Below the pieces are notes generated by a model. The model was not told the DNA's origin. It searched no databases and saw only the letters and a program-made list of their open reading frames with translations. Positions 1 to 64,000 of a stretch of 64,000 nt of DNA are shown here, piece by piece. This stretch comes from Vibrio artabrorum. Lineage in GTDB: Bacteria > Pseudomonadota > Gammaproteobacteria > Enterobacterales > Vibrionaceae. How positions within the stretch are numbered: position 1 is the stretch's first letter; each line of letters begins with the position of its first letter. The position numbers were made by a program, and so were the translations under genes. The stretch covers positions 558,001 to 622,000 of the forward strand of contig NZ_AP025459.1 of the NCBI RefSeq assembly GCF_024347295.1, in the 5' to 3' direction.

Positions 1-206
1 TCATTCATGCGTTGGTCGCCAATGTACAAATCACCAGACGTAATGTCTTCTAGACCTGCGATACAGCGTAATAGCGTCGATTTACCACAACCTGATGGTC
101 CAACGAATACTACGAATTCACCTTCGTCGATGTCTAAGGTTACGTCCTTAGAAATCTGTACATCACCATATGATTTATAAACGTTTTTTAACGTGACACT
201 CGCCAT
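1..206 (-). CDS. malK: MalK, maltose ABC transporter ATPase (N-terminal part)
   Basis: Only the first 68 or so codons lie in the window; the gene runs off the left edge. The translation begins [14 protein letters not shown] and contains a Walker A loop (GPSGCGKST) about 36 residues in, followed by [14 protein letters not shown], which is typical of MalK/UgpC-type sugar ABC ATPases. MalK is the cytoplasmic energy-coupling subunit that binds MalF and MalG and, in enteric bacteria, also restrains MalT. It is divergent from malE, the standard arrangement of the mal regulon, so the identification as MalK rather than another sugar ATPase rests on both sequence and neighbours. Confidence 0.93.
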
Positions 207-563
207 CTAGCTTGTCCTCGATCGATCAAATTTTAAGTTTTACTGCTTATCATTATAAGGAGTTTTTTGGTCTAAGCAGTAACTGTAGGAATTAGTTATT
301 ATTGAGTGAGAAAGAAAAAGTGGGTGAGACTTAGATTCGATAACCAAGCCCACCCGTCATAGCCAAACTGGCGTCTATTGCCCCCACATCGAACGAAATC
401 TCCCCCGTGACTCAATCACAGATTTCGCACGATGCGAATAGAACGACAGCGGGCAGTCAAGCCAACTTAATGAACAATGTGGTGACACATGACACTGGCT
501 GGTAAAGGGTTCTTACTATCCACTCTTGGATGAATGCAGTTTCGGTGAAATCGCATGAGGGTA

Positions 564-573
564 CATCCTCCCA
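564..573 (-). promoter_or_regulatory. Candidate MalT box
   Basis: Read on the minus strand the sequence is TGGGAGGATG, matching the enteric MalT box GGGGA(T/G)GAGG at 8 of 10 positions and containing the GGAKGA core. It lies 28 bases from a better match at 601-610. Assignment rests on motif similarity and position only. Confidence 0.4.
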
Positions 574-600
574 ACGCAAAATTAACGAGGGGGAGTAGCA

Positions 601-610
601 GGGGAGGAGT
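601..610 (+). promoter_or_regulatory. Candidate MalT box
   Basis: GGGGAGGAGT matches the MalT box consensus GGGGA(T/G)GAGG at 9 of 10 positions. It lies in the malK/malE divergent region where MalT is expected to act. A weaker copy (7 of 10, core GGATGA) is at 769-778, closer to malE. Confidence 0.5.
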
Positions 611-667
611 TGATAAACCGGGTTCTTGATTATCAGCGATCCAGTTCAAATAAATACACCCCATAAC

Positions 668-683
668 GGTGATATTGATCACG
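668..683. promoter_or_regulatory. Candidate CRP (cAMP receptor protein) site
   Basis: The sequence GGTGA-TATTGA-TCACG contains GTGA and TCAC half sites with the exact six-base spacing of the CRP consensus TGTGA-N6-TCACA. In E. coli the malE-malK region is activated jointly by CRP and MalT, so its position between the divergent genes fits. Confidence 0.55.
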
Positions 684-868
684 ATGAGTATGTTTTTTGT
701 GATTTCAGTCTCTAATCTGACGCGATGGCGATCACGATTTTAAGCCATAATAGCTAGGGCGTAGTGACTAGGATGATGAGTTAGGGGGGGTTTTCTCCGA
801 TCATACCCCTGAAAACTGGCTCGTCTTGGTTGATGTGCTCTACGTATAAATATAAAAAGGATATTGAC

Positions 869-2053
869 ATGAAAAATGCTCTAAGCGCTGTAGCTCTAGG
901 TACATTAGTTGCTCTGGGTTCTTTTGCTGCAAATGCTGCTATCGAAGAAGGACAACTAACAATCTGGGTAGGTGGTGACAAAGCTTATGAAGGCATGGCA
1001 GAGGTAGGTAAACGTTTCGAAGAAGATACGGGTGTTAAAGTAACCGTTGCTTTCCCTGATAAACTAGAAGAGAAATTCTCTCAAGTTGCCGCAGCGGGCG
1101 ATGGCCCTGACATGATTTTTTACGCGCACGACCGTTTTGGTGGCTTTGCAGAAGCGGGTCTTCTTGCAGAGATTAAACCTTCTAAAGAGACGAAAGAAGG
1201 TATCGTAGACTTTGCATGGGATGCTGTGTCTTACAAAGGTAAAATCATTGCTTACCCAGTAGCGGTTGAGTCAGTTTCTCTTATCTACAACAAAGCATTG
1301 GTTCCTAACCCTCCTAAATCTTGGGAAGAGATACCTGCGCTAAACGCGAAGCTTCAAAAAGACGGCAAAAAAGCGATCATGTGGCCTCTACGTGGCGGCG
1401 CTTACTTTACATGGCCTCTACTTGCAGCTGACGGCGGTTACGCATTCAAACAAACGGCTGAAGGTTACGATGTTAAAGATGCCGGTGTAGCGACAGATGG
1501 TGTTGAAAAGTCTCTAAGTTTCATCGAGAAAATGGTTCAAGATAAAGTTATTTCTGCTGACATGGATTACTCAGTTGCTGAGTCTGAATTCGTTGCGGGT
1601 AACGTAGCGATGACAATCAATGGCCCTTGGGGCTGGGCAAACATTGATAAATCGGGCATAGATTATGGTGTAACGACACTGCCTAAATTTAACGGCAAAG
1701 CATCTAAGCCTTTCGTTGGTGTCTGGGCTGGTGGTATCAGCACGGCTTCTCCAAACCGCGATCTAGCTGTTGAGTTCATGGAAAATTACCTACTCACCGA
1801 CGAAGGTTTGAAAAGCCTGAACGACGATAAACCGCTAGGCGCTGTGGCACTCAACTCTTTCCAACATCAATTAGACAGCGATACTCGCATTGCCGCCACA
1901 ATGGACAATGCGATGAATGGCGAAATCATGCCTAACATTCCTCAGTTCACCACATTTTGGTACAGCATGGAAGAAGCGATCGGTAACGTAGTTGACGGTC
2001 GCCAAACCGTTGATCAAGCGCTGAAAGGTGCTGAAGCTCGAATGACTAAGTAA
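869..2053 (+). CDS. malE: MalE, periplasmic maltose/maltodextrin-binding protein
   Basis: A 394-residue substrate-binding protein of the MalE family that delivers maltose and maltodextrins to MalFGK2. A signal peptide ([18 protein letters not shown]...ANA) spans about residues 1-23, and the mature protein begins [18 protein letters not shown], very close to enteric MalE. Aromatic residues expected in the sugar cleft are visible, for example in [15 protein letters not shown] and PWGWANI. I prefer the ATG at 869, preceded by AAAAGG at 855-860, over the upstream in-frame ATG at 830, which would add 13 residues before the signal peptide. It is first in the malE-malF-malG order, with a strong hairpin directly after it. 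Confidence 0.95.
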
Positions 2054-2070
2054 TAAGTAAGCTCAACCTT

Positions 2071-2094
2071 TAAGGAGGGGGCAACCTCTCCTTA
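2071..2094 (+). terminator. Stem-loop between malE and malF
   Basis: TAAGGAGGGG and CCTCTCCTTA pair as a 10-bp stem with one G-T wobble around a GCAA loop. A T-rich stretch follows. It sits 18 bases after the malE stop and about 40 bases before malF. It could attenuate transcription or protect the malE 3' end, giving more binding protein than permease. Confidence 0.6.
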
Positions 2095-2132
2095 CTTTTC
2101 TATTTTTATCTATATCGTTAGCAGGTTCCTCT

Positions 2133-3704
2133 ATGCAGTCAATTCAAGGTTCAGATGCGATTCCAGCACCTTCAAGCCTCCCAGGCAATAAAAGCGTCTT
2201 CATCAAATGGGGGGTGCTTGGTAGCGTTGGCTTGATTAATGGCTACGCTACAATCTTAATGTATTCTCGCGGTGAGCTCGCATTCGCGCTGCTTACTGTA
2301 ATCTTAACGGCTCTGGCTCTTTATGTTTTTGGAAGTAAAAAAACTTACGCCCACCGTTATATATACCCAGGTATTGCCGGAATGATCTTGTTCATTCTTT
2401 TTCCTTTGGCATACACCGTAGGGCTTGCATTTACTAACTACAGTGCGAAAAACCAGTTGTCTTTAGAGCGTACTCAAACCGTTCTGTTAGATCGCACTTT
2501 CCAAAGTGGCGATAGTTACCCATTTACTCTGTACAAGACCGATAACGGTCATCAGATCGTCGTTAAAGATGGCGACCAACTATTAGCGACGGATGTATTT
2601 TCTCTTGAAGACATGACCGAGAAAGATATGTATCTATCGGTGATTGCGTCTACACAAGGCAAAAAAGAGCAGATCAAAACGATCATTCAAAATAGAGCGG
2701 CGATCAGCGGTGTCGATTTCCATCTGCCAAACGGCGATGACATCCGCATGAGTGGCTTGCGTAAATTTGCTGCCGTGACACCGCTTTATACCCTTCAGAA
2801 CGATGGTGAAACGCTATACAACAATGAATCTGGCGAAACCTTGAAGCCCAACATGGAAGTGGGTTTCTATCAACCCGTTGATGATAATGGCGAGTTTACG
2901 GGTAACACTATCTCTCCAGGTTTTGTTGTAGGAATCGGAACGGCTAACTTTGAACGTGTTTGGAAAGATGACGGCATTAAAGAACCGTTTATCAGTATCT
3001 TTATATGGACGGTTGTATTCTCGATTTGTACGGTAGCGTTCACACTGGCGATCGGCTTGATTCTGGCGAACATTGTACAGTGGGAAGAGCTGAAAGGGCG
3101 CGCAGTGTACCGTGTTCTGCTGATTCTGCCTTACGCCGTACCAGCGTTTATTTCGATTCTGATCTTTAAAGGCCTATTTAACCAGAGCTTTGGTGAGATC
3201 AACATGGTACTTGAGAGTATCTTTGGTTTAAGCCCTAACTGGTTCTCAGACCCTATCTTGGCGAAAACCATGGTGTTGATTGTTAACACATGGCTAGGTT
3301 TTCCTTACATGATGATTCTGTGTATGGGTCTACTCAAAGCGATACCTGAAGATTTGTATGAAGCATCAGCGATTGATGGTGCAAACTTCATTGATAACTT
3401 CAAGCGCATTACGTTCCCATTGATGATTAAACCGCTCACTCCGTTATTGATTGCTGCGTTTGCTTTTAACTTTAACAACTTTGTCATGATTCAACTATTG
3501 ACCAACGGCGGCCCGAACATGATTGGTACTTCTGAGCCAGCGGGTTACACAGACTTGCTTGTTAGCTACACGTACCGAATCGCCTTTGAAGGCGGCGGCG
3601 GTCAAGACTTCGGTCTAGCAAGTGCTATCGCAACGCTTATCTTCCTATTAGTGGGTGCACTAGCGTTACTCAACCTTCGTTTCACTAAACTGTCTCAAGA
3701 TTAA
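2133..3704 (+). CDS. malF: MalF, maltose ABC transporter permease
   Basis: A 523-residue inner-membrane permease, close to the 514 residues of E. coli MalF. After several N-terminal membrane segments there is a large periplasmic loop (about residues 100-275) characteristic of MalF, then the transport core. The cytoplasmic EAA loop appears as [21 protein letters not shown] around residue 410 and docks with MalK. With MalG it forms the channel that accepts sugar from MalE. It is followed 11 bases later by malG, so the two are almost certainly cotranscribed. Confidence 0.96.
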
Positions 3705-3715
3705 GGAGCACGACA

Positions 3716-4606
3716 ATGGCTATGGTACAAGGTAAAGGCCTAAAATACCGAGTGTGGGCAACGCATGCAGTGTTGTGGTGCTTCTTGGCAATGATTATCT
3801 TCCCACTACTGATGATCATCGCGATCTCGTTCCGTGAAGGTAACTTCGCAACGGGTAGCTTGATTCCGGATAATCCATCTTTGGAACACTGGAAATTAGC
3901 TCTGGGCATGTCAGTGACGAACGCAGATGGCTCAGTTACTCCGCCTCCATTCCCAGTGCTGACTTGGTTGTGGAACTCCATTAAAGTCGCGGGTATTACC
4001 TCTATTTTGATTGTGGCACTGTCTACAACATCGGCTTACGCATTTGCTCGTATGCGTTTCAAAGGGAAAGAAACGATTCTGAAAGCGATGATGATTTTCC
4101 AAATGTTCCCAGCAGTACTGGCTTTAGTTGCTATTTACGCGCTGTTTGACAAACTTGGCCAATACATTCCGTTCTTAGGCTTGAACACCCACGGTGGTTT
4201 GATTTTCTCTTACCTAGGTGGTATCGCACTGCATGTATGGACGATTAAGGGTTACTTTGAAACGATTGATAATTCTCTGGAAGAAGCCGCGGCACTGGAT
4301 GGTGCAACGCCTTGGCAAGCATTCAGACTGGTTCTACTGCCGCTGTCTGTGCCAATCCTAGCGGTTGTATTTATTCTCTCTTTCATTGGTGTTGTTGGTG
4401 AGGTGCCAGTTGCTTCAATCCTATTATCGGATGTGAATTCATACACGCTTGCAGTAGGGATGCAGCAGTACCTATACCCTCAGAACTACTTATGGGGTGA
4501 CTTTGCGGCAGCGGCTGTACTTTCCGCTCTTCCAATCACTATCGTGTTCTTACTTGCTCAACGTTGGTTAGTTGGTGGATTGACGGCAGGTGGTGTAAAA
4601 GGATAA
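3716..4606 (+). CDS. malG: MalG, maltose ABC transporter permease
   Basis: A 296-residue inner-membrane permease, the same length as E. coli MalG. It has about six membrane segments and an EAA-type loop [18 protein letters not shown] near residue 190 that contacts MalK. It ends in AGGVKG, like the MalG tail that reaches the MalK ATP sites. It partners MalF in the MalFGK2 importer. It closes the operon, with a good terminator starting about 25 bases downstream. Confidence 0.96.
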
Positions 4607-4630
4607 GCTGTACTTTATAAGAAAGAAAAA

Positions 4631-4666
4631 GAGCGACCTTTAGGTCGCTCTATATTGGCATTTTTA
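4631..4666 (+). terminator. Terminator of malEFG
   Basis: GAGCGACC and GGTCGCTC form a perfect 8-bp stem around TTTA (4631-4650). A T-rich stretch follows. It is placed right after malG. Confidence 0.8.
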
Positions 4667-4780
4667 TTACATCATTTGGTTTGGCCGCCGATCAGTAATA
4701 AAAATAACCCTCAGGTTACGCATAGCTGGCTACTAATCAGGTTCCTTACGCTATTAATGATTAGTGGTTTTTGTAACTCT

Positions 4781-4807
4781 AACCCAAGTATTTACTTGGG
4801 TTTTTTT
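4781..4807 (+). terminator. Orphan intrinsic terminator
   Basis: AACCCAAGTA and TACTTGGGTT pair closely and are followed by seven or more T residues, a textbook Rho-independent terminator. No protein gene ends just before it and the malG terminator lies 115 bases upstream, so it may end a small RNA transcribed from about 4660-4780. The rest of 4808-5195 shows nothing I can support. Confidence 0.7.
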
Positions 4808-5195
4808 ATGCCTGCTACTTTTTTTGGTCTCCACTCAAACGGTCAGAGGCCGTTCTAAAGCTTCGAGTCATCTCTCTCTTGAATCTCTTGCGTCTCGTTT
4901 CTTCTACTTGAAGTTATGAACGAGTCTCACAAATCAGACCCTAGTATAAGAATCTATTGCTCTATTGATATGTTGCGAATAATCCAATGCGTGATACTTC
5001 AATGATTTACATGCAACAAATGCAGAAGTTACAGAGAAAATGTAGATAGAAACGTGAGGGTGCTGTGAATCTTAAAGTGTTATAACTCAGGCTTATTGAA
5101 TAAAGTTAAGGCAATCGCGATAGCAAATGGTCAACACTCAACGCCGAGGTCTATTCGGGTCGATAGCTAAGGACTGTGAATGGCAAGTGGGGACA

Positions 5196-5471
5196 TTAAA
5201 ACTCTTTGTTAGAGGGGGCACAACCCAAGTGTTGTAACAACACATAGATGCTTTCTTGATCGAGCGCGACACGGCGAAAGAGATCCGCAAACATCGGGTC
5301 ACCGCCAAAACACGTTTGAATATAGTGGTTGATTTCATTGCTGTCGTAACCTTCGACGTACAAAGTTCTAACCCATTGGTACTCAACAGCCTTTAAATTG
5401 TTCAGTGTAGATTCGCTAAGAGTGGGGCGTGTGACGCTCAAGAGTAGCTCCAGAAAATTGAATACATCCAT
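5196..5471 (-). CDS. Small hypothetical protein
   Basis: A 91-residue soluble protein beginning MDVFNFLELLLSV; I do not recognise a family. The composition is protein-like, with no low complexity and no signal peptide. Predicted helices alternate with a short Gly-Gly turn (CFGGDPMFADLF) near residue 56. It has an obvious ATG but no clear Shine-Dalgarno sequence in front, and stands alone between the malG terminator and a thioesterase gene. Codon choice resembles the neighbours, which favours a real gene. Confidence 0.55.
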   Translation of the reverse strand: MDVFNFLELLLSVTRPTLSESTLNNLKAVEYQWVRTLYVEGYDSNEINHYIQTCFGGDPMFADLFRRVALDQESIYVLLQHLGCAPSNKEF

Positions 5472-5636
5472 TATGATTGGCGGTATTTAACCAGAGCAAA
5501 ATGACGACTGTATGACAGTCAATTGAAACAGGTGAATAAGCCCTGATTCATTTCAATCTTGAGTTAAGTATTAAGAGCAGTACACGACATTGAGTGTGTC
5601 GTGGTTCTGTTTATGCGAATCAATATCAGATAAACC

Positions 5637-5660
5637 AATGCCAAGCACGGGCTTGGCATT
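5637..5660 (-). terminator. Terminator after the thioesterase gene
   Basis: AATGCCAAGC and GCTTGGCATT form a perfect 10-bp stem with an ACGG loop, 38 bases past the stop of the leftward thioesterase gene. The T tract on the minus strand is weak (GGTTTATC). A second, weaker stem (CACGACA/TGTCGTG) is near 5583-5601. Confidence 0.55.
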
Positions 5661-5697
5661 GTCATCAGGTTTTATCGGGTAGAGTTGCTGGTGGCCC

Positions 5698-6201
5698 TTA
5701 CTTAAGGTACTTCACATGAGCTTCCATCTCTTCACCGATCTGTTTTCGCATGTTCATTAGACGAATAGCCGAATCTCTTAATTCGATGTCTTCTGGTGTG
5801 TTTGGCTTCCATTCTGGCACTTTAGTCGGGTTACCGTTCTCATCGACTGCGACCATAATAACGATACAGTGAGTCGTTAAGCGGTTGTTGAGCTCTTTAG
5901 GATCGCTCGCTTGCACATCAATCGCGATATGCATGGAAGATGACCCGGTATAGATGACCTTGGCACTGACCTCAACAAGGTTGCCAACATGGATCGGTGC
6001 AACGAATCGAATACCGCCAGCGTAAGCCGTAATACAATATTTGCCACTCCACCCAGCAGAACAAGCATAAGCCGCTAAATCGATCCATTTCATCACCGCA
6101 CCACCATGAACTTTACCACCGAAGTTCACATCTCCAGGTTCAGCGAGAAAACGCAGAGTCACGTCTCGTTTGCCTTTTCGTGGGTTATCGTTACTGCTCA
6201 T
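5698..6201 (-). CDS. Acyl-CoA thioesterase, hotdog fold
   Basis: A 167-residue single hotdog-domain thioesterase expected to hydrolyse acyl-CoA in the cytosol. The conserved block FGGKVHGGAVMKWIDLAAYACS (about residues 27-48) contains the glycine turn and acidic residue typical of the YciA/BACH-type family, and GIRFVAPIHVGNLVEVSAKV is the standard second block. The length is normal for a single-domain member. It is a monocistronic gene with its own terminator. Substrate chain length cannot be read from sequence. Confidence 0.85.
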   Translation of the reverse strand: MSSNDNPRKGKRDVTLRFLAEPGDVNFGGKVHGGAVMKWIDLAAYACSAGWSGKYCITAYAGGIRFVAPIHVGNLVEVSAKVIYTGSSSMHIAIDVQASDPKELNNRLTTHCIVIMVAVDENGNPTKVPEWKPNTPEDIELRDSAIRLMNMRKQIGEEMEAHVKYLK

Positions 6202-6414
6202 CTATCTTCCTTTATTATCGTGCTAAATAACATACCGGTTACTTGCTAGTAACAATATACATGAGATGAGAGAATTTAAAGTGGGTAATCTCACGCTTGA
6301 GACTAATTTTTCAAACGGGGTGACCCACCCATGAGTATTGATGGCTGCAGGTACCGGAGGTGATAGATAAACGCAAGTCGGCTATTTTAAGAGTAAGTGG
6401 AGAAGGGCAATAAT

Positions 6415-6443
6415 AAAAAAACACCTAGCGTGATGCTAGGTGT
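6415..6443 (-). terminator. Terminator of the EamA gene
   Basis: ACACCTAGC and GCTAGGTGT form a perfect 9-bp stem around GTGAT. On the minus strand this is followed by TTTTTTATTATT. It lies 84 bases beyond the stop codon of the leftward EamA transporter gene. Confidence 0.8.
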
Positions 6444-6526
6444 TCCTGTGCAGGTAGATACCTCATACTGCGGCTTTTCTCATATGAGTACTTTTATGTA
6501 CGCTAACCAACCGTTGCCCGTTTGAT

Positions 6527-7420
6527 CTAGCTTTGCTGAGGCAAAGGTAATTTAAGCCTTGGTTTTCTTTTTATTTGCGCAAGAATGACCCCTGAAATTA
6601 CCATCACACCGCCAATAATATGGAATTGGTTAACGGTTTCACCGAGCCAAGTCGCTGCCAGTACAATCGCAATAACAGGCATCAAGTTCATGAACATGGC
6701 ACTTGAATCAGCCCCGATAGTATCGATGGCTTTCACCCACATCCAAGGTGCTAATATTGAGGCGGCAACTGCTGCGTAAGCGATCAAAGGAATCGCTTGT
6801 TGTGAAGGCATGAGTTGATCGCTGGTTAGCCAAAGTGGCGTCAGCATTGCAACCGCAAATATTCCTTGCATGTAAATCACCACCCAGTTACTGATGGGCA
6901 TTTTCCAGCGTTTCAACAATACACAGTATGAAGCGTAAACCAAGGCCGCTATTAACATATAGCCGTCACCCTGTGTGAGCTGTTGGTGGAGGAAGAATAA
7001 AGGGTCGCCTTTGCCTAGCATTAGCGCTAATCCTGATAGAGACAAAATACCCCCCACAATGCTCAAACTCGAAATGGATTTGTGTAATAAAGGAACGCTG
7101 AGAAAAACACTGATTAATGGCACCAATGAAGTGATCAGCGCCATGTTAGAAGCCGTCGTGGTCAAGCCTGCGTAATAGCCTAAAGATTGATTTAAGACCA
7201 TACCTAGAAAGGCAAGGAAAGCCAATTTAGATAAGTTAGGTTTAATCACTGACCATTGCTTGATAACCGATTTAATACAGAACGGCGTGAGAATTAACAT
7301 CGCAATGAACCAGCGATAAAAACTCATCGCGCTTGGTTCAATAGTGCTCGCGGCCAGTTTATTGACGATAGCATTTGCACCCCAAATACAGACAGTAAAA
7401 AATGGTAAAAGATAGTGCAT
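6527..7420 (-). CDS. EamA/DMT-family metabolite exporter
   Basis: A 297-residue protein with about ten membrane segments and the two-repeat EamA organisation. The N-terminal block MHYLLPFFTVCIWGANAIVNKLAA is typical of drug/metabolite transporters, and a second repeat starts around GYMLIAALVYASYCVLLKRW. Family members export amino acids, purines or drugs; the substrate here is unknown. It is divergent from an AraC-type regulator (7519), an arrangement resembling E. coli nimT-nimR, so that regulator probably controls it. Confidence 0.85.
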   Translation of the reverse strand: MHYLLPFFTVCIWGANAIVNKLAASTIEPSAMSFYRWFIAMLILTPFCIKSVIKQWSVIKPNLSKLAFLAFLGMVLNQSLGYYAGLTTTASNMALITSLVPLISVFLSVPLLHKSISSLSIVGGILSLSGLALMLGKGDPLFFLHQQLTQGDGYMLIAALVYASYCVLLKRWKMPISNWVVIYMQGIFAVAMLTPLWLTSDQLMPSQQAIPLIAYAAVAASILAPWMWVKAIDTIGADSSAMFMNLMPVIAIVLAATWLGETVNQFHIIGGVMVISGVILAQIKRKPRLKLPLPQQS

Positions 7421-7518
7421 GTGAATTCCGTCGAAAATAAGTTGATGCAGCTAGTTTGACAGGTCGTTATACTTACAGATATCTTTAAAAAGACATCAGA
7501 CGCGACAGGAAGACAAGT

Positions 7519-8307
7519 TTGAAAAAACATTCAAGAAACCTTCATCCATCCTTATCAATCGAAAAAGCACCATCGAATGTATTTATGAATTTCGAAGCTT
7601 TCTTATCGAACACGGAAACTCGGGTGCATAGCCACCCTTGGGGACAAGTACAGTTGATCAGTGGTGGGATCCTTGAAATGGAAGCAGAAGGCACACGTTT
7701 TTTAGCGCCTCCGCATTTAGCGATTTGGGTACCTGCGGGGGTCATGCACTGCAGCTACAACCGTAAACCTTTAGAGTACTGCTCCCTGAACATTGCTCAT
7801 GAGTTGACTCACCATCTGCCTGAAAAAACCAGCTTAATAAAGATCACACCTATTGTCTCTTCGATTATTGATGACTGTCGCCAACGTGGTATTAGTGTTG
7901 CTCAAAGTGAAAAAGATCAGAGGCTCGTTCAGGTCTTACTCGATCAATTAGCTGAGCGACAAGTCGAGCACCATTTTTTACCTTCCACTGATAATAAGTA
8001 CCTTGCTCCGATTCTGGCGGCTATAGAAGAAAATCCGACCGAAGAGATTTCACTCAAAGACTGGGCTGATAAGGTGCATGCGACCGAACGCACTTTATCG
8101 CGTCATTGCCAAAGTGAGTTGGGGATGAGTTTTACTGAATGGCGATTGCGAGTACGATATTTATATTCAATGGATCTTTTAAGAAACGGGCAGTCCGTTA
8201 AAGAAGTGGCACTTACATTAGGGTATAACCAAGCAAGCCCCTTTATTAGCATGTTCAAAAAATACGCAGGTTTGACACCAGAACAATATAAAAATCGTTT
8301 ATTGTAA
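7519..8307 (+). CDS. AraC-family transcriptional regulator
   Basis: A 262-residue regulator. The N-terminal half is a cupin-type sensing domain (HSHPWGQVQLISGGILEME, then WVPAGVMHCSYN). The C-terminal 100 residues carry two helix-turn-helix units, the second ending in VKEVALTLGYNQASPFISMFKKYAGLTPEQYK, the AraC signature. The start is TTG at 7519, supported by AGGAAG six bases upstream; an internal ATG (MNFEAFLS) would remove 22 residues. It is divergent from the EamA exporter across about 100 bases and probably regulates it, as NimR does nimT. Confidence 0.88.
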   Translation: MKKHSRNLHPSLSIEKAPSNVFMNFEAFLSNTETRVHSHPWGQVQLISGGILEMEAEGTRFLAPPHLAIWVPAGVMHCSYNRKPLEYCSLNIAHELTHHLPEKTSLIKITPIVSSIIDDCRQRGISVAQSEKDQRLVQVLLDQLAERQVEHHFLPSTDNKYLAPILAAIEENPTEEISLKDWADKVHATERTLSRHCQSELGMSFTEWRLRVRYLYSMDLLRNGQSVKEVALTLGYNQASPFISMFKKYAGLTPEQYKNRLL

Positions 8308-8697
8308 GGAGGTTGGGGTAGAAGCTTATTCGAGGTCGAAACAAAGTCATATATGCGCTTTTAAATACTGCGAGACACCTTTAAAACGACACCATGTTCC
8401 AGTGTTAACTTGCTTGCTTGGTTGCGATATTTAAGGGCATGAATGTATATTGACATATTTCGTTAGTCAGCGTCGGCTTAATATACTGAGGCGTTTGCGA
8501 GTCGCTCAAAACAATCAGATCGCGCTTTTATCTGGGAGGAGTGATATTAGCCATTAAGGCTGAGGTTCAATGATGCTCGAATGACGTCGGTAAAATCAGT
8601 ATTAAGAACAAAAGAACAAGATGCTCATACATGAAGCCTCTTGTTCTTATGCGCTTAAGAACGGATTTCGGGGCGATAAAGCGGCCATATCCTAAAA
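8308..8697. other. Intergenic stretch
   Basis: These 390 bases lie between the AraC regulator and the leftward beta-barrel gene. Apart from the hairpin at 8612-8648 I see no gene, repeat or recognisable regulatory site. Confidence 0.5.
8612..8648 (-). terminator. Probable terminator of the outer-membrane protein gene
   Basis: AAGAACAAGA and TCTTGTTCTT form a perfect 10-bp, AT-rich stem with a 17-base loop, 50 bases past the stop of the leftward gene at 8698. The minus strand continues TTGTTCTTAA, a weak T tract. Confidence 0.5.
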
Positions 8698-9243
8698 TCA
8701 AAAATTATAGCGCACTCCCAACGTGACGCCTTTAATTACCACATCTGCAATATCAAATTCAGCTGTTCGATATCTATAACCCACTGAAAAGTCGAAATTA
8801 TCAAACATGTAGCCCACTTCTAAACCGGCTTGATATGAAAACGTCGAATCTGAAGCTGATTGGCCAGAAACCGTTGTTTCACCATTCATAGAACCCACGC
8901 CGAGGATAAGCGCACTGTATAAATTGTTACCTTCATCAATAAATTTGGGACGAGCATTAATGTAAAAGGCATCCCCTTGAACTCTTGCATTGTTATTAGT
9001 AAATTCAGCGTTACCAAAACGTTGGTATTCGAGCTCTAAACCAAAATCGACACTAGGGTGTATCGGTAAGTTATATCCAATAAATACGCCTCCACCTAAG
9101 TCATTGTTTTCATCAATCGAAGCTGAACCTGAACCTAATTTTGTATTGTTAACTAGAAAAACATTACCACCGGCGTAAAATTGATCTCGATCTGCAGCGG
9201 AAACACTTGCACTTAAGAGTGCTAATACAACAAGCTTTTTCAC
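8698..9243 (-). CDS. OmpA-like beta-barrel outer-membrane protein
   Basis: A 181-residue secreted protein with a signal peptide (MKKLVVLALLSASVSA). The mature part is built of alternating amphipathic strands (FYAGGNVFLVNN, GGGVFIGYNLP, FSYQAGLEVGYMF, FDFSVGYRYR). It ends VTLGVRYNF, with the C-terminal aromatic residue recognised by the Bam machinery. Size and pattern fit an eight-stranded porin-like barrel of the OmpA N-domain/OmpW type with no peptidoglycan-binding domain. The precise role is not determinable. Confidence 0.8.
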   Translation of the reverse strand: MKKLVVLALLSASVSAADRDQFYAGGNVFLVNNTKLGSGSASIDENNDLGGGVFIGYNLPIHPSVDFGLELEYQRFGNAEFTNNNARVQGDAFYINARPKFIDEGNNLYSALILGVGSMNGETTVSGQSASDSTFSYQAGLEVGYMFDNFDFSVGYRYRTAEFDIADVVIKGVTLGVRYNF

Positions 9244-9639
9244 GTTAAAATCTCTTCTGTAGGAATAAATGAAGTATTCTGTGCTTAGTTGGCACTAATT
9301 TCAATTCGCTAGAACAAATTAGGGATTATTATTTTTATTTCAGCCTATTACTGAGTTTTTTGTCAAAAATATACTGGCTTCACTGGAGCATTTAATTGAT
9401 CTTTTAACGACGATGACTGTTTCAGTCTCTGACCAAACTTATGAATCCGATTTTGCAGCAGAAAATAGCTTGTAATAGTGAGTCTGGCAACGTATTCGCT
9501 GTTTAAAAGGGCTAACTTTAGAATGAAATCATAGTAGGAATGGTGAAAACTAATCTTGTGTCGAATGAATACGCTCCCAAGAGGCGTAAGATCTGGCAAA
9601 ACAAACGTTTAAGCGTCCCCACTCTCACTAGGATTAAAA
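9244..9639. other. Divergent intergenic region
   Basis: These 396 bases separate the leftward beta-barrel gene from aphA and must contain both promoters. I see no confident operator; a 78-codon open frame on the minus strand begins at TTG without a ribosome binding site and looks spurious. Confidence 0.5.
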
Positions 9640-10335
9640 ATGAAAATGAAAACGACTATCACAATAGCACTTACTGCCCTTTTTTCGGTATCAGCATTCG
9701 CATCGACTCATGCTACGATGGACATGCACAGCCTTTCGAATCAGGTATCAACGCAGTACCCTGATATAGCTTGGACGACGGTTGATAAAATTGCATCAGA
9801 GCTTCCTGAACAGCCGATTGTTGTTGGCTTAGATATTGATGACACTATGTTATTCTCAAGCCCGGTTTTCTATTACGGTAAACAAAAATACTCTCCAGAC
9901 TCGTTTGATTACTTAAAAAACCAAGATTTTTGGAATGAAGCTTCTACTGGCCTTGATCGTTTTTCTATTCCCAAAAAGTCGGCGGTTGAATTGGTCACAA
10001 TGCACTTAAAACATGGTGATACCGTTTACTTCATTACTGGTCGAACGGCTCCTCAGGGTCAAGAGACTTTAACCACCACTCTGCGAAACATTTTTCCTAA
10101 ACAATACAAAGAGCAAATTAAGCCTGTCGTTTTTGCCGGTTCTTTAGACAAAGTTCAACAACTCAAAATGGCTAAAATTTCTCAATACTATGGTGATTCA
10201 GATAAAGACATCACCAGTTCTCGTGAGGCGGGTGTAAAAGCTATTCGCTTCCTACGAGGCGCACAGACAACGTATACACCGTTGCCTCATGCTGGTAAGT
10301 ATGGTGAAGAAGTTCTTATTAACTCAAATTACTAA
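9640..10335 (+). CDS. aphA: AphA, class B periplasmic acid phosphatase
   Basis: A 231-residue non-specific acid phosphatase/phosphotransferase of the HAD superfamily. A signal peptide (MKMKTTITIALTALFSVSAFA) directs it to the periplasm. The catalytic motif DIDDTMLFSSP (about residues 67-77) has the nucleophile and acid aspartates typical of AphA. Motif II is FITGRTA, and the C-terminal acidic motif YYGDSDKDI binds magnesium. The length is close to the E. coli enzyme (237). Its role is to release phosphate from nucleotides and other phosphomonoesters. It is a single gene followed by a strong symmetrical terminator. Confidence 0.93.
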   Translation: MKMKTTITIALTALFSVSAFASTHATMDMHSLSNQVSTQYPDIAWTTVDKIASELPEQPIVVGLDIDDTMLFSSPVFYYGKQKYSPDSFDYLKNQDFWNEASTGLDRFSIPKKSAVELVTMHLKHGDTVYFITGRTAPQGQETLTTTLRNIFPKQYKEQIKPVVFAGSLDKVQQLKMAKISQYYGDSDKDITSSREAGVKAIRFLRGAQTTYTPLPHAGKYGEEVLINSNY

Positions 10336-10454
10336 AATTACCGTTACTCGATCTGAACAATAACGTTATGTTTTAGCTGGCGCAGTGTGACTCATTGCGC
10401 TCGCTATCGATAACTCTTGTTGCCATCGTCTGAATAATTGGTGCAAATACGACG

Positions 10455-10489
10455 AACCTGTTCAATCTATAGATGATCTTGAACAGGTT
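10455..10489. terminator. Bidirectional terminator, aphA / small hypothetical gene
   Basis: AACCTGTTCAA and TTGAACAGGTT form a perfect 11-bp stem with a 13-base loop between two convergent genes. T tracts are short on both sides. Confidence 0.6.
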
Positions 10490-10507
10490 TGTATATACAG
10501 GCGTAAC

Positions 10508-10738
10508 TTAAACGTTGGAATGTGCTTTTTTCTTCTTTGATTTGAAGGCTTTCATTGAGATTTTTAAAACGAGTTGTTCTTGTTTCGCTGAAATAAGCTG
10601 CTTGGTTAAAGCTTTGTGGTGTAGGTCCGTGATAAAGCTCTTTTCCCAAGGGGTAAGGCGGTCATACTTAAATAAAATAATGTCATTAAGTACATTGAAT
10701 AACTCGTATTGGTTTTTATCCATGCGATTGTTTAGCAT
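10508..10738 (-). CDS. Small hypothetical protein with W-E-x-x-F helical motif
   Basis: A 76-residue basic protein. The stretch RLTPWEKSFITDLHHK followed by LISAKQEQLVLKI resembles a small helical motif found in many short phage and bacterial proteins (pattern L-x-x-W-E-x-x-F ... L-S-x-x-Q-x-x-x-L-x-x-I), whose role I do not know. The tail is lysine rich (KSKKKKAHSNV). The ATG at 10738 directly abuts the relic of the racemase gene; a second ATG at 10723 (MDKNQYEL) is an equally good start, and neither has an obvious ribosome binding site. Confidence 0.55.
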   Translation of the reverse strand: MLNNRMDKNQYELFNVLNDIILFKYDRLTPWEKSFITDLHHKALTKQLISAKQEQLVLKISMKAFKSKKKKAHSNV

Positions 10739-11679
10739 TCAGTTTGAGCATCTATGATCGGCAAGCCCATTGGATTTTATCGGGTTTATCTGACAATCAT
10801 TAAGCATGACACTGACGAAGATGATGACTGCTGTTCGTAGCGCTATGCCTCCCTTCTTCCTCTCTTTTTCACCAAAAGCATTTAACCCACGATTCCCCAA
10901 GGCAATGTTGGCTTAATATTGGATTCAATCACTTCAGCGGTCAAAGAAACGGCGTCCGTATACAGCCCTTCAATCTGGTCGTGTTCTAAGGGTTCACAGC
11001 CTAAAAAAATGGCTTCTCCTAGACGAAGGTTATTGACTCGAGTTTGGCCGGTTCTCTGAAGAGCCCAGTTAACTGAAGCAGAGTTTCCTCCGGAGATAAT
11101 CTCAAGGTTAATCCCAAATGTTGCTTCAATTCCATCGGCAAGATCAGAAAGAATTGTCATATTTTGTTCATCCGGAGCGACACCATACCGACAGGCTAAA
11201 TTCGTACCAATGCCTTTTATCGCGATATTAGGTAAACAAATGATCGCCCGAATAAAATCAATCACGTTATTCGGCATCACGCCTTCTCTGAGATCGCCAA
11301 GCTCAACCATAATAATAATATCGTGACAACAATTCTGTTGTTGGGCGACATGTGAAAGTCTTTGAATCACTTCAATTTCCGAATTTACACTCATATCACT
11401 GTATTTTATTACATTCTCCACTTGGCTTAGCATGGGGGTACGTATCAGCATTTTTGGGATAGAAAGACCAGATTCAGTCATATTTTGAAGATTTTCGATT
11501 CTTGAATCGGCTAACATAATGGCGCTAGCATCAATGAGAACTTGTGCGATAATCGGGTGAGAGAGAAAGACTTTTGTTACAGGCGTAACAGAGATATTTT
11601 TCCGTGATAGCTGAGTCATTAAAAACTGAGCGTTATGATGAATTTTTCCACAGTCGATGTCTAACCTAGGGTAGTTCAC
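10739..11679 (-). pseudogene. Alanine/ornithine-racemase-type PLP protein, frameshifted and truncated
   Basis: The intact frame encodes 265 residues of a fold-III PLP racemase like alanine/ornithine racemases: LDIDCGKIHHNA with PVTKVF (PLP lysine) at the N terminus, and LEIISGGNSAS in the middle. It ends prematurely after KPTLPWGIVG (10882). Family members are about 350 residues. Adding one base to the four-base C run at 10895-10898 shifts the frame to continue GLNAFGEKERKKGGIALRTAV, resembling the family continuation G-x-N-A-F-G-E, and then decays to a stop at 10739. The GTG start at 11679 overlaps the stop of the upstream DUF1611 frame (GTGA), so the two were one operon. A sequencing error is the alternative. 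Confidence 0.7.
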
Positions 11680-12882
11680 CTTTTTTCGGCCAGTTTGCTT
11701 GCTATCGTAGGGAAGGCTGATGTTACGATGTTCAGTAGATGTTCGACAGGCTGAGATAATGCATCAGTAACAGGTAGGCCAAACTTGGTCGTGTAATGGT
11801 CTATCTCACAGCGTGTTTCATCCAAAGACATCCCTTCATGATTCAGTGTAAGTCCAATAACATCGGTATTAGAAAACATTTCGATAAGATTGATTTCTGA
11901 GGCAATCGAAGGCATTGGGCAATCAGGAAAATCAGTACGGTATAAACGTTTAGGGGCATGTTGCAAAATCACACCCGTTGGACAGCTGCCACGTAAGATA
12001 AAAGCGCTGGTTGAAAACGCAGGGTGACTCAAGGCTCCTTGCCCTTCAATAATGATCAGGTCCGGATCTTCTTTTTCATAGGCTTGTACAATGACAGATT
12101 CCAACTCGCCAGCGCAAAACTGTGAAGGGACAGCATCGAGTGCAACGCAGTATTGTGCGCCTTGTATAATCCCCGTTTGACCGGTGGCAATCAGAACAAC
12201 GTTAAGGCCTTTTTTAGTCAGTTCATTCACTAAAATGGTCGCGGTTGTTCGTTTTCCTAGCGCACAATCCGTTCCCATTACCGCAATTCTTGGACATTGT
12301 ACGCTGTGTATTTTCCCGCTAAATGTTTTCAGATCGGCTTTATTTTTAGGTTTGCGAGTATCGAATATTCGAACATTATTTTTTAAGCTCGCTTCTAAAA
12401 ATAGAGGGTCATCAGTGAGAAATTCATGCAAGCCATATACAATGTTCATCCCTAGAGACATGGCATTGAGAATGATGTTTTTATCTAAGTCTGATAACAA
12501 ACCACTTGATGGTGCCATACCAAAAATGAAGTAATCGGGAATGCTTTCTGCGTGAATGATGGCTTCTTCAGCATTGGCCAGGATAGGAATTCCATTGGCT
12601 TCATTATCCAGTAGTTCTCCAGCATCTAAGCCGGCAGATTCACTATCAATAACCGATAGAATACGATAGCGTAACGAGTGTCTTACTAGGCCATTAGCGG
12701 TTTTACCATCGATTTTACCGAAATTGCCTTCGCAATAGATAATCGCTGAAGGGGTAACGGGTTTTACTTTTCTGAGCCAGTGGTAACCAAGGTGCGAAAT
12801 GGGGGACGTTGTTGTTGCTTTCTAGCTGTTCAATTTTAGTGAGTTTGAATATGTTTCTTAATTTTTCGCTTGAAATGGACAT
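11676..12882 (-). pseudogene. DUF1611 P-loop protein (DgcN-like), frameshifted
   Basis: An open frame of 280 residues starts at an internal Met (12518). The same frame is open further upstream and encodes clear DUF1611 sequence, including AIIYCEGNFGKIDGKTANGL, but has no start codon. A start at 12882 (MSISSEKLRNIF) lies in another frame. Removing one base from the T run at 12768-12771 joins the two as AQKVKPVTPSAIIYCEG, giving about 401 residues. The ATP-binding loop is GTDCALGKRTTA, followed by TGQTGIIQG and IIIEGQGAL. DUF1611 proteins include DgcN, reported in D-glutamate catabolism with a racemase partner. The next gene is also a racemase-type protein and also frameshifted. Confidence 0.75.
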
Positions 12883-12956
12883 AATTAAAGCCTGCAGTAA
12901 GGCTTAGGAGGGCGACTAAGGAGTGCCGAGGTGATAGTACGGAAAAGAAAAGAAGT

Positions 12957-12974
12957 CCCTACTAAGCGGTAGGG
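12957..12974. terminator. Small stem-loop
   Basis: TCCCTAC and GTAGGGA pair around TAAGC/G. The minus strand continues CTTCTTTTCTTTTCC, so it could terminate leftward transcription. It is a candidate only. Confidence 0.35.
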
Positions 12975-13068
12975 ATAAAAACCAAGGTAACACACTTACC
13001 AGACTTTTGTTGGTTATTATTAATACGTTTTCTGAGTCCATCACTTTCAGGTTTACCTAAACCTTAAT

Positions 13069-13100
13069 TGCCTGACTCCGACCATTTTCGAAGTCAGGCA
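13069..13100 (-). terminator. Stem-loop after the MFS gene
   Basis: TGCCTGACT and AGTCAGGCA form a perfect 9-bp stem 33 bases past the stop of the leftward MFS gene. The T tract is poor, so it may act as a 3'-end hairpin rather than a strong terminator. Confidence 0.5.
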
Positions 13101-13132
13101 TGATGAAAAGTTCAGTGTAAAAATGCCCCGAT

Positions 13133-14359
13133 TTATGAGGTCACTTCATTCTTCCACAGCCTTACCGCGAGTGACTGGTTTGGTTTTTTGATAATTAACG
13201 AAAGTGCAATGGACACTAAAATCAACGTTAGCATAACGTGAAAGGTTGCTAAAAAACCGCCAAAGAGAGACGCAATGACAGAACCTGCAAAGCTGCCAAT
13301 ACCAAACCCTAAATAGATGATACCGTAATTCTTCGCTACATTTTCTAGGCCAAAGAAATCACTAATGAGAGAAGGGTAGACCGTTATAGTCCCGCCAAAG
13401 CTAAATGCGATACAAGCTAATGATAGATAGAAGGTATGCAGTGTGGGAGTGATAAAGATCAAGGTGCTAACACCAGCAAGACAGATAACTAATGCGATGG
13501 TGATGACGTACATTCGTGTGATTTTGTCGGACAGTACACCTAGCACGATACGTCCTCCTAGATTTGCAACCGCAATGACAGAAACGGCGGTGGCAGCAAT
13601 CCCAGCCGACAGATGAACGTAATTTTCACCGATATCCTTCGCAATACCAATCGCGTATAACCCAGACATACATACGGTGGTGAATATTAGAGCCAGCATG
13701 TAGAACTGAGGTTTGCTCATTGCTTGTTTTAGAGTAAAACTATCGCTCGTTTCCGTGAGTTTATGAACCGAGGTAGATCGGTCTTGTTTGGGTGCTTCAA
13801 CGACCAGTAAGCCTCCAATCAAAACCAATGCCATGGCAATCACACCCCAAACATCAAACGCATTCTCAAGCCCAAAGTGCGTTAATGAATACATATTGAT
13901 GTATTTGAACCCTAAGCTGCCAAGGCCATAAGCACCAATGGCACAAGCGGAAGCGATCCCTTTGTTATTAGGAAAGAACTTGATGCAGTTAGTGAGTGCA
14001 AGTAGGTAGCCAGTACCGTCGGCAAACCCGACCAAGAAACCAGCGCATAAATACAATGCGGTTAGACTTGATGCTACTGACGTGAGATAGAGGCTTGAGC
14101 CGAGTAATAGTCCGGAGAATATAAGCACTTTTTTGATACCAAACCGTTCTTGAAGCTTACCTGAAATGGAAGACGCTACCGCCAACGCAAGACTCAATAG
14201 GCCAAATGCAAAGGCAACTTGTTTGACGGGTTGGTCGAGTTTATCTGCTAGATGAGCGTTGAATAAGCTCCAGGTATAAACGGATCCAAGTGCAAATTCA
14301 ATGAGTACGGTGCCAATTAGGGTGAACCATTTGTCACGTGGTCGAATAGGGTTGCTCAT
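13133..14359 (-). CDS. OFA-family MFS transporter (YhjX-like)
   Basis: A 408-residue major facilitator with about 12 membrane segments. The start RDKWFTLIGTVLIEFALGSVYTWSLFN is characteristic of the oxalate/formate antiporter (OFA) group that includes E. coli YhjX. The central loop between helices 6 and 7 is KQDRSTSVHKLTETSDSFTLKQ. In E. coli yhjX is the main target of the pyruvate-responsive YpdA/YpdB two-component system; here a LytTR regulator and LytS-type kinase lie immediately upstream on the same strand. The 140-base leader contains a candidate LytTR operator (14453-14483) and an inverted repeat (14386-14412). Transport of pyruvate or a related monocarboxylate is an inference. Confidence 0.85.
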   Translation of the reverse strand: MSNPIRPRDKWFTLIGTVLIEFALGSVYTWSLFNAHLADKLDQPVKQVAFAFGLLSLALAVASSISGKLQERFGIKKVLIFSGLLLGSSLYLTSVASSLTALYLCAGFLVGFADGTGYLLALTNCIKFFPNNKGIASACAIGAYGLGSLGFKYINMYSLTHFGLENAFDVWGVIAMALVLIGGLLVVEAPKQDRSTSVHKLTETSDSFTLKQAMSKPQFYMLALIFTTVCMSGLYAIGIAKDIGENYVHLSAGIAATAVSVIAVANLGGRIVLGVLSDKITRMYVITIALVICLAGVSTLIFITPTLHTFYLSLACIAFSFGGTITVYPSLISDFFGLENVAKNYGIIYLGFGIGSFAGSVIASLFGGFLATFHVMLTLILVSIALSLIIKKPNQSLAVRLWKNEVTS

Positions 14360-14385
14360 AGTGGAACGCCTTTAAATGAATACTA

Positions 14386-14412
14386 AATAAGTTAAGTTGG
14401 CTCTAACTTATT
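14386..14412. repeat. Inverted repeat in the MFS leader
   Basis: AATAAGTTA and TAACTTATT, nine bases each, are separated by nine bases. They end 26 bases upstream of the MFS start codon. This could be a regulator site or an mRNA hairpin. Confidence 0.45.
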
Positions 14413-14452
14413 CAACTATCATTTAGGCTTCAAGCGGCAGAAAAGGAAAAAA

Positions 14453-14483
14453 AATCAACGGTAGTGACAGTGGAATGAACGGC
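14453..14483 (-). promoter_or_regulatory. Candidate LytTR (YpdB-like) direct-repeat operator
   Basis: On the minus strand GCCGTTCATT is followed after exactly 11 bases by ACCGTTGATT. The E. coli YpdB operator at yhjX is a 10-base direct repeat with an 11-base spacer (GGCATTTCAT-N11-GGCATTTCAT), so both architecture and part of the sequence match. It lies 94 bases upstream of a YhjX-like transporter gene and just after the gene for a YpdB-like regulator. Confidence 0.55.
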
Positions 14484-14499
14484 AAAAATAGGGAATGAA

Positions 14500-15237
14500 T
14501 TACAAACCCATTAAGTCTCTAAAGGGCTTGATGTTGGAGCGGCTTACCGGAATCAGGGTGTCTGTACCATTTAATTTGATACGATAGGTACTGCTTGCCC
14601 AAGGGATGATCTCTTCTATCTGGTTTAAATTTATCCAGTATGACCGGTGAACTCGAAAAAAGTGCACATTATCCACTTGGTTAACAAAGTCACTTAGCAT
14701 CATTGGCGATGTAAACAAACCGCGCTGCGTGACAACTTCGGTTATTTTCCCATTTGCACTGGCGACGATAATTTCTGCGACAGGCGTAATTCGAATGCGG
14801 TTGTTTTGATACAAATTAACGCTGGCTTTTGGATCACGATGAGCATGGTATGAGTCTTGTTTGGTGGACGACAAAGCTCTTTGGTATTCGATTTTTTCGA
14901 GCGTTTTTTGCACTCGAAGCTCACTAAATGGTTTGAGAATATAATCAAAGGCTTCAATGTCGAAGGCTTCAGCTGCGTGCTCTCTGTAAGCGGTTGTGAA
15001 GATGATTTTCGGTGGGCACTTTGAGTTATAGAGGCTTTTAGCCAGTAACATCCCGTTGACCGATGGGATGTTGATATCTAAAAATGCGATGTCGATTTCT
15101 GTACCTTGGATATACTCCAATGCCTTCAACCCATCATCAAACTCAGCCACTATTTCAATCGTGCTGTATTTATGGATCAGATATTTGAGTTCTTCACGAG
15201 CCAGATATTCGTCTTCAACTAAGATTGCTGTTGTCAT
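14500..15237 (-). CDS. LytTR-type response regulator (YpdB/BtsR-like)
   Basis: A 245-residue response regulator. The receiver domain (residues 1-120) shows the acidic pair VEDE, the phosphoacceptor aspartate in IDIAFLDINIPSVNG, a threonine in IIFTTAYREHA and the lysine in DYILKPF. The C-terminal LytTR DNA-binding domain ends in FFRVHRSYWINLNQIEEI, the family signature. The length matches E. coli YpdB (244). Its start overlaps the kinase gene by 23 bases, so translation is coupled. It likely activates the adjacent MFS gene. Assignment to YpdB rather than BtsR rests on the neighbouring transporter. Confidence 0.88.
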   Translation of the reverse strand: MTTAILVEDEYLAREELKYLIHKYSTIEIVAEFDDGLKALEYIQGTEIDIAFLDINIPSVNGMLLAKSLYNSKCPPKIIFTTAYREHAAEAFDIEAFDYILKPFSELRVQKTLEKIEYQRALSSTKQDSYHAHRDPKASVNLYQNNRIRITPVAEIIVASANGKITEVVTQRGLFTSPMMLSDFVNQVDNVHFFRVHRSYWINLNQIEEIIPWASSTYRIKLNGTDTLIPVSRSNIKPFRDLMGL

Positions 15238-16891
15238 TATATTTGCCTTTAGGAATCACAAAAGAGATACGAGTGCCCGGGGTAAGACGTTCTATCTCAA
15301 GTCCTTTCCCGTACAATAATTGAATTCGTTGATGGACATTATTGAGCCCGATCCTTTTCGATTCGATCGTACCAGAATAAATTTGTTCAATAACCGTATT
15401 TGGGATGCCAACGCCATCATCACAAATCGTGATTTCAATACCATTGAGTTGCTGTCTAACGCGAATGCAAACCGTACCACTGCGACCATTCGGTATGATG
15501 CCGTGACCGATAGCATTTTCGACTAAAGGTTGTATCAGTAATGGTGGTATTGAGGTGTCGACAGTGTCCACATCAAATTGTACAGATAACTTATCTCCAA
15601 AACGGGCTTTTTCGATAGCTACGTAGTCTTTAACCTGCTGCAGTGCCTTTTCTAGAGGAATCATCTCATCGACATTTTCTAGGTTAAATCGCATGAATCC
15701 CGCCAGTTTGCCGATGAGATCTCTGGCTTTATCGGGTTCGATTCGTATCAGAGTGGAGATAGCATTGAGGGTATTGAACAGAAAATGAGGGTTGATCTTG
15801 TTTTGTAATGCCCCAAATTCTGCCTCGTTAGCCATGATTTTTAATTTTTCGACCTTGGCAACCTCTAATTGAGTTGAAATGAGCTGAGACAAACCGATCG
15901 CCATTTCGTGTAAGGCTAGCGTGATTTGATGGGGTTTATTAAAAAAGATTTTTAAGGTTCCCGTGACGTTACTGTTTTCAAATAACGGGATTATCATTAA
16001 TGACCGAAAAGTGTGCTCTTGAATATTATTGCTCTTAATAATCGTACCATTTTCAATCGCCGTTTTTGTCATCAGGCTGACCTGGTTGTGATGGCTAGAG
16101 TATTGCTGCTCTCCATAACCCACATACACTTGCACATCGCGAGTATCTGTAATCGCGACAGCATCGGCATTGCACTCCCTTTTTATGATGGTACAAACCT
16201 GTTTTAGTGCATCATTTGAGCTTTTTCGTATATAGGGTAGAGTTTGGTTAGCGACTTTTAGGGCTTGTTTGGCTTGATATGCCGCGACTTTATCTTTTTC
16301 GCTTTCCATATCTTGTAGCCATTTAATGATCAGAATCACGCACACTGAGCCTAAAATCATGGGCAACCCAATAGCATCGACTATCGAATAGGAGAGGGCT
16401 TTGTCCTGAGATAAACCAATGATGAGTATCATGGTCAACACTTCGCAACCAGCAGCGACGAGAAAACCGTACTTAGCATAGTTAGCGTAGTTAGCACGTA
16501 GGTAGACCCAAGAGGCTAAGATCCCAGCTAAAACACTACTGATTAAACATGGAATCGATGATGGGCCATTGAGATCAATAAGATACCGGTGAATACCAGA
16601 GATGAGTCCTACGGGGATGCCAACCCAAGGTCCAAAGAGCACGCCACCTGAGACAATCGAGATAATACGAACATTGACTAGCGACCCTTCAACGTGCACT
16701 CCTGTATAGGTACTAAAAATGGCGAACGCCGTGAAGAACAGTGTCAGTATCGTGCGTTCTAGTGTGTTGCGACTCTGCTTTGCAATCAGAGTCTGAAATA
16801 CTTTCATATGTGTTAGAAAGTAGAGAGCCATGAGTAGCAAAGATGCTCGTTCGACCATGGCTAACAGCATCATTAATTGATTCGACAACAT
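15215..16891 (-). CDS. LytS-type sensor histidine kinase (YpdA/BtsS-like)
   Basis: A 558-residue sensor kinase. The first 200 residues are the multi-helix 5TM-5TMR_LYT sensor (GVHVEGSLVNVRIISIVSGGVLFGP). A GAF-like domain follows at about residues 220-345. The kinase core has the phosphoacceptor H-box NKINPHFLFNTLNAIS around residue 375 and the ATP-binding N-box PLLIQPLVENAIGHGI with DDGVGIP. The length is close to E. coli YpdA (565). YpdA and BtsS sense extracellular pyruvate; this ligand is inferred from homology. It is cotranscribed with, and overlaps, the response regulator gene. Confidence 0.88.
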   Translation of the reverse strand: MLSNQLMMLLAMVERASLLLMALYFLTHMKVFQTLIAKQSRNTLERTILTLFFTAFAIFSTYTGVHVEGSLVNVRIISIVSGGVLFGPWVGIPVGLISGIHRYLIDLNGPSSIPCLISSVLAGILASWVYLRANYANYAKYGFLVAAGCEVLTMILIIGLSQDKALSYSIVDAIGLPMILGSVCVILIIKWLQDMESEKDKVAAYQAKQALKVANQTLPYIRKSSNDALKQVCTIIKRECNADAVAITDTRDVQVYVGYGEQQYSSHHNQVSLMTKTAIENGTIIKSNNIQEHTFRSLMIIPLFENSNVTGTLKIFFNKPHQITLALHEMAIGLSQLISTQLEVAKVEKLKIMANEAEFGALQNKINPHFLFNTLNAISTLIRIEPDKARDLIGKLAGFMRFNLENVDEMIPLEKALQQVKDYVAIEKARFGDKLSVQFDVDTVDTSIPPLLIQPLVENAIGHGIIPNGRSGTVCIRVRQQLNGIEITICDDGVGIPNTVIEQIYSGTIESKRIGLNNVHQRIQLLYGKGLEIERLTPGTRISFVIPKGKYNDNSNLS

Positions 16892-17155
16892 ATAAGGACC
16901 TAAAAAATAGCAAGGGCGGATTTTACCTTTCCCCGTTTGCCGTAGACAAGGTGATTAATGATACAGAAGCTGAAACTAAAAAACCGAAATGTGATGTGTC
17001 TTTTAGTATGCTTGGCGACTTAAATCTGACTAACAATACAACATCGATGTTAAGTGTGGGCACTGATAAATCGCCTTGTGTCGGCAATATTGCTTAGCAT
17101 CCGGGACTGGCATGTTGGCAAGGATCTATTTGGTCTTGTTTGATACGGCTTTCGT

Positions 17156-18037
17156 TTACTGCCACATAACCAACACTGCGGCGATAGAAAGCAGAATAAG
17201 GGCAAAGATGTCTTTACGAGCAATGTGTTGCCCTAGCCAGAAATAAGAGATCAACACCATAAAGATCACTTCAATTTGCCCCAATGTTTTTACATAAGGC
17301 ACGGCTTGCAATGACATCGCGCTAAACCAACCAAGAGAGCCAATCACACTGGCGAGGCTTGTCATAACCACCAATTTCGATCCTTTAAATATCTGGCGGA
17401 ATGTCGCCCGATCTCTAAAAAACAGAAACGTACAAATAATGATGGTCTGAAGTGAAATGACTAAAAATAACACCCAAGCTGCGCTATGCGGAAAGGGTAG
17501 CCCGATACTCAAGCTTGCTTCACGGACCCAAAGAGAGGTTAAAGCAAAAGCAGTGCTGCATGCCATACCAAGTAGAAAAACCTTGGGAGAGAGGCTTCGC
17601 CAGCCGGAAGAGCTACTCATGATCAACACGCCCAACGTGCCAATGATTACGCCTAACCAGCCCGTTACCGTTAAAGCAGTGCCAAAGAATAACACCGAAA
17701 GTACAGCTGATACGGGGGCTTCACACTTAGCCAGTCCGGCTCCTATTGCATAGTTTTCTCTTTTGAACAGCATCACCATTAAGGCTGTAGCAAGGATCTG
17801 CATGATTGCAGCGGCACCAATGTAGAAAATAAATTCACCGGAAAAATGCGGTGTGGCTACGGGCTGCCATTGATAGAGCGCATAAAGATAAATAAGCGCG
17901 ATCGGGCCTGCCCAAATAAAACGAGCCAGTGTGACTCCTGCCACACTCATCGTTCCACTTAATTTGCTTTGAAATGCATTGCGCCAAGATTGGCTAAAAG
18001 CCGCAAGAAGAGTAAAAGCTATCCAACTAAAAGACAT
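17156..18037 (-). CDS. EamA/DMT-family transporter
   Basis: A 293-residue membrane protein with about ten hydrophobic segments in two EamA repeats. The second begins near SLSPKVFLLGMACSTAFALTSL, and a conserved ENYAIGAGLAKCEAPVSAVLS stretch closes the first. Substrate is unknown. It is a single gene; the 264 bases between it and the kinase gene hold no supported feature except presumably the kinase promoter. Confidence 0.82.
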   Translation of the reverse strand: MSFSWIAFTLLAAFSQSWRNAFQSKLSGTMSVAGVTLARFIWAGPIALIYLYALYQWQPVATPHFSGEFIFYIGAAAIMQILATALMVMLFKRENYAIGAGLAKCEAPVSAVLSVLFFGTALTVTGWLGVIIGTLGVLIMSSSSGWRSLSPKVFLLGMACSTAFALTSLWVREASLSIGLPFPHSAAWVLFLVISLQTIIICTFLFFRDRATFRQIFKGSKLVVMTSLASVIGSLGWFSAMSLQAVPYVKTLGQIEVIFMVLISYFWLGQHIARKDIFALILLSIAAVLVMWQ

Positions 18038-18140
18038 GACGCTTCCATGTGTAATGTAATTTACTGATTATATTAACCAATCCTTACTCAGTTAACATTA
18101 AAAGCTTGGCTTTAAGTGCTATTCGATATCGCTACATTTA

Positions 18141-19472
18141 TCAAAAGATCGGTTCTTTTTTGTTCTTGAAATAGAACAGCGCGCTGATCAAAACGAATAA
18201 TAGGGTGAAATAATAGAAGAATGAAGAGAGTGAAGCCAAGAAGTCGAGGTTTTGTTCTATCTCTTGTGCGGTGTAACGCTGGGATACTAACTTGTAGTAG
18301 TAGGCATATAAAATGCCGATCAATCCATATCCAAGATTAAACATTAGACCTTTAAAGCTAAGCACGGTGGCTCTGATGTGTGATTGTGTTTTTTGGTTGA
18401 GATGATAGCTGATGAAAATGTTCATCGTCATGATGATAAAAATCAGCACGAGTGCTGGAATCACTCCGTAAATTGACCACCCTAAACTGATCCAATAATA
18501 GGTCACCATGGTCGCGCCCCCCATGACCGCAATAAAGGTTTTTGGCGCCATACTTTCTGTTAATCGGCGGCTTTGTCCCGCTAAAATTATTTTAAGCAAA
18601 CTGATCCCAGCACCGATAAAACCAAAGTAGATAATCGGTATATCGATAGCAAGGTAGTACTGGCTATTCATGGTTAGGAACATTCGCGAGGTATGCTCGA
18701 ACAGGCTGTAGTAGAGCAAGATAAACAGAACGTAAGGGGTAGCAAGTACCCACTTACCGGTGTCGGCCGTTAATTTAAGGCTGGCAATGATGGTGGCTGC
18801 TTTGGTTTGATCGCTTGGCCCCGTTTTTTTCTCTTCACGCATATTTATGGCGGCATAAATGGCGATCATCGCCACCAACAGGGTGGCAAACACGGGAATG
18901 CGCATCAGGTCTTTGGTGCTTTCGGGCTCGGCCAATCCAAGAGTATGAAAGAGAGGCGCCATGACGTTCACATCGTACATGGCAGCACCGAGCAAGGTGA
19001 CAAAGATACCAACGCTTGAAGCGATTCGAAGTTGTATTTGTAAAACGCGCGGCCACAGCGCTTCATTGCCTTGCTCTTTCAAAGTGTCGTAAGCCAATGC
19101 CTCATCGGCACCACTCGCAAGTGCCATAGCTAAGCCGCTGAGTATCCTGTTAATCAAAAATACAACGAAGACCACATCGGGCTCTCCGGTTGGTACTAAG
19201 GCGATCATGGCGATTTCAATAAACATCACCATCGATGAGAGCACGACAAGCTTTTTACGCCCGAGCGTATCAGCCAATGCCCCTGATGGTACTTCAGCAA
19301 GTACGATGGTGGCAGCCCAAACCACGTTAAGCATGGCAAATTGAGAGAGGGTTAAACCATAGTCTAAGTAGAGTAGGGTGAAGATAGGGTAATAGAAACG
19401 CGCAAAGTAACTACTTCTAAACATTAAGAAATAGCGAACGTTAGGAACTTTTAGTATCTCTTTGAGCGTCAT
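18141..19472 (-). CDS. MFS transporter
   Basis: A 443-residue major facilitator with about 12 membrane segments. The motif between helices 2 and 3 is GALADTLGRKKLVV (MFS motif A). The N terminus is MTLKEILKVPNVRYFLMFRSSYFARFYYPIFTLLYL. No substrate can be assigned. It lies 130 bases from the end of the leftward kdgR gene and on the same strand, so read-through is possible, but I see no evidence that it belongs to the uronate regulon. Confidence 0.8.
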   Translation of the reverse strand: MTLKEILKVPNVRYFLMFRSSYFARFYYPIFTLLYLDYGLTLSQFAMLNVVWAATIVLAEVPSGALADTLGRKKLVVLSSMVMFIEIAMIALVPTGEPDVVFVVFLINRILSGLAMALASGADEALAYDTLKEQGNEALWPRVLQIQLRIASSVGIFVTLLGAAMYDVNVMAPLFHTLGLAEPESTKDLMRIPVFATLLVAMIAIYAAINMREEKKTGPSDQTKAATIIASLKLTADTGKWVLATPYVLFILLYYSLFEHTSRMFLTMNSQYYLAIDIPIIYFGFIGAGISLLKIILAGQSRRLTESMAPKTFIAVMGGATMVTYYWISLGWSIYGVIPALVLIFIIMTMNIFISYHLNQKTQSHIRATVLSFKGLMFNLGYGLIGILYAYYYKLVSQRYTAQEIEQNLDFLASLSSFFYYFTLLFVLISALFYFKNKKEPIF

Positions 19473-19601
19473 GATCGTTTCAGTACTTTAGATAACACAT
19501 TATTATGTATATACCCTTTAGCTTTTTTAATCATAGAATTATTGTCAAACGCCTCATATATCGAGTTAGAGACGCCTTGATTCGCTCTAAAACCTTTCTG
19601 G

Positions 19602-20387
19602 CTATTTTACTGGGTAATCATTAAACCCTAATTGTTTGGATATATTTCGACCTGCGTTGTGTAATAATTCCACATAAGACGCTTTTTTCTGCTCATCAAA
19701 GCGCATGGTCGGAAATGAAATTGACACACCAGCAATCACGGTACCAAAACGATCGTAAACAGGGGTTGCGATACAGCGTAATCCTGGTTCTTGCTCTTCA
19801 TTATCCTCGCCAAAGTGTTGTTGTTTCACTATTTTTAGCTCATCCATAAGTTGGTCGACGCTTTCGATTGTATTTTTCGTGCTTTTCACAAACTCGGTAT
19901 CTGCAAGTTGAGCGCGAACGTATTCTTCGTCACGTTCTGCCAACAATACTTTGCCTATGGCAGTAGTATGCAGAGGGTTTCTTCTGCCAACACGTGAGTG
20001 CATACGCAAAGCAAAGCTAGAATCAATTTTGTGAATATAGATGATAGAGCCATGATCCAATGCCCCTAAGTGAATGGTTTCATTGGTCTCTTCTGAAATC
20101 ACACGCATCTCTTTCTCTGCAATTGTGATCATATCAACCCACTCAAGCGATTTAGATCCAAGCTCGAACATCTTCAATGTCAGTGAGTATCTATCGGCCT
20201 CGCCTTGCTGAGACACATAGCCCAGCATTTTCATTGTTTGTAGAAAGCGATACGTCGTGGCCTTCGACATCATTAAGCGCTGTGAAAGATCAGATACGCC
20301 GATTTCCTTTTGTTTTCCCAGAGATTCAAGAATGTTAAAAACTTTCAATACCGATGAAACGGCTTCTGGTTGGGTGGACTTTTCCAT
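19602..20387 (-). CDS. kdgR: KdgR, IclR-family repressor of uronate catabolism
   Basis: A 261-residue IclR-type regulator. The N-terminal winged helix (SSVLKVFNILESLG ... LMMSKATTYRFLQTMKMLGYV) and the C-terminal effector domain (ETIHLGALDHGSIIYIHKIDS, RVGRRNPLHTTAIGKVLLA, GLRCIATPVYDRFG) are very close to E. coli KdgR (263 residues), which is released from DNA by 2-keto-3-deoxygluconate. I choose ATG 20387, preceded by AAAGGA, over an upstream in-frame start at 20429 that adds 14 unrelated residues. It is divergent from kduD, and a palindromic KdgR-like box lies between them. Confidence 0.92.
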   Translation of the reverse strand: MEKSTQPEAVSSVLKVFNILESLGKQKEIGVSDLSQRLMMSKATTYRFLQTMKMLGYVSQQGEADRYSLTLKMFELGSKSLEWVDMITIAEKEMRVISEETNETIHLGALDHGSIIYIHKIDSSFALRMHSRVGRRNPLHTTAIGKVLLAERDEEYVRAQLADTEFVKSTKNTIESVDQLMDELKIVKQQHFGEDNEEQEPGLRCIATPVYDRFGTVIAGVSISFPTMRFDEQKKASYVELLHNAGRNISKQLGFNDYPVK

Positions 20388-20497
20388 TTTTATTCCTTTG
20401 AACTGTCTAATATCAAGATAAAATACCACTTTTCGTAATTTCTAAAAAGCCTATTCAAAAAAATAAAACTCTAGAACGATCAACTTCAAATTTTCGA

Positions 20498-20535
20498 TAT
20501 AATTTATGATTGTTTTTGAAATGTCGTTTCAAAAA
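20498..20535 (+). promoter_or_regulatory. kduD promoter -10 and KdgR operator
   Basis: A perfect palindrome TTTTTGAAA-TGTCG-TTTCAAAAA occupies 20513-20535 and contains the TGAAA...TTTCA core of KdgR boxes. A consensus TATAAT is at 20498-20503, so bound repressor would cover the transcription start. It lies about 100 bases before kduD and 126 bases before kdgR, allowing control of both. Confidence 0.7.
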
Positions 20536-20632
20536 TAATTGTCAGAAAGGTATTTATGTTTTATTGTATGACTAAATTAAGTGGCAGGATTAATTGAAGC
20601 GCCGCAAACGGAACATAATTGAGGAAGTAAGC

Positions 20633-21394
20633 ATGATATTAGGGTCATTCAATTTAGAAGGAAAAGTCGCGATAGTGACGGGTTGCGATACAGGCCTTGG
20701 TCAAGGTATGGCAATCGGACTGGCTGAGGCGGGTTGTAAAGTGGTTGGCGTTAATTATGTTGAACCAACAGAGACGATTGAAAAAATGAATGCGGCAGGT
20801 CATACGTTTTTAGACGTACGTGCCAACCTTCTTAAGCAAGAAGATATTCCTGGAATAATCGACAAAACGCTTACTGAATTTGGTCGTATTGATGTGCTTG
20901 TAAACAATGCCGGTATTATTCGCAGAGAGGACGCGATTGAGTTTTCTGAGCAGAACTGGGATGACGTAATGAACATCAACACCAAAACAGTTTTCTTTAT
21001 GTCTCAATCGGTTGCTAAGCAGTTTAAGGCGCAAGGCACCGGCGGTAAGATCATTAATATCGCATCAATGCTCTCTTTCCAAGGCGGTATCCGTGTACCT
21101 TCTTATACCGCATCTAAGAGTGCGGTAATGGGTATCACTCGTGCGATGGCGAACGAGTGGGCAAGCGACAATATTAATGTCAACGCGATTGCACCTGGCT
21201 ACATGGCAACCAACAATACTCAAGCACTACGTGAAGACGCAGAGCGCAACCAAGCGATTCTTGAGCGTATCCCTGCTGATCGCTGGGGTACACCGAAAGA
21301 TGTTGCTGGCCCATGTGTATTTTTAGCGTCACCAGCATCAGACTATATTAATGGTTATACCATTGCCGTCGATGGTGGTTGGTTAGCTCGCTAA
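20633..21394 (+). CDS. kduD: KduD/DhuD-type SDR dehydrogenase
   Basis: A 253-residue short-chain dehydrogenase. The NAD-binding glycine motif is VTGCDTGLGQG (near residue 15), with the NNAG motif, catalytic Ser in IASMLSFQGG, and YTASK (Tyr and Lys). It ends GYTIAVDGGWLAR like 2-deoxy-D-gluconate 3-dehydrogenase/KduD, which reduces 3-deoxy-D-glycero-2,5-hexodiulosonate to 2-keto-3-deoxygluconate. The start at 20633 is supported by GAGGAAG; an upstream TTG (20594) is less likely. The usual partner KduI is absent; an RpiB-type isomerase two genes downstream suggests the DhuI/DhuD version of the pathway. Confidence 0.9.
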   Translation: MILGSFNLEGKVAIVTGCDTGLGQGMAIGLAEAGCKVVGVNYVEPTETIEKMNAAGHTFLDVRANLLKQEDIPGIIDKTLTEFGRIDVLVNNAGIIRREDAIEFSEQNWDDVMNINTKTVFFMSQSVAKQFKAQGTGGKIINIASMLSFQGGIRVPSYTASKSAVMGITRAMANEWASDNINVNAIAPGYMATNNTQALREDAERNQAILERIPADRWGTPKDVAGPCVFLASPASDYINGYTIAVDGGWLAR

Positions 21395-21408
21395 CTGAGT
21401 ATTATAAG

Positions 21409-21921
21409 ATGGTTAGTGATTTTTTTGCGCAGGCAGTCGGGCTATTCAGTTTTGTTCTGGGGTTATCGACCTTTTACCAGAAAGATGACAAAAAGCTCAA
21501 AGTGGTGATGTTGCTGTTAAACATTAACCATCTTATTCATTTTTTATTATTGGGTTCCATTACATCGGCAATTGGTGCATTGATTTCAGCGCTCAGAACT
21601 TGCACATCAATGTATACAAAATCGTTGTGGGCGGCCGGGTTATTTGTGGTTCTGGCTATCAGTGGCGGCATAAGCTTTGCGCAGCATTGGTATCAGTTTC
21701 TACCTTTGGCCGGATCGATTATTGGAACGTACTCAATATTTAGACTGAGCGGTATCGCGCTGAGAGTCGGCTTTTTATTAGGGGCTTTCTGTTGGCTTAT
21801 CAACAACCTAATTATTGGTTCAATTGGCGGAACACTGATGGAAATATCAGTGATAGGGATGAATCTAAGAACCATTTTCCGCTTATACAAAGATGACGCT
21901 AAGTGCAAAGTTACGACGTAA
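21409..21921 (+). CDS. ygjV: YgjV-family inner-membrane protein
   Basis: A 170-residue very hydrophobic protein with about five or six membrane segments, of the YgjV type: FAQAVGLFSFVLGLSTFYQKDDKKLK, then LLNINHLIHFLLLGSITSAIGALISALRT, and a C-terminal NLIIGSIGGTLMEISVIGMNL. Its function is not established. I use ATG 21409, 15 bases after kduD; an in-frame TTG at 21379 would overlap the kduD stop. In E. coli ygjV is next to uxaA-uxaC and near exuT, and here it lies between kduD and uxaC, so the association with uronate genes is seen in two lineages. Confidence 0.8.
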   Translation: MVSDFFAQAVGLFSFVLGLSTFYQKDDKKLKVVMLLLNINHLIHFLLLGSITSAIGALISALRTCTSMYTKSLWAAGLFVVLAISGGISFAQHWYQFLPLAGSIIGTYSIFRLSGIALRVGFLLGAFCWLINNLIIGSIGGTLMEISVIGMNLRTIFRLYKDDAKCKVTT

Positions 21922-22071
21922 GAATAGAAAAGACATGTTTGCCAAAAGCCAGCGTGTTAATGGATAACTTTACGCCGATGCGTAAAGCCTTTGTTTAAAC
22001 ACTGAATTTTAATATTGATAGTTTCAGACTCAATTTTTTTAAATTTGCAGCAACGCTGCGGGAGAACGTAT

Positions 22072-22710
22072 ATGAAAATCGCACTAATGATGGAAAACAG
22101 CCAAGCGGGCAAAAATGCAATGGTATCTGCAGAGCTTGAGTCAGTTGCGGGTGGTCTTGGCCATGATGTTTTCAACCTAGGCATGACCGATGAAAACGAT
22201 CATCACTTAACTTACATCCACCTAGGTATCATGGCGAGCATCCTGATTAACTCTAAAGCGGTGGATTTCGTTGTAACGGGATGTGGAACAGGTCAAGGTG
22301 CGTTGATGTCACTGAACTTACACCCAGGTGTGGTTTGTGGGTACTGTTTAGAGCCGTCTGATGCATTCTTGTTTAACCAAATCAACAACGGTAATGCTAT
22401 CTCGCTTGCTTTCGCGAAAGGTTTCGGTTGGGCTGGTGAGCTAAACGTGCGTTACATCTTTGAAAAAGCGTTCACAGGTGAGCGTGGTCAAGGTTACCCA
22501 TTAGAGCGAGCTGAGCCACAGCAACGCAATGCAGCGCTACTTAATGACGTAAAAGCAGCAGTAGTGAAAGATAACTTTATTGATTCACTACGCGCTATTG
22601 ATCAAGAACTTGTGAAGACCGCGGTCGGCAGCTCTCGCTTCCAACAATGTTTCTTTGACAACTGTCAAAACCAAGACATTGCAGATTACGTTCGTTCAAT
22701 TTTGGGCTAA
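22072..22710 (+). CDS. RpiB/LacA/LacB-family isomerase, probable DhuI-like
   Basis: A 212-residue protein related to ribose-5-phosphate isomerase B. The core shows VDFVVTGCGTGQGALMSLNLHPGVVCGYC, with the conserved glycine-rich active-site segment and cysteines. The N terminus MKIALMMENSQAGKNAMV replaces the usual phosphate-binding region, and a 60-residue C-terminal extension (QQRNAALLNDVKAAVV... QDIADYVRSILG) goes beyond RpiB. Beside a KduD-type dehydrogenase it most plausibly acts as 4-deoxy-L-threo-5-hexosulose-uronate isomerase, as DhuI does in streptococcal glycosaminoglycan use. The start at 22072 is set by GGGAG eight bases upstream. It ends with a strong terminator. Confidence 0.78.
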   Translation: MKIALMMENSQAGKNAMVSAELESVAGGLGHDVFNLGMTDENDHHLTYIHLGIMASILINSKAVDFVVTGCGTGQGALMSLNLHPGVVCGYCLEPSDAFLFNQINNGNAISLAFAKGFGWAGELNVRYIFEKAFTGERGQGYPLERAEPQQRNAALLNDVKAAVVKDNFIDSLRAIDQELVKTAVGSSRFQQCFFDNCQNQDIADYVRSILG

Positions 22711-22731
22711 CACTAGCGTTTGGTTTGATAG

Positions 22732-22758
22732 AGCCAGCCTAATTAGGCTGGCTTTTTT
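22732..22758 (+). terminator. Terminator after the RpiB-like gene
   Basis: AGCCAGCCTAA and TTAGGCTGGCT form a perfect stem and are followed by a run of T residues. It separates the kduD-ygjV-isomerase unit from uxaC. Confidence 0.9.
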
Positions 22759-22810
22759 ATTCAATTTTTCCTAACGGTTATCAACTCCTGTTTATATAAG
22801 ACTTTGAATT

Positions 22811-24232
22811 ATGGCGTATATACATACAGATTTTCTATTGCAAGGAGACACTGCCAAGCGTTTATATCACGAGTATGCGGCAGAACTTCCTATTATTGAC
22901 TATCACAATCACCTTGATGCCAAAGAGATCTATGACAATCGCCAATACGCTAATATTGCGCAAGCTTGGTTGAGTTGCGATCACTACTTGTGGCGTGCAT
23001 TGCGCAGTAATGGCGTTGATGAACATTATATTACGGGTGATGCGAGTGACTATCAAAAGTTCCAAAAGTGGTGTGAAACCATGCCGTATCTTATTGGTAA
23101 TCCGCTGTATCACTGGTGTCATTTGGAGCTGAAAAAATACTTCGATCTTGATCTATTACTCAATTCAGAAAATTGTGAGGTAATTTGGCAACACTGTAAT
23201 CAAAAGCTTAACCAAGCATCTCACCGGTTCCAAGCTCTGCTTAAAGAGAGTCGAGTTGATACGTTATGCACGACCGATGATCCGCTGAGTGATTTGATGT
23301 ATCACGATAAGCTTCATCGTTCAGAATTTTCAGTAACGGTTTTGCCTACATTCCGAGCAGATAGTCTAATTGAAATTGAGAATCAAAGCGGCTTTCAAAA
23401 GATGCTCAATGCATTGGCAGCCATTACGGGCATTAATGTGGTCGATTTTACCAGCTATGCTCAAGCGATCACTTCTCGGGTGGATTATTTTGCGCAGCAC
23501 AACTGTCGATTATCTGACTTAGGGTTAAAAGTGGTGGATTTTGCACCCTATCATCCTGAGGTGCTTGATCAAGTCATAGCGAAGATCAAACGTAGTCACC
23601 CTCTGAATAGTAACGAAATTGCACAGTTTAAAACGGCGGTTTTTGAAGTGCTTGGTAAGGCATACCACAAGCATGGGTGGTCGATGCAAATTCATATTGG
23701 TGTGTTGAGCAACGTGAATAAGCGCCGGTTGGATGCGTTGGGTGGCGGGACGGGCTTTAGTGTTATCAGTGATAACCCCATTGCGGAAAATTTAGGAAAA
23801 TTACTGAGCTTGTTAGATCAAGAACGCCAATTACCGCAAACCATTGTATACAGCCTAAACCCGAAAGATAGCCCAGTTCTCGGGTCTATTATCGGGGCTT
23901 TCCAAGACAGTGATGCACAGCCAGGTAAAGTGCAACTTGGCTCCGCTTGGTGGTTTAATGACCATAAAGCGGGCATGGAAAAACAGCTTCAAGACCTCGC
24001 TAATTTAGGCGCTTTGGGGCGCTTTATTGGAATGTTGACTGACTCGCGCAGTGTGCTGTCACTCTCTCGCCATGATTACTTTCGTCGCATTCTATGTAAC
24101 TTACTTGGCCAGTGGGTTGATGAAGGACAGATACCCAATGACGAGTCTTTGCTTAAGCAGAGTGTCGAGAACATCTGTTATCAAAACGCCAAACAATACT
24201 TCAATTTTCATCCATCTAAAGATTTAATATAG
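22811..24232 (+). CDS. uxaC: UxaC, glucuronate isomerase
   Basis: A 473-residue uronate isomerase (E. coli UxaC is 470). Metal-binding His residues appear in IIDYHNHLDAKEI, and other conserved blocks are LCTTDDPLSDL, MQIHIGVLSNVN, GSAWWFNDHKAGME and GMLTDSRSVLSLSRHDYFRRIL. It interconverts D-glucuronate and D-fructuronate (or galacturonate and tagaturonate) in the cytosol. There is no Shine-Dalgarno sequence before the ATG; TATATAA lies at 22793-22799, so the mRNA may be almost leaderless. The lyase gene follows 9 bases later. Downstream steps (UxuB, UxuA) are not in the window. Confidence 0.94.
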   Translation: MAYIHTDFLLQGDTAKRLYHEYAAELPIIDYHNHLDAKEIYDNRQYANIAQAWLSCDHYLWRALRSNGVDEHYITGDASDYQKFQKWCETMPYLIGNPLYHWCHLELKKYFDLDLLLNSENCEVIWQHCNQKLNQASHRFQALLKESRVDTLCTTDDPLSDLMYHDKLHRSEFSVTVLPTFRADSLIEIENQSGFQKMLNALAAITGINVVDFTSYAQAITSRVDYFAQHNCRLSDLGLKVVDFAPYHPEVLDQVIAKIKRSHPLNSNEIAQFKTAVFEVLGKAYHKHGWSMQIHIGVLSNVNKRRLDALGGGTGFSVISDNPIAENLGKLLSLLDQERQLPQTIVYSLNPKDSPVLGSIIGAFQDSDAQPGKVQLGSAWWFNDHKAGMEKQLQDLANLGALGRFIGMLTDSRSVLSLSRHDYFRRILCNLLGQWVDEGQIPNDESLLKQSVENICYQNAKQYFNFHPSKDLI

Positions 24233-24241
24233 GTATCCATT

Positions 24242-26242
24242 ATGTTGCAGTTTACCTCTCAAGAAATGGCGGTCATTCGTAAAAATACTAGCCAAGATAT
24301 CATCGAACAGATCATCCAAGATAATCAAGTTGTGCTTAACTCTGATACGTTGGTGCCGCCAGATGCTCGTGCTACTTGGAACCTGTACTACTTTTGTCCT
24401 ACACACGGAGTACGTTTAAGCTGGGATAGAAATCGCCCTACAGAACATGTGTGTCCTGTGGATGGCGAGGTACTCACTGGAGAACCTTATGATGGGGCAT
24501 GGTGGCGCTGGCTAAATGGGCTGAATTCGAAAGCGTGTAATGACTTAGGCTTGCTTTGGCAGGTGACTCAAGATAAGCAATATGTAAACAAAGTTCGAGA
24601 GATCTTATTGGGTTATGCAGAGTATTACCCAACTTACCAAGAGCACGGTGGCATTCCATACAACGGTCCAGGTAAAGCGAACGCCCAAACGCTTTGTGAA
24701 GCGAATTGTAATCTTGATTTTGCTCGAGGTTATGATTTCGTTAAAGAGCAATTGAATGCTGAAGACCAAATGTTTATTGAACAGCGTTTGTTGCGCGAAG
24801 GGGCTGAGTTCTTGATGCAGCATCGAGCGGATCAGCTTCATAATCATGAAATGAAAATCTCAGCAACCATTGGTGTGATTGGTTTGATTCTCGATGACCA
24901 AAAATTTATCGATTTTTCAGTGAATACCCCTTATGGCTTGAAATATCAGCTAGAGCATGGTGTGAAAGGTGAGGGGTTGTGGTTTGAAGGTTCAATCCAC
25001 TATCACTATTACGCGTTACAAGCGCTGCTAAATTTTGAAAAATTGGCATGTAAGACGGAGTATTCACTGCAAGCGGTACCAAACTTTCATACCATGTTGG
25101 CATTCCCGCTCAAGCTACTCATCAATACGGGGGATTTTCCTCGCTTAAACGATTGTATTGCGGGTCAAGAGAAGCTCACTCATAGTCACTTATTCGAATT
25201 TGGCTACCGAGAGTTTAAAGATCCTTTATTTGCATCAGCGTTGCAAAACATCTATCAAAGTAAACCCCGTAATAATATCGACGCGCTGTTGTACGGTGTG
25301 AATGAATTACCAGTGGTTGAGCCACTTAAATGCCAGCCTATTCATGCTGAGCAATCGGGTATCACCATTATGCATAATGAAGAGCATGACAATATGCTAT
25401 TGGTGAAACACTCTCCTTATGGTGGTGAGCATGATCATTATGACCGATTGGGCATTATCATTACGCGTAATGGCAAAGAGATTCTCCCTGACCTTGGAAC
25501 GACAGGTTATGGAGCAGAACTGCATTATGGGTATTATAAAAATACCGTCACGCACAACACCTTGGCCGTTAATCAGAAGAATCAACCGCCGGCAAACCCG
25601 ACAGTGAACCAGTTTTTAGAAGATCAAAAGTACACGTGGTTAGACACGCAAGCCGATTGGTGCGGTGAGTTACCGACAGTTGACAGCCATACTATTGTTC
25701 AATGGGATTTAGACTCTTACAAAGACGTTGTATTTCGCCGTCAAATTCTATGGTTAGGGGATGCGGCGATTGAATTCAATACCGTGGAAAACCCTCACCG
25801 CCAACAACTGGATATGATTTGGCATGTCAGAGGGCAACACCGTTCTTTGGCATCGACCCAAGGCTGTGATAACCCGTTAGATGGACCTTTAGCTAGAATG
25901 ACGAGTTGCCATGAGGTGACACTTAAAGAGTCCATTGATTTGTGTTACTCGATTGAACAGCAAACGGAGTTTAATCAGCAGGTGATCACGGATTGTTCTG
26001 CGTCTCTATTGTTGGGATATGCCCCCGATAATCCTGCAACCAGTGATTTAGCTTATACGATTCTACGTAGTCAAGAGGCGGTTCTTAAAGTGGCGACTGT
26101 ACATAACCTGACGCAAAGCGACGAGATCAGAATGTCAGATCTTGAGTGGCGCTCAGATGTAATCAATTTTACCTTGCGAAAAGGTGGCGTGGAGCAATCT
26201 GTTTCGATAAACCAAGAAACAGGGGTTGTTTTAGGGGTTTAG
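24242..26242 (+). CDS. Cytoplasmic heparinase II/III-type polysaccharide lyase
   Basis: A 666-residue lyase of the heparinase II/III superfamily (PL12/15/17/21-like). The N terminus has a Cys/His cluster (FCPTHG ... EHVCPVDG) typical of some members. The alpha/alpha-barrel contains HNHEMKISATIGVIGL, whose Asn-His pair matches the neutralising residues of PL17 alginate lyases, and FEGSIHYHYYALQALL with candidate catalytic tyrosines. The beta-sandwich has GGEHDHYDRLGI and LPDLGTTGYG. There is no signal peptide, so it should act on imported oligosaccharides. With UxaC and KduD/DhuI-type genes adjacent, a glucuronate-containing substrate is likely; family and specificity cannot be fixed by eye. 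Confidence 0.85.
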   Translation: MLQFTSQEMAVIRKNTSQDIIEQIIQDNQVVLNSDTLVPPDARATWNLYYFCPTHGVRLSWDRNRPTEHVCPVDGEVLTGEPYDGAWWRWLNGLNSKACNDLGLLWQVTQDKQYVNKVREILLGYAEYYPTYQEHGGIPYNGPGKANAQTLCEANCNLDFARGYDFVKEQLNAEDQMFIEQRLLREGAEFLMQHRADQLHNHEMKISATIGVIGLILDDQKFIDFSVNTPYGLKYQLEHGVKGEGLWFEGSIHYHYYALQALLNFEKLACKTEYSLQAVPNFHTMLAFPLKLLINTGDFPRLNDCIAGQEKLTHSHLFEFGYREFKDPLFASALQNIYQSKPRNNIDALLYGVNELPVVEPLKCQPIHAEQSGITIMHNEEHDNMLLVKHSPYGGEHDHYDRLGIIITRNGKEILPDLGTTGYGAELHYGYYKNTVTHNTLAVNQKNQPPANPTVNQFLEDQKYTWLDTQADWCGELPTVDSHTIVQWDLDSYKDVVFRRQILWLGDAAIEFNTVENPHRQQLDMIWHVRGQHRSLASTQGCDNPLDGPLARMTSCHEVTLKESIDLCYSIEQQTEFNQQVITDCSASLLLGYAPDNPATSDLAYTILRSQEAVLKVATVHNLTQSDEIRMSDLEWRSDVINFTLRKGGVEQSVSINQETGVVLGV

Positions 26243-26295
26243 TCACCAAAAGATTGAGAATGATAAGTCGTAGAATTTAACCAATCTCCTTATGT

Positions 26296-26327
26296 AAAAA
26301 ACCTCAAAGACATTTGAGGTTTTTTTG
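26296..26327. terminator. Bidirectional terminator after the lyase gene
   Basis: ACCTCAAA and TTTGAGGT form a perfect 8-bp stem around GACA, flanked by A and T runs on both sides, so it can stop transcription in either direction. Confidence 0.85.
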
Positions 26328-26456
26328 TTCATTATCGATGTCTAGTCAATCCGTTGCCATCGATGATTGAGTTTTAGGCTCCCTAGTGGTGTTGGCGCTT
26401 GTTCTTCACTTTCACTTTAATTTTTCTTTGTAAAAAAGATGGACTGATTGAACGTT

Positions 26457-27035
26457 TTAGTCGGCCAACTCAGCCTCTGCTAACTCTTGAACACAAGCTC
26501 GGCTGATGTCTTGATCAATGTAGGCCATACCAAGTTTATTGAGGAACTCCATGCGATCGGCAGTGCGAAGCTCGATGTCAGGGCCTGCAATGTTGTTGGC
26601 TTGATAGATGTCAGTAAGGTGAGACATGAATTGCTCACCCACACTCATCATTAACAGGCTCATCGCACCGACGTCCGGTCTTACTTTAGCTCGTTGCTTT
26701 TCCGATAGGTTTACCGCTAAGACGATAGGCTGTTCTTCACCATCGAAGCGAACGCTGCGCTCGCGAACGGTTTGCTGTGCCCAGTAGTACGCCAGCTCTT
26801 TACTCTGAGTTAAGAATACGGGTTCAACCGATTCGGTATAGTGGTTGCCGATGGTCGCCATGGTTTTTGAGGCGGCTTCGTTGAGCGCTTTGTCTCCTGA
26901 GCGTTTTAGCCCCTGATCTTTAATTGAAGCGAGCAAGGCGGAAGATGTGCCGTGATACCAAGTATCACCTATCGCGAAGCCGTTTTCTGATAACAGTATT
27001 TTTGCATCTTGTAGGTGTGTCGGTATCGAAGTCAT
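26457..27035 (-). CDS. ADP-ribosyltransferase-fold-like protein
   Basis: A protein of 192 residues from ATG 27035 (GAGAG upstream), or 196 from TTG 27047. The first half has TWYHGTSSALLASIKDQGLKRSG, then EPVFLTQSKELAYYWAQQTV and QPIVLAVNLSE. The order HGT-x-x-x-x-x-x-I-x-x-x-G-L, then a Y/F-L-T/A-S-x-x-A-x-x-Y/W block, then a hydrophobic strand resembles the PARP/ART catalytic core (H, then Y or W, then E). It is probably cytoplasmic. It is leftward, 215 bases beyond aceA, separated by a long hairpin. The fold call is visual and needs a profile search; the function is unknown. Confidence 0.6.
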   Translation of the reverse strand: MTSIPTHLQDAKILLSENGFAIGDTWYHGTSSALLASIKDQGLKRSGDKALNEAASKTMATIGNHYTESVEPVFLTQSKELAYYWAQQTVRERSVRFDGEEQPIVLAVNLSEKQRAKVRPDVGAMSLLMMSVGEQFMSHLTDIYQANNIAGPDIELRTADRMEFLNKLGMAYIDQDISRACVQELAEAELAD

Positions 27036-27130
27036 AGGCACTCTCAATCAATAGGAATTCAAACAAACGTAAGTGTGATTAGCTTAAACAGAAGTCGTTC
27101 GGTTAACTGTGGTGTGGAACGCAAATCTGA

Positions 27131-27173
27131 GGCTTTGAGATAAAGCTGGCAGTCTTAGCTTTATCTCAAAGCC
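27131..27173. repeat. Perfect 17-bp inverted repeat beyond aceA
   Basis: GGCTTTGAGATAAAGCT and its exact complement AGCTTTATCTCAAAGCC are separated by nine bases. It lies about 80 bases after the leftward aceA stop. No T tract follows on either strand, so it may stabilise or process the aceA mRNA, or be a dispersed chromosomal repeat. Confidence 0.7.
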
Positions 27174-27250
27174 TTCCCCCGGATCTTACCTAAGTAAGAG
27201 AGAAGGGCGGGGGAGGCTTTAGCGTTAGCGATTAATCAAAGTGTTCGCGA

Positions 27251-28849
27251 TTAATCAAATTGGTTCGATGTATTCGCTTCACCTGCCGCTTTTAGTGCGT
27301 TTTCACCCGCAAAGTACTCTTTGTGGTCATCACCCATGTCTGAACCAGACATGTTTTGGTGTTTAACACATGCGATGCCTTGGCGGATTTCTTTACGTTG
27401 AACATTCGCAACGTAACCCAACATGCCTTGGTCACCGAAGTACTCTTTCGCAAGGTTGTCAGTAGACAGCGCGGCTGTGTGGTACGTAGGCAGAGTAATC
27501 AAGTGGTGGAAAATGCCCGCTTCACGAGATGCATCGGCTTGGAAGGTGCGGATTTTGTCGTCAGCACGTTTAGACAGTTCAGACTCGTCGTATTCCGCGC
27601 TCATTAGGTTAGCGCGGTCGTATGCAGAAACATCTTCACCAGCTTCAACCATCGCATCGTATGCTTGTTGGCGGAAATTTAGCGTCCAGTTGAATGATGG
27701 AGAGTTGTTGTACACCAATTTCGCATTAGGGTGTACTTCGCGAACGCCATCCATCATCTCTTTGATTTGACCGATGTGTGGTTTCTCAGTCTCAATCCAA
27801 AGTAGGTCAGCACCGGCGTTGATGGCTTCGATACAGTCAAACACACAACGGTCTTCTCCCGTACCTTGGCGGAATTGGTATAAGCCTGAAGGTAGGCGCT
27901 TAGGTCGAACCAGCTTGCCGTCACGATTGAAGCAAACATCGCCTTCAGCCATATCAGCCACATCGATCTCTTCAACATCTAGGTACGAGTTGTAGATGTC
28001 ACCTTGGTCGCCCGGCTCTTTCACTACTGCAATTTCTTTTGTTAGACCCGCACCTTGTGAATCGGTACGCGCAACAATGATGCCGTTGTCGATGCCCAGT
28101 TCAAGGAATGCGTAACGAAGCGCACGAAGTTTCGCGTGGAAGTCAGCGTGTGGCACCGTTACTTTGCCGTCTTGGTGGCCACATTGTTTCTCATCGGCTA
28201 CTTGGTTTTCGATTTGCAGACAACAAGCACCCGCTTCAATCATCTGCTTAGCCATTAGATAAGTCGCTTCTGCGTTACCAAAACCTGCATCGATGTCAGC
28301 GATAATAGGCACTACGTGTGTTACGTGGTTGTCTATTTTGTCTTGGATGCGGTCTTGTAGATTGACATCGCCTGCTTCACGAGCGGCATCCAGTTCACGG
28401 AATAAGCCTCCTAATTCACGAGCATCGGCTTGGCGCAAGAAGGTGTATAGCTCTTCTACGAGAGCTGCAACTGAGGTTTTCTCATGCATTGATTGGTCTG
28501 GGAGTGGGCCGAACTCTGAACGAAGTGCTGCAACCATCCAACCAGAAAGGTATAGGTAGCGGCGATCTGTTTTGCCATCAAAGTGCTTCTTGATAGAAAT
28601 CAACTTTTGTTGACCGATAAAACCGTGCCAACAACCCAGAGACTGAGTGTATTGAGAGCTGTCTTTATCGTAAGCCTCCATATCCGCACGCATGATATTT
28701 GCCGTGTATTGCGCGATATCCAGACCGGTTTTGAATTTGTTTTGAGCTCGCATGCGAGCTGCAGATTCAGCATTGATTGCATCCCATGGAGCACCTGCAG
28801 CGCTTTTAGCAACTTCTATCATTTCGATATCTTGTGTAATTTGCGACAT
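27251..28849 (-). CDS. aceA: AceA, isocitrate lyase (long form)
   Basis: A 532-residue isocitrate lyase splitting isocitrate into glyoxylate and succinate. It belongs to the longer subgroup found in Pseudomonas and Acinetobacter (about 530 residues) rather than the 434-residue E. coli type. The catalytic cysteine motif is EKQCGHQDGKVTVP (near residue 220), and the Mg-binding aspartates lie in PIIADIDAGFGN. A conserved SPSFNWTL block follows near residue 400. A LysR gene is divergent and malate synthase G lies beyond it, so the glyoxylate shunt is clustered here. Confidence 0.95.
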   Translation of the reverse strand: MSQITQDIEMIEVAKSAAGAPWDAINAESAARMRAQNKFKTGLDIAQYTANIMRADMEAYDKDSSQYTQSLGCWHGFIGQQKLISIKKHFDGKTDRRYLYLSGWMVAALRSEFGPLPDQSMHEKTSVAALVEELYTFLRQADARELGGLFRELDAAREAGDVNLQDRIQDKIDNHVTHVVPIIADIDAGFGNAEATYLMAKQMIEAGACCLQIENQVADEKQCGHQDGKVTVPHADFHAKLRALRYAFLELGIDNGIIVARTDSQGAGLTKEIAVVKEPGDQGDIYNSYLDVEEIDVADMAEGDVCFNRDGKLVRPKRLPSGLYQFRQGTGEDRCVFDCIEAINAGADLLWIETEKPHIGQIKEMMDGVREVHPNAKLVYNNSPSFNWTLNFRQQAYDAMVEAGEDVSAYDRANLMSAEYDESELSKRADDKIRTFQADASREAGIFHHLITLPTYHTAALSTDNLAKEYFGDQGMLGYVANVQRKEIRQGIACVKHQNMSGSDMGDDHKEYFAGENALKAAGEANTSNQFD

Positions 28850-28977
28850 AACTATTCCTTAGTTTCACGTGGGTATGGTTGCCAACTTGGCTTGGATTAA
28901 ACTTTGCTATGGACAAAGAATAATCATGTATGTGATAATTTTGTTAATTTATAGTTATTATGTTCGGTATTTTTTTT

Positions 28978-29931
28978 ATGAATATTGCTCGTATAGACCT
29001 TAATTTACTTGTGTATTTAGACATCTTGCTACGTGAAAGAAACGTAACACGCGCCGCAAATCAGTTGGGTATTACTCAGCCAGCCATGAGCAATGGTCTA
29101 CGCCGATTACGTGATCTGTTTGAAGACCCGCTATTGGTGAGAACCAGTGAAGGGATGGTGCCGACCGAACGCGCACACAAGTTGCAGCCACTGGTTCGAA
29201 ACATCTTGGCGAATGTAGAAAAGACGTTGCAACCGACAACGGAATTTAACGCAGAAGACAGCGAACGTGTGTTCCGTATTATGGCAAGCGATTATGCAGA
29301 GTCGACTCTCATTCAGCCATTGCTTAAAAAGTTGAGTGAGATTGCCCCCAAAATACGGTTGGATATCATGACGCCAAGTGACGTGAGCTATCAGGATGTG
29401 GAACAAGGAACGGTGGATATTATAATCAACCGATTTGACGATATTCCTCAGTCTTTTCATCAGATGAGCCTTTGGCACGACGGGTTTTCTTGTCTATTTA
29501 GTTGTGACAACCCGATAGCCGATAACTTCGATATTTTATCGTATCTAAAGGCGCAACATATTTGGGTAAGTAAGACAGGTATGGGAACGGGAGTGGGAAT
29601 AAACCCAAGCGAAGCACAAAAGCTTGGTTGGATAGATGAGGCATTAATGCGCATTGGTAAAACCCGTAACATCACGGTGTTTACTCGACACTACTTGTCG
29701 GCGATTCTCTTCGCACAACAGAAGAACCTGATTCTGACTATTCCTACCAAAGCGGCGCAACTGCAGCGCAATAACCCTAGATTGTTGATCAAGCCTGCGC
29801 CATTTGCGATTGAACCCTTTGAGGTAAAAATGGCGTGGAGTCCATTGTTACAAACCAATCCCGACCATCAGTGGATGCGTCGCTTGATTAAAAGTGTTGC
29901 CAATGAAATCGAAAGTGGTGTCACGGGATAA
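28978..29931 (+). CDS. LysR-family transcriptional regulator
   Basis: A 317-residue LysR regulator from ATG 28978, or 323 from ATG 28960 (six extra hydrophobic residues); neither has a clear ribosome binding site. The N-terminal helix-turn-helix is NVTRAANQLGITQPAMSNGLRRLRDLF, with RIDLNLLVYLDILL before it in the NodD/SyrM-like style. The C-terminal effector domain starts at about residue 90. It lies between divergent aceA and downstream glcB, so control of glyoxylate-shunt genes is likely. The effector is unknown. Confidence 0.88.
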   Translation: MNIARIDLNLLVYLDILLRERNVTRAANQLGITQPAMSNGLRRLRDLFEDPLLVRTSEGMVPTERAHKLQPLVRNILANVEKTLQPTTEFNAEDSERVFRIMASDYAESTLIQPLLKKLSEIAPKIRLDIMTPSDVSYQDVEQGTVDIIINRFDDIPQSFHQMSLWHDGFSCLFSCDNPIADNFDILSYLKAQHIWVSKTGMGTGVGINPSEAQKLGWIDEALMRIGKTRNITVFTRHYLSAILFAQQKNLILTIPTKAAQLQRNNPRLLIKPAPFAIEPFEVKMAWSPLLQTNPDHQWMRRLIKSVANEIESGVTG

Positions 29932-30067
29932 CATCGTTTTTATGGTATTTCTTTTGTGAATAGCCAATATAAACAACATAAATTAGATAAATTTTTGCCA
30001 TTTAAGTAGGTTTAAATAAGTGAAGTAAATTTATTGAGTTGTCATCCGTTAGTTTGAGAGGGATTTT

Positions 30068-32248
30068 ATGAGCAGTCGTATTCAACAGGGAAGCTTGAAC
30101 ATTGATAGCACCCTCTACCAATTAATTAATGATCAGGTAATTCCAGGGACGGGCATTGTCGCTGAAGACTTTTGGCAGTCATTTGCCACCATCCTTAAAG
30201 ATTTGGCGCCAAAAAATCGCGCTTTGCTTATCAAGCGTGAAGATCTTCAACATCAAATTGACGTTTGGCACCAAGAGCGTGCTGGGCAAACGCTAGATCC
30301 TGTGGAGTACAAACAGTTCTTACAGCAGATTGGTTATTTGGTCCCTGAAGGTGATGACTTTCAAGTGACGACAGCGAGTGTAGAACCTGAGATCGCAACA
30401 CAAGCCGGGCCGCAGCTTGTGGTGCCAATCATGAACGCACGTTTTGCACTTAACGCCGCCAATGCGCGTTGGGGCAGCCTCTATGATGCGCTCTACGGAA
30501 CGGACGTGATCAGTGAAAGTGATGGCGCGGAAAAGGGCGGAAGTTTTAATCCAGTGCGCGGCGCCAAGGTCGTGGCTTATGCTCGTGAGTTCCTTGATGA
30601 TGCCGCGCCATTAAACGGTGTCTCCCATAAAGACGTCACCCAATACAGCATCAGTAATGTAAGCATCGGCAATAAGCTGACAGCGACCCTCAATAATGGT
30701 GAAGAAGTCACTCTCATTGATAGCGACCAGTTTATTGGCTATCAAGGTGACGCCAGTTCCCCTTCGTGCATTCTTCTTAAGCACAATAATTTGCACATCG
30801 AAATTCAAATTGACCCGAGCGCACCGATTGGTAGCGTTGATGTGGCGGGTATTAAAGATGTACTGGTTGAAGCGGCACTCACGACCATTATGGATTGCGA
30901 AGACTCGGTTGCTGCAGTTGATGGTGAAGATAAAGCACTGGCTTACCGTAATTGGTTAGGCTTGATGAAAGGTGATCTGCAAGAATCGCTAGAGAAAAAC
31001 GGCAAAACCATTGTTCGTAACCTTAACCCAGATCGCCAATACACCAGCGTGACGGGGGGTGAGATTTCACTTAAAGGGCGCAGTATGTTGTTCATACGCA
31101 ATGTTGGTCACCTGATGACTAGCCCAGCCATTATTGATGCCGAAGGCAATGAAGTGCCTGAAGGTATTATGGATGGCATGATCACTTCGCTCATCGCCAT
31201 CCATGACTTAAAAGGCAATAGCGTGTACCAAAACTCAACCGCAAACAGCATCAATATTGTAAAACCTAAGATGCATGGTCCTGAAGAGGTTGCATTTACC
31301 AATGAGTTGTTCGGTCGAATAGAAGATGCGTTAGGGCTGGAGCGATTCACGATAAAAGTCGGCATCATGGACGAAGAGCGTCGTACTTCGGTTAACCTTA
31401 AAGAATGTATTCGTGCCGCTAAAGATCGTGTTGTGTTTATCAATACTGGTTTCTTAGACCGTACCGGTGATGAGATTCACACCAGCATGGAAGCGGGGCC
31501 TTTTGCCCCTAAAACACAGCTGAAAACCATGACTTGGATTGGCGCATACGAAGATCAAAACGTTGATCTTGGCTTAGCTTGTGGCCTGCAAGGTAAAGCC
31601 CAGATTGGTAAAGGTATGTGGCCAGAACCAGACAATATGGCGAAGATGATGGACGCGAAAATCGGACACCTACAAGCGGGTGCTAATACCGCTTGGGTTC
31701 CATCGCCAACCGCCGCGACTTTGCACGCGCTGCACTATCACAAGGTGAGTGTACCAAGCCGTCAGAAAGAGCTTCGTGAGCGAGTGAGAGCCAATGTCGA
31801 TGATATTCTCACTATCCCGCTACTGGGCAATCAAAAGCTGACAGCGCAAGAGATTCAAAATGAATTAGACAATAACACCCAAGGTATTTTGGGGTATGTC
31901 GTGCGTTGGATTGACCAAGGGGTAGGGTGCTCGAAGGTGCCAGATATTAACGATGTCGGTTTGATGGAAGACCGCGCGACGCTGCGTATTTCAAGTCAAC
32001 ACATTGCCAACTGGTTACGTCATGGGATTTGTAATGAAGCCCAAGTCATGCAGACTATGAAGCGCATGGCCGCAGTGGTGGATGAGCAAAATGCGGGTGA
32101 CCCGAACTATCGCAACATGGCCCCTGACTTTGAAAACAGCATTGCATTTTCAGCAGCGTGTCAGTTGGTGTTCGAAGGCTGTGCACAGCCTAGCGGTTAC
32201 ACCGAACCAGTGCTGCATGCCATGAGATTGAAGTTAAAAGCGCTTTAA
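30068..32248 (+). CDS. glcB: Malate synthase G
   Basis: A 726-residue malate synthase of the G type (E. coli GlcB is 723), condensing glyoxylate with acetyl-CoA. Visible blocks are [38 protein letters not shown] sequence near residue 115, [41 protein letters not shown] with the catalytic Arg, and [20 protein letters not shown]. Start ATG 30068 follows GAGAGGGA. It completes the glyoxylate shunt with AceA. The segment at about residues 175-260 is closely mimicked by a small protein encoded 435 bases downstream. Confidence 0.96.
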
Positions 32249-32348
32249 TGAAAACAACGTCATCACGCAGTAAAACAGAACAATCAATCGGATGAGTAGC
32301 GAATAAGAAAATAACAAAAAAGAAAGTCCCTTTAAACCGAGCCAAGGT

Positions 32349-32384
32349 GCCGCGCTTAATTGTTTATAGCGCGGCTTTTTTTTT
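32349..32384 (+). terminator. Terminator of glcB
   Basis: GCCGCGCT and AGCGCGGC form a perfect 8-bp stem followed by nine T residues. Confidence 0.9.
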
Positions 32385-32682
32385 GCTTTTTCAGGGGAGA
32401 ATAGGGGAAACCCAATGATGATCAAAACAGTGGTACTTTATTGATGCCTGCTTTCATCTCATCCGTTTCCCATTTGCTGCTGACGTCATTTGGTATTCAC
32501 AGGGGCGGGGTTTTAAAAAGCAATTTAGTAAAATTTACAGTGTGAAGTTTTTGTTGTGAAATTGTTTGAAAAATAAAGGTAGTATGAAATACATAGAGAC
32601 CACACGGTACTAAACCATTTTGAAAAGGGTCAATCGGGATGTTTGGCCTACATGACATTCAAAGCCGTAAGAGGGAAAGACG

Positions 32683-33255
32683 ATGAATATGCTGACACTA
32701 GACAAAACAGAACTTCACAGAAACCATTCAACATTTATTGCTGAAGCTGTCTTTGCCGTTGAAATGGTGAAAGCAGACAAGCAACTCGAAAAACAGAAAA
32801 TGGCGAAACAGTTGCTTGATACCCTATTTCCTTTAGAAGCGGGTTCACACGAAGACGCGGTGAGCTATGAGATTGATTATCGACACGTTCAGGTTTACTT
32901 CAAAAACGGTGAGCATACAGGTCTGAAACGCGCTAAGCACTTTGTGGCTTACACAGGGGATAAGGCAAAACCTTCGGCCATTCTTTTCCGTGATGAGAGT
33001 GGTACACACGTTGAAGTGACAATTGGTGCTCGTAAAGGAACAGGCCGTCTGGAGTTGGTTGACATTCAAGATATCCAACTAGAGACATGCACCACCTTTG
33101 GCCAAACTGAGGTCAGCCGCTCTTCGGGTATCCGTCATTGGGTCAGCTTAGTGAAAGGTGATGAAAGCGGTCGACCGAATGCATCGAGTGAAGACAAAGA
33201 GTTCACGGCAAAGAATGGTGAAGACTACAACCTAGGTTTTTGTTTCGCAATTTAA
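32683..33255 (+). CDS. Small protein derived from a malate synthase G domain
   Basis: A 190-residue protein with a good start (GAGGGAAAGACG before the ATG). Much of its length aligns by eye with glcB encoded just upstream. LDTLFPLEAGSHEDAVSYEI parallels [41 protein letters not shown] parallels [38 protein letters not shown] parallels [16 protein letters not shown], and HWVSLVKGDES parallels [11 protein letters not shown]. This covers the beta-rich insertion domain and the edge of the TIM barrel; the catalytic Arg and most metal ligands are not included, so it should not be an enzyme. It has its own terminator. A regulatory or sensor role for a bound metabolite is possible but unproved. Confidence 0.8.
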   Translation: MNMLTLDKTELHRNHSTFIAEAVFAVEMVKADKQLEKQKMAKQLLDTLFPLEAGSHEDAVSYEIDYRHVQVYFKNGEHTGLKRAKHFVAYTGDKAKPSAILFRDESGTHVEVTIGARKGTGRLELVDIQDIQLETCTTFGQTEVSRSSGIRHWVSLVKGDESGRPNASSEDKEFTAKNGEDYNLGFCFAI

Positions 33256-33323
33256 TGCTGTGTCACCGCTATAGGCTATAAGCTATCTTACCATCGCTCT
33301 CTCTTTTAACTTTGATAACCTTG

Positions 33324-33347
33324 CCCCGCTTTATTGCGGGGTTTTTT
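33324..33347 (+). terminator. Terminator of the malate-synthase-like gene
   Basis: CCCCGC and GCGGGG pair around TTTATT and are followed by six T residues. Confidence 0.88.
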
Positions 33348-33718
33348 GTTAGAGCTATAAATAAATTGCTCGGATATCAAAGTGATCTGAAAATAATTAA
33401 CCAAAACTCTCTTTGGGCTATTGTATTGTTTAAAATGTTGTAAAATAATGATTTTTAATCTTTTTTGTCTCAGGTTTGTAGCCGGTTAATTGTTGGTTTT
33501 GACTGCGGTAGTGATCATCATCAGTCCAGAATTCAAAAAAAATGCTTTGAGCTGTGCTATAATGCGCAGCTTGAGATTGAGCTAATAAGTCCATTTGTCA
33601 CCTATTTCAGTGATTTTTACCATGTGTGTTTACGTGATGTGGCAAGCCAATCAAGTAGTAATTGGATATGGAGAGCGTCCTTATATTCGTTGATTCGGAT
33701 ATGCGAACATCATAATTT
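33348..33718 (+). promoter_or_regulatory. Upstream region of the BCCT transporter gene
   Basis: This 371-base stretch has an extended -10 element TGCTATAAT (33555-33563) without a good -35. That would give a leader of about 150 bases. No ribosome binding site precedes the transporter ATG. An 85-codon open frame overlaps that ATG as ATGA but lacks support as a gene. Confidence 0.4.
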
Positions 33719-35326
33719 ATGAGTTTTAAATCAAAAAAGTACAGTATTGATTCTACCGATTATCAAGTTGGTCAAGATAACGTTAGCAAATGGGGCATGG
33801 ATGTCCATAACACCGTATTCTTAGCCTCAGTCGGCTTATCTATTCTCTTTATCGTCACTCTTCTTGCTTTTCCTGCGGCAGATGCTAAAGCTGCGATTGA
33901 CTCCATCAAGGGAGCCGTTCTATCAAATTTCGACTTCCTGTTTATGTGGGGAGCCAACATTCTTCTCATTTTTGCCATTATTCTTGCGTTTTCACCGTTG
34001 GGTAAAATTCGCTTAGGTGGTGAAGATGCGACTGCAGATTATTCAATGCCATCTTGGATCGCGATGTTATTTGCCGCAGGTATGGGAATAGGACTTATCT
34101 TCTGGGGTGTTGCAGAACCTACTGCATTCTTCACAAATTGGCTTGGAACGCCCCTTAACGTAGAGCCTTTTACTGCCGAAGGGCGTGAACTAGCATTAGG
34201 TGCAACGGTATTCCACTGGGGATTGCATGCATGGGCCATTTATGGCATGACAGCACTTTGCCTCGCATATTTTGTTTATAACAAAGGTTTACCGCTATCA
34301 ATGCGATCGGTGTTTTACCCACTATTAGGTGATCGTGTTTGGGGCAAGATAGGAGATGTAATCGATGTGCTAACCGTATTGGTGACTCTGTTTGGTCTAG
34401 CGACCTCCTTAGGTTTAGGTGGCACACAAGCCGCAAGTGGTATAAGCCATGTGTTTGGTTTAGAAAATAGTATTTACCTTCAGCAAGCGATTATCGTTTT
34501 GATTATGGGATTAGCGATCATTTCTGTTTTGCGTGGTATGGATGGTGGGGTTAAGTTCCTAAGCAACCTGAACATGGTCATTGCGTTCGTATTCCTGGGT
34601 CTTATTGCTGTTCTGAACTTCACAACCGTGCTTGATTCAGTGGCGACCGCGGTAACGGGTTACGTGAAAAATATCGTGGCCTTGAGTCAAAGTTCTGGCC
34701 GTGAAGATACAACATGGTTGCATGGCTGGACGGTGTTCTACTGGGCATGGTGGGTTGCATATGCCCCTTTCTTTGGTATGTTTGTCGCGCGCATTTCTAA
34801 AGGCCGCACGGTTCGTGAATTCTTAGTATGTGTATTGGTCATTCCAACATTAGTTACAACGGCTTGGATGTCTATCTTTGGTGGTGTGGCTATCGAACAA
34901 GTGATGAATCAGGTTGGGCAACTTGGGCTAGAACAAGGCATTACAGATGTCTCTCTAAGCTTGTTCTACATGCTCGATGCATATCCGTTTGGCAATGTAT
35001 TATCAGTCATCGCCGTTGCGTTGATCGTTGTATTCTTTGTTACCACGTTAGATTCAGGCTCTATTGTTGTCGATGGTATGACGGCGGGTGGTAAGCTTGA
35101 AGTACCAGTGAAGCAGAAAGTCGTTTGGGCGGTGATTTCAGGTGCTATCGCAATGGTGATGTTGTGGATCGGTGGAACTCAATCAATTCAAGCATTGCAA
35201 TCGATCACGATCATTGCTGCATTGCCGTTTACTATCATCCTTCTGCTCGCTTGTGTAAGCTTGTTCAAAGGCTTACTGACTGAAGTTGATAAAGGACAAA
35301 CAAGCGTTAGCGAAACAGTGAAATAA
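33719..35326 (+). CDS. BCCT-family transporter (betaine/choline/carnitine type)
   Basis: A 535-residue inner-membrane protein with about 12 helices. The glycine-rich segment MGIGLIFWGVAEPTAFF and the family signature FYWAWWVAYAPFFGMFVARISKGRTVREF are clear. BCCT proteins take up trimethylammonium or dimethylsulfonio compounds, usually with sodium, for osmoprotection or nutrition. A long regulatory C-terminal tail is absent, so osmotic gating like BetP is less likely. It is a single gene with its own terminator. Substrate among betaine, choline, DMSP and similar compounds is not assignable. Confidence 0.92.
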   Translation: MSFKSKKYSIDSTDYQVGQDNVSKWGMDVHNTVFLASVGLSILFIVTLLAFPAADAKAAIDSIKGAVLSNFDFLFMWGANILLIFAIILAFSPLGKIRLGGEDATADYSMPSWIAMLFAAGMGIGLIFWGVAEPTAFFTNWLGTPLNVEPFTAEGRELALGATVFHWGLHAWAIYGMTALCLAYFVYNKGLPLSMRSVFYPLLGDRVWGKIGDVIDVLTVLVTLFGLATSLGLGGTQAASGISHVFGLENSIYLQQAIIVLIMGLAIISVLRGMDGGVKFLSNLNMVIAFVFLGLIAVLNFTTVLDSVATAVTGYVKNIVALSQSSGREDTTWLHGWTVFYWAWWVAYAPFFGMFVARISKGRTVREFLVCVLVIPTLVTTAWMSIFGGVAIEQVMNQVGQLGLEQGITDVSLSLFYMLDAYPFGNVLSVIAVALIVVFFVTTLDSGSIVVDGMTAGGKLEVPVKQKVVWAVISGAIAMVMLWIGGTQSIQALQSITIIAALPFTIILLLACVSLFKGLLTEVDKGQTSVSETVK

Positions 35327-35379
35327 AGTCACTGCGTGAATAGTTAACGGCTCATTTCAGACGAAGCGTTGTTCCAAAG

Positions 35380-35410
35380 CTCTCTTGCACAGTGTGTAAG
35401 GGAGTTTTTT
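35380..35410 (+). terminator. Terminator of the BCCT gene
   Basis: CTCTCTT and AAGGGAG pair with one wobble around an 11-base loop and are followed by six T residues. Confidence 0.75.
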
Positions 35411-35439
35411 ATGTTTGATAAGACATTAAGATAAGAAAA

Positions 35440-35477
35440 AGACAAAAAAGAGCCACAAGCGAATCGTTACTTGTGGC
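35440..35477 (-). terminator. Terminator of the M14 peptidase gene
   Basis: GCCACAAG and CTTGTGGC form a perfect stem (35452-35477). On the minus strand it is followed by TCTTTTTTGTC. Confidence 0.75.
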
Positions 35478-35525
35478 GCTTTTAAAATATAGAGGGCTAG
35501 CGATTATTAGGGGGTAGGTATTTGC

Positions 35526-36452
35526 TTACGCGTTTAATTCGTGTTGAATTACATAGTCTAAAGCACCGACTACCGCAGCAACCTGAGCGTCATTGCACTC
35601 TTCGTCTGTTACCTTGTCGCTGTCCGGGTAAACCTCAGTGGTTGTACCGTACTTACAATCAGTCACACCGCCACATAAGCCAAGCTTCTTCATTGGGTAG
35701 TTAATCACACCATGTTGGGTAACTTCAGAACCAATGATCTTGCCGTCTTCATCTGCTGGCGCAATGTGAGTTACCTTTTGTACTGCAGCAATCACTGCCG
35801 CTTGGAAGTCAGGTTGTGGATTTTCAGTATCGCCCACCGTGTAGAAACCGTCTGGGATCATCCCTTCAATGTACTCAATACCATCACGCGCCGCGAGTGC
35901 TGGTCGGAATTCTGTTTCATCAGAGTCTGTCGTCTCATGCAGGTCAACGTGAACCAAAACTTCTGGTAAAGAAGCGACTAAAGCTCTTAAGTTGGCTGAC
36001 TCTTCTACTGGCGTATCGTCGTAGAAAGAGCGGTTTGGATCGACAGCATTTGGGTTCCAACGGTTGATCACTTCGTAACCCCAAGGGCTTACACAAGGTG
36101 CAACAACAATGTTGAAGTGTGCTGAGTATTGTTCCGCTTGAGTTGCGGCGAACTTGATTGCGCCATGCACACCACTGGTTTCGTAACCATGAACGCCACC
36201 CGTGACAAGAATCGTTGGTTTTGATGCGTCCCAGTTTTTGCTTTTGATAGCGAAAAGCGGGAAGCGAGCTTCATCGTAGCTCAGCGCCCCGTATTGCTCG
36301 ATGTCAAAGCGGTCTGCCAGTGCTTGGATTTTTGACACGACTTCTTGCTGGTATTCACGCTTAACGGTTCTTTGAGCGAACCATGCTTGACGTTCTGCTT
36401 GTTGCCATTTTTTTCCTGGCTTACCAATTGGGTAGGAGTATTCACTTTTCAT
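35526..36452 (-). CDS. M14-family zinc metallopeptidase / deacylase
   Basis: A 308-residue protein of the zinc carboxypeptidase (M14) superfamily, succinylglutamate desuccinylase/aspartoacylase-like branch. Zinc ligands are visible as VTGGVHGYETSG (H-x-x-E, near residue 90) and VLVHVDLHETTDSDETEF (third His, near residue 170). NPNAVDPNRSF supplies the substrate-binding Asn-Arg. The C-terminal GTTTEVYP may hold the catalytic Glu. There is no signal peptide, so it is cytoplasmic. Substrate unknown. It is a single gene. Confidence 0.83.
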   Translation of the reverse strand: MKSEYSYPIGKPGKKWQQAERQAWFAQRTVKREYQQEVVSKIQALADRFDIEQYGALSYDEARFPLFAIKSKNWDASKPTILVTGGVHGYETSGVHGAIKFAATQAEQYSAHFNIVVAPCVSPWGYEVINRWNPNAVDPNRSFYDDTPVEESANLRALVASLPEVLVHVDLHETTDSDETEFRPALAARDGIEYIEGMIPDGFYTVGDTENPQPDFQAAVIAAVQKVTHIAPADEDGKIIGSEVTQHGVINYPMKKLGLCGGVTDCKYGTTTEVYPDSDKVTDEECNDAQVAAVVGALDYVIQHELNA

Positions 36453-36625
36453 CTATACTTGTTCTTTTATGTTCGCGAAAGATGAAGACAGACTAGTCCT
36501 GTCTAGCAGAGACGGCAATAGAAAACACACTTTGTGACTTTATTTTTACAGACTCATAACTTTGACGAGCGGATTGATGGTGTTACATTTTATTCATTGT
36601 TTAATCCCTTAAAAGAGACCATAAA

Positions 36626-37531
36626 ATGGCTGGAGCAAGTTTATTAACGCTACTGGATGACATTGCAACCGTATTAGATGATGTCGCATTGATGTCTAAG
36701 GTCGCCGCGAAAAAAACCGCAGGTGTGTTGGGGGATGATTTAGCGCTCAATGCTCAGCAGGTATCCGGTGTCTCTGCTGAGCGAGAGATCCCTGTGGTAT
36801 GGGCCGTCGCAAAAGGCTCATTTAAAAACAAGCTAATTCTAGTCCCCGCAGCATTATTGATCAGTGCTTTTATTCCTTGGCTGATCATGCCGCTCCTTCT
36901 GCTTGGTGGCCTGTTTCTTTGTTTTGAAGGGGCGGAGAAAATTTTAGAGAAGCTCTCTCCTCATGCTCATCAGCATGACGATAAGGAAAAGGATTCGAGC
37001 ACTGGTGAATCCATAGAGGCATATGAGAAGAGAAAGGTCGCAGGCGCGATTCGTACCGATTTCATCTTATCAGCGGAAATCATTGTGATTGCATTGGGTA
37101 CTGTAGCGGGCGCAAGCATCATGACTCAAATTATTGTCGTCAGCTTAATCGCAGTTGTGATGACCATGGGGGTATATGGCTTGGTAGCAGGAATCGTTAA
37201 GCTAGACGATTTAGGTTTTTACCTTGAACGTACGTCTAACGGTGAAGGGGTAAAGGCCAAGCTGGGTGGCGCGTTAGTCGCATTTGCACCAAAGTTAATG
37301 AAGATGCTTGCTGTGGTCGGCACTGCGGCGATGTTCTTGGTGGGCGGTGGAATCGTGGTGCATAACGTTCCTGCGATTCATCACTTAATTGAGCCGATTA
37401 TTATGGATTTTCGTGGACATACGATAGCGACAGCGGTGGTTCCAACTCTGTTGAACGGTGTTATCGGCGTCTTAGCTGGATTGATCGTCGTTACTGTTTG
37501 GACTGTGATTGGAAAAATTCGCGGTAAGTAG
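36626..37531 (+). CDS. DUF808 family membrane protein
   Basis: A 301-residue inner-membrane protein of the DUF808/YedI type. It begins MAGASLLTLLDDIATVLDDVALMSKVAAKKTAGVLGDDLALNAQQ..., an almost invariant start in the family, and has about five membrane segments after residue 65. E. coli YedI is of similar length (305). The function is not known. It is a single gene ending at a bidirectional terminator shared with pyrC. Confidence 0.88.
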   Translation: MAGASLLTLLDDIATVLDDVALMSKVAAKKTAGVLGDDLALNAQQVSGVSAEREIPVVWAVAKGSFKNKLILVPAALLISAFIPWLIMPLLLLGGLFLCFEGAEKILEKLSPHAHQHDDKEKDSSTGESIEAYEKRKVAGAIRTDFILSAEIIVIALGTVAGASIMTQIIVVSLIAVVMTMGVYGLVAGIVKLDDLGFYLERTSNGEGVKAKLGGALVAFAPKLMKMLAVVGTAAMFLVGGGIVVHNVPAIHHLIEPIIMDFRGHTIATAVVPTLLNGVIGVLAGLIVVTVWTVIGKIRGK

Positions 37532-37574
37532 GGCTTAAACAACGTCTTAGTTAAAGCGTTCCTTTCATACAAAA

Positions 37575-37612
37575 TAAAAAAAGGGTCACCCATAAGCGGG
37601 TGCCCCTTTTTA
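37575..37612. terminator. Bidirectional terminator, DUF808 gene / pyrC
   Basis: AAAAAGGGTCACCC and GGGTGCCCCTTTTT pair with one mismatch around ATAAGC. A and T runs flank it on both sides between two convergent genes. Confidence 0.85.
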
Positions 37613-37647
37613 GTTAAAGTGAAGTATTTACTACGCTTGCTAAGTTC

Positions 37648-38676
37648 TTACTTTACAGACCAAGCAATCGTCTCGCCGCCACGGATTGGCACAACGATGT
37701 CTGAACCAAAAGGCATCGTTTCAGCAACGTTCCACTCTTCTTTAACAAGAGTGATGGTGTCCGTGTTACGTGGAATACCGTAGAAGTCAGGGCCGTTGTG
37801 GCTTGCAAACGCTTCTAGGTTCTCAATCTTACCTTCTAAGTCGAACACTTCTGCGTACAGTTCAATGGCAGCGTGTGCTGTGTAAGAACCCGCACAACCA
37901 CATGCCGACTCTTTTGCCCCTTTTGCGTGTGGTGCAGAGTCTGTACCCAAGAAGAACTTCTTGCTGCCGCTGGTTGCCGCTTCGATAAGTGCTAACTGGT
38001 GAGTGTTGCGCTTCAGGATAGGAAGGCAGTAGAAGTGTGGCTTAATGCCGCCAACCAACATGTGGTTGCGGTTGTAAAGCAAGTGGTGAGCAGTAATGGT
38101 TGCCGCTACGTTGTCGTTCGCGTTTTTAACGAAGTTTGCAGCATCAGCAGTTGTGATGTGCTCTAGAACAATCTTCAGGTTAGGGAAGTCGTTCACAATC
38201 GGCGCTAGCACGGTGTCTAGGAATTGCTTCTCACGGTCAAAGATATCAACATCGTGAGTGGTTACTTCACCATGAACCAGTAGCAACATATCCACTTCTT
38301 GCATGGCTTCTAACACGTGGTAAATCTTTTGAGCCGAAGTTACACCTGAATCCGAGTTAGTCGTCGCGCCTGCTGGGTAAAGCTTTGCAGCGACTACTGC
38401 ACCAGACTCTTTCGCTTTGCGAATTTCGTCAGGTGTTGTGTTGTCTGTCAGGTAAAGTGCCATTAGAGGCTGGAACTGCTCGCTTGGCTGCTCTGCCATG
38501 ATGCGTTCACGGTAAGCAAGAGCCATTTCGGTATCGGTTACCGGTGGGATGGTATTTGGCATGATTAACGCTCGACCATTGTAGCGGCTGATATCGCGCA
38601 CTGTATCTTTTAATACTTCGCCATCGCGTAGATGAACGTGCCAGTCGTCAGGACGAGTAATCGTAAGTTGTGTCAT
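37648..38676 (-). CDS. pyrC: PyrC, dihydroorotase
   Basis: A 342-residue class II dihydroorotase of pyrimidine biosynthesis (E. coli 348). Zinc ligands appear in [12 protein letters not shown], the carbamylated-lysine region is [16 protein letters not shown], and further ligands are in LLVHGE, VLEHITT and FLGTDSAPH. It cyclises carbamoyl aspartate to dihydroorotate in the cytosol. A PurR-box-like sequence about 62 bases upstream suggests the purine-linked control known in E. coli. Confidence 0.96.
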
Positions 38677-38737
38677 TGAAGGCTCCCACCATTTGAAGTG
38701 TTATGTAGTTGGAGCCTAAACTCGGCGAAATCTGTGA

Positions 38738-38753
38738 AAGCAATCGCTTACGT
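38738..38753 (-). promoter_or_regulatory. Candidate PurR box upstream of pyrC
   Basis: The minus strand reads ACGTAAGCGATTGCTT, matching the PurR consensus ACGCAAACGTTTGCGT at 12 of 16 positions with the central CG. It lies 62-77 bases upstream of the pyrC start. E. coli pyrC is a PurR target. Confidence 0.55.
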
Positions 38754-38868
38754 TTAGGCGACAGGATGATAGTGGAAAAGCACTTTCATTTCATCCTATT
38801 TTTAACTCTTCAGGGTTAGGAGCTTGTTTTTCTTAGTATTTTATTCGGTATTTAATTTTGAGGACGAG

Positions 38869-39027
38869 TTATCGAGTCGCCACCCAAAGCCCGTGGATCA
38901 TTCCTGGCACCCAGAAGAAGAAGGTCAGGATGATGTTAATCAGCAGATCTTTACCTGCACCACGAGCGAAGAACACACCAACAGGCGGAAGCAGTACACA
39001 TAAAATGATAATGACGAGTTTGTTCAT
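38869..39027 (-). CDS. YqaE/Pmp3-family membrane peptide
   Basis: A 52-residue protein with two membrane segments: LVIIILCVLLPPVGVFFARG, then LINIILTFFFWVPGMIHGLWV. This is the complete YqaE/Pmp3 pattern, with the LPPxGVF turn and the PGxxHxxW motif. Homologues in yeast and plants affect membrane potential and salt tolerance; in bacteria they are often stress induced. Start ATG 39027 is preceded on the minus strand by AAAAGGATTTATC, a good ribosome binding site. The gene is below the usual length cut-off for gene finders. Confidence 0.88.
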   Translation of the reverse strand: MNKLVIIILCVLLPPVGVFFARGAGKDLLINIILTFFFWVPGMIHGLWVATR

Positions 39028-39244
39028 GATAAATCCTTTTTATTCAATGAAAGTTCAATGCAGTAATTGTGTTCAAAGTATAGAGCGTATAAAGAGTGTT
39101 ACTGCATTGCTGCCTTAATGTATCAAGGTAGAAAGCTAAACATCTCAAGATAATAGCTTAGTATCAAGTGTTTAGTAGCTGCCAGTTTATCTATTTATAA
39201 CCATTTGTTAGCATTGGGACAAACAACAAAACATTGGAATCGTT

Positions 39245-41101
39245 ATGTCGCAGCTACCGTCAGATCAAAAGGCTTTAGAGCAAGTGCCTTCTCTATCTCA
39301 AATCAATGTATTTCCCGTGAAATCTGTGGGCGGGATCGCGCTCTCTTCTGCTTGGGTCGAAAAACAAGGTCTAACTTTTGACAGGCGTTTCATGCTGGCG
39401 TTGGCAGACGGTTCAATGGTTACAGCGCGCAAGTACCCGAAGATGGTTAAGGTCTCTTCAAGTTTGCAGCCAGACGGTTTGATTTTTACTTATGAAGGTA
39501 AAGAGCCACTGCGTCTGAAATATGCAAACTTCAAGATGCAAGAAGCGCCAGCAACGGTGTGGAAAGACAGCTTCACGGCATACACGACATGTGATGAAGC
39601 AGATGATTGGTTCAGTGACGTGTTGGGTGTTCGTGTTGAGTTACTTTTCTCTGGCGAGCAATCAAATCGTGTCCGAGAAAAGCTTGGTCAGAATGTCAGT
39701 TTCGCTGACGGCTATCCAATGTTGGTGATTAGCCAAGCATCACTTGATGAGCTCAACCGCCGCAGCCCTGAAGTTCATTCAATGGATCAGTTCCGCACCA
39801 ACTTTGTTGTTTCAAATACAGAAGCCTTTGCCGAAGACGGCTGGAAGCGTATCCGAATTGGTGAGGTTGAATTCGAAGCGGTGAAGCCTTGTGAGCGCTG
39901 TATCCTAACGACAGTCGATGTTGAGAGTGGCGAATTCAGAGCGACAAAAGAGCCGCTCAATACCTTCTCTACATTCAGAGCCAACGAGCGTGGTGGTGTT
40001 TTCTTTGGTCAGAATCTGGTGGCGAAAAATGAAGGTCTGGTGAAAGCGGGTGACATCGTTGAGGTACTTGAAACCAAAGAGAAAGAACACTACGAAGACA
40101 CTTGGGTAGAGTCACTGCATTTAACTTGCGTTGAGCGTGAAGAGATCGCTCGCGATTTCACAACGTTCTGGCTAGAACCAGCGAAAGAGAACCATTCATT
40201 ACCAAGCTATCAGCCAGGGCAACATCTGCCGATTGAGATGGTGATTGATGGTGAAAAAGTGTCTCGTCGTTACACACTATCTTCGAGTCCTTCACGTGCC
40301 GGTCGCTTGGCGATTTCTGTCAAGCGAGTCAATGATGGTCTAATCTCAAACTGGCTCAATGACCGCTTCCAAGTCGGTGATACACTGGTTGCTCAAAACC
40401 CCGATGGCGCTTTCTATCTCGAAGAAAACCCTAAGCATCCACTACTGCTGTTGTCTGCCGGCAGCGGCATTACCCCGATGTTGTCGATGCTTCGTTACTT
40501 AGCCGATCACGGCAAAATAGAGGATGTGGTTTTCTATCATCAATGCAGTAGCGAAGAAGATATCCCTTATCAAGCGGAGATCGATCAAATGGCTAGTGAG
40601 CATGCAGGGCTGCGTGTAATCTATTCGCTAAGCCAGCCAACGAAAGAGTGGGAGGGTTTATCTGGGCGTCTGAGCGTGTCGCATATCGCTAACATTGAAG
40701 AGCTGCATAAGCGCCAAGCATTTGTGTGTGGCCCTGATGGCTTTATGGAGAATGCCAAGACACTGTTGATTCAAATGGGACTCAACCCTTTGCACTACCA
40801 TCAAGAAACATTTGGTGTTACCCAGTCTACTGAAGAGGCGGTGAAGCAACTGCAGTTAAGTGTTAATGGCTACTTGTTCGAAGGTAATAACCAAGCAACG
40901 TTATTAGAGCAAGCGGAGTCGGCGGGTGTGCCTATCGCTTCAAGCTGCCGTGCGGGGTTTTGTGGCGCTTGTAAAGTGACCCTTGAGTCAGGGCAAGTTC
41001 ACCAACCAGATGTGCCTGCACTGCAAGAGCATGAACGCAATATGGGCCAGATACTGGCGTGTTGCAGTGTGCCGCAAACCGATATCGAAGTTGTGGATTA
41101 A
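39245..41101 (+). CDS. MOSC - ferredoxin reductase - 2Fe-2S fusion protein
   Basis: A 618-residue three-part oxidoreductase. Residues 15-280 form a YcbX-type MOSC domain with the molybdenum-liganding cysteine in VKPCERCILTTVD. Residues 290-520 are an FAD/NAD(P)-binding reductase (RRYTLSSSPSRAGRLAISVK for flavin, LLLSAGSGITPMLSML for nucleotide, AFVCGPDGFM). The C-terminal 85 residues are a plant-type 2Fe-2S ferredoxin (SSCRAGFCGACKVTLESG ... LACCSVP). E. coli YcbX has MOSC and ferredoxin parts only and reduces N-hydroxylated bases with a separate CysJ reductase. This version seems to carry its own reductase, similar to Hcr. Single gene. Confidence 0.85.
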   Translation: MSQLPSDQKALEQVPSLSQINVFPVKSVGGIALSSAWVEKQGLTFDRRFMLALADGSMVTARKYPKMVKVSSSLQPDGLIFTYEGKEPLRLKYANFKMQEAPATVWKDSFTAYTTCDEADDWFSDVLGVRVELLFSGEQSNRVREKLGQNVSFADGYPMLVISQASLDELNRRSPEVHSMDQFRTNFVVSNTEAFAEDGWKRIRIGEVEFEAVKPCERCILTTVDVESGEFRATKEPLNTFSTFRANERGGVFFGQNLVAKNEGLVKAGDIVEVLETKEKEHYEDTWVESLHLTCVEREEIARDFTTFWLEPAKENHSLPSYQPGQHLPIEMVIDGEKVSRRYTLSSSPSRAGRLAISVKRVNDGLISNWLNDRFQVGDTLVAQNPDGAFYLEENPKHPLLLLSAGSGITPMLSMLRYLADHGKIEDVVFYHQCSSEEDIPYQAEIDQMASEHAGLRVIYSLSQPTKEWEGLSGRLSVSHIANIEELHKRQAFVCGPDGFMENAKTLLIQMGLNPLHYHQETFGVTQSTEEAVKQLQLSVNGYLFEGNNQATLLEQAESAGVPIASSCRAGFCGACKVTLESGQVHQPDVPALQEHERNMGQILACCSVPQTDIEVVD

Positions 41102-41136
41102 CAACTTGTTCGGTTAAAACAAAAAGCATTCAATAG

Positions 41137-41175
41137 AAAAGGTCGAAAGTTCGTGAATGAGCTTCCGGCCTTTTT
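41137..41175. terminator. Bidirectional terminator, MOSC fusion / nadE
   Basis: AAAAGGTCGAAAG and CTTCCGGCCTTTT pair as a 13-bp stem with two imperfect positions, between convergent genes. A and T runs flank it on both sides. Confidence 0.7.
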
Positions 41176-41198
41176 AACTCTGAGACTAATTCAAAAAA

Positions 41199-42029
41199 TT
41201 AATCGTAGATCGTTGGGATAGGTTGACGCTTATGCTGTGTGGCTTTGTAGATGCTCACTAAGCGATCGGATACATCTTGAGGCACGGCTTTACCTTCAAG
41301 GAAATCATCGATTTGATCGTAAGAAAGGTTCAATGCGGCTTCATCGGCTTTCTGTGGTTCAAGCTCTTCGAGATCAGCCGTTGGTACTTTCTTAACCAGT
41401 AGCTCTGGAGCGCCCAGTGTTGCTGCTAGTTCACGAACTTGACGTTTATTGAGGCCGAACAAAGGGGCTAAATCACACGCGCCATCACCGTGCTTAGTGT
41501 AAAAGCCAGTAATGTTTTCTGCTGAGTGGTCAGTACCAATCACCAAACCGCCAACGTAACCTGCAATTTCGTATTGCGCGATCATGCGAGCGCGAGCTTT
41601 CACATTGCCTTTCACAAAGTCGATTTTTGCGGAGTCTGTTGGTAATAAACCTGTGCCTTCAAGCGCAACGTGAGAAGCAGCATGCAGCCCATCAACCCCT
41701 GCTTTAATGTTTACAGAAACAGATTGAGAAGGCTGAATGAAAGAGAGCGCAAGTTGCGCTTCGTCTTCATCTTTTTGTTCACCGTACGGTAGGCGAACCG
41801 CGATGAATTGGTAGTCGTCGCTACCCGCACTGTCATTTAGGCTATCAACGGCCATCTGCGCTAAGCGGCCACAAGTTGTCGAATCCACACCGCCACTGAT
41901 ACCAAGGATCAGAGACTTGCAGCCTGACTGCTGAAGTTTCGTTTTGATAAAGTCCACACGACGAGTCACTTCGAAGTGAGGGTCAATTGAAGGTAGTACG
42001 CGCATTTCGTCACGAATTAACTGTTCCAT
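41199..42029 (-). CDS. nadE: NadE, ammonia-dependent NAD synthetase
   Basis: A 276-residue NAD synthetase (E. coli 275) that amidates nicotinate adenine dinucleotide in the last step of NAD synthesis. The PP-loop is [20 protein letters not shown] (near residue 40). Other conserved blocks are [51 protein letters not shown] and [14 protein letters not shown]. There is no glutaminase domain, so free ammonia is used. It is divergent from a gene for a NadD-like adenylyltransferase, the preceding enzyme. Confidence 0.96.
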
Positions 42030-42138
42030 TCGTATTCCTTTCCTGCAAGCAAATTAAAAATCTAGTGTTATCATACATAAATCATCCGATTTAAAAACCT
42101 CTTTGCACAAGCTTAGAAAGAGAAGGCAGTAATTAATA

Positions 42139-42660
42139 ATGGAAAAAATAGCCATTTTCGGTAGTGCGTTTAATCCACCGAGCTTAGGGCACAAAAGTGT
42201 GATTGATTCGTTGGCTCACTTTGACAAAATTCTCCTGGTTCCAAGTATTGCCCATGCTTGGGGAAAAGAGATGCTAGACTTTGATACGAGATGTCAGTTA
42301 GTTAACGCATTTATTCGCGATCTTTCACTGGAGCAAGTGGCGCTTTCCGTGATTGAAAAGAGTCTATTTACGCCAGGTGAAAGTGTGACGACTTATGCTG
42401 TCCTGAACGAGCTGCAGAAATTACATCGTGACGCTGAACTGACATTCGTTATAGGGCCTGATAATTTCTTTAAATTTTCATCTTTCTACAAAGCGGATGA
42501 AATTACCGAAAGATGGTCGGTAATGGCTTGCCCAGAAAAAGTAAAAATACGCAGTACAGACATACGTAATGCGCTTCTAAATGGAAACGATATTGCAAAA
42601 CTGAGTACTAAGTCAGTAACAAAGATATTGCAAGGTCGTGGACTGTATTCGATAATGTAA
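42139..42660 (+). CDS. NadD-like nicotinate-nucleotide adenylyltransferase
   Basis: A 173-residue nucleotidyltransferase with the alpha/beta-phosphodiesterase fold. The N-terminal block IAIFGSAFNPPSLGHKSVID corresponds to the G-x-F-D-P-x-H-x-G-H motif, but the first His is replaced by Ser. The second conserved block is IRSTDIRNALLNG. It is about 40 residues shorter than E. coli NadD, with the loss between the central region and the S-T-x-x-R motif. Its divergent partner is nadE, which supports a NAD-related role; activity is uncertain. The next gene begins 27 bases downstream. Confidence 0.75.
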   Translation: MEKIAIFGSAFNPPSLGHKSVIDSLAHFDKILLVPSIAHAWGKEMLDFDTRCQLVNAFIRDLSLEQVALSVIEKSLFTPGESVTTYAVLNELQKLHRDAELTFVIGPDNFFKFSSFYKADEITERWSVMACPEKVKIRSTDIRNALLNGNDIAKLSTKSVTKILQGRGLYSIM

Positions 42661-42687
42661 ACCCATTTATTAAGAGGTCAGAGGACT

Positions 42688-43167
42688 ATGTTAAAGCGCG
42701 CAATACCAGCGACCTTGTTCTTGGCTGGATGCATGCCTGCTTATGCTGAGTGTGATTTTTTTCGGTTAGATTCGATCATGCTGGTCTCTGACGACGGCAA
42801 CTGCTTAGATCTTTCAATGGGTATTGAGTCTCTTGGACAACGTATTATGGAAATCAGCGGTCTGAGCGATGAGCAACCGAAAAGTCAATCGGACTATTGG
42901 TCTGATTGGGTTCTTCAAAGTGAAGACGTCCCTCTGTTAACACAAAACATTGAATCAAGTTATATTGGTTTGGGGACGTGGTTTCCAGAAGATCTGGCAG
43001 ATGAGGTGGCTGATATGTCAACCGAAGAGTGGTTGTTAAATCATGGCTTACTATTGAGTATTGGCTTTGGTGAGAAAGTTGAGGGGCAACCTCGCATTCG
43101 CTTTGATTACCGCTGGCATGAGTCACGAGAGGCCGATCTCATGATGCAGATTGAGTTGCCATTTTAG
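42688..43167 (+). CDS. Exported hypothetical protein, possible lipoprotein
   Basis: A 159-residue protein with an N-terminal signal (MLKRAIPATLFLAGCMPAYA). LAGC could be a lipobox placing the protein in the outer membrane; otherwise cleavage after AYA would release it to the periplasm. The mature part is acidic, with a strand-like C terminus (RIRFDYRWHES, LMMQIELPF) ending in Phe, suggestive of membrane-interacting strands. I do not recognise a family. The start follows GAGGTCAGAGG. It is followed by a strong terminator. Confidence 0.65.
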   Translation: MLKRAIPATLFLAGCMPAYAECDFFRLDSIMLVSDDGNCLDLSMGIESLGQRIMEISGLSDEQPKSQSDYWSDWVLQSEDVPLLTQNIESSYIGLGTWFPEDLADEVADMSTEEWLLNHGLLLSIGFGEKVEGQPRIRFDYRWHESREADLMMQIELPF

Positions 43168-43213
43168 ACAGATACACAGAGAGATGGCGACCTGCGTCTG
43201 AATACTAACCATT

Positions 43214-43250
43214 AAAAAAGCCGCAAAAACTCAGTTTTAGCGGCTTTTTT
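43214..43250. terminator. Bidirectional terminator
   Basis: AAAAAAGCCGC and GCGGCTTTTTT form a perfect stem (loop AAAAACTCAGTTTTA, itself partly paired). It lies between a rightward gene ending at 43167 and a leftward gene ending at 43292. Confidence 0.88.
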
Positions 43251-43291
43251 GTATCTGGACTGCGATTTCAGTCTTCTTAGTATCTTGGTGC

Positions 43292-43918
43292 TTACAGGTC
43301 GTCACCAAAAACAAGCATACACAGTTGCTCGAACTCTTCTTCCTTGCCTGAGAATAGATCGTCAATCACCAGTGAACGCTTCTGGCCAGATTGCATGCGT
43401 TTCTTCGCTTCTCGCATCACCATCACCAGCGTGTGCTCTTGTGGCAGGTTGGAGTCATCAATGTTCCATTGGTTGAATCGCTGAGAAAGAGCACTTTCAC
43501 AAAGCAGTGGTTTAAACGACAACACTTCTTGCTTTAATACAGAAAGCATATCTTTAAACGCTTGTTCAGTATTATTGGCATTGGATGTTCGAGATTTAGT
43601 GGCCTCAAGCTTTTCTAGTAGCGCCAAAGAGAGGTTAGTTTGCGTGATGTAACCTGCCTGTTTTGGGAAGGTGTCCGTCAAACGTACAGAGAAATCGACA
43701 CGATTGATTTGGGTGTTTGGGAAGTAAGTCAATGACGTTAGGCAGTCGTATGGAATCCAGACACTTTGTCCTGGTTCAACGGCATACTCTTGTTTCCCCA
43801 GCTTAATCAAAACCAAGCCACTTTGAACCGATACAAGGCTATGTTTGAGTACTTTCTTACGTGGTGTAATCACCAAGTGTGAAAAGTAAGCCGATGTATA
43901 TTCAATAGCAAAGTTCAT
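43292..43918 (-). CDS. AraC-like protein with cupin domain and degenerate DNA-binding domain
   Basis: A 208-residue protein. The N-terminal half is a cupin sensor of AraC type (VSVQSGLVLIKLGKQEYAVEPGQSVWIPYDCLTSLTYF). The C-terminal end MVMREAKKRMQSGQKRSLVIDDLFSGKEEEFEQLCMLVFGDDL keeps the spacing of the second AraC helix-turn-helix and the terminal F-x-x-x-F-G, but the first helix-turn-helix (about 50 residues) is missing and the recognition helix is acidic. It may not bind DNA on its own. Single gene, with its own promoter region divergent from the acyltransferase gene. Confidence 0.65.
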   Translation of the reverse strand: MNFAIEYTSAYFSHLVITPRKKVLKHSLVSVQSGLVLIKLGKQEYAVEPGQSVWIPYDCLTSLTYFPNTQINRVDFSVRLTDTFPKQAGYITQTNLSLALLEKLEATKSRTSNANNTEQAFKDMLSVLKQEVLSFKPLLCESALSQRFNQWNIDDSNLPQEHTLVMVMREAKKRMQSGQKRSLVIDDLFSGKEEEFEQLCMLVFGDDL

Positions 43919-44081
43919 AGATAGTACCTTAATTTTGGGGCGTCAAGATTACCGTTAATCTTAACGAATGCCAACAATAACCGGGAATTTTCAATATTTC
44001 TGGTCTGACCTTGTCAAAAGTATGGGCTCTGTAGCTGCGATAAGTCAAAACAACGCGTAGAATGAGCCAGCTTTTTATTAT

Positions 44082-45200
44082 ATGAATGAAAAAATGACCT
44101 CTCCAACCGATCCATATGTTGATATTCGTCCTTACGGCGATGATGAAATTCCAGCGGCACTAAACCGCCTTATTAATGATGAAGAATTTATCAGTGCGAT
44201 TCTGCACTATCGTTTTTCAAACCATGCGTCTTGGTTCAAAGCACTAATGAGCCCAATTTTACGTGTGTACCTAAAAATGAAATGGAGCAAGCTGACTAGC
44301 GTTGAATCCATTCAGATTGAAGTGAAAAAGTACTTACGTGATACGCTCGCGAAAACCACCAATGGTGTGACGTACACGGGGGTCGAGTCACTGGATACGA
44401 ATCAAGCTTATCTGTTTGTATCAAACCATCGTGATATTGCCATGGATCCTGCGTTGGTAAACTACGCTCTGCATCAAAATAATCACCAGACTTGTCGTAT
44501 CGCGATTGGTGATAACCTGCTAAAGAAGCCATGTGCGACAGAATTGATGCGTTTGAACAAGAGCTTTATCGTAAAGCGTTCTTTGAAAGGACCGCGTGAG
44601 ATGATGAAAGCGCTGGGGCAGTTGTCTTCTTACATTAAGCATTCTCTGGAAACGGGTAACTCAATCTGGATCGCTCAAAAGGAAGGTCGTGCTAAAGACG
44701 GTAACGATTTTACCGAGCCTGCAATCTTGAAAATGTTCCATGTTGAAGGACGTAAGCAAAAAATGCCTTTTCCTGAATACGTGAAGTCATTGAAGATCGT
44801 TCCTGTGGCTATTTCTTACGAGAACGACCCATGTGATACCGCTAAAGCGATAGAGCTTTTCGAAAAAGACGTAAACGGTAGTTACGAAAAAGGTGAGTTT
44901 GAAGATATCGAAAGTATCATTCAAGGCATCATCGGTAATAAAGGACGCGTTCACGTTGGTTTCGGTCAGGTTATTGACCAGGATTTTGACACGCCTGAAG
45001 CGCTTGCTGAAGAGATCGATCGTCAAATCCACGAAAACTACAAACTGTTTCCTGTGAACTTGCTGGCAGCAGAAAAAGAAGACGAGTCGATTACAGCAGC
45101 GGTTAAGCAAGAGTTTGAAAATAAACTATCGGGCTTACCACAAGGTGCTCGTCAGTATTTAATCGACAGTTATGCGAACCCTGTGAAGAACATTGGCTAG
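44082..45200 (+). CDS. PlsC-type acyltransferase
   Basis: A 372-residue acyltransferase of the glycerol-phosphate acyltransferase superfamily. Motif I is YLFVSNHRDIAMDPAL (NHxxxxD, near residue 118). Further blocks are SFIVKRSLKGPREMMKAL and SIWIAQKEGRAKDG (near residue 205), equivalent to the substrate-binding E-G motif. The protein is longer than typical PlsC (about 245), with extra N- and C-terminal regions and no strong membrane helix except possibly around residue 50. It probably acylates a phospholipid precursor or related lipid at the membrane. ATG 44082 is used; ATG 44094 is possible. Confidence 0.82.
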   Translation: MNEKMTSPTDPYVDIRPYGDDEIPAALNRLINDEEFISAILHYRFSNHASWFKALMSPILRVYLKMKWSKLTSVESIQIEVKKYLRDTLAKTTNGVTYTGVESLDTNQAYLFVSNHRDIAMDPALVNYALHQNNHQTCRIAIGDNLLKKPCATELMRLNKSFIVKRSLKGPREMMKALGQLSSYIKHSLETGNSIWIAQKEGRAKDGNDFTEPAILKMFHVEGRKQKMPFPEYVKSLKIVPVAISYENDPCDTAKAIELFEKDVNGSYEKGEFEDIESIIQGIIGNKGRVHVGFGQVIDQDFDTPEALAEEIDRQIHENYKLFPVNLLAAEKEDESITAAVKQEFENKLSGLPQGARQYLIDSYANPVKNIG

Positions 45201-45285
45201 CGAATGTCATGCGAGTGAATAGTACTGCAGTTAGTTAACGCATAAGAGAAGCAGCGATTATTTTGCCAATCAATAGATGGAATTG

Positions 45286-45310
45286 AAAAAGGAGCCTTAG
45301 GCTCCTTTTT
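45286..45310. terminator. Terminator, acyltransferase / repeat-protein genes
   Basis: GGAGCC and GGCTCC with a TTA loop, flanked by AAAAA and TTTTT, lie between convergent genes. Confidence 0.88.
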
Positions 45311-45364
45311 TATGGGTTGTTTTGTCCTTTCTGCCATGTCGATAATAAGCGCCTTTGGCCTCAT

Positions 45365-45964
45365 TTAGCGAGCGACAGCACCACCAAGTTCTAGATTGGC
45401 TGGCCATGTGGTGACCGTGTTGCCTCCTAAGTAGATATTGCCTTTGACTGTCATAGTCTCGGGGAACACGGTAATGGCAGAACCGCCGATATATAAATCA
45501 CCATCAATTACGATTCCGTTGGGTAGCTCTGTTAAAGGCGTTCGAATTACACTGAGGTCACCTTTGACTCTGAATCCGTTTGGTAGCTTCGTTAGGGGAG
45601 TATCGGTGAGGTTGATAAATCCCCCCACCTGGACGCCTCTAGGCCACCGGGTGATTTGGCTGCCCATCAAGTCGGCGTAGCCTTTTATCTTCACTCCAGA
45701 GGGAACGCGAGCCAGTTGGCTGTTAGACGCTTCAAGACTACCATTCACCTCTAAGCCTTTGGGTAAACGTGTGATAGCTGTATTTTCGATATTGAGGTTA
45801 CCATTAACCACCAGATCATTAGGGAGCGATGTATAAGGTTTATTACGTAGGGATAAATTTCCGTAATTATCCAGATGGTTCAATATTTGATACTGATCGA
45901 GTGGTTCAGCAGTGACATTTGTTATGGTTAAAGAACCAATAATAAGTGCAATTATTCGCAGCAT
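45365..45964 (-). CDS. Exported protein of eight exact 20-residue repeats
   Basis: A 199-residue protein. Residues 1-19 are a signal peptide (MLRIIALIIGSLTITNVTA). From Gly35 to residue 194 it consists of eight tandem repeats of exactly 20 residues, then a tail GAVAR. Each repeat starts with Gly, has alternating hydrophobic strand residues, then (I/L)T-x-(L/W)P and G-(V/L) near the end. Examples are GNLNIENTAITRLPKGLEVN and GDLSVIRTPLTELPNGIVID. The T-x-L-P phase recalls bacterial leucine-rich repeats such as those of IpaH/YopM proteins, but without the catalytic domain; a short beta-solenoid is expected. The location is periplasm or outside. Function unknown. Confidence 0.8.
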   Translation of the reverse strand: MLRIIALIIGSLTITNVTAEPLDQYQILNHLDNYGNLSLRNKPYTSLPNDLVVNGNLNIENTAITRLPKGLEVNGSLEASNSQLARVPSGVKIKGYADLMGSQITRWPRGVQVGGFINLTDTPLTKLPNGFRVKGDLSVIRTPLTELPNGIVIDGDLYIGGSAITVFPETMTVKGNIYLGGNTVTTWPANLELGGAVAR

Positions 45965-46062
45965 AACAAGCTTCTAATTTCGATAGACGTTATACACTAT
46001 AATGATAAAAAAATTCTCGCATAGTGTTTTACTCATTTACTGGTCTGTAAAAAAGGAATTGA

Positions 46063-46368
46063 GTGACAATGAAAGGTAAATCAGTGATTGGAGTCGGGCG
46101 CCAAATGGTTAACGGGGTCGCCATTTTAAGTTTACTGTTTTGTTCTCTATCAGTGAATGCAAAGAAGATCACATCAACACCTACCAATACAGCCGTGATC
46201 GTGTCTCATGCTGATTCAAAGCACCGAATTTGTTATTACAATGATAAAGCTTTTAGTATTGGCGCTATTATCGAGGTTTCTGGCGTCGTGATTCAATGTG
46301 TAGCAGAAAATGACTTTGAGACTAATGGTACGCTTAGTTGGGTTGAAATGAAAAAAAAAGACGAGTAA
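46063..46368 (+). CDS. DUF1496 (YnjH-like) exported protein
   Basis: A small secreted protein (101 residues from GTG 46063; 99 from ATG 46069; AAAGGAA serves either). A hydrophobic signal (MVNGVAILSLLFCSLSVNA) is followed by HRICYYNDKAFSIGAIIEVSGVVIQCVAEND, matching the DUF1496 core with two conserved cysteines (C-Y-Y ... G-A-x-I-x-x-x-G ... Q-C). E. coli YnjH is similar in size. The function is unknown; the cysteines could form a disulfide in the periplasm. The terminator hairpin overlaps its stop codon. Confidence 0.8.
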   Translation: MTMKGKSVIGVGRQMVNGVAILSLLFCSLSVNAKKITSTPTNTAVIVSHADSKHRICYYNDKAFSIGAIIEVSGVVIQCVAENDFETNGTLSWVEMKKKDE

Positions 46369-46383
46369 TGCGCTCGTCTTTTT
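46356..46383. terminator. Bidirectional terminator overlapping a stop codon
   Basis: GACGAG and CTCGTC pair around TAATGCG, with A and T runs on either side. The loop contains the TAA stop of the DUF1496 gene, and it also faces the leftward DUF406 gene. Confidence 0.85.
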
Positions 46384-46402
46384 AATCTTATTGATACTTA
46401 TA

Positions 46403-46702
46403 CTAACGCGCTAGAGAGCGGGTTTTAAGTTCAAAAATAATTTTTTCAGCACTCACTTCAAATTTAAAGCGAGCTTGTAATTCCGTGCTCTCTTCTGTTA
46501 CCTCAGAGGCTTCAAATTCGACATTGCTCGACACTTGCTTTGCTAGCTCAACATACTTAGCGAACTCTGCTTCAATGAGAGCTTTAGAGTTACCGTAGAT
46601 CGTTACTTCAGCAACATCATCACCTTCTTTAATGATGAAGCCGATTTCACCTGCACAACCGCAAGCTTCACACACATCGTTATTACCCATATCTTGGCTC
46701 AT
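46403..46702 (-). CDS. DUF406 (YfcZ/YiiS) family protein
   Basis: A 99-residue cytoplasmic protein. The start MSQDMGNNDVCEACGCAGEIGFIIKEGDD contains the conserved C-x-x-C-x-C pattern of the YfcZ/YiiS family, and the rest matches its ferredoxin-like layout (VTIYGNSKALIEAEFAKYVELAKQ). Family members are about 95-100 residues with no settled function. ATG 46702 is preceded by AAGAGGA; an in-frame upstream start at 46744 would add 14 residues and lacks a ribosome binding site. Confidence 0.85.
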   Translation of the reverse strand: MSQDMGNNDVCEACGCAGEIGFIIKEGDDVAEVTIYGNSKALIEAEFAKYVELAKQVSSNVEFEASEVTEESTELQARFKFEVSAEKIIFELKTRSLAR

Positions 46703-46744
46703 AAATAATCCTCTTACAAAGTCTGAGGTTATTCTAACGAGCAA

Positions 46745-47230
46745 TTTGAACGGTATCTACAAAAATAAAAATCTTTGAGCTGATTTTTTATCGTTCGATA
46801 TGTTGTTTATATGGGTATTAAATGGATATTTGAATTCGCGGCGCAAAATATGTATGTGATCTCCATCATGTTTTCCTGAAGGCAACTGTTATTACTTTGT
46901 CAGAATATCATCCACTTAGTTGCTTCAAGAATGATTTTATAAGAGTATCTATCGCTTGATAGTTATTTATACAATGAATTCTTGTGAGTATTTCATTTTC
47001 TAAGTGGTTATTAAAAATTATTGACCTAGGATCGTAAGGTGATAATTCGAGAACAAATTGTTAAAGCGTCCAAAGAGGTGCCAATGCAGATTTGTTTGTG
47101 CAAAGTATGGGTGTAGGGTGAGTTAAAAATACTTGCGAAAAAGCACCTTGTTCACATAATGCGGATAACGATTTTCATTCGCGCTCCTCTTGATGGGGCG
47201 AGATGGATTGACAAAGAGAAGAGCCTGAAT
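46745..47230. other. Long AT-rich upstream region of luxT
   Basis: These roughly 490 bases lie between the divergent DUF406 and luxT genes. They are AT-rich and contain no supported gene. Such long leaders are common upstream of regulator genes, but I see no specific operator that I can name. Confidence 0.5.
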
Positions 47231-47692
47231 ATGCCAAAGCGTAGTAAAGAAGATACAGAAATTACAATCCAGAAGATCATGGATGCCGTTGTCGACCAGT
47301 TACTAAGATTGGGTTATGACAAGATGTCGTACACGACATTAAGTCAGCAAACGGGGGTTTCTCGTACTGGTATCAGTCATCACTTTCCAAAGAAAACGGA
47401 TTTTACTGCTGCTTTAGATGGTCGTATTTTCAAAATGTTTATGGAACACGTTGACTTCGAAAATGGGCTTGATGCCTTTTCTGATAGTTGGATTAGTGCG
47501 CTTGAGGACGCCGAGTTTTTAGCCATTTTACGTTTGCTTTTCCATCATATCGTTGTGACTGAAAGCGCCCATGAGTTTGCTGAAAACGGTATTGTTCGTT
47601 TATACAAACTGACAGAAACTCAGTTTGGTGATTCAAGTGGTAAAGTACTTGAGTGGCTAATCGGTAAATCATTGATTCGTATGAGTCAATAA
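47231..47692 (+). CDS. luxT: LuxT-type TetR-family regulator
   Basis: A 153-residue TetR-type regulator. The N-terminal DNA-binding domain reads MSYTTLSQQTGVSRTGISHHFPKKTDFTAAL. The ligand/dimer domain is short for TetR proteins, as in V. harveyi LuxT, which is also about 153 residues and begins MPKRSKED. LuxT is a Vibrio quorum-sensing-linked regulator first described as binding the luxO promoter. ATG 47231 (MPKRSKEDTEITIQ) is chosen over an upstream in-frame ATG at 47159 that adds 24 unrelated residues. Single gene. Confidence 0.88.
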   Translation: MPKRSKEDTEITIQKIMDAVVDQLLRLGYDKMSYTTLSQQTGVSRTGISHHFPKKTDFTAALDGRIFKMFMEHVDFENGLDAFSDSWISALEDAEFLAILRLLFHHIVVTESAHEFAENGIVRLYKLTETQFGDSSGKVLEWLIGKSLIRMSQ

Positions 47693-47710
47693 TTAATATA
47701 GATTAAAATG

Positions 47711-47732
47711 AGCTCCTGAGGGAGCTTTTTTT
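47711..47732 (+). terminator. Terminator of luxT
   Basis: AGCTCC and GGAGCT pair around TGAG and run into seven T residues. Confidence 0.88.
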
Positions 47733-48066
47733 ATGTTTGTCATTTCACTTATCTTTATATTCTGTTGCTTATGTTCACTTATCCAACTCAGCCGCTGTTT
47801 ATTTTAGCTTAATATATTTACGTTAATGCACTATGGACTAGTTCGAATCATTAATTAAAAGCAAGGGCAATCAAAGATAACTATTTTTTATATTCTCCAA
47901 TGACTCAGAGTGGGTAGTGTTAGATTGACTGCTGATGGCGTTATAAATGGTTTTTGAGGTAAAAGAGTGGATTTGAGTTAGAAAACCTCGAAATAATCGA
48001 GGCTTAGAGTAGACCGGTAGGTGATACATGGGGTCGCTACTCCAAAACGCAGACCCCTAACGAGAC
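47733..48066. other. Intergenic stretch between luxT and hutD
   Basis: This holds the hutD terminator (47982-48003) and a second hairpin (GGGGTC/GACCCC, about 48030-48057) directly after the hutD stop. The remainder shows no gene. Confidence 0.5.
47982..48003 (-). terminator. Terminator of the hut uptake operon
   Basis: CCTCGA and TCGAGG pair around AATAA/TTATT. The minus strand then reads TTTTC. It lies about 65 bases beyond the leftward hutD stop codon. Confidence 0.65.
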
Positions 48067-48849
48067 TTATTGTGCAGAGTGTACCTGTGGGAAGCTCATG
48101 GTTGGGTGTTTTTCTACGATGCTTCTGTACCCATATACCTCTTCGATCATTGAAGGGTGGAGTGCTTCCCAAGGGCTGCCATCACACACTAAATTGCCAT
48201 CTTTCAATACCACTAATCGATCGGAATACTGCGCGGCTAAGTTGAGGTCATGCAACACGATGATAACCGCGGCATTGTGGTTATCGGCTAATTCTCTCGC
48301 AACCTTTAAGGTGTTGTGCTGATGGGCAAGATCCAATGCAGACGTTGGTTCATCAAGCATCAAAATACACTGATCACCAGAGTGATGAAGCTGGGTTAAC
48401 ACTCGAGCCAAGTGCACTCGCTGCTTTTCACCGCCTGATAGCGAAGGATAAAGCCTTTCACTCAAGTGAGTTACATCAGCCACCTCCATTTTCTGGCTAG
48501 CTATGGTGGTGAGTTTCTTGTTGGACTCTTGCAGAGGGATTCCACCAAGCTCGACGACTTCATGTGCCAAAAATGGGAAGGTCAACGTACTGTGCTGAGG
48601 TAGCATAGCCAGATGCTTCGCCAATTTTTGAGAAGGCCACTTGTCCTTGGTGTGTCCAAAATATTGGATATCACCGTTGCTTGATATCTCTTGGCACAAG
48701 GCTTTAAGCAGCGTGCTTTTACCTGCGCCATTTGGCCCAAGCAGTGTGGTTACCTTTCCCGCTTCAATCTCAATCGAAACGCTATCTAATATCACTTTAC
48801 TGCCGAACTTCACTTCGATATCGGTCGCTTTTAACGCTGAAGGAAACAT
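48067..48849 (-). CDS. hutD: HutD, haemin ABC transporter ATPase
   Basis: A 260-residue ABC ATPase of the HmuV/HutD type that powers haem import through HutC. It has Walker A (LLGPNGAGKSTLL, near residue 38), the ABC signature YPSLSGGEKQRVHLARVL, Walker B CILMLDEPTSALD and the switch His in IIVLHDLNLA. The start codon overlaps the end of hutC at a single base, so translation is coupled. It is last in the leftward tonB-exbB-exbD-hutB-hutC-hutD series. Confidence 0.95.
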   Translation of the reverse strand: MFPSALKATDIEVKFGSKVILDSVSIEIEAGKVTTLLGPNGAGKSTLLKALCQEISSNGDIQYFGHTKDKWPSQKLAKHLAMLPQHSTLTFPFLAHEVVELGGIPLQESNKKLTTIASQKMEVADVTHLSERLYPSLSGGEKQRVHLARVLTQLHHSGDQCILMLDEPTSALDLAHQHNTLKVARELADNHNAAVIIVLHDLNLAAQYSDRLVVLKDGNLVCDGSPWEALHPSMIEEVYGYRSIVEKHPTMSFPQVHSAQ

Positions 48850-49898
48850 TAAAGGATTCTCCCTTTCTGTTGAAATAGTAGATACAAGAAGAATGGAGCG
48901 CCGATAATCGCAGTGACAATACCAACAGGAAGTTCAGCCGGAGCAAGTACCACACGTGAGAACATGTCTGCGGCGGTTAGCAGTAGTGCGCCTAGTACTG
49001 CGGATAGTGGTAACAGAACTCGGTGGTCAGGGCCTGCCAACATGCGACCTAAATGTGGGATAACCAATCCAATAAAACCAATCATGCCAGACAGGCTCAC
49101 CGTGATACCAACGCCTGCAGCCGTCAGTAGAATCAGCTTTCGTTTAAGCTTTTGAACTGGGATGCCAAGGTGTTGCGCTTCTGACTCGCCCAGTAATAGA
49201 GCATTTAGAGACATCGCTTGGCGGTAGAAAACAACAAACAATCCAACGAGCGTGACAGCAGCCAGCAAAATGCCTGACCACTTAGCGCCCGCCAATGAGC
49301 CCATCGACCATAATGAAAGATCGCGCAGCATTTGGTCGTCAGCAATGAAGTTCAAGAAGCCAATACCAGCGCCAGAGAGCGCACTGATTGCCACACCCGC
49401 CAACAACATGATGGTGACAGAGGTGCCGAATTTACCGGTGCCCAACTTATAGACCAACAGGGTGGTTAAAGCGCCGCCAAGAAAAGCGAACACAGGAACC
49501 GCAGCAAAGTTCATGAAAGCAGGGTATTGAAGTGATAACTCAGAGAAAAGTACGATGGCCAGTGCTGCACCTAGCGCCGCACCCGCAGACACACCGATGA
49601 TCCCAGGCTCAGCCAGCGGGTTTCGAAATAAGCCCTGCATAACAGCACCACATAACGCGAGAATCGCACCAATCAACATACACAAAATGGTTCTAGGTAA
49701 GCGAATCTCTTGAATCACCAAGTTGATGTGGGGGGCCAAGTCATTGTTTGGCTGGAGTAAGCTCGCTGCGCTGTCAGCCAAGCTAATGTTCATTGGCCCA
49801 ACGGTGATTGAAAACAGTGCGACGAAGACTAGGGTAGCACCTAGGCCTAACATCGATGTTTTCAGTGGGACGGATCGTAACAACATAAAGGGCCTCAA
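48849..49898 (-). CDS. hutC: HutC, haemin ABC transporter permease
   Basis: A 349-residue permease of the BtuC/FecCD family with about ten membrane segments. Conserved segments are LPRTILCMLIGAILALCGAVMQGLFRNPLAEPGIIGVSAGAALG and GMIGFIGLVIPHLGRMLAGPDHR, the latter providing the loop that contacts HutD. It forms the dimeric channel receiving haem from HutB. It lies 91 bases after hutB and overlaps hutD. Confidence 0.95.
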   Translation of the reverse strand: MRPFMLLRSVPLKTSMLGLGATLVFVALFSITVGPMNISLADSAASLLQPNNDLAPHINLVIQEIRLPRTILCMLIGAILALCGAVMQGLFRNPLAEPGIIGVSAGAALGAALAIVLFSELSLQYPAFMNFAAVPVFAFLGGALTTLLVYKLGTGKFGTSVTIMLLAGVAISALSGAGIGFLNFIADDQMLRDLSLWSMGSLAGAKWSGILLAAVTLVGLFVVFYRQAMSLNALLLGESEAQHLGIPVQKLKRKLILLTAAGVGITVSLSGMIGFIGLVIPHLGRMLAGPDHRVLLPLSAVLGALLLTAADMFSRVVLAPAELPVGIVTAIIGAPFFLYLLFQQKGRIL

Positions 49899-49989
49899 TA
49901 TCTATCTCTAACTTTAATCCCCTTTACTAACAACGTGAGTCTGTGGTGAGGGGGAGTGGATTAGCGATAGCAGAAATAGGGTGGTCGAG

Positions 49990-50877
49990 TTATAGCGGGT
50001 AGATAAGTGCGTTTAAACGCTTGGCTTCAGAGATACTTTCTAGGCCAAGCCCACCAACCAAAGCACTGCCATTCACGGTGATGATTTGCTTGTTCATACC
50101 TGCAGGGGTTGCCGCTAACATAGGTAACGATTTAAGGATGGCATCCGCACCGCCGATTTTTTGGTAGCTACGGCCGCTGACTAAGATGACATCTGGCTGC
50201 ATTTCTACCAGTGACTCCATCGATAGTGGCTTGTAAGACGTTAGGCTTTGAGCGGCAGGGTTCACACCGCCAGCCAATTCAATGATCGCGTTTGGTGACG
50301 TTTCACCGCCGGCAACATTCGCAGGACGACCTTCATGCAGCAATAGGAACAGTACTTTCTTTGCTTCATTTTTCGGTAATTGATTTGCTTTTAGTGCAGC
50401 AATCTTTTGATTCACATCGGCTTTGACTTGTTGTGAGTGATCTTCGGTATGGGTAATCTTGGCGATTTGGTCGATACGTTTTAGTAGCCCTTCAACGTTA
50501 GCCTCGGTGTTGACGATCTCTACATTGACACCCGCCGATTTCAATTGAGAAATCGCGTTGTCAGGTCCCATTTCATCTGAGCCAATCAAGGTGGTCGGTT
50601 CTAGGGCAAGTAAGCCTTCCGCAGACAGGTTTCGGTGATAACCAATCTTTGGCAGGTTTTCTGCTTCAGGAAAGTGGCTGGTTATATCAATCGCGACTAA
50701 CTGCTCTTCAGCACCTAATGCTAAAACCAATTCAGTAACGGCACTGCCCGCACTGATGATTCGAGGTTGTTCAGCGTCGTTGGCCATTGCGGGTGCGCTA
50801 AGTGACAAGCTCATAGCGGCAATGGAAAGGAGGTGTGTCTTGGTCTTTAATTTATTGAGCACATTTAAGTTGTTCAT
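49990..50877 (-). CDS. hutB: HutB, periplasmic haemin-binding protein
   Basis: A 295-residue HmuT/HutB-type substrate-binding protein. Its signal peptide ends SAPAMA near residue 32. The mature start RIISAGSAVTELVLALGAEEQLVAIDITS is typical, and KIGYHRNLSAEGLLALEPTTLIG supplies the Tyr expected to ligate haem iron. It hands haem to HutCD. It is 162 bases downstream of exbD, with no terminator between, so it is probably in the same transcript. Confidence 0.94.
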   Translation of the reverse strand: MNNLNVLNKLKTKTHLLSIAAMSLSLSAPAMANDAEQPRIISAGSAVTELVLALGAEEQLVAIDITSHFPEAENLPKIGYHRNLSAEGLLALEPTTLIGSDEMGPDNAISQLKSAGVNVEIVNTEANVEGLLKRIDQIAKITHTEDHSQQVKADVNQKIAALKANQLPKNEAKKVLFLLLHEGRPANVAGGETSPNAIIELAGGVNPAAQSLTSYKPLSMESLVEMQPDVILVSGRSYQKIGGADAILKSLPMLAATPAGMNKQIITVNGSALVGGLGLESISEAKRLNALIYPL

Positions 50878-51039
50878 AATAAGTTCTTTATATTTTCTTT
50901 TTGTATCGCGAAGAGACTCAGTGAGCAGTCCGTTCGCATTGTGAGTTCGAATCGATAGAGGTTTAGCTCTGGCTATTTGGTCTTAGTAACAGGAGCAAAA
51001 TTTCATAAACGCTAGGCCTCATAAAAATTGAGTATTGTT

Positions 51040-51453
51040 CTAGCCATCGTCAGTGAGCAATTGAGTCGCTGGTATTCCGTTCTCTTGAAGGAATGACAGC
51101 AACTTCACTAGGTTTTCAACGTTGGCGGCTTTGTCCGCGCCAATGATGATCGGTTTTTTATCCGTTGAACCAGTCTCTTCTAACAGGGCAATCTTGAAGT
51201 TTTCCCAGTCGATGTATTCTTGGCCGTTAATTGCCCAGTAGGGTTCGCGGTCTAAAATATTGACGCTAATCGAATCCTTGTGGACTTCAGAAACGTTTTT
51301 AACATCCGAGCTTGGCAGCTCAACTTCTAGCGATTCCAGCTTTACCGATGCCGTAAGCAATAGAAAAACCATCACGATAAAAATGATGTCGAGCAGCGGT
51401 GTTAAGTCCGGCGCTAGGCTTTGTGTGTTCGATGAGTGGGGCGTCTTAATCAT
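51040..51453 (-). CDS. exbD: ExbD, TonB energy-transducing subunit
   Basis: A 137-residue protein with one N-terminal membrane helix containing the essential aspartate (APDLTPLLDIIFIVMVFLLLT, Asp near residue 23) and a periplasmic domain. With ExbB it harnesses the proton gradient to drive TonB. Its start overlaps the exbB stop by four bases (ATGA). Confidence 0.95.
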   Translation of the reverse strand: MIKTPHSSNTQSLAPDLTPLLDIIFIVMVFLLLTASVKLESLEVELPSSDVKNVSEVHKDSISVNILDREPYWAINGQEYIDWENFKIALLEETGSTDKKPIIIGADKAANVENLVKLLSFLQENGIPATQLLTDDG

Positions 51454-52151
51454 GCTTGGCTCACATCACCGATAGAGGTTTTGTTGACAGGCTTACCTTG
51501 AGTATCATCAGACTGATTGGTTTGAATCGACATGCCTTCTAGCCACACATTCACATAGTTCAATGTATGCTCCAATTGAGCCAGCACTCGATCGGCCCAT
51601 AGCCCGAGTAACTGAGCACCTGAAATAGCGGGAAGCGCAATCATCAAACCCGCAGCTGTGGTTCGCATTGCTAAGCCAAGACCGTCTGCCAAATCATTAG
51701 GTGTGATGCTGCCTGTTGTCGCAGCAACGCCTTTAAACATCTCAATAAGACCAAGTACCGTACCAAGCAAGCCGATGAGTGGGCTGATCACGCCGATCAA
51801 ACCAAGCAGTCTTAAGCCAGCATGAAGCTGGTGGCGTTTTTCTTGTAGCCAGATCCCAGCAGCATCTTCACGTAACCCTTTTGAGAAAGAGTGGTGAGCA
51901 AGCAACATTGACACGCCCTTGTAGAGTAGCGGGCGTTTACCTGAAATCGACTGAGCAAGCGCTTCAATCTCTTTACTGTTGGTTGGTGAAATTTGGTTAA
52001 GCTCACGACGAATGGCACGTTTGCCCACACCAATGCTGAGCATAACTTGGAAGACACGTTCAGCGATGATCATTGCTGTTAATGCTGAACAGATAAGAAG
52101 AGGCCAAGTCATTAAGCCAAGTTGATCTTGTAAGTAACTGATTTGTTGCAT
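51450..52151 (-). CDS. exbB: ExbB, TonB energy-transducing subunit
   Basis: A 233-residue MotA/TolQ/ExbB proton-channel protein with three membrane segments. The characteristic block is RLLGLIGVISPLIGLLGTVLGLIEMFKGVA (about residue 115), with AMRTTAAGLMIALPAISGAQLL after it. It forms the complex with ExbD and TonB. It begins 3 bases after tonB ends. Confidence 0.95.
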   Translation of the reverse strand: MQQISYLQDQLGLMTWPLLICSALTAMIIAERVFQVMLSIGVGKRAIRRELNQISPTNSKEIEALAQSISGKRPLLYKGVSMLLAHHSFSKGLREDAAGIWLQEKRHQLHAGLRLLGLIGVISPLIGLLGTVLGLIEMFKGVAATTGSITPNDLADGLGLAMRTTAAGLMIALPAISGAQLLGLWADRVLAQLEHTLNYVNVWLEGMSIQTNQSDDTQGKPVNKTSIGDVSQA

Positions 52152-52153
52152 GA

Positions 52154-52957
52154 TTAATCCAACCTAAAACGAACAGGTATTTGTACTCGGTGAGCAATCG
52201 CTCGACCATTGACAGTGTGAGGTGAGAATTTCCATTGTTTAATGGCCTCTAATGCGGCGTTATCGAGCATTAGTGCGCCTGATGAATTGACTAATGCTTG
52301 TTTAATTTGTTTGCCTTCAGCGTCTAACCAGATCTCATAAGTCGCGACACCTTCAACGCCACGACGTCTTGCTTGGCGAGGGTAATTCGGTGGGGTAGGA
52401 CGCGCAGAGAACGAAGGTTGAGTGACCAAAACTGGCTCTTGGTTTGATACGCCTTGATTTACTTCCTGAGGCTGGTTGGCAGATTCGTCCATATTCTTAT
52501 CGACTTTGTTGTCGGCTAGCTTCTCTGGTTTAGTGGCTGTTTTTGGCTCTGGGCGTTCTTTCTTCACCACCTTTTTCTCAGTCACTGGTTTCTTTTGAAC
52601 TGGCTTCTTTTCAACAACCTTTTTTTCTACTTTCTTTGGTTGAGGTTTATTGGTGATCGCTTTTTTCTTTGGGGTTGGCTTAGCTTGCTTTGGCTCAACC
52701 GTTTTTGGTTCGACTGGTTTAGGTTCAGCTTGTGAGACGGTTTCTTTTATTGGTTCTGGTTCAACTGGCTCAGTGACTGTTTTTTGCTGAGCTTGTGAAG
52801 GAACGCTGTTAGGAGTGAAGTTGATTGATACCGTGTTTGATCGGCTACCTGCAGGCATCGCAAATACTTTGGATTCTTGAGCGACAAATAACAACGCTGC
52901 ATGAATCACTAACGATGCACCGCCTGCAATAACATATCTAGGAACGTTCACAATCAA
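52154..52957 (-). CDS. tonB: TonB
   Basis: A 267-residue TonB. One N-terminal membrane anchor is followed by a long Pro/Lys/Glu-rich spacer (about residues 60-165, many EPKPVEPK and KKPVQKKP units). The C-terminal domain has RPTPPNYPRQARRRGVEGVATYEIWLDAEG and ends VQIPVRFRLD. It transmits energy to outer-membrane haem receptors; none lies in this window. It is the first gene of the leftward haem-uptake operon, divergent from hutW with a Fur-like box between. Confidence 0.95.
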   Translation of the reverse strand: MIVNVPRYVIAGGASLVIHAALLFVAQESKVFAMPAGSRSNTVSINFTPNSVPSQAQQKTVTEPVEPEPIKETVSQAEPKPVEPKTVEPKQAKPTPKKKAITNKPQPKKVEKKVVEKKPVQKKPVTEKKVVKKERPEPKTATKPEKLADNKVDKNMDESANQPQEVNQGVSNQEPVLVTQPSFSARPTPPNYPRQARRRGVEGVATYEIWLDAEGKQIKQALVNSSGALMLDNAALEAIKQWKFSPHTVNGRAIAHRVQIPVRFRLD

Positions 52958-53013
52958 TCCTTTACCAAATCAAAATTCTGTATCGGATTATTGCTTAGAA
53001 TCTAAATAAGATC

Positions 53014-53036
53014 AATTATCAATTGCATTATCATTT
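53014..53036. promoter_or_regulatory. Candidate Fur box between tonB and hutW
   Basis: The sequence AATTATCAATTGCATTATCATTT reads on the other strand as AAATGATAATGCAATTGATAATT, a near match to the Fur consensus GATAATGATAATCATTATC. It sits in the 155-base gap between the divergent tonB and hutW genes, where iron repression of both haem arms would be expected. Confidence 0.65.
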
Positions 53037-53112
53037 GCGTGTATTTATGATTCTCTCAGTTTTTAGCGAATAGTCTTCCAGACTTTGCTATGTGAGTGTT
53101 TAGAGAGATTAT

Positions 53113-54522
53113 ATGAGTCTTGATATTTATAAATTTGACGAATCAATCTTGGGCGTATCTAGCCCTGATCCGCTTCGTTTTGCGTTTGCGAAAAAGCATT
53201 CTGCGCACGCTGGAGGAAGTTCAATTCCGGTCGAACCCAGTAAGAAGTTAGAACTCTTTGACGAACTGATGCTGAGTGAAGGGAAAAAACAGGATAAGCG
53301 TTGTTTGTATATCCACATTCCTTTTTGTCGCGTGCGTTGTACGTTCTGCAATTTCTTCCAAAATGCCGCAAGCCGTAAATTAGTGGATGAGTATTTCGAC
53401 GCACTGATGGTTGAGCTAAAGCAGAAAGCCAAAACACCTTGGGCTCAGTCTGGACTATTTCACACGGTCTATATTGGTGGCGGAACACCCACCGATTTGT
53501 CACCTCAGCAAGTTGAACAGCTGGGTAAAGCGATTCGTCAATATTTCCCACTAGCAAACGATGTTGAGATGACATTGGAAGGGCGCATCAATCGATTTGG
53601 TGACGAGATGTTTTATCGTGCGCTTGAAGGTGGCTTCAATCGTTTCTCATTCGGTATTCAAAGTTTCAATACTCAAGTTCGACGCAGTGCTAAGCGCTTA
53701 GATGACCGAGAAGTTGTGCTAGAACGTATCAGTTCACTAAGCCGCACCGAGCAAGCGCCCATCGTTCTTGATCTGTTATACGGATTACCACACCAATCGA
53801 TGGAAGTGTTCCTGCAAGATTTAGAAGACTACATGTCTACTGGCGCACACGGCATTGACCTCTACCAACTGATTGTTGCGGGCAATGCACCTATGCTTAA
53901 TCTTGTTGAAAAAGGAAAAATCCCACCACCGGCCAATACGCCCGATAAAGCGAGCATGTATTTGGCAGGTGTGGAGTTCATGGCAAAAAATAAGGTTAAG
54001 CAACTGAGCGTGAATCACTGGACTCGTGATAACCGCGAACGCAGTATTTACAACAGCTTAGCCAAAACTTATGCCGAAGTTCTACCCATAGGTTGTGGCG
54101 CTGGTGGCAACATCGGTGGTCATGGCGTGATGCAGCATCGAACTTTAGACAGCTACATGGAGTCTATAAAGCAAGGTCAATTACCTGTTGCCATAATGAC
54201 GAAGCAAAGCTCAGCAGAGCCTATCTTCTCAACATTAAAGGCAGGTTTCGATTCTGGTGTTGTTAGAAGAAGTACGCTACCGAGCTTTATGGGACAAGAC
54301 ACGTTCGACTACCTAAAACCTCTGTTTGCGCATTGGGAAAAGAACGGTTTAGTTGAACTTTCGGAAGATTATTTGAGCCTGACTATTGCTGGCAGCTTTT
54401 GGGCAGTAAGCCTAGCGCAGAGTGTAATTCAAGTGCTCAACGCTGAATATCAAACTATGCACCCAGCGCCTAAAGCGTCAGGTTCGGGCGTACACCCGCA
54501 TGCAAGTTTGAAGCACGCTTAA
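53113..54522 (+). CDS. hutW: HutW, radical-SAM haem utilisation protein
   Basis: A 469-residue radical-SAM protein of the HemN-like ChuW/HutW family. The iron-sulfur motif is YIHIPFCRVRCTFCNFF (C-x3-C-x2-C, near residue 70), followed by the SAM-binding VYIGGGTPTDL and FNRFSFGIQSFN. ChuW opens haem anaerobically with release of iron. It leads the rightward hutW-hutX-hutZ set. Start ATG 53113 follows AGAGAGATT. Confidence 0.94.
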   Translation: MSLDIYKFDESILGVSSPDPLRFAFAKKHSAHAGGSSIPVEPSKKLELFDELMLSEGKKQDKRCLYIHIPFCRVRCTFCNFFQNAASRKLVDEYFDALMVELKQKAKTPWAQSGLFHTVYIGGGTPTDLSPQQVEQLGKAIRQYFPLANDVEMTLEGRINRFGDEMFYRALEGGFNRFSFGIQSFNTQVRRSAKRLDDREVVLERISSLSRTEQAPIVLDLLYGLPHQSMEVFLQDLEDYMSTGAHGIDLYQLIVAGNAPMLNLVEKGKIPPPANTPDKASMYLAGVEFMAKNKVKQLSVNHWTRDNRERSIYNSLAKTYAEVLPIGCGAGGNIGGHGVMQHRTLDSYMESIKQGQLPVAIMTKQSSAEPIFSTLKAGFDSGVVRRSTLPSFMGQDTFDYLKPLFAHWEKNGLVELSEDYLSLTIAGSFWAVSLAQSVIQVLNAEYQTMHPAPKASGSGVHPHASLKHA

Positions 54523-54579
54523 TCTCGAATTTTTAGTTTATAACTTACGCAAATTACTCGTTTATACGGAACCTATTCA

Positions 54580-55101
54580 ATGACAGAGACAAGATTAGAA
54601 ATGACAGAAACTCTAGAACAACGTGTCGCTCGAATTCTAGAAGAAGAGCCAAAACTACTGGCGACCGCCATTGCGGAGAAGCTAGGTGTTTCAGAGGTTG
54701 AAGTGGTTGCTGCTTTTCCAAACGACATGGCGGTAATGCTAGATGGCAGCCGTGCTCAAGAGATTCTAGAAGGTTTAGTGGGTTGGGGCCCTGTGACCAC
54801 AATTGTGCATTCATTTGGTTCTATCTTTGAAGTAAAAGCGCCATTCCCGAAAGGTAAAGTCGCGCGTGGTTACTACAACCTAATGGGCAAAGAGGGCGAG
54901 CTTCATGGCCACCTAAAACTGGATAACGTTAAACATATCGGTTTGGTGAGCAAGGCGTTCATGGGGCGTGAAAGTCATTACTTCGGCTTCTTCAGTGAAA
55001 CTGGCGAGAACATTTTTAAGATTTACTTAGGCCGCAATGAAAAGCGTGAGCTGATTGCCGACCAAGTAGAACGCTTCAAAGCGCTAAAAAAACAAGCTTA
55101 A
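54580..55101 (+). CDS. hutX: HutX, cytosolic haem carrier
   Basis: A 173-residue HutX/ChuX-type protein that holds haem in the cytosol and passes it to HutZ. The C-terminal domain has HGHLKLDNVKHIGLVSKAFMGRESHYFGFFSETGENIFKIYLGR, characteristic of the haem-iron utilisation fold. A small N-terminal helical segment (VARILEEEPKLLATAIAEKLGVSEVEVVAAF) resembles a winged helix. ATG 54580 has GGAAC before it; ATG 54601 is an alternative. It lies 57 bases after hutW. Confidence 0.93.
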   Translation: MTETRLEMTETLEQRVARILEEEPKLLATAIAEKLGVSEVEVVAAFPNDMAVMLDGSRAQEILEGLVGWGPVTTIVHSFGSIFEVKAPFPKGKVARGYYNLMGKEGELHGHLKLDNVKHIGLVSKAFMGRESHYFGFFSETGENIFKIYLGRNEKRELIADQVERFKALKKQA

Positions 55102-55257
55102 GTACAGTCAATAGTAAATAATCAGCAGCAATCTTACATAGGGTTGCCAACTGGTTTAAACAAGACATCAATGCTCGAGGGTTGTTTAGTTCGCGAAATG
55201 ATCGCTCAACCTCGGGCAAAAATAATAAATCAGAGAACGTGAAGAAAGGAATTACCC

Positions 55258-55788
55258 ATGGAACAGCAAGTAAAACAAGAACGTCTACAAGGTCGTCTAG
55301 GTCCAGAAATTAAAGAGTTTCGCCAAGAGCGCCGTACCCTTCAACTTGCAACGGTTGATGAAGAAGGTCGCCCGAACGTAAGTTACGCACCTTTCGTTCA
55401 GAACCAAGAAGGTTACTTTGTTCTCATTTCTGATATTGCTCGTCATGCTCGTAACTTGAAAGCGAACCCTCAGGTCTCTTTGATGATGATCGAAGACGAA
55501 GAGAGCTCGAAGCAGCTTTATGCACGTAAGCGTTTAACGTTTGATGCTCAAGCAAGTGTTGTAGAGCGTGAAACAGAGCTTTGGACTCAAGTGATCGGCC
55601 AGATGCAAGAGCGTTTTGGTGAAATCATTGATGGTTTGAGCCAACTTCAAGACTTCTCTCTATTCAACCTTAAAGCAGAGAACGGCCTGTTCGTTAAAGG
55701 ATTTGGTCAAGCATACCAAGTGTCAGGCGACGATCTGGTCGATTTCGTTCACCTACAAGAAGGCCACAAAAAAGTGTCTAATGAGTAA
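55258..55788 (+). CDS. hutZ: HutZ, haem-degrading protein
   Basis: A 176-residue split-barrel flavoprotein-like protein of the HutZ/HugZ family. The N-terminal block LQLATVDEEGRPNVSYAPFVQNQEGYFVLISDIARHARNLKANPQVSLMMIEDE is diagnostic. The C-terminal FVHLQEGHKK contains the His expected to bind haem iron (V. cholerae His170). HutZ cleaves haem using haem supplied by HutX. ATG 55258 follows GAAAGGAA. It ends at a strong terminator. Confidence 0.94.
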   Translation: MEQQVKQERLQGRLGPEIKEFRQERRTLQLATVDEEGRPNVSYAPFVQNQEGYFVLISDIARHARNLKANPQVSLMMIEDEESSKQLYARKRLTFDAQASVVERETELWTQVIGQMQERFGEIIDGLSQLQDFSLFNLKAENGLFVKGFGQAYQVSGDDLVDFVHLQEGHKKVSNE

Positions 55789-55812
55789 TCTCGTTTAATC
55801 GATTTCTTTAGG

Positions 55813-55837
55813 AGCCCTCCAATGTGAGGGCTTTTTT
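55813..55837 (+). terminator. Terminator of the hutWXZ operon
   Basis: AGCCCTC and GAGGGCT pair around CAATGT and run into six T residues. Confidence 0.88.
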
Positions 55838-55901
55838 ATGTCTAAATCCAAGAGTTTGGTATATTGGCGTTTGATGACTATTTATGTGTAAGGATCGGTA
55901 C

Positions 55902-56447
55902 GTGAAACCAGTAAGTCGAGATTGGGACGAGTTTTGTTATCCGTTTATTTATGAAGACAGTCCTATCTGTGATTTTGAGATTTTATCGGATGAACTTTGT
56001 TGCCGAGTTGGATTGGTGTTGTCTTTAGAGCTAGAGCCTCAGGTTCGTGAGATCCTGCAACGCTTGCAGCCAAACCTCTACCATTTGAATGGCTCTGTGC
56101 GCGGTAAGCTTGCCATCACCGAGTCTGAATTGGTCGAGCTCAAGCAAGACTATCACCGTATCCGTGAGCAGCTAGAAGGGGGTTTTAAAGGCTTTGTCTT
56201 ACCCGGTGGACACCGAGTGTCCAGTGAACTTCACTTGTGTCGTTGTCAGGCTAAGAAAGTTGTGCGAGCTTTGGTGAGTATTGAACATCATGAAAGCAAA
56301 AAATCGCCAGACCCGATTCTTTTTAAATACGCAAACCTAGTGGCGAACACTCTCTATGCATTGGCCTCTTTTACCAATCATGTCAATGAAGTTGAGGAAG
56401 TGGAATTTGTGAGTAAGAGCTACCCTATGCCCAAGAAAAAATCGTGA
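55902..56447 (+). CDS. PduO-type cobalamin adenosyltransferase-like protein
   Basis: A 181-residue helical-bundle protein. The region FKGFVLPGGHRVSSELHLCRCQAKKVVRALVSIE ... ILFKYANLVANTLYALASFTN matches the PduO-type ATP:cob(I)alamin adenosyltransferase core (F-x-L-P-G-G, then R, then Y/N-x-L-S/A-x-x-L-x-x-L-A). The usual N-terminal T-x-x-G-D-x-G-x-T ATP-binding segment is missing, so the enzyme may be altered. I prefer GTG 55902, preceded by AAGGA at 55890, over ATG 55884, which would add six residues and cover that site. It follows the hutZ terminator. Confidence 0.68.
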   Translation: MKPVSRDWDEFCYPFIYEDSPICDFEILSDELCCRVGLVLSLELEPQVREILQRLQPNLYHLNGSVRGKLAITESELVELKQDYHRIREQLEGGFKGFVLPGGHRVSSELHLCRCQAKKVVRALVSIEHHESKKSPDPILFKYANLVANTLYALASFTNHVNEVEEVEFVSKSYPMPKKKS

Positions 56448-56694
56448 AACCTAAGTACAGGACACAAAGCGTAACTCGGCGTTCTGTCATTGGGTGTCCG
56501 ATTACCACGCTTTAGGAGAGTTGTTTTGGGTTATAGAGTGAAGAACACGAGATCTTGGGGTAAAATTACGTTCAATGTCGATGGCTTCATGTCGACAAGT
56601 CGTTAGCGATTAATCGATTTATAATAGTCAGTACCTTGGCAATGTTCTAAGCAACGCTTGTAAGTCAACTGACAGAAACAAACAGAGAATGATC

Positions 56695-56973
56695 ATGGCA
56701 AGAACAGCAGCAGCACTTCATATTTTGGTGAAGCATAAAGAACAAGCAGAAGACATTATTAAGCAGCTTAAAAAAGGCGCTAAATTTCAAGCACTCGCGA
56801 AGAAGTATTCAACATGTCCATCTGGCAAAAAGGGCGGTGACTTAGGCGAATTTCAAAAAGGCCAAATGGTGCCTCAGTTTGATAAAGTTTGTTTTTCTGG
56901 TGAGACGCTTGTCCCACATCTTGTTAAAACAAAATTCGGCTGGCATGTGGTTAAGGTACTTTACAGAACCTAG
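56695..56973 (+). CDS. ppiC: PpiC, parvulin peptidyl-prolyl isomerase
   Basis: A 92-residue cytoplasmic parvulin, the size of E. coli PpiC (93). It begins [21 protein letters not shown] and has the diagnostic [30 protein letters not shown], then [14 protein letters not shown]. It catalyses cis-trans isomerisation of prolyl bonds. ATG 56695 is used; the ATG at 56689 is two codons earlier. A terminator follows directly. Confidence 0.95.
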
Positions 56974-56997
56974 CAAAAGATATGTGTTAGGTGGAAT

Positions 56998-57025
56998 AAA
57001 AGGAGCGTTTATACGCTCCTTTTTT
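56998..57025 (+). terminator. Terminator of ppiC
   Basis: AAAAGGAGCG and CGCTCCTTTT pair around TTTATA, with six T residues following. Confidence 0.9.
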
Positions 57026-57258
57026 GTGATCCTGAGGCAAATTTACGCGCCACCTGGCTGAGTCTATCATCCCATACGTTATGCGATAATTGGCGCTACG
57101 CCCTTAACCATCCGCCATGACTAATCGATGGGAGGAGGAGGGGATCTTAATGAGTACCCCCTATAATAAGTGTCATTCTTAATGAAATTTATACAGCTTT
57201 GCCTTTTAGCTTTGGTATTTATCTAGAAAGCTGAAACTGAGTTTGGTAGGAGAACAAC

Positions 57259-58647
57259 ATGGAGAGTTCAGCTCTGTTAAGCAACCCAGCAACAGATGTC
57301 ATATTGCATGCCTTTGACTGGTGCTACGCTGACGTAATGAAGAACGCCCCATTGATTCAAGAGTTGGGTTATAAATCTGTTTTAGTTTCACCTGCGATGA
57401 AGTCGTTACGTGGCCCTAAAGGTTGCAACCGTAATTCTGGCACTCAATGGTGGCAGCGTTATCAACCGCAGGATTATCGTGTGATTGATAATCAGTTGGG
57501 GGATACACAAGATTTCACTGCGATGGTCAACACGTTAAAACAACATGGGCTTCGCACCTATGTAGACGTTGTGTTTAATCATATGGCTAACGAGTCGAGT
57601 ATTCGCAATGACTTGACGTACCCGAACCTTCAAGATTTAAACTCATACCAAGAAGACGCAGAATATTACGCATCCATACGTTTGTTTGGTGATCTTTCGA
57701 AACCGTTATTTGATGAAAACGATTTTGTGGAAGCGTTTGGTATCAAAAACTGGAAAGATACTTGGGAAGTGCAAAACGGACGTATTACCGGTGGTGCGAG
57801 CGACCCTGGTTTACCAACACTGCTGGATAACGATAATGTGGTGGCACAACAGAGATCTTATCTAAAAGCCTTGAAAGCGATTGGTGTGAAAGGATTCCGC
57901 ATCGATGCTGCAAAGCACATGACGCTGTCACATCTACGTAAGGTGTGGACCGATGATATCTGTGAAGATATGCACATCTTTGGCGAGATCATTACCGATG
58001 GTGGTGCGACCGAGGAAGAGTATGAACTGTTCCTTGAGCCGTACCTAAAGCACACTCGCTTAGGTGCGTACGATTTCCCGTTGTTCAACACCATCTTCAA
58101 GGCTTTTGACAAGCAGGGCAGCTTTAAGTCTCTGATTAACCCCTACTGTTTTGGCCAGGCACTATCGAATATGCGAGCCATTACGTTTGTGGTCACTCAT
58201 GATATTCCCAATAACGAGGTGTTTTTGGAGCATGTGATGGATGAAGTGGATGAGCAATTGGCTTATGCCTTCATTCTTGGTCGAGATGGCGGTGTACCAC
58301 TGGTTTACAGTGAACTAAGCACCAGCGGTATTCTAGACAAGAGTGGTCAGCCTCGTTGGCGGAATGACTGGCGAGCCCCGTACATGAAAAGTATGATTCA
58401 ATTCCACAACCATGTTCATGGTCAAGCGATGAGTGTGATCGAAGCAAATGATGACTTGTTGGTGTTTGTCCGTGGCGACAAAGGCATTGTCGTAATCAAC
58501 AAATCGAAGCGAAGTAAAACCGCATCATTAGCTTGGACAGGTGCGGTGACTGACTTATTGTCTGGTGAACAATTTGAATGTGCGGACAAGGTGTTAACGA
58601 TAGAGGTTAAACCTAATGAATGCATGATGCTGACGACGAATGGTTGA
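57259..58647 (+). CDS. GH13 alpha-amylase, apparently cytoplasmic
   Basis: A 462-residue glycoside hydrolase of family 13. Conserved regions are present in order: I, VDVVFNH; II, GFRIDAAKH with the nucleophile Asp; III, HIFGEIIT with the acid Glu; IV, FVVTHDIPNNE with the transition-state Asp. A small C-terminal beta domain (VFVRGDKGIVVINKSKRSKTASL) follows. No signal peptide is visible at MESSALLSNPATDVILHAFDWCY, so it may hydrolyse alpha-1,4-glucans inside the cell, although non-classical export cannot be excluded. ATG 57259 follows GGTAGGAGAA. Single gene. Confidence 0.9.
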   Translation: MESSALLSNPATDVILHAFDWCYADVMKNAPLIQELGYKSVLVSPAMKSLRGPKGCNRNSGTQWWQRYQPQDYRVIDNQLGDTQDFTAMVNTLKQHGLRTYVDVVFNHMANESSIRNDLTYPNLQDLNSYQEDAEYYASIRLFGDLSKPLFDENDFVEAFGIKNWKDTWEVQNGRITGGASDPGLPTLLDNDNVVAQQRSYLKALKAIGVKGFRIDAAKHMTLSHLRKVWTDDICEDMHIFGEIITDGGATEEEYELFLEPYLKHTRLGAYDFPLFNTIFKAFDKQGSFKSLINPYCFGQALSNMRAITFVVTHDIPNNEVFLEHVMDEVDEQLAYAFILGRDGGVPLVYSELSTSGILDKSGQPRWRNDWRAPYMKSMIQFHNHVHGQAMSVIEANDDLLVFVRGDKGIVVINKSKRSKTASLAWTGAVTDLLSGEQFECADKVLTIEVKPNECMMLTTNG

Positions 58648-58691
58648 TTGAGATTAAGCCAGAAGTCACAAGCTATCTAAAATAAACAAAG

Positions 58692-58729
58692 AAAAGGCAT
58701 GCTTAGATAAAATCTAGCATGCCTTTTTT
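58692..58729. terminator. Bidirectional terminator, amylase / chemoreceptor genes
   Basis: AAAAGGCATGCT and AGCATGCCTTTT form a perfect 12-bp stem with further pairing inside, between convergent genes. Confidence 0.88.
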
Positions 58730-58753
58730 GTTCGTATCATTTTTAACGTATTT

Positions 58754-60625
58754 TTACACGATAAACTTATTCAATAGTTCATCTTGTGCTCGAACATTCT
58801 CAGTTTGTGCCTGCATGGCTGCGTTAGCGTCTTGAGCTGCGTTAGAGACTTCCGTTGAGAGATCTTTGATCTTAACGGTATTGTTATTGATTTCTTCCGC
58901 GACTAGGCTTTGTTCTTCAGCGGCTGAAGCTATCTGAATATTCATATCAGAAATACGTTGAATCGCATCTCGGATACGGTCAAGCGAGGTGTTCGCTTGC
59001 TGAGCACATCCTACGGCGTCAGTGGCGGTATCTTTACTTTGATGCATTGCATTCGATACTGAGCTTGCGCCGGCTTGCAACTGCTCAATCATACTGCGGA
59101 TTTCAGTTGTAGATTGCTGAGTACGTTGTGCCAAGGTACGAACTTCATCGGCAACCACTGCGAACCCACGACCGGATTCACCAGCACGCGCGGCCTCGAT
59201 GGCGGCGTTCAATGCGAGTAGGTTCGTTTGGTCTGCAATATCGTTGATGACCTTAAGGATTGTCTCGATGTTTGCTGTCGCTGACTCAAGTACTTGTACT
59301 TCAGCTACGGCCTCGTCGATCCGAGTAGACAGATTATCAATTGCTTTTGTTGTGTCACTTACGACTGATGTTCCGTCCAGCGTTGCTTCATCGGCTTCAC
59401 GAGCGGCGGCTGCGGCACCTTGAGCATTGTTTGCCACTTCTGTTGCTGTTACAGCCATTTCATTCATGGCAGTCGCTAACTGCTCAAGCTCTTGAAGTTG
59501 TGTATTAACCGCATTTGCTGATTTGCTTGAACCTTCAACCGTGATTTCCGTACCACGTTTAATTTCGACACCAATCGCTTTCGATTGAATGATTTGATTT
59601 TGGAGGTTCTCGGTAAAGGTGTTGAAGCCTTTGGCAAGGTCAGAAAATTCTTTATCTGTATTGGTATCTAAACGTTTAGTTAAGTCACCTTGTCCGCTTG
59701 CTACGTCTTGAATCGCTTGGTTGAGTGCTTCCAATGGGCGCATTAGCACTCGGATTAACATTGTCAGTGCAATAATACTGAGAATAACGGCAGCCAAAGA
59801 GTATATGATTGAGCTATTTTTTAAGTCATCAATGGTTTTGAACGCAATGTCCTTATCAAGAACGGTTCCAATGTACCAATCTTCACTGGGAATATGAGTA
59901 AAGCTAACTAAGAGTGTTTTACCGTCGACTTCAATTTCTTGGGAGCCTTCACGGATAGTGACTTGCGGCATATAGCTTGAAAGCATTTCGCCATTATTTT
60001 TAGAATCTGGATGAGCGATGGTCGTGCCGTCGGCCGTGACTAGGAATAAATAACCCGCATCAAACAAGTTAACTTGGTTCACTAAAGTCGACAGGTTCGT
60101 TAACTCTACATCGTAGAACATGCCCGCTGTGAAGCGTCCATTGTCTTTAACTGGTGTACCGACTGAAATGATAACTTTTTTACTTGAGGCATCGACATAA
60201 GGAGTGGTCACGATTAAATTGTTTTTGGCCTTAGCTGCGACGTACCAAGGACGAGTTCGAGGATCGTAATCGGGACCCGCTTCCCAAGCATCATCATTTT
60301 CAATGACTAAACCGCTTTTATCATAACCAAAACCAATCGCAAGAAAGCTACTTTTAAGTTTCGGCTTTTCCAAGATTGTTTTTACGTAGGCAGGATCTTG
60401 AGGATTGCTCTCAATGATTTCGGTTGTTGATTGTGCTAATGCTTTCTTGGCATTCATTTCTGACACGACAACATCTCTTACCCCCAAAACCATTTCTTTT
60501 AGGCTTGTATTGACGTGGCTTTCTACAGCGTTCTTTACTGTATAAAGTTGTTGTATCGAAAGCAATGATACTGTCACTAGCAGTAGTACTGATGATGCAG
60601 TAACCACCTTATGGCTAAATTTCAT
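58754..60625 (-). CDS. Methyl-accepting chemotaxis protein with dCache sensor
   Basis: A 623-residue chemoreceptor. Membrane helices are near residues 7-27 and 275-300, enclosing a double-Cache periplasmic sensor. A HAMP domain follows ([26 protein letters not shown]). The signalling hairpin tip is [44 protein letters not shown]. The sensor contains [18 protein letters not shown] and FYDVEL, residues like those in the amino-acid-binding dCache motif (Y, R, W, Y, D), so amino acids or similar compounds are plausible ligands. There is no C-terminal pentapeptide for CheR tethering. Confidence 0.92.
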
Positions 60626-61042
60626 TGAGTATTCCCCTTCTCACAGAATTTGCGAAGACTAAATCTAATCATGTTTTGTAATTATAGGTATCGACTGGAT
60701 TGATAATTACTTAAATATAATTCTATCAAATAGGCTAAAAAATAAACGGAAAGTTGTGCGATATCCAGTTATTTAACCATTAAGTTACAACTTTTCAATA
60801 ACTTGAAGGCTAACTAAAATAAGGTGTGTGTGAAACAAGCGTGCAGTAGTTTGGTGTTTATACGTCAGGAATGCTTTTAAAATTAGCCATGAGTAATAAC
60901 ATAAGTGAAATAGACTCAACACCAGCGTTTTTTCGAAGCTGTCTTTAGAGAAATAATGGAGATATTGGAGGGAATAAAAAACCTCACATTTGTGAGGTTT
61001 TCCGATTGATAGCGTTACGTGTTATGTCCGCAGTAAATCACT
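60626..61042. other. Intergenic stretch between chemoreceptor and yjiH-like genes
   Basis: These 417 bases hold the chemoreceptor promoter and the yjiH terminator at 60976-61001; otherwise AT-rich with no gene or repeat that I can support. Confidence 0.5.
60976..61001 (-). terminator. Terminator of the yjiH-like gene
   Basis: AACCTCACA and TGTGAGGTT form a perfect 9-bp stem with a two-base loop. On the minus strand it runs into TTTTTTATTCC. Confidence 0.85.
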
Positions 61043-62413
61043 TTAGAATATTAAATGCGCGACACCAGCAATCACAGGGAGTGTGATTAAAGTACGTAGA
61101 ATAAAGATAATAAACAGTTCAAAGATATTGACTGGAATCTTACTGCCTAGCAGTAGTGCGCCCACTTCTGACATATAGATCAGTTGAGTCACTGACATGG
61201 CAGCGATAACAAAACGAGTCATCTCATTGTCGATAGAAGCCGCCAGGATTGCTGGAATGAACATGTCCGCAAAACCAACGACGATAGTTTCGGACGCTGC
61301 GACGGCTTCTGGAACGCCAAGGAGTTCTAAAAATGGAATGAAGGGTTGACCTAGAGTTGAGAAAACAGACGTGTATTCTGCAATAACCAATGCCATTGTA
61401 CCAAGACCCATAACGACAGGCAGTACTCCAAATACCATATCTATGGCGTTACGAACGCCTTCGCCAAATACGGACTTAACAGACTTAACTTGTGAGGCTT
61501 TGCTGACCGCTAATTGTAGACCCCAAGAGAATGTGGAGTGACCCATTGGGATCGCATCAGCATCTTTGTGTGGCTTGCTCCCATCAATAAACGTATCTTT
61601 CTTCCTACTCAAGGGCGGAAGGCGAGGAATGATGACCGCCGCGACAATACCGGCTAAACAGATGGCTGCGTAGAAAGGTAGGAATAGGTGTTCAAGATTG
61701 ACTTGAGCAATAACGACAAGGCTGAAAGTGATCGATACGGCAGAAAAAGTCGTACCAACCACGGCGGCTTCACGTTGGGTATAGAATTTATTTTCGTATT
61801 GTTTGCTCGTAAGTAGGATACCAACACTGCCGTCCCCTAACCAAGAAGCCATACAGTCGATAGCACTGCGGCCTGGTAGGTTGAAGATTGGGCGCATGAC
61901 TTTACTTAACAAGGTGCCAAAGAGTTCTAATAGGCCAAAGTTAAGCAGTAGTGGCAAGAGTAAACCTGCAAAGATGAAGACTGAAAACAGTGTAGGAAGT
62001 AGTCCCTCAAGCACTAAACCACCGGTATTTTCTTCCCATATCATTTCAGGACCGATATGGAAGAAAGCCATCAATGCAGCAGCACCGCCGATCAAACGCA
62101 CTAACAACCATAGAGGCGATGGGTTGAAAAGACCGCTTAAGAATGAACTTGATACGATGAATGTAGGCTTAAAAATGGTGCTTAAAATGGAAGCTACAGA
62201 CATGAAAGCAACGATTGCAGTGATGATAGGGACCAGATATTCACCGAAAACCGCTTGAATTGACTTGGCTAAGATAGCAACAGGGATCGTAAGATTACCT
62301 TGATAGCTAATTGGAGCCATGAAAAGGAATAAACCAATCAATGATGGGATTAAGAAAACCCAGAAACTGCCTTTTGATTTATTGGGCTGAGCAGTATTCG
62401 TATTGTTAGACAT
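61043..62413 (-). CDS. YjiH family membrane protein
   Basis: A 456-residue integral membrane protein of the YjiH/nucleoside-recognition (Gate) family, with about ten membrane segments. Blocks FFHIGPEMIWEENTGGLVLEGLLPTLF, SAIDCMASWLGDGSVGILLTSKQYE and MSEVGALLLGSKIPVNIFELF are characteristic. The family is thought to transport small molecules, but the substrate is not established. It is a single gene with its own terminator. Confidence 0.82.
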   Translation of the reverse strand: MSNNTNTAQPNKSKGSFWVFLIPSLIGLFLFMAPISYQGNLTIPVAILAKSIQAVFGEYLVPIITAIVAFMSVASILSTIFKPTFIVSSSFLSGLFNPSPLWLLVRLIGGAAALMAFFHIGPEMIWEENTGGLVLEGLLPTLFSVFIFAGLLLPLLLNFGLLELFGTLLSKVMRPIFNLPGRSAIDCMASWLGDGSVGILLTSKQYENKFYTQREAAVVGTTFSAVSITFSLVVIAQVNLEHLFLPFYAAICLAGIVAAVIIPRLPPLSRKKDTFIDGSKPHKDADAIPMGHSTFSWGLQLAVSKASQVKSVKSVFGEGVRNAIDMVFGVLPVVMGLGTMALVIAEYTSVFSTLGQPFIPFLELLGVPEAVAASETIVVGFADMFIPAILAASIDNEMTRFVIAAMSVTQLIYMSEVGALLLGSKIPVNIFELFIIFILRTLITLPVIAGVAHLIF

Positions 62414-62641
62414 GTTAATTGTTCTCGTATTTCTACATGAAAAAAAACCACATCCTTGGCATTTTTATTCACTAAACGTCCGTGTTTTTCATTGGCTGCA
62501 AGATTACCCAGTATTCACACTCCTTGCAATACTATTCATCAAATATCGCTAAGTATTCAAGTGGGATAATTTAAAAATCACTAATAGCTTAGAATAAACG
62601 GTTGTTGATGTTACGGATTTCGATGAGTCATTACCAGATAT

Positions 62642-63325
62642 TTACAGTTTGAGTTGTGTTTCTGTTCGATGGCTCAAATAAAGCCAATAAATGAAGGCAA
62701 TGATGAAAGCAAAAGAGGCAGGAAAAGCCAGTGCTAATATTTCAAAATGATCGAACAGACAAGCACCGATTAAACCACCAAACAGGAAACCGACGACAAT
62801 AAATATCAGCAGTTTGGCTTTGCGACGGTCAAAGGGCATGCCTTTTAATCGAGCACCGATCATTATCCCTAGATCAGTAATGATTCCACTCATGTGCGTT
62901 GTTCGAATGATCGCGCCACTGTAGGTCGTTATCATAGCGTTCTGCAAGCCACAAGCGGCTGAAGCGAAGTATTGTCCGGAAGTGAAGCCTTGTAATAGTG
63001 CCCAAAGCGATACAAACAGTAATCCCCCTTCAATACACAAAGCGACACCGTAACGACGTCCTAACTTTAGAACTTGGTTCTCGATAAAGAATCCACTAAA
63101 TGCTGCGCCCAACATAAAACTCAATATTACTAATAGTAGGTGTACTGAGGATGAGGTTGGAATCAGTAAGCTACTGCCTAATAAAGATACGGTACCTGAG
63201 ATGTGCGAAATGGCTTGATGTTGGAAGCCGAGTAATCCGATAGCATTTACGCTACCAGCAAGACCGGCTAGTAGTAAGGCGCCATATTCAACCCAGCGAG
63301 GTAGTTTAGAAATCATGGAAGTCAT
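62642..63325 (-). CDS. DUF1275 (YoaK) family membrane protein
   Basis: A 227-residue membrane protein with about six segments of the YoaK/DUF1275 family. Conserved features are LAGLAGSVNAIGLLGFQ, SHISGTVSLLGSSLL, FASAACGLQNAMITTYSGAIIRTTHMSGIITDLG. The function is unknown. ATG 63325 (MTSMISKL) has the GGA directly adjoining it, whereas ATG 63316 has it nine bases upstream, so the shorter form is possible. Confidence 0.83.
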   Translation of the reverse strand: MTSMISKLPRWVEYGALLLAGLAGSVNAIGLLGFQHQAISHISGTVSLLGSSLLIPTSSSVHLLLVILSFMLGAAFSGFFIENQVLKLGRRYGVALCIEGGLLFVSLWALLQGFTSGQYFASAACGLQNAMITTYSGAIIRTTHMSGIITDLGIMIGARLKGMPFDRRKAKLLIFIVVGFLFGGLIGACLFDHFEILALAFPASFAFIIAFIYWLYLSHRTETQLKL

Positions 63326-63591
63326 TCCGGGTTAAAATTAGGACCCAGATTATAACGCTAACGAAAAGATACGCTAGCGTTGTTGAACCACTATATTGGA
63401 TCTTGAACTGCATAGTGCCATCTCATTTTAACGGGTCAATTTATCGCAGTATGACTGTTAGCCGTCATGGTTCATTTGATGTTCAAATTTATCATAACCG
63501 TGTTCTACTTCCAGTTAACCCGATATTGATCATTAGACTAAAGCCCTTTATGGTCAGCACAACCAATGAAAATAAAAGATTAAAACTGATC

Positions 63592-64000
63592 ATGAAAAAG
63601 AAAATTTTACCGATACCTCTGATTTTACTGGTTCCAATTGTCATGCTAGTGGTCGTCATAGTGGCTGGTATTTATCGATTCAGCCTCAGTGATGAAGAGA
63701 TCTTAGCGAAGTTTCCTTCATCACAAATCACTTATGATCCCATCGTTGACACTGTGTTTGATTTGAAAACGACCAACCCATGGACAATTAAAGTGCCAGA
63801 AACGAATGCATATGCTTTCATTAATCGTGTCGACAACGCCAAAGCGCTCGCATTTGGCCGTTATGACTCTGGTGTGGAGCGTGGTGTGATTACTGTAGAT
63901 ACTAAAAAACTTTCAACCGTGATCATGGGGGAGGCGAGTTTCTTTGTTGCGCCTATGTGGGTATCGAATCAAGGTAGCGGTGTGTTCTACTACCTTGGCC
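63592..64000 (+). CDS. Membrane-anchored hypothetical protein (C-terminus cut off)
   Basis: A frame open from ATG 63592 to the right edge, 136 residues so far. One membrane helix at the N terminus (ILPIPLILLVPIVMLVVVIVAGIY) is followed by a presumably periplasmic domain (FPSSQITYDPIVDTVFDLKTTNPWTIKVPETNAYAFINRVD, then WVSNQGSGVFYYLG). I do not recognise the family. No strong ribosome binding site precedes the ATG. The continuation lies outside the window. Confidence 0.65.
   Translation, partial: MKKKILPIPLILLVPIVMLVVVIVAGIYRFSLSDEEILAKFPSSQITYDPIVDTVFDLKTTNPWTIKVPETNAYAFINRVDNAKALAFGRYDSGVERGVITVDTKKLSTVIMGEASFFVAPMWVSNQGSGVFYYLG

Follow-up and report, generated by a model that had tools for sequence, protein, structure and literature searches.

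A free-standing malate synthase G alpha/beta domain in Vibrio artabrorum, apparently under a dedicated DUF3612 regulator

Introduction

In a 64,000-nucleotide stretch of Vibrio artabrorum DNA (hereafter the window), glcB is followed by a short open reading frame whose product resembles an internal portion of malate synthase G. What could such a domain do outside the enzyme? We know of no explanation for the role of the MSG alpha/beta domain within malate synthase G itself. A preliminary description, made from sequence alone, had proposed a duplicated domain turned into a separate protein, perhaps a partner of malate synthase or a ligand sensor. Our literature searches found no paper on DUF3612 or on a stand-alone malate synthase insertion domain, and none in full text on PRK08951. 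Below, FS denotes the free-standing proteins as a group and FS2 the second paralogue, encoded in the window (Table 1).

Results

FS2 is a malate synthase G domain without the catalytic parts

Residues 41–184 of FS2 (190 aa, ATG start) align with residues 172–335 of the adjacent GlcB at 28% identity (E 1e-16), and the alignment contains the SH-(E/K)-D, F-(V/I)-(A/G)-Y-x-GD and KGD stretches to which the preliminary description had drawn attention. FS2 matches the Pfam family PF20658 (MSG_insertion) with 68.9 bits against a cut-off of 24.8, so that the profile search suggested there returned a clear match and not a blank; together with the alignment, this score rules out a chance resemblance. 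Because PF20658 is the sole Pfam match at E up to 10, with the TIM barrel PF01274 absent, FS2 lacks the catalytic barrel, as had been proposed. By sequence and by fold alike it is an MSG alpha/beta domain (the boundaries of which, in malate synthase G, we take to be residues 135–262 and 296–333), homologous to that of GlcB but without the N-terminal, barrel and C-terminal domains of the enzyme.

FS2 belongs to NF006511/PRK08951 (262.6 bits against a curated cut-off of 173, over residues 1–189 of 190) and falls far short of the full-length malate synthase G profiles NF002825 and TIGR01345 (68 and 67.1 bits against 565 and 989.15). The MDxEDS strand and the Arg segment, which we take to be catalytic in malate synthase G, are absent from FS2 in the alignment, and the name "malate synthase" borne by the 190-position NF006511 family is therefore misleading.

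Strong purifying selection acts on FS2, with dN/dS of 0.014–0.055 against relatives (dS was computable in 7 of 11 comparisons and in some exceeded 1). The positions LDxxxPLxxxSHxDxxxY are strongly conserved among FS proteins; they are also common to GlcB domains in general, and so may be structural. Comparison of operator-regulated domains (see below) with other GlcB domains yielded no distinguishing residues, and for this reason a contact site on FS cannot be named.

Table 1. Features in and around the FS2 locus (window coordinates).
Feature	Position	Strand	Basis
Conserved protein adjoining aceA in type-A glcB loci (cluster c23, 8 members)	26457–27047	-	
aceA, isocitrate lyase	27251..28849	-	domain scan
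LysR-type regulator between aceA and glcB	28960..29931	+	domain scan
glcB, full-length malate synthase G, "type A"	30068..32248	+	profile matches
Hairpin and T-run 3' of glcB	32349..32385	+	by eye; loop >8, beyond the scanner
Operator common to the DUF3612-regulator locus: inverted repeat AAATTyACA-N-TGTnnArTTT and third half-site TTGTGAAATT	32528..32563	+	0 mismatches
Shine-Dalgarno-like GAGGGAAAG before FS2	32671..32679	+	read by eye
FS2, free-standing MSG alpha/beta-domain protein, NF006511/PRK08951 family	32683..33255	+	ORF, profiles and fold
Terminator-like hairpin 3' of FS2, T-run to 33352	33323–33342	+	hairpin by scan, T-run by eye

A Shine-Dalgarno-like sequence and a terminator-like hairpin correspond to the ribosome binding site and terminator previously ascribed to the gene. 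Shine-Dalgarno sequences resembling GAGGGAAAG recur in other FS loci and in some type-B glcB loci (defined below), and some FS and type-B glcB leaders have the common form CACGAGGGAAAGAnTATGAA (e.g., L041 and L085). The hairpin behind FS2 is weak as stand-alone evidence, given that one was found around FS2 and 1.6 are expected by chance; a sigma-70 scan of the surroundings likewise gave 3 matches against 3.3 expected. It is the hairpin and T-run behind glcB that make FS2 likely to be a separate transcript.

FS proteins are related to a second Vibrio GlcB lineage

In a tree of FS and GlcB domains (73 rows, 145 columns), the FS proteins form one clade (100/100 support), the sister of which is a second Vibrio GlcB lineage, termed type B (98/88). 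A clade joining FS with type A, the lineage of the window glcB, is rejected (p-AU 0.0025). The sequences thus show FS to be akin to type-B GlcB. Of the proposed domain duplication, the core stands (an MSG domain without its barrel exists as a separate protein), whereas the adjacent glcB lineage as its source does not.

The genome carries another FS gene (C2:101068-101658), to which FS2 is only 59% identical, while its identity to the regulator-locus copies of V. mediterranei and relatives is 80–85%; FS2 is hence an old or a transferred second copy. We collected 17 loci with FS2 copies at ≥88% identity (the window and L001–L016), 16 of which entered the neighbor count (L014 lies at a contig edge). 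The near upstream neighbor is glcB in 6 (the window, L008, L010, L013, L015, L016), and in the other 10 a Cache-domain gene (by scan) with transporter-like genes (by reading). An aldehyde-dehydrogenase-like gene, identified by reading, lies on the opposite strand between glcB and FS2 in L008, L010 and L013. Extra FS copies in the V. mediterranei group (L031-L033, L035-L037, L044) sit directly 3' of a gene that is radical-SAM in the representative L031, and tandem FS duplicates occur at the regulator locus in L024 (10001-11535) and L030 (10001-11660).

A DUF3612 regulator and its operator are the constant companions of FS

The preliminary description had no inkling of the regulator and operator that constantly accompany FS. 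The core FS gene is divergent from one for a 521-aa protein that combines HTH_3 and an IrrE-like domain with DUF3612, and the same divergent pair occurs in 24 fetched Vibrionaceae loci (L024 and L095 are probably one locus; L021 and L022 have a broken regulator frame) and in three more (L141-L143). The 8 type-B loci fetched all have the DUF3612 regulator divergent from a glcB gene with aceA behind it, so that type-B glcB occupies the slot that FS has elsewhere.

All 18 regulators compared match DUF3612, and none matches Pfam ScfR/DUF2083 at E up to 10, with filters that drop most weak matches. HTH, IrrE-like domain and MtPrpR sensor fold are all found in the protein, a fold in common with the acyl-CoA-sensing glyoxylate/methylcitrate-cycle regulators RamB/PrpR (ScfR, IsaR) of Mycobacterium and Paracoccus; this kinship rests on fold, as a profile search against PDB sequences gave HTH matches only. 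Its C-terminal part differs in being DUF3612, with a cysteine tail C-X5-C-X5-C (the third Cys being absent from some rows of an 18-row alignment), in place of the iron-sulfur motif C-X2-C-X4-C given for PrpR in a passage of PMC6765138. No published function of the DUF3612 regulator was found.

A 36-bp operator element was extracted from the regulator–FS and regulator–glcB spacers of 23 FS and 7 of 8 type-B loci (L082, with overlapping ORF calls, was left out); it is partial in L026 and one base shorter in L079. The window copy lies 119 bp 5' of the FS2 start codon, and none of 100 shuffles of the window gave a match. Across the 4.44-Mb V. artabrorum genome there are two sites at ≤3 mismatches, before core FS and before FS2 (control, 0); searching with the core repeat alone added one 3-mismatch match, against 6 control matches. 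We found no operator before the adjoining glcB in the window scan, nor before aceA in the genome scan at ≤3 mismatches. The operator here thus precedes a free domain and not aceA/aceB, a difference from the RamB/PrpR systems that applies to FS-only vibrios as exemplified by this genome. With the operator before FS2 as well as core FS, a single regulator should control both copies. That the DUF3612 protein binds the operator is inferred from position and co-occurrence.

Regulator, operator and FS co-occur across Vibrio

For 196 Vibrio genomes, the FS number was obtained by subtraction from profile-score and operator tables, and GlcB was typed by NF002825 score (type A, ≥1200 bits, with the odd G020, G038 and G138 counted as A). 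FS is present in about 170 by this count, which includes three genomes below the NF006511 cut-off (G013, G016, G167; all but G016 read as free-standing, in L143 and L090). Of these, 103 lack GlcB, 60 have type A and 7 have type B; a further 18 genomes hold type-B GlcB without FS, and 8 hold neither FS nor type B. DUF3612 is found in 188 genomes, among them every FS genome, and the 8 without the regulator (G025, G052, G053, G054, G063, G124, G141, G170) are those without an NF006511 match, which also have no GlcB over the cut-off.

The operator was detected in 187 of the 196 genomes, with no control matches; the ninth genome without a site, G090, does have FS, and its spacer (L079) holds the one-base-shorter form. 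The number of sites equals that of FS plus type-B GlcB in 194 genomes, the exceptions being G090 and G085. The latter has two NF006511 matches and one site, and its FS at the regulator locus is 166 aa (L141 8705-9205).

Stand-alone domains recur under the operator outside Vibrio

Of the 13 genera covered by 150 Vibrionaceae genomes, two (g1 and g11) contain the 57 genomes that score above the NF006511 cut-off; the g11 loci L086 and L087 also have regulator and FS divergent. In a class-wide sample of 321 genomes, V. artabrorum alone passes and DUF3612 occurs in 5; Gallaecimonas is the named source of one FS relative among the matches listed. Besides the Vibrio FS, two stand-alone types were distinguished: one of 112–113 aa between regulator and aceA, and one mostly of 123–176 aa in another gammaproteobacterial family. 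The first is exemplified by G557, where the gene between the regulator with its operator (2 mismatches) and aceA encodes a free domain, 113 aa in its database entry and 137 aa as an open frame; the genome has a complete GlcB at another place. In G466, which represents the second, the site beside the regulator, which faces glcB and an aceA-like gene, has 3 mismatches; a free-domain gene apart from these carries an operator of its own with 2 mismatches.

Free domains of the G466 type form 332 clusters at E up to 0.001 (at least 120 listed; some may be GlcB fragments), with matches in 73 of 96 genomes of the G466 family. The loci fetched were the best 30 of the matches from these 73 genomes, weaker stand-alone frames being listed besides; 4 of the 30 are GlcB itself and 26 free domains (L203 with an internal stop codon). 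An operator at ≤5 mismatches is present at 24 of the 26 (reversed control, 0 at ≤7), the others being L183, whose gene starts at the locus edge, and L195, where an aceA-like gene reaches the edge of the stretch. An aceA-like gene adjoins the free domain in 8 of the 26: in the order operator, aceA, free domain in L192, L193, L199, L201, L203 and, with glcB in addition, L200; as operator, free domain, aceA in L204; and in L195.

The best tree from 105 columns places the three stand-alone types near different GlcBs, although a single origin of all is not rejected (p-AU 0.27), and neither is FS with type B alone, which is not the best grouping there (p-AU 0.40). It is possible, though we put the idea forward tentatively, that the MSG alpha/beta domain is a regulatory module able to detach from the enzyme, that it did so several times, always within the regulon of a DUF3612 acyl-CoA regulator, and that it serves as the non-catalytic output of this switch on the glyoxylate shunt; if true, this would give the MSG domain a function.

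FS has been measured as glcB in V. vulnificus

Passages of a V. vulnificus study (PMC10014275) describe the measurement of "glcB" (VV2_1647) alongside aceA and aceB. The primers translate to LGCHKG and LETRTT, both within the V. vulnificus FS protein (P0078); the gene measured is therefore FS. According to the same passages, it is induced along with aceA and aceB in defined medium at 24 h, and the level of "GlcB" protein is lower in a stressosome mutant. We found no other paper with this locus tag. Part of a study of marine enrichments (PMC7546218) names a "malate synthase-related protein", which may or may not be FS, as one of the genes expressed. A 190-aa non-catalytic domain thus passes as malate synthase in NF006511 or as glcB in the V. 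vulnificus work, an error that can mislead metabolic models and qPCR studies.

Discussion

We read FS2 as a free-living, non-catalytic MSG domain, apparently under a dedicated regulator, that forms the output of an acyl-CoA switch and acts by contact with a partner, and give this reading as a whole a probability of about 0.5. We are highly confident of one part of it, the origin of FS together with its regulon. The simplest reading of the sequences is that FS arose by reduction of glcB in place: a type-B glcB at the regulator–glcB–aceA locus would have lost its catalytic parts, its domain being kept where it was. Plain replacement is too simple for the seven Vibrio genomes that hold both FS and type-B GlcB (e.g., G092, L083 and L084).

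In the proposed mechanism, the putative acyl-CoA-sensing DUF3612 regulator (PrpR/RamB fold) would bind the operator and switch FS according to an acyl-CoA, FS being the output of the switch. FS lacks an active site and so most probably works through contact, with a candidate partner at the acetyl-CoA/glyoxylate node; isocitrate lyase would be the best candidate, or else malate synthase A. These two are favored by the free domains adjoining aceA-like genes in other lineages and by the V. vulnificus co-induction, although the link to aceA is indirect in Vibrio: none of the fetched loci there has aceA next to FS, and the aceA of V. artabrorum has no operator. FS probably tunes acetate metabolism rather than making malate; that it does so as an effector on the glyoxylate-shunt enzymes we consider plausible, at slightly less than even odds.

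The role first suggested for FS2, that of a protein devoted to malate synthase G as its partner or in its assembly, gains from the proximity of FS2 to type-A glcB in the window and five other loci (with another gene between in three) and from at least 8 genomes of the G466 family in which GlcB and a stand-alone frame are no more than about 3 kb apart (G640, G658, G672, G680, G688, G700, G703, G711). It is nonetheless very improbable, for most FS genomes have no GlcB, which rejects an obligate partnership, type-B GlcB occurs without FS in 18, the adjoining glcB has no operator and most FS2 loci have no glcB near upstream; GlcB is excluded as a general partner of FS in Vibrio. Nor do we see FS as a decaying remnant without function, an idea that its missing catalytic parts and probable origin by truncation might invite but to which we assign almost no weight: purifying selection refutes a decaying pseudogene, the operator is kept in nearly all genomes and an FS protein level is described in part of the V. 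vulnificus study.

FS might instead bind the DUF3612 regulator as a co-regulator in negative feedback, the domain having kept a regulator contact that dates from full-length GlcB (a "trigger enzyme" of which only the trigger is left). In favor of this, the regulator is present in every sampled Vibrio genome that has FS, and other lineages also have free domains placed under an operator of this kind; we still think it unlikely, because such a loop would have no output here, where the operator stands only before two FS genes, unless the regulator has targets with other sequences. A self-acting loop alone would be without effect, and the operator marks FS alone in V. artabrorum; FS must accordingly be an output of the switch and not only a brake. 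The target of a regulator with a single target often handles the inducer, and FS, as the lone target with strongly conserved positions, could itself bind a small molecule of the acetyl-CoA/glyoxylate node, as buffer or sensor without a protein partner. This, and with it the ligand-sensor role earlier suggested for FS2, we regard as doubtful: the active-site strand and Arg segment are gone, and the conserved positions are those of GlcB domains at large.

We prefer the reading in which FS contacts a partner at the acetyl-CoA/glyoxylate node. A regulator widespread in the sampled vibrios has a target that is annotated as an enzyme it cannot be, and the module points to an unrecognized layer of acyl-CoA control in vibrios; with regulator, site and target defined, it also offers a route to the role of malate synthase G's extra domain. 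At one further locus (L140 7116-11688), where the operator is weak (5 mismatches), the DUF3612 regulator faces two genes, one of 537 aa that may be aceB and one resembling aceA; this arrangement may be the ancestral regulon.
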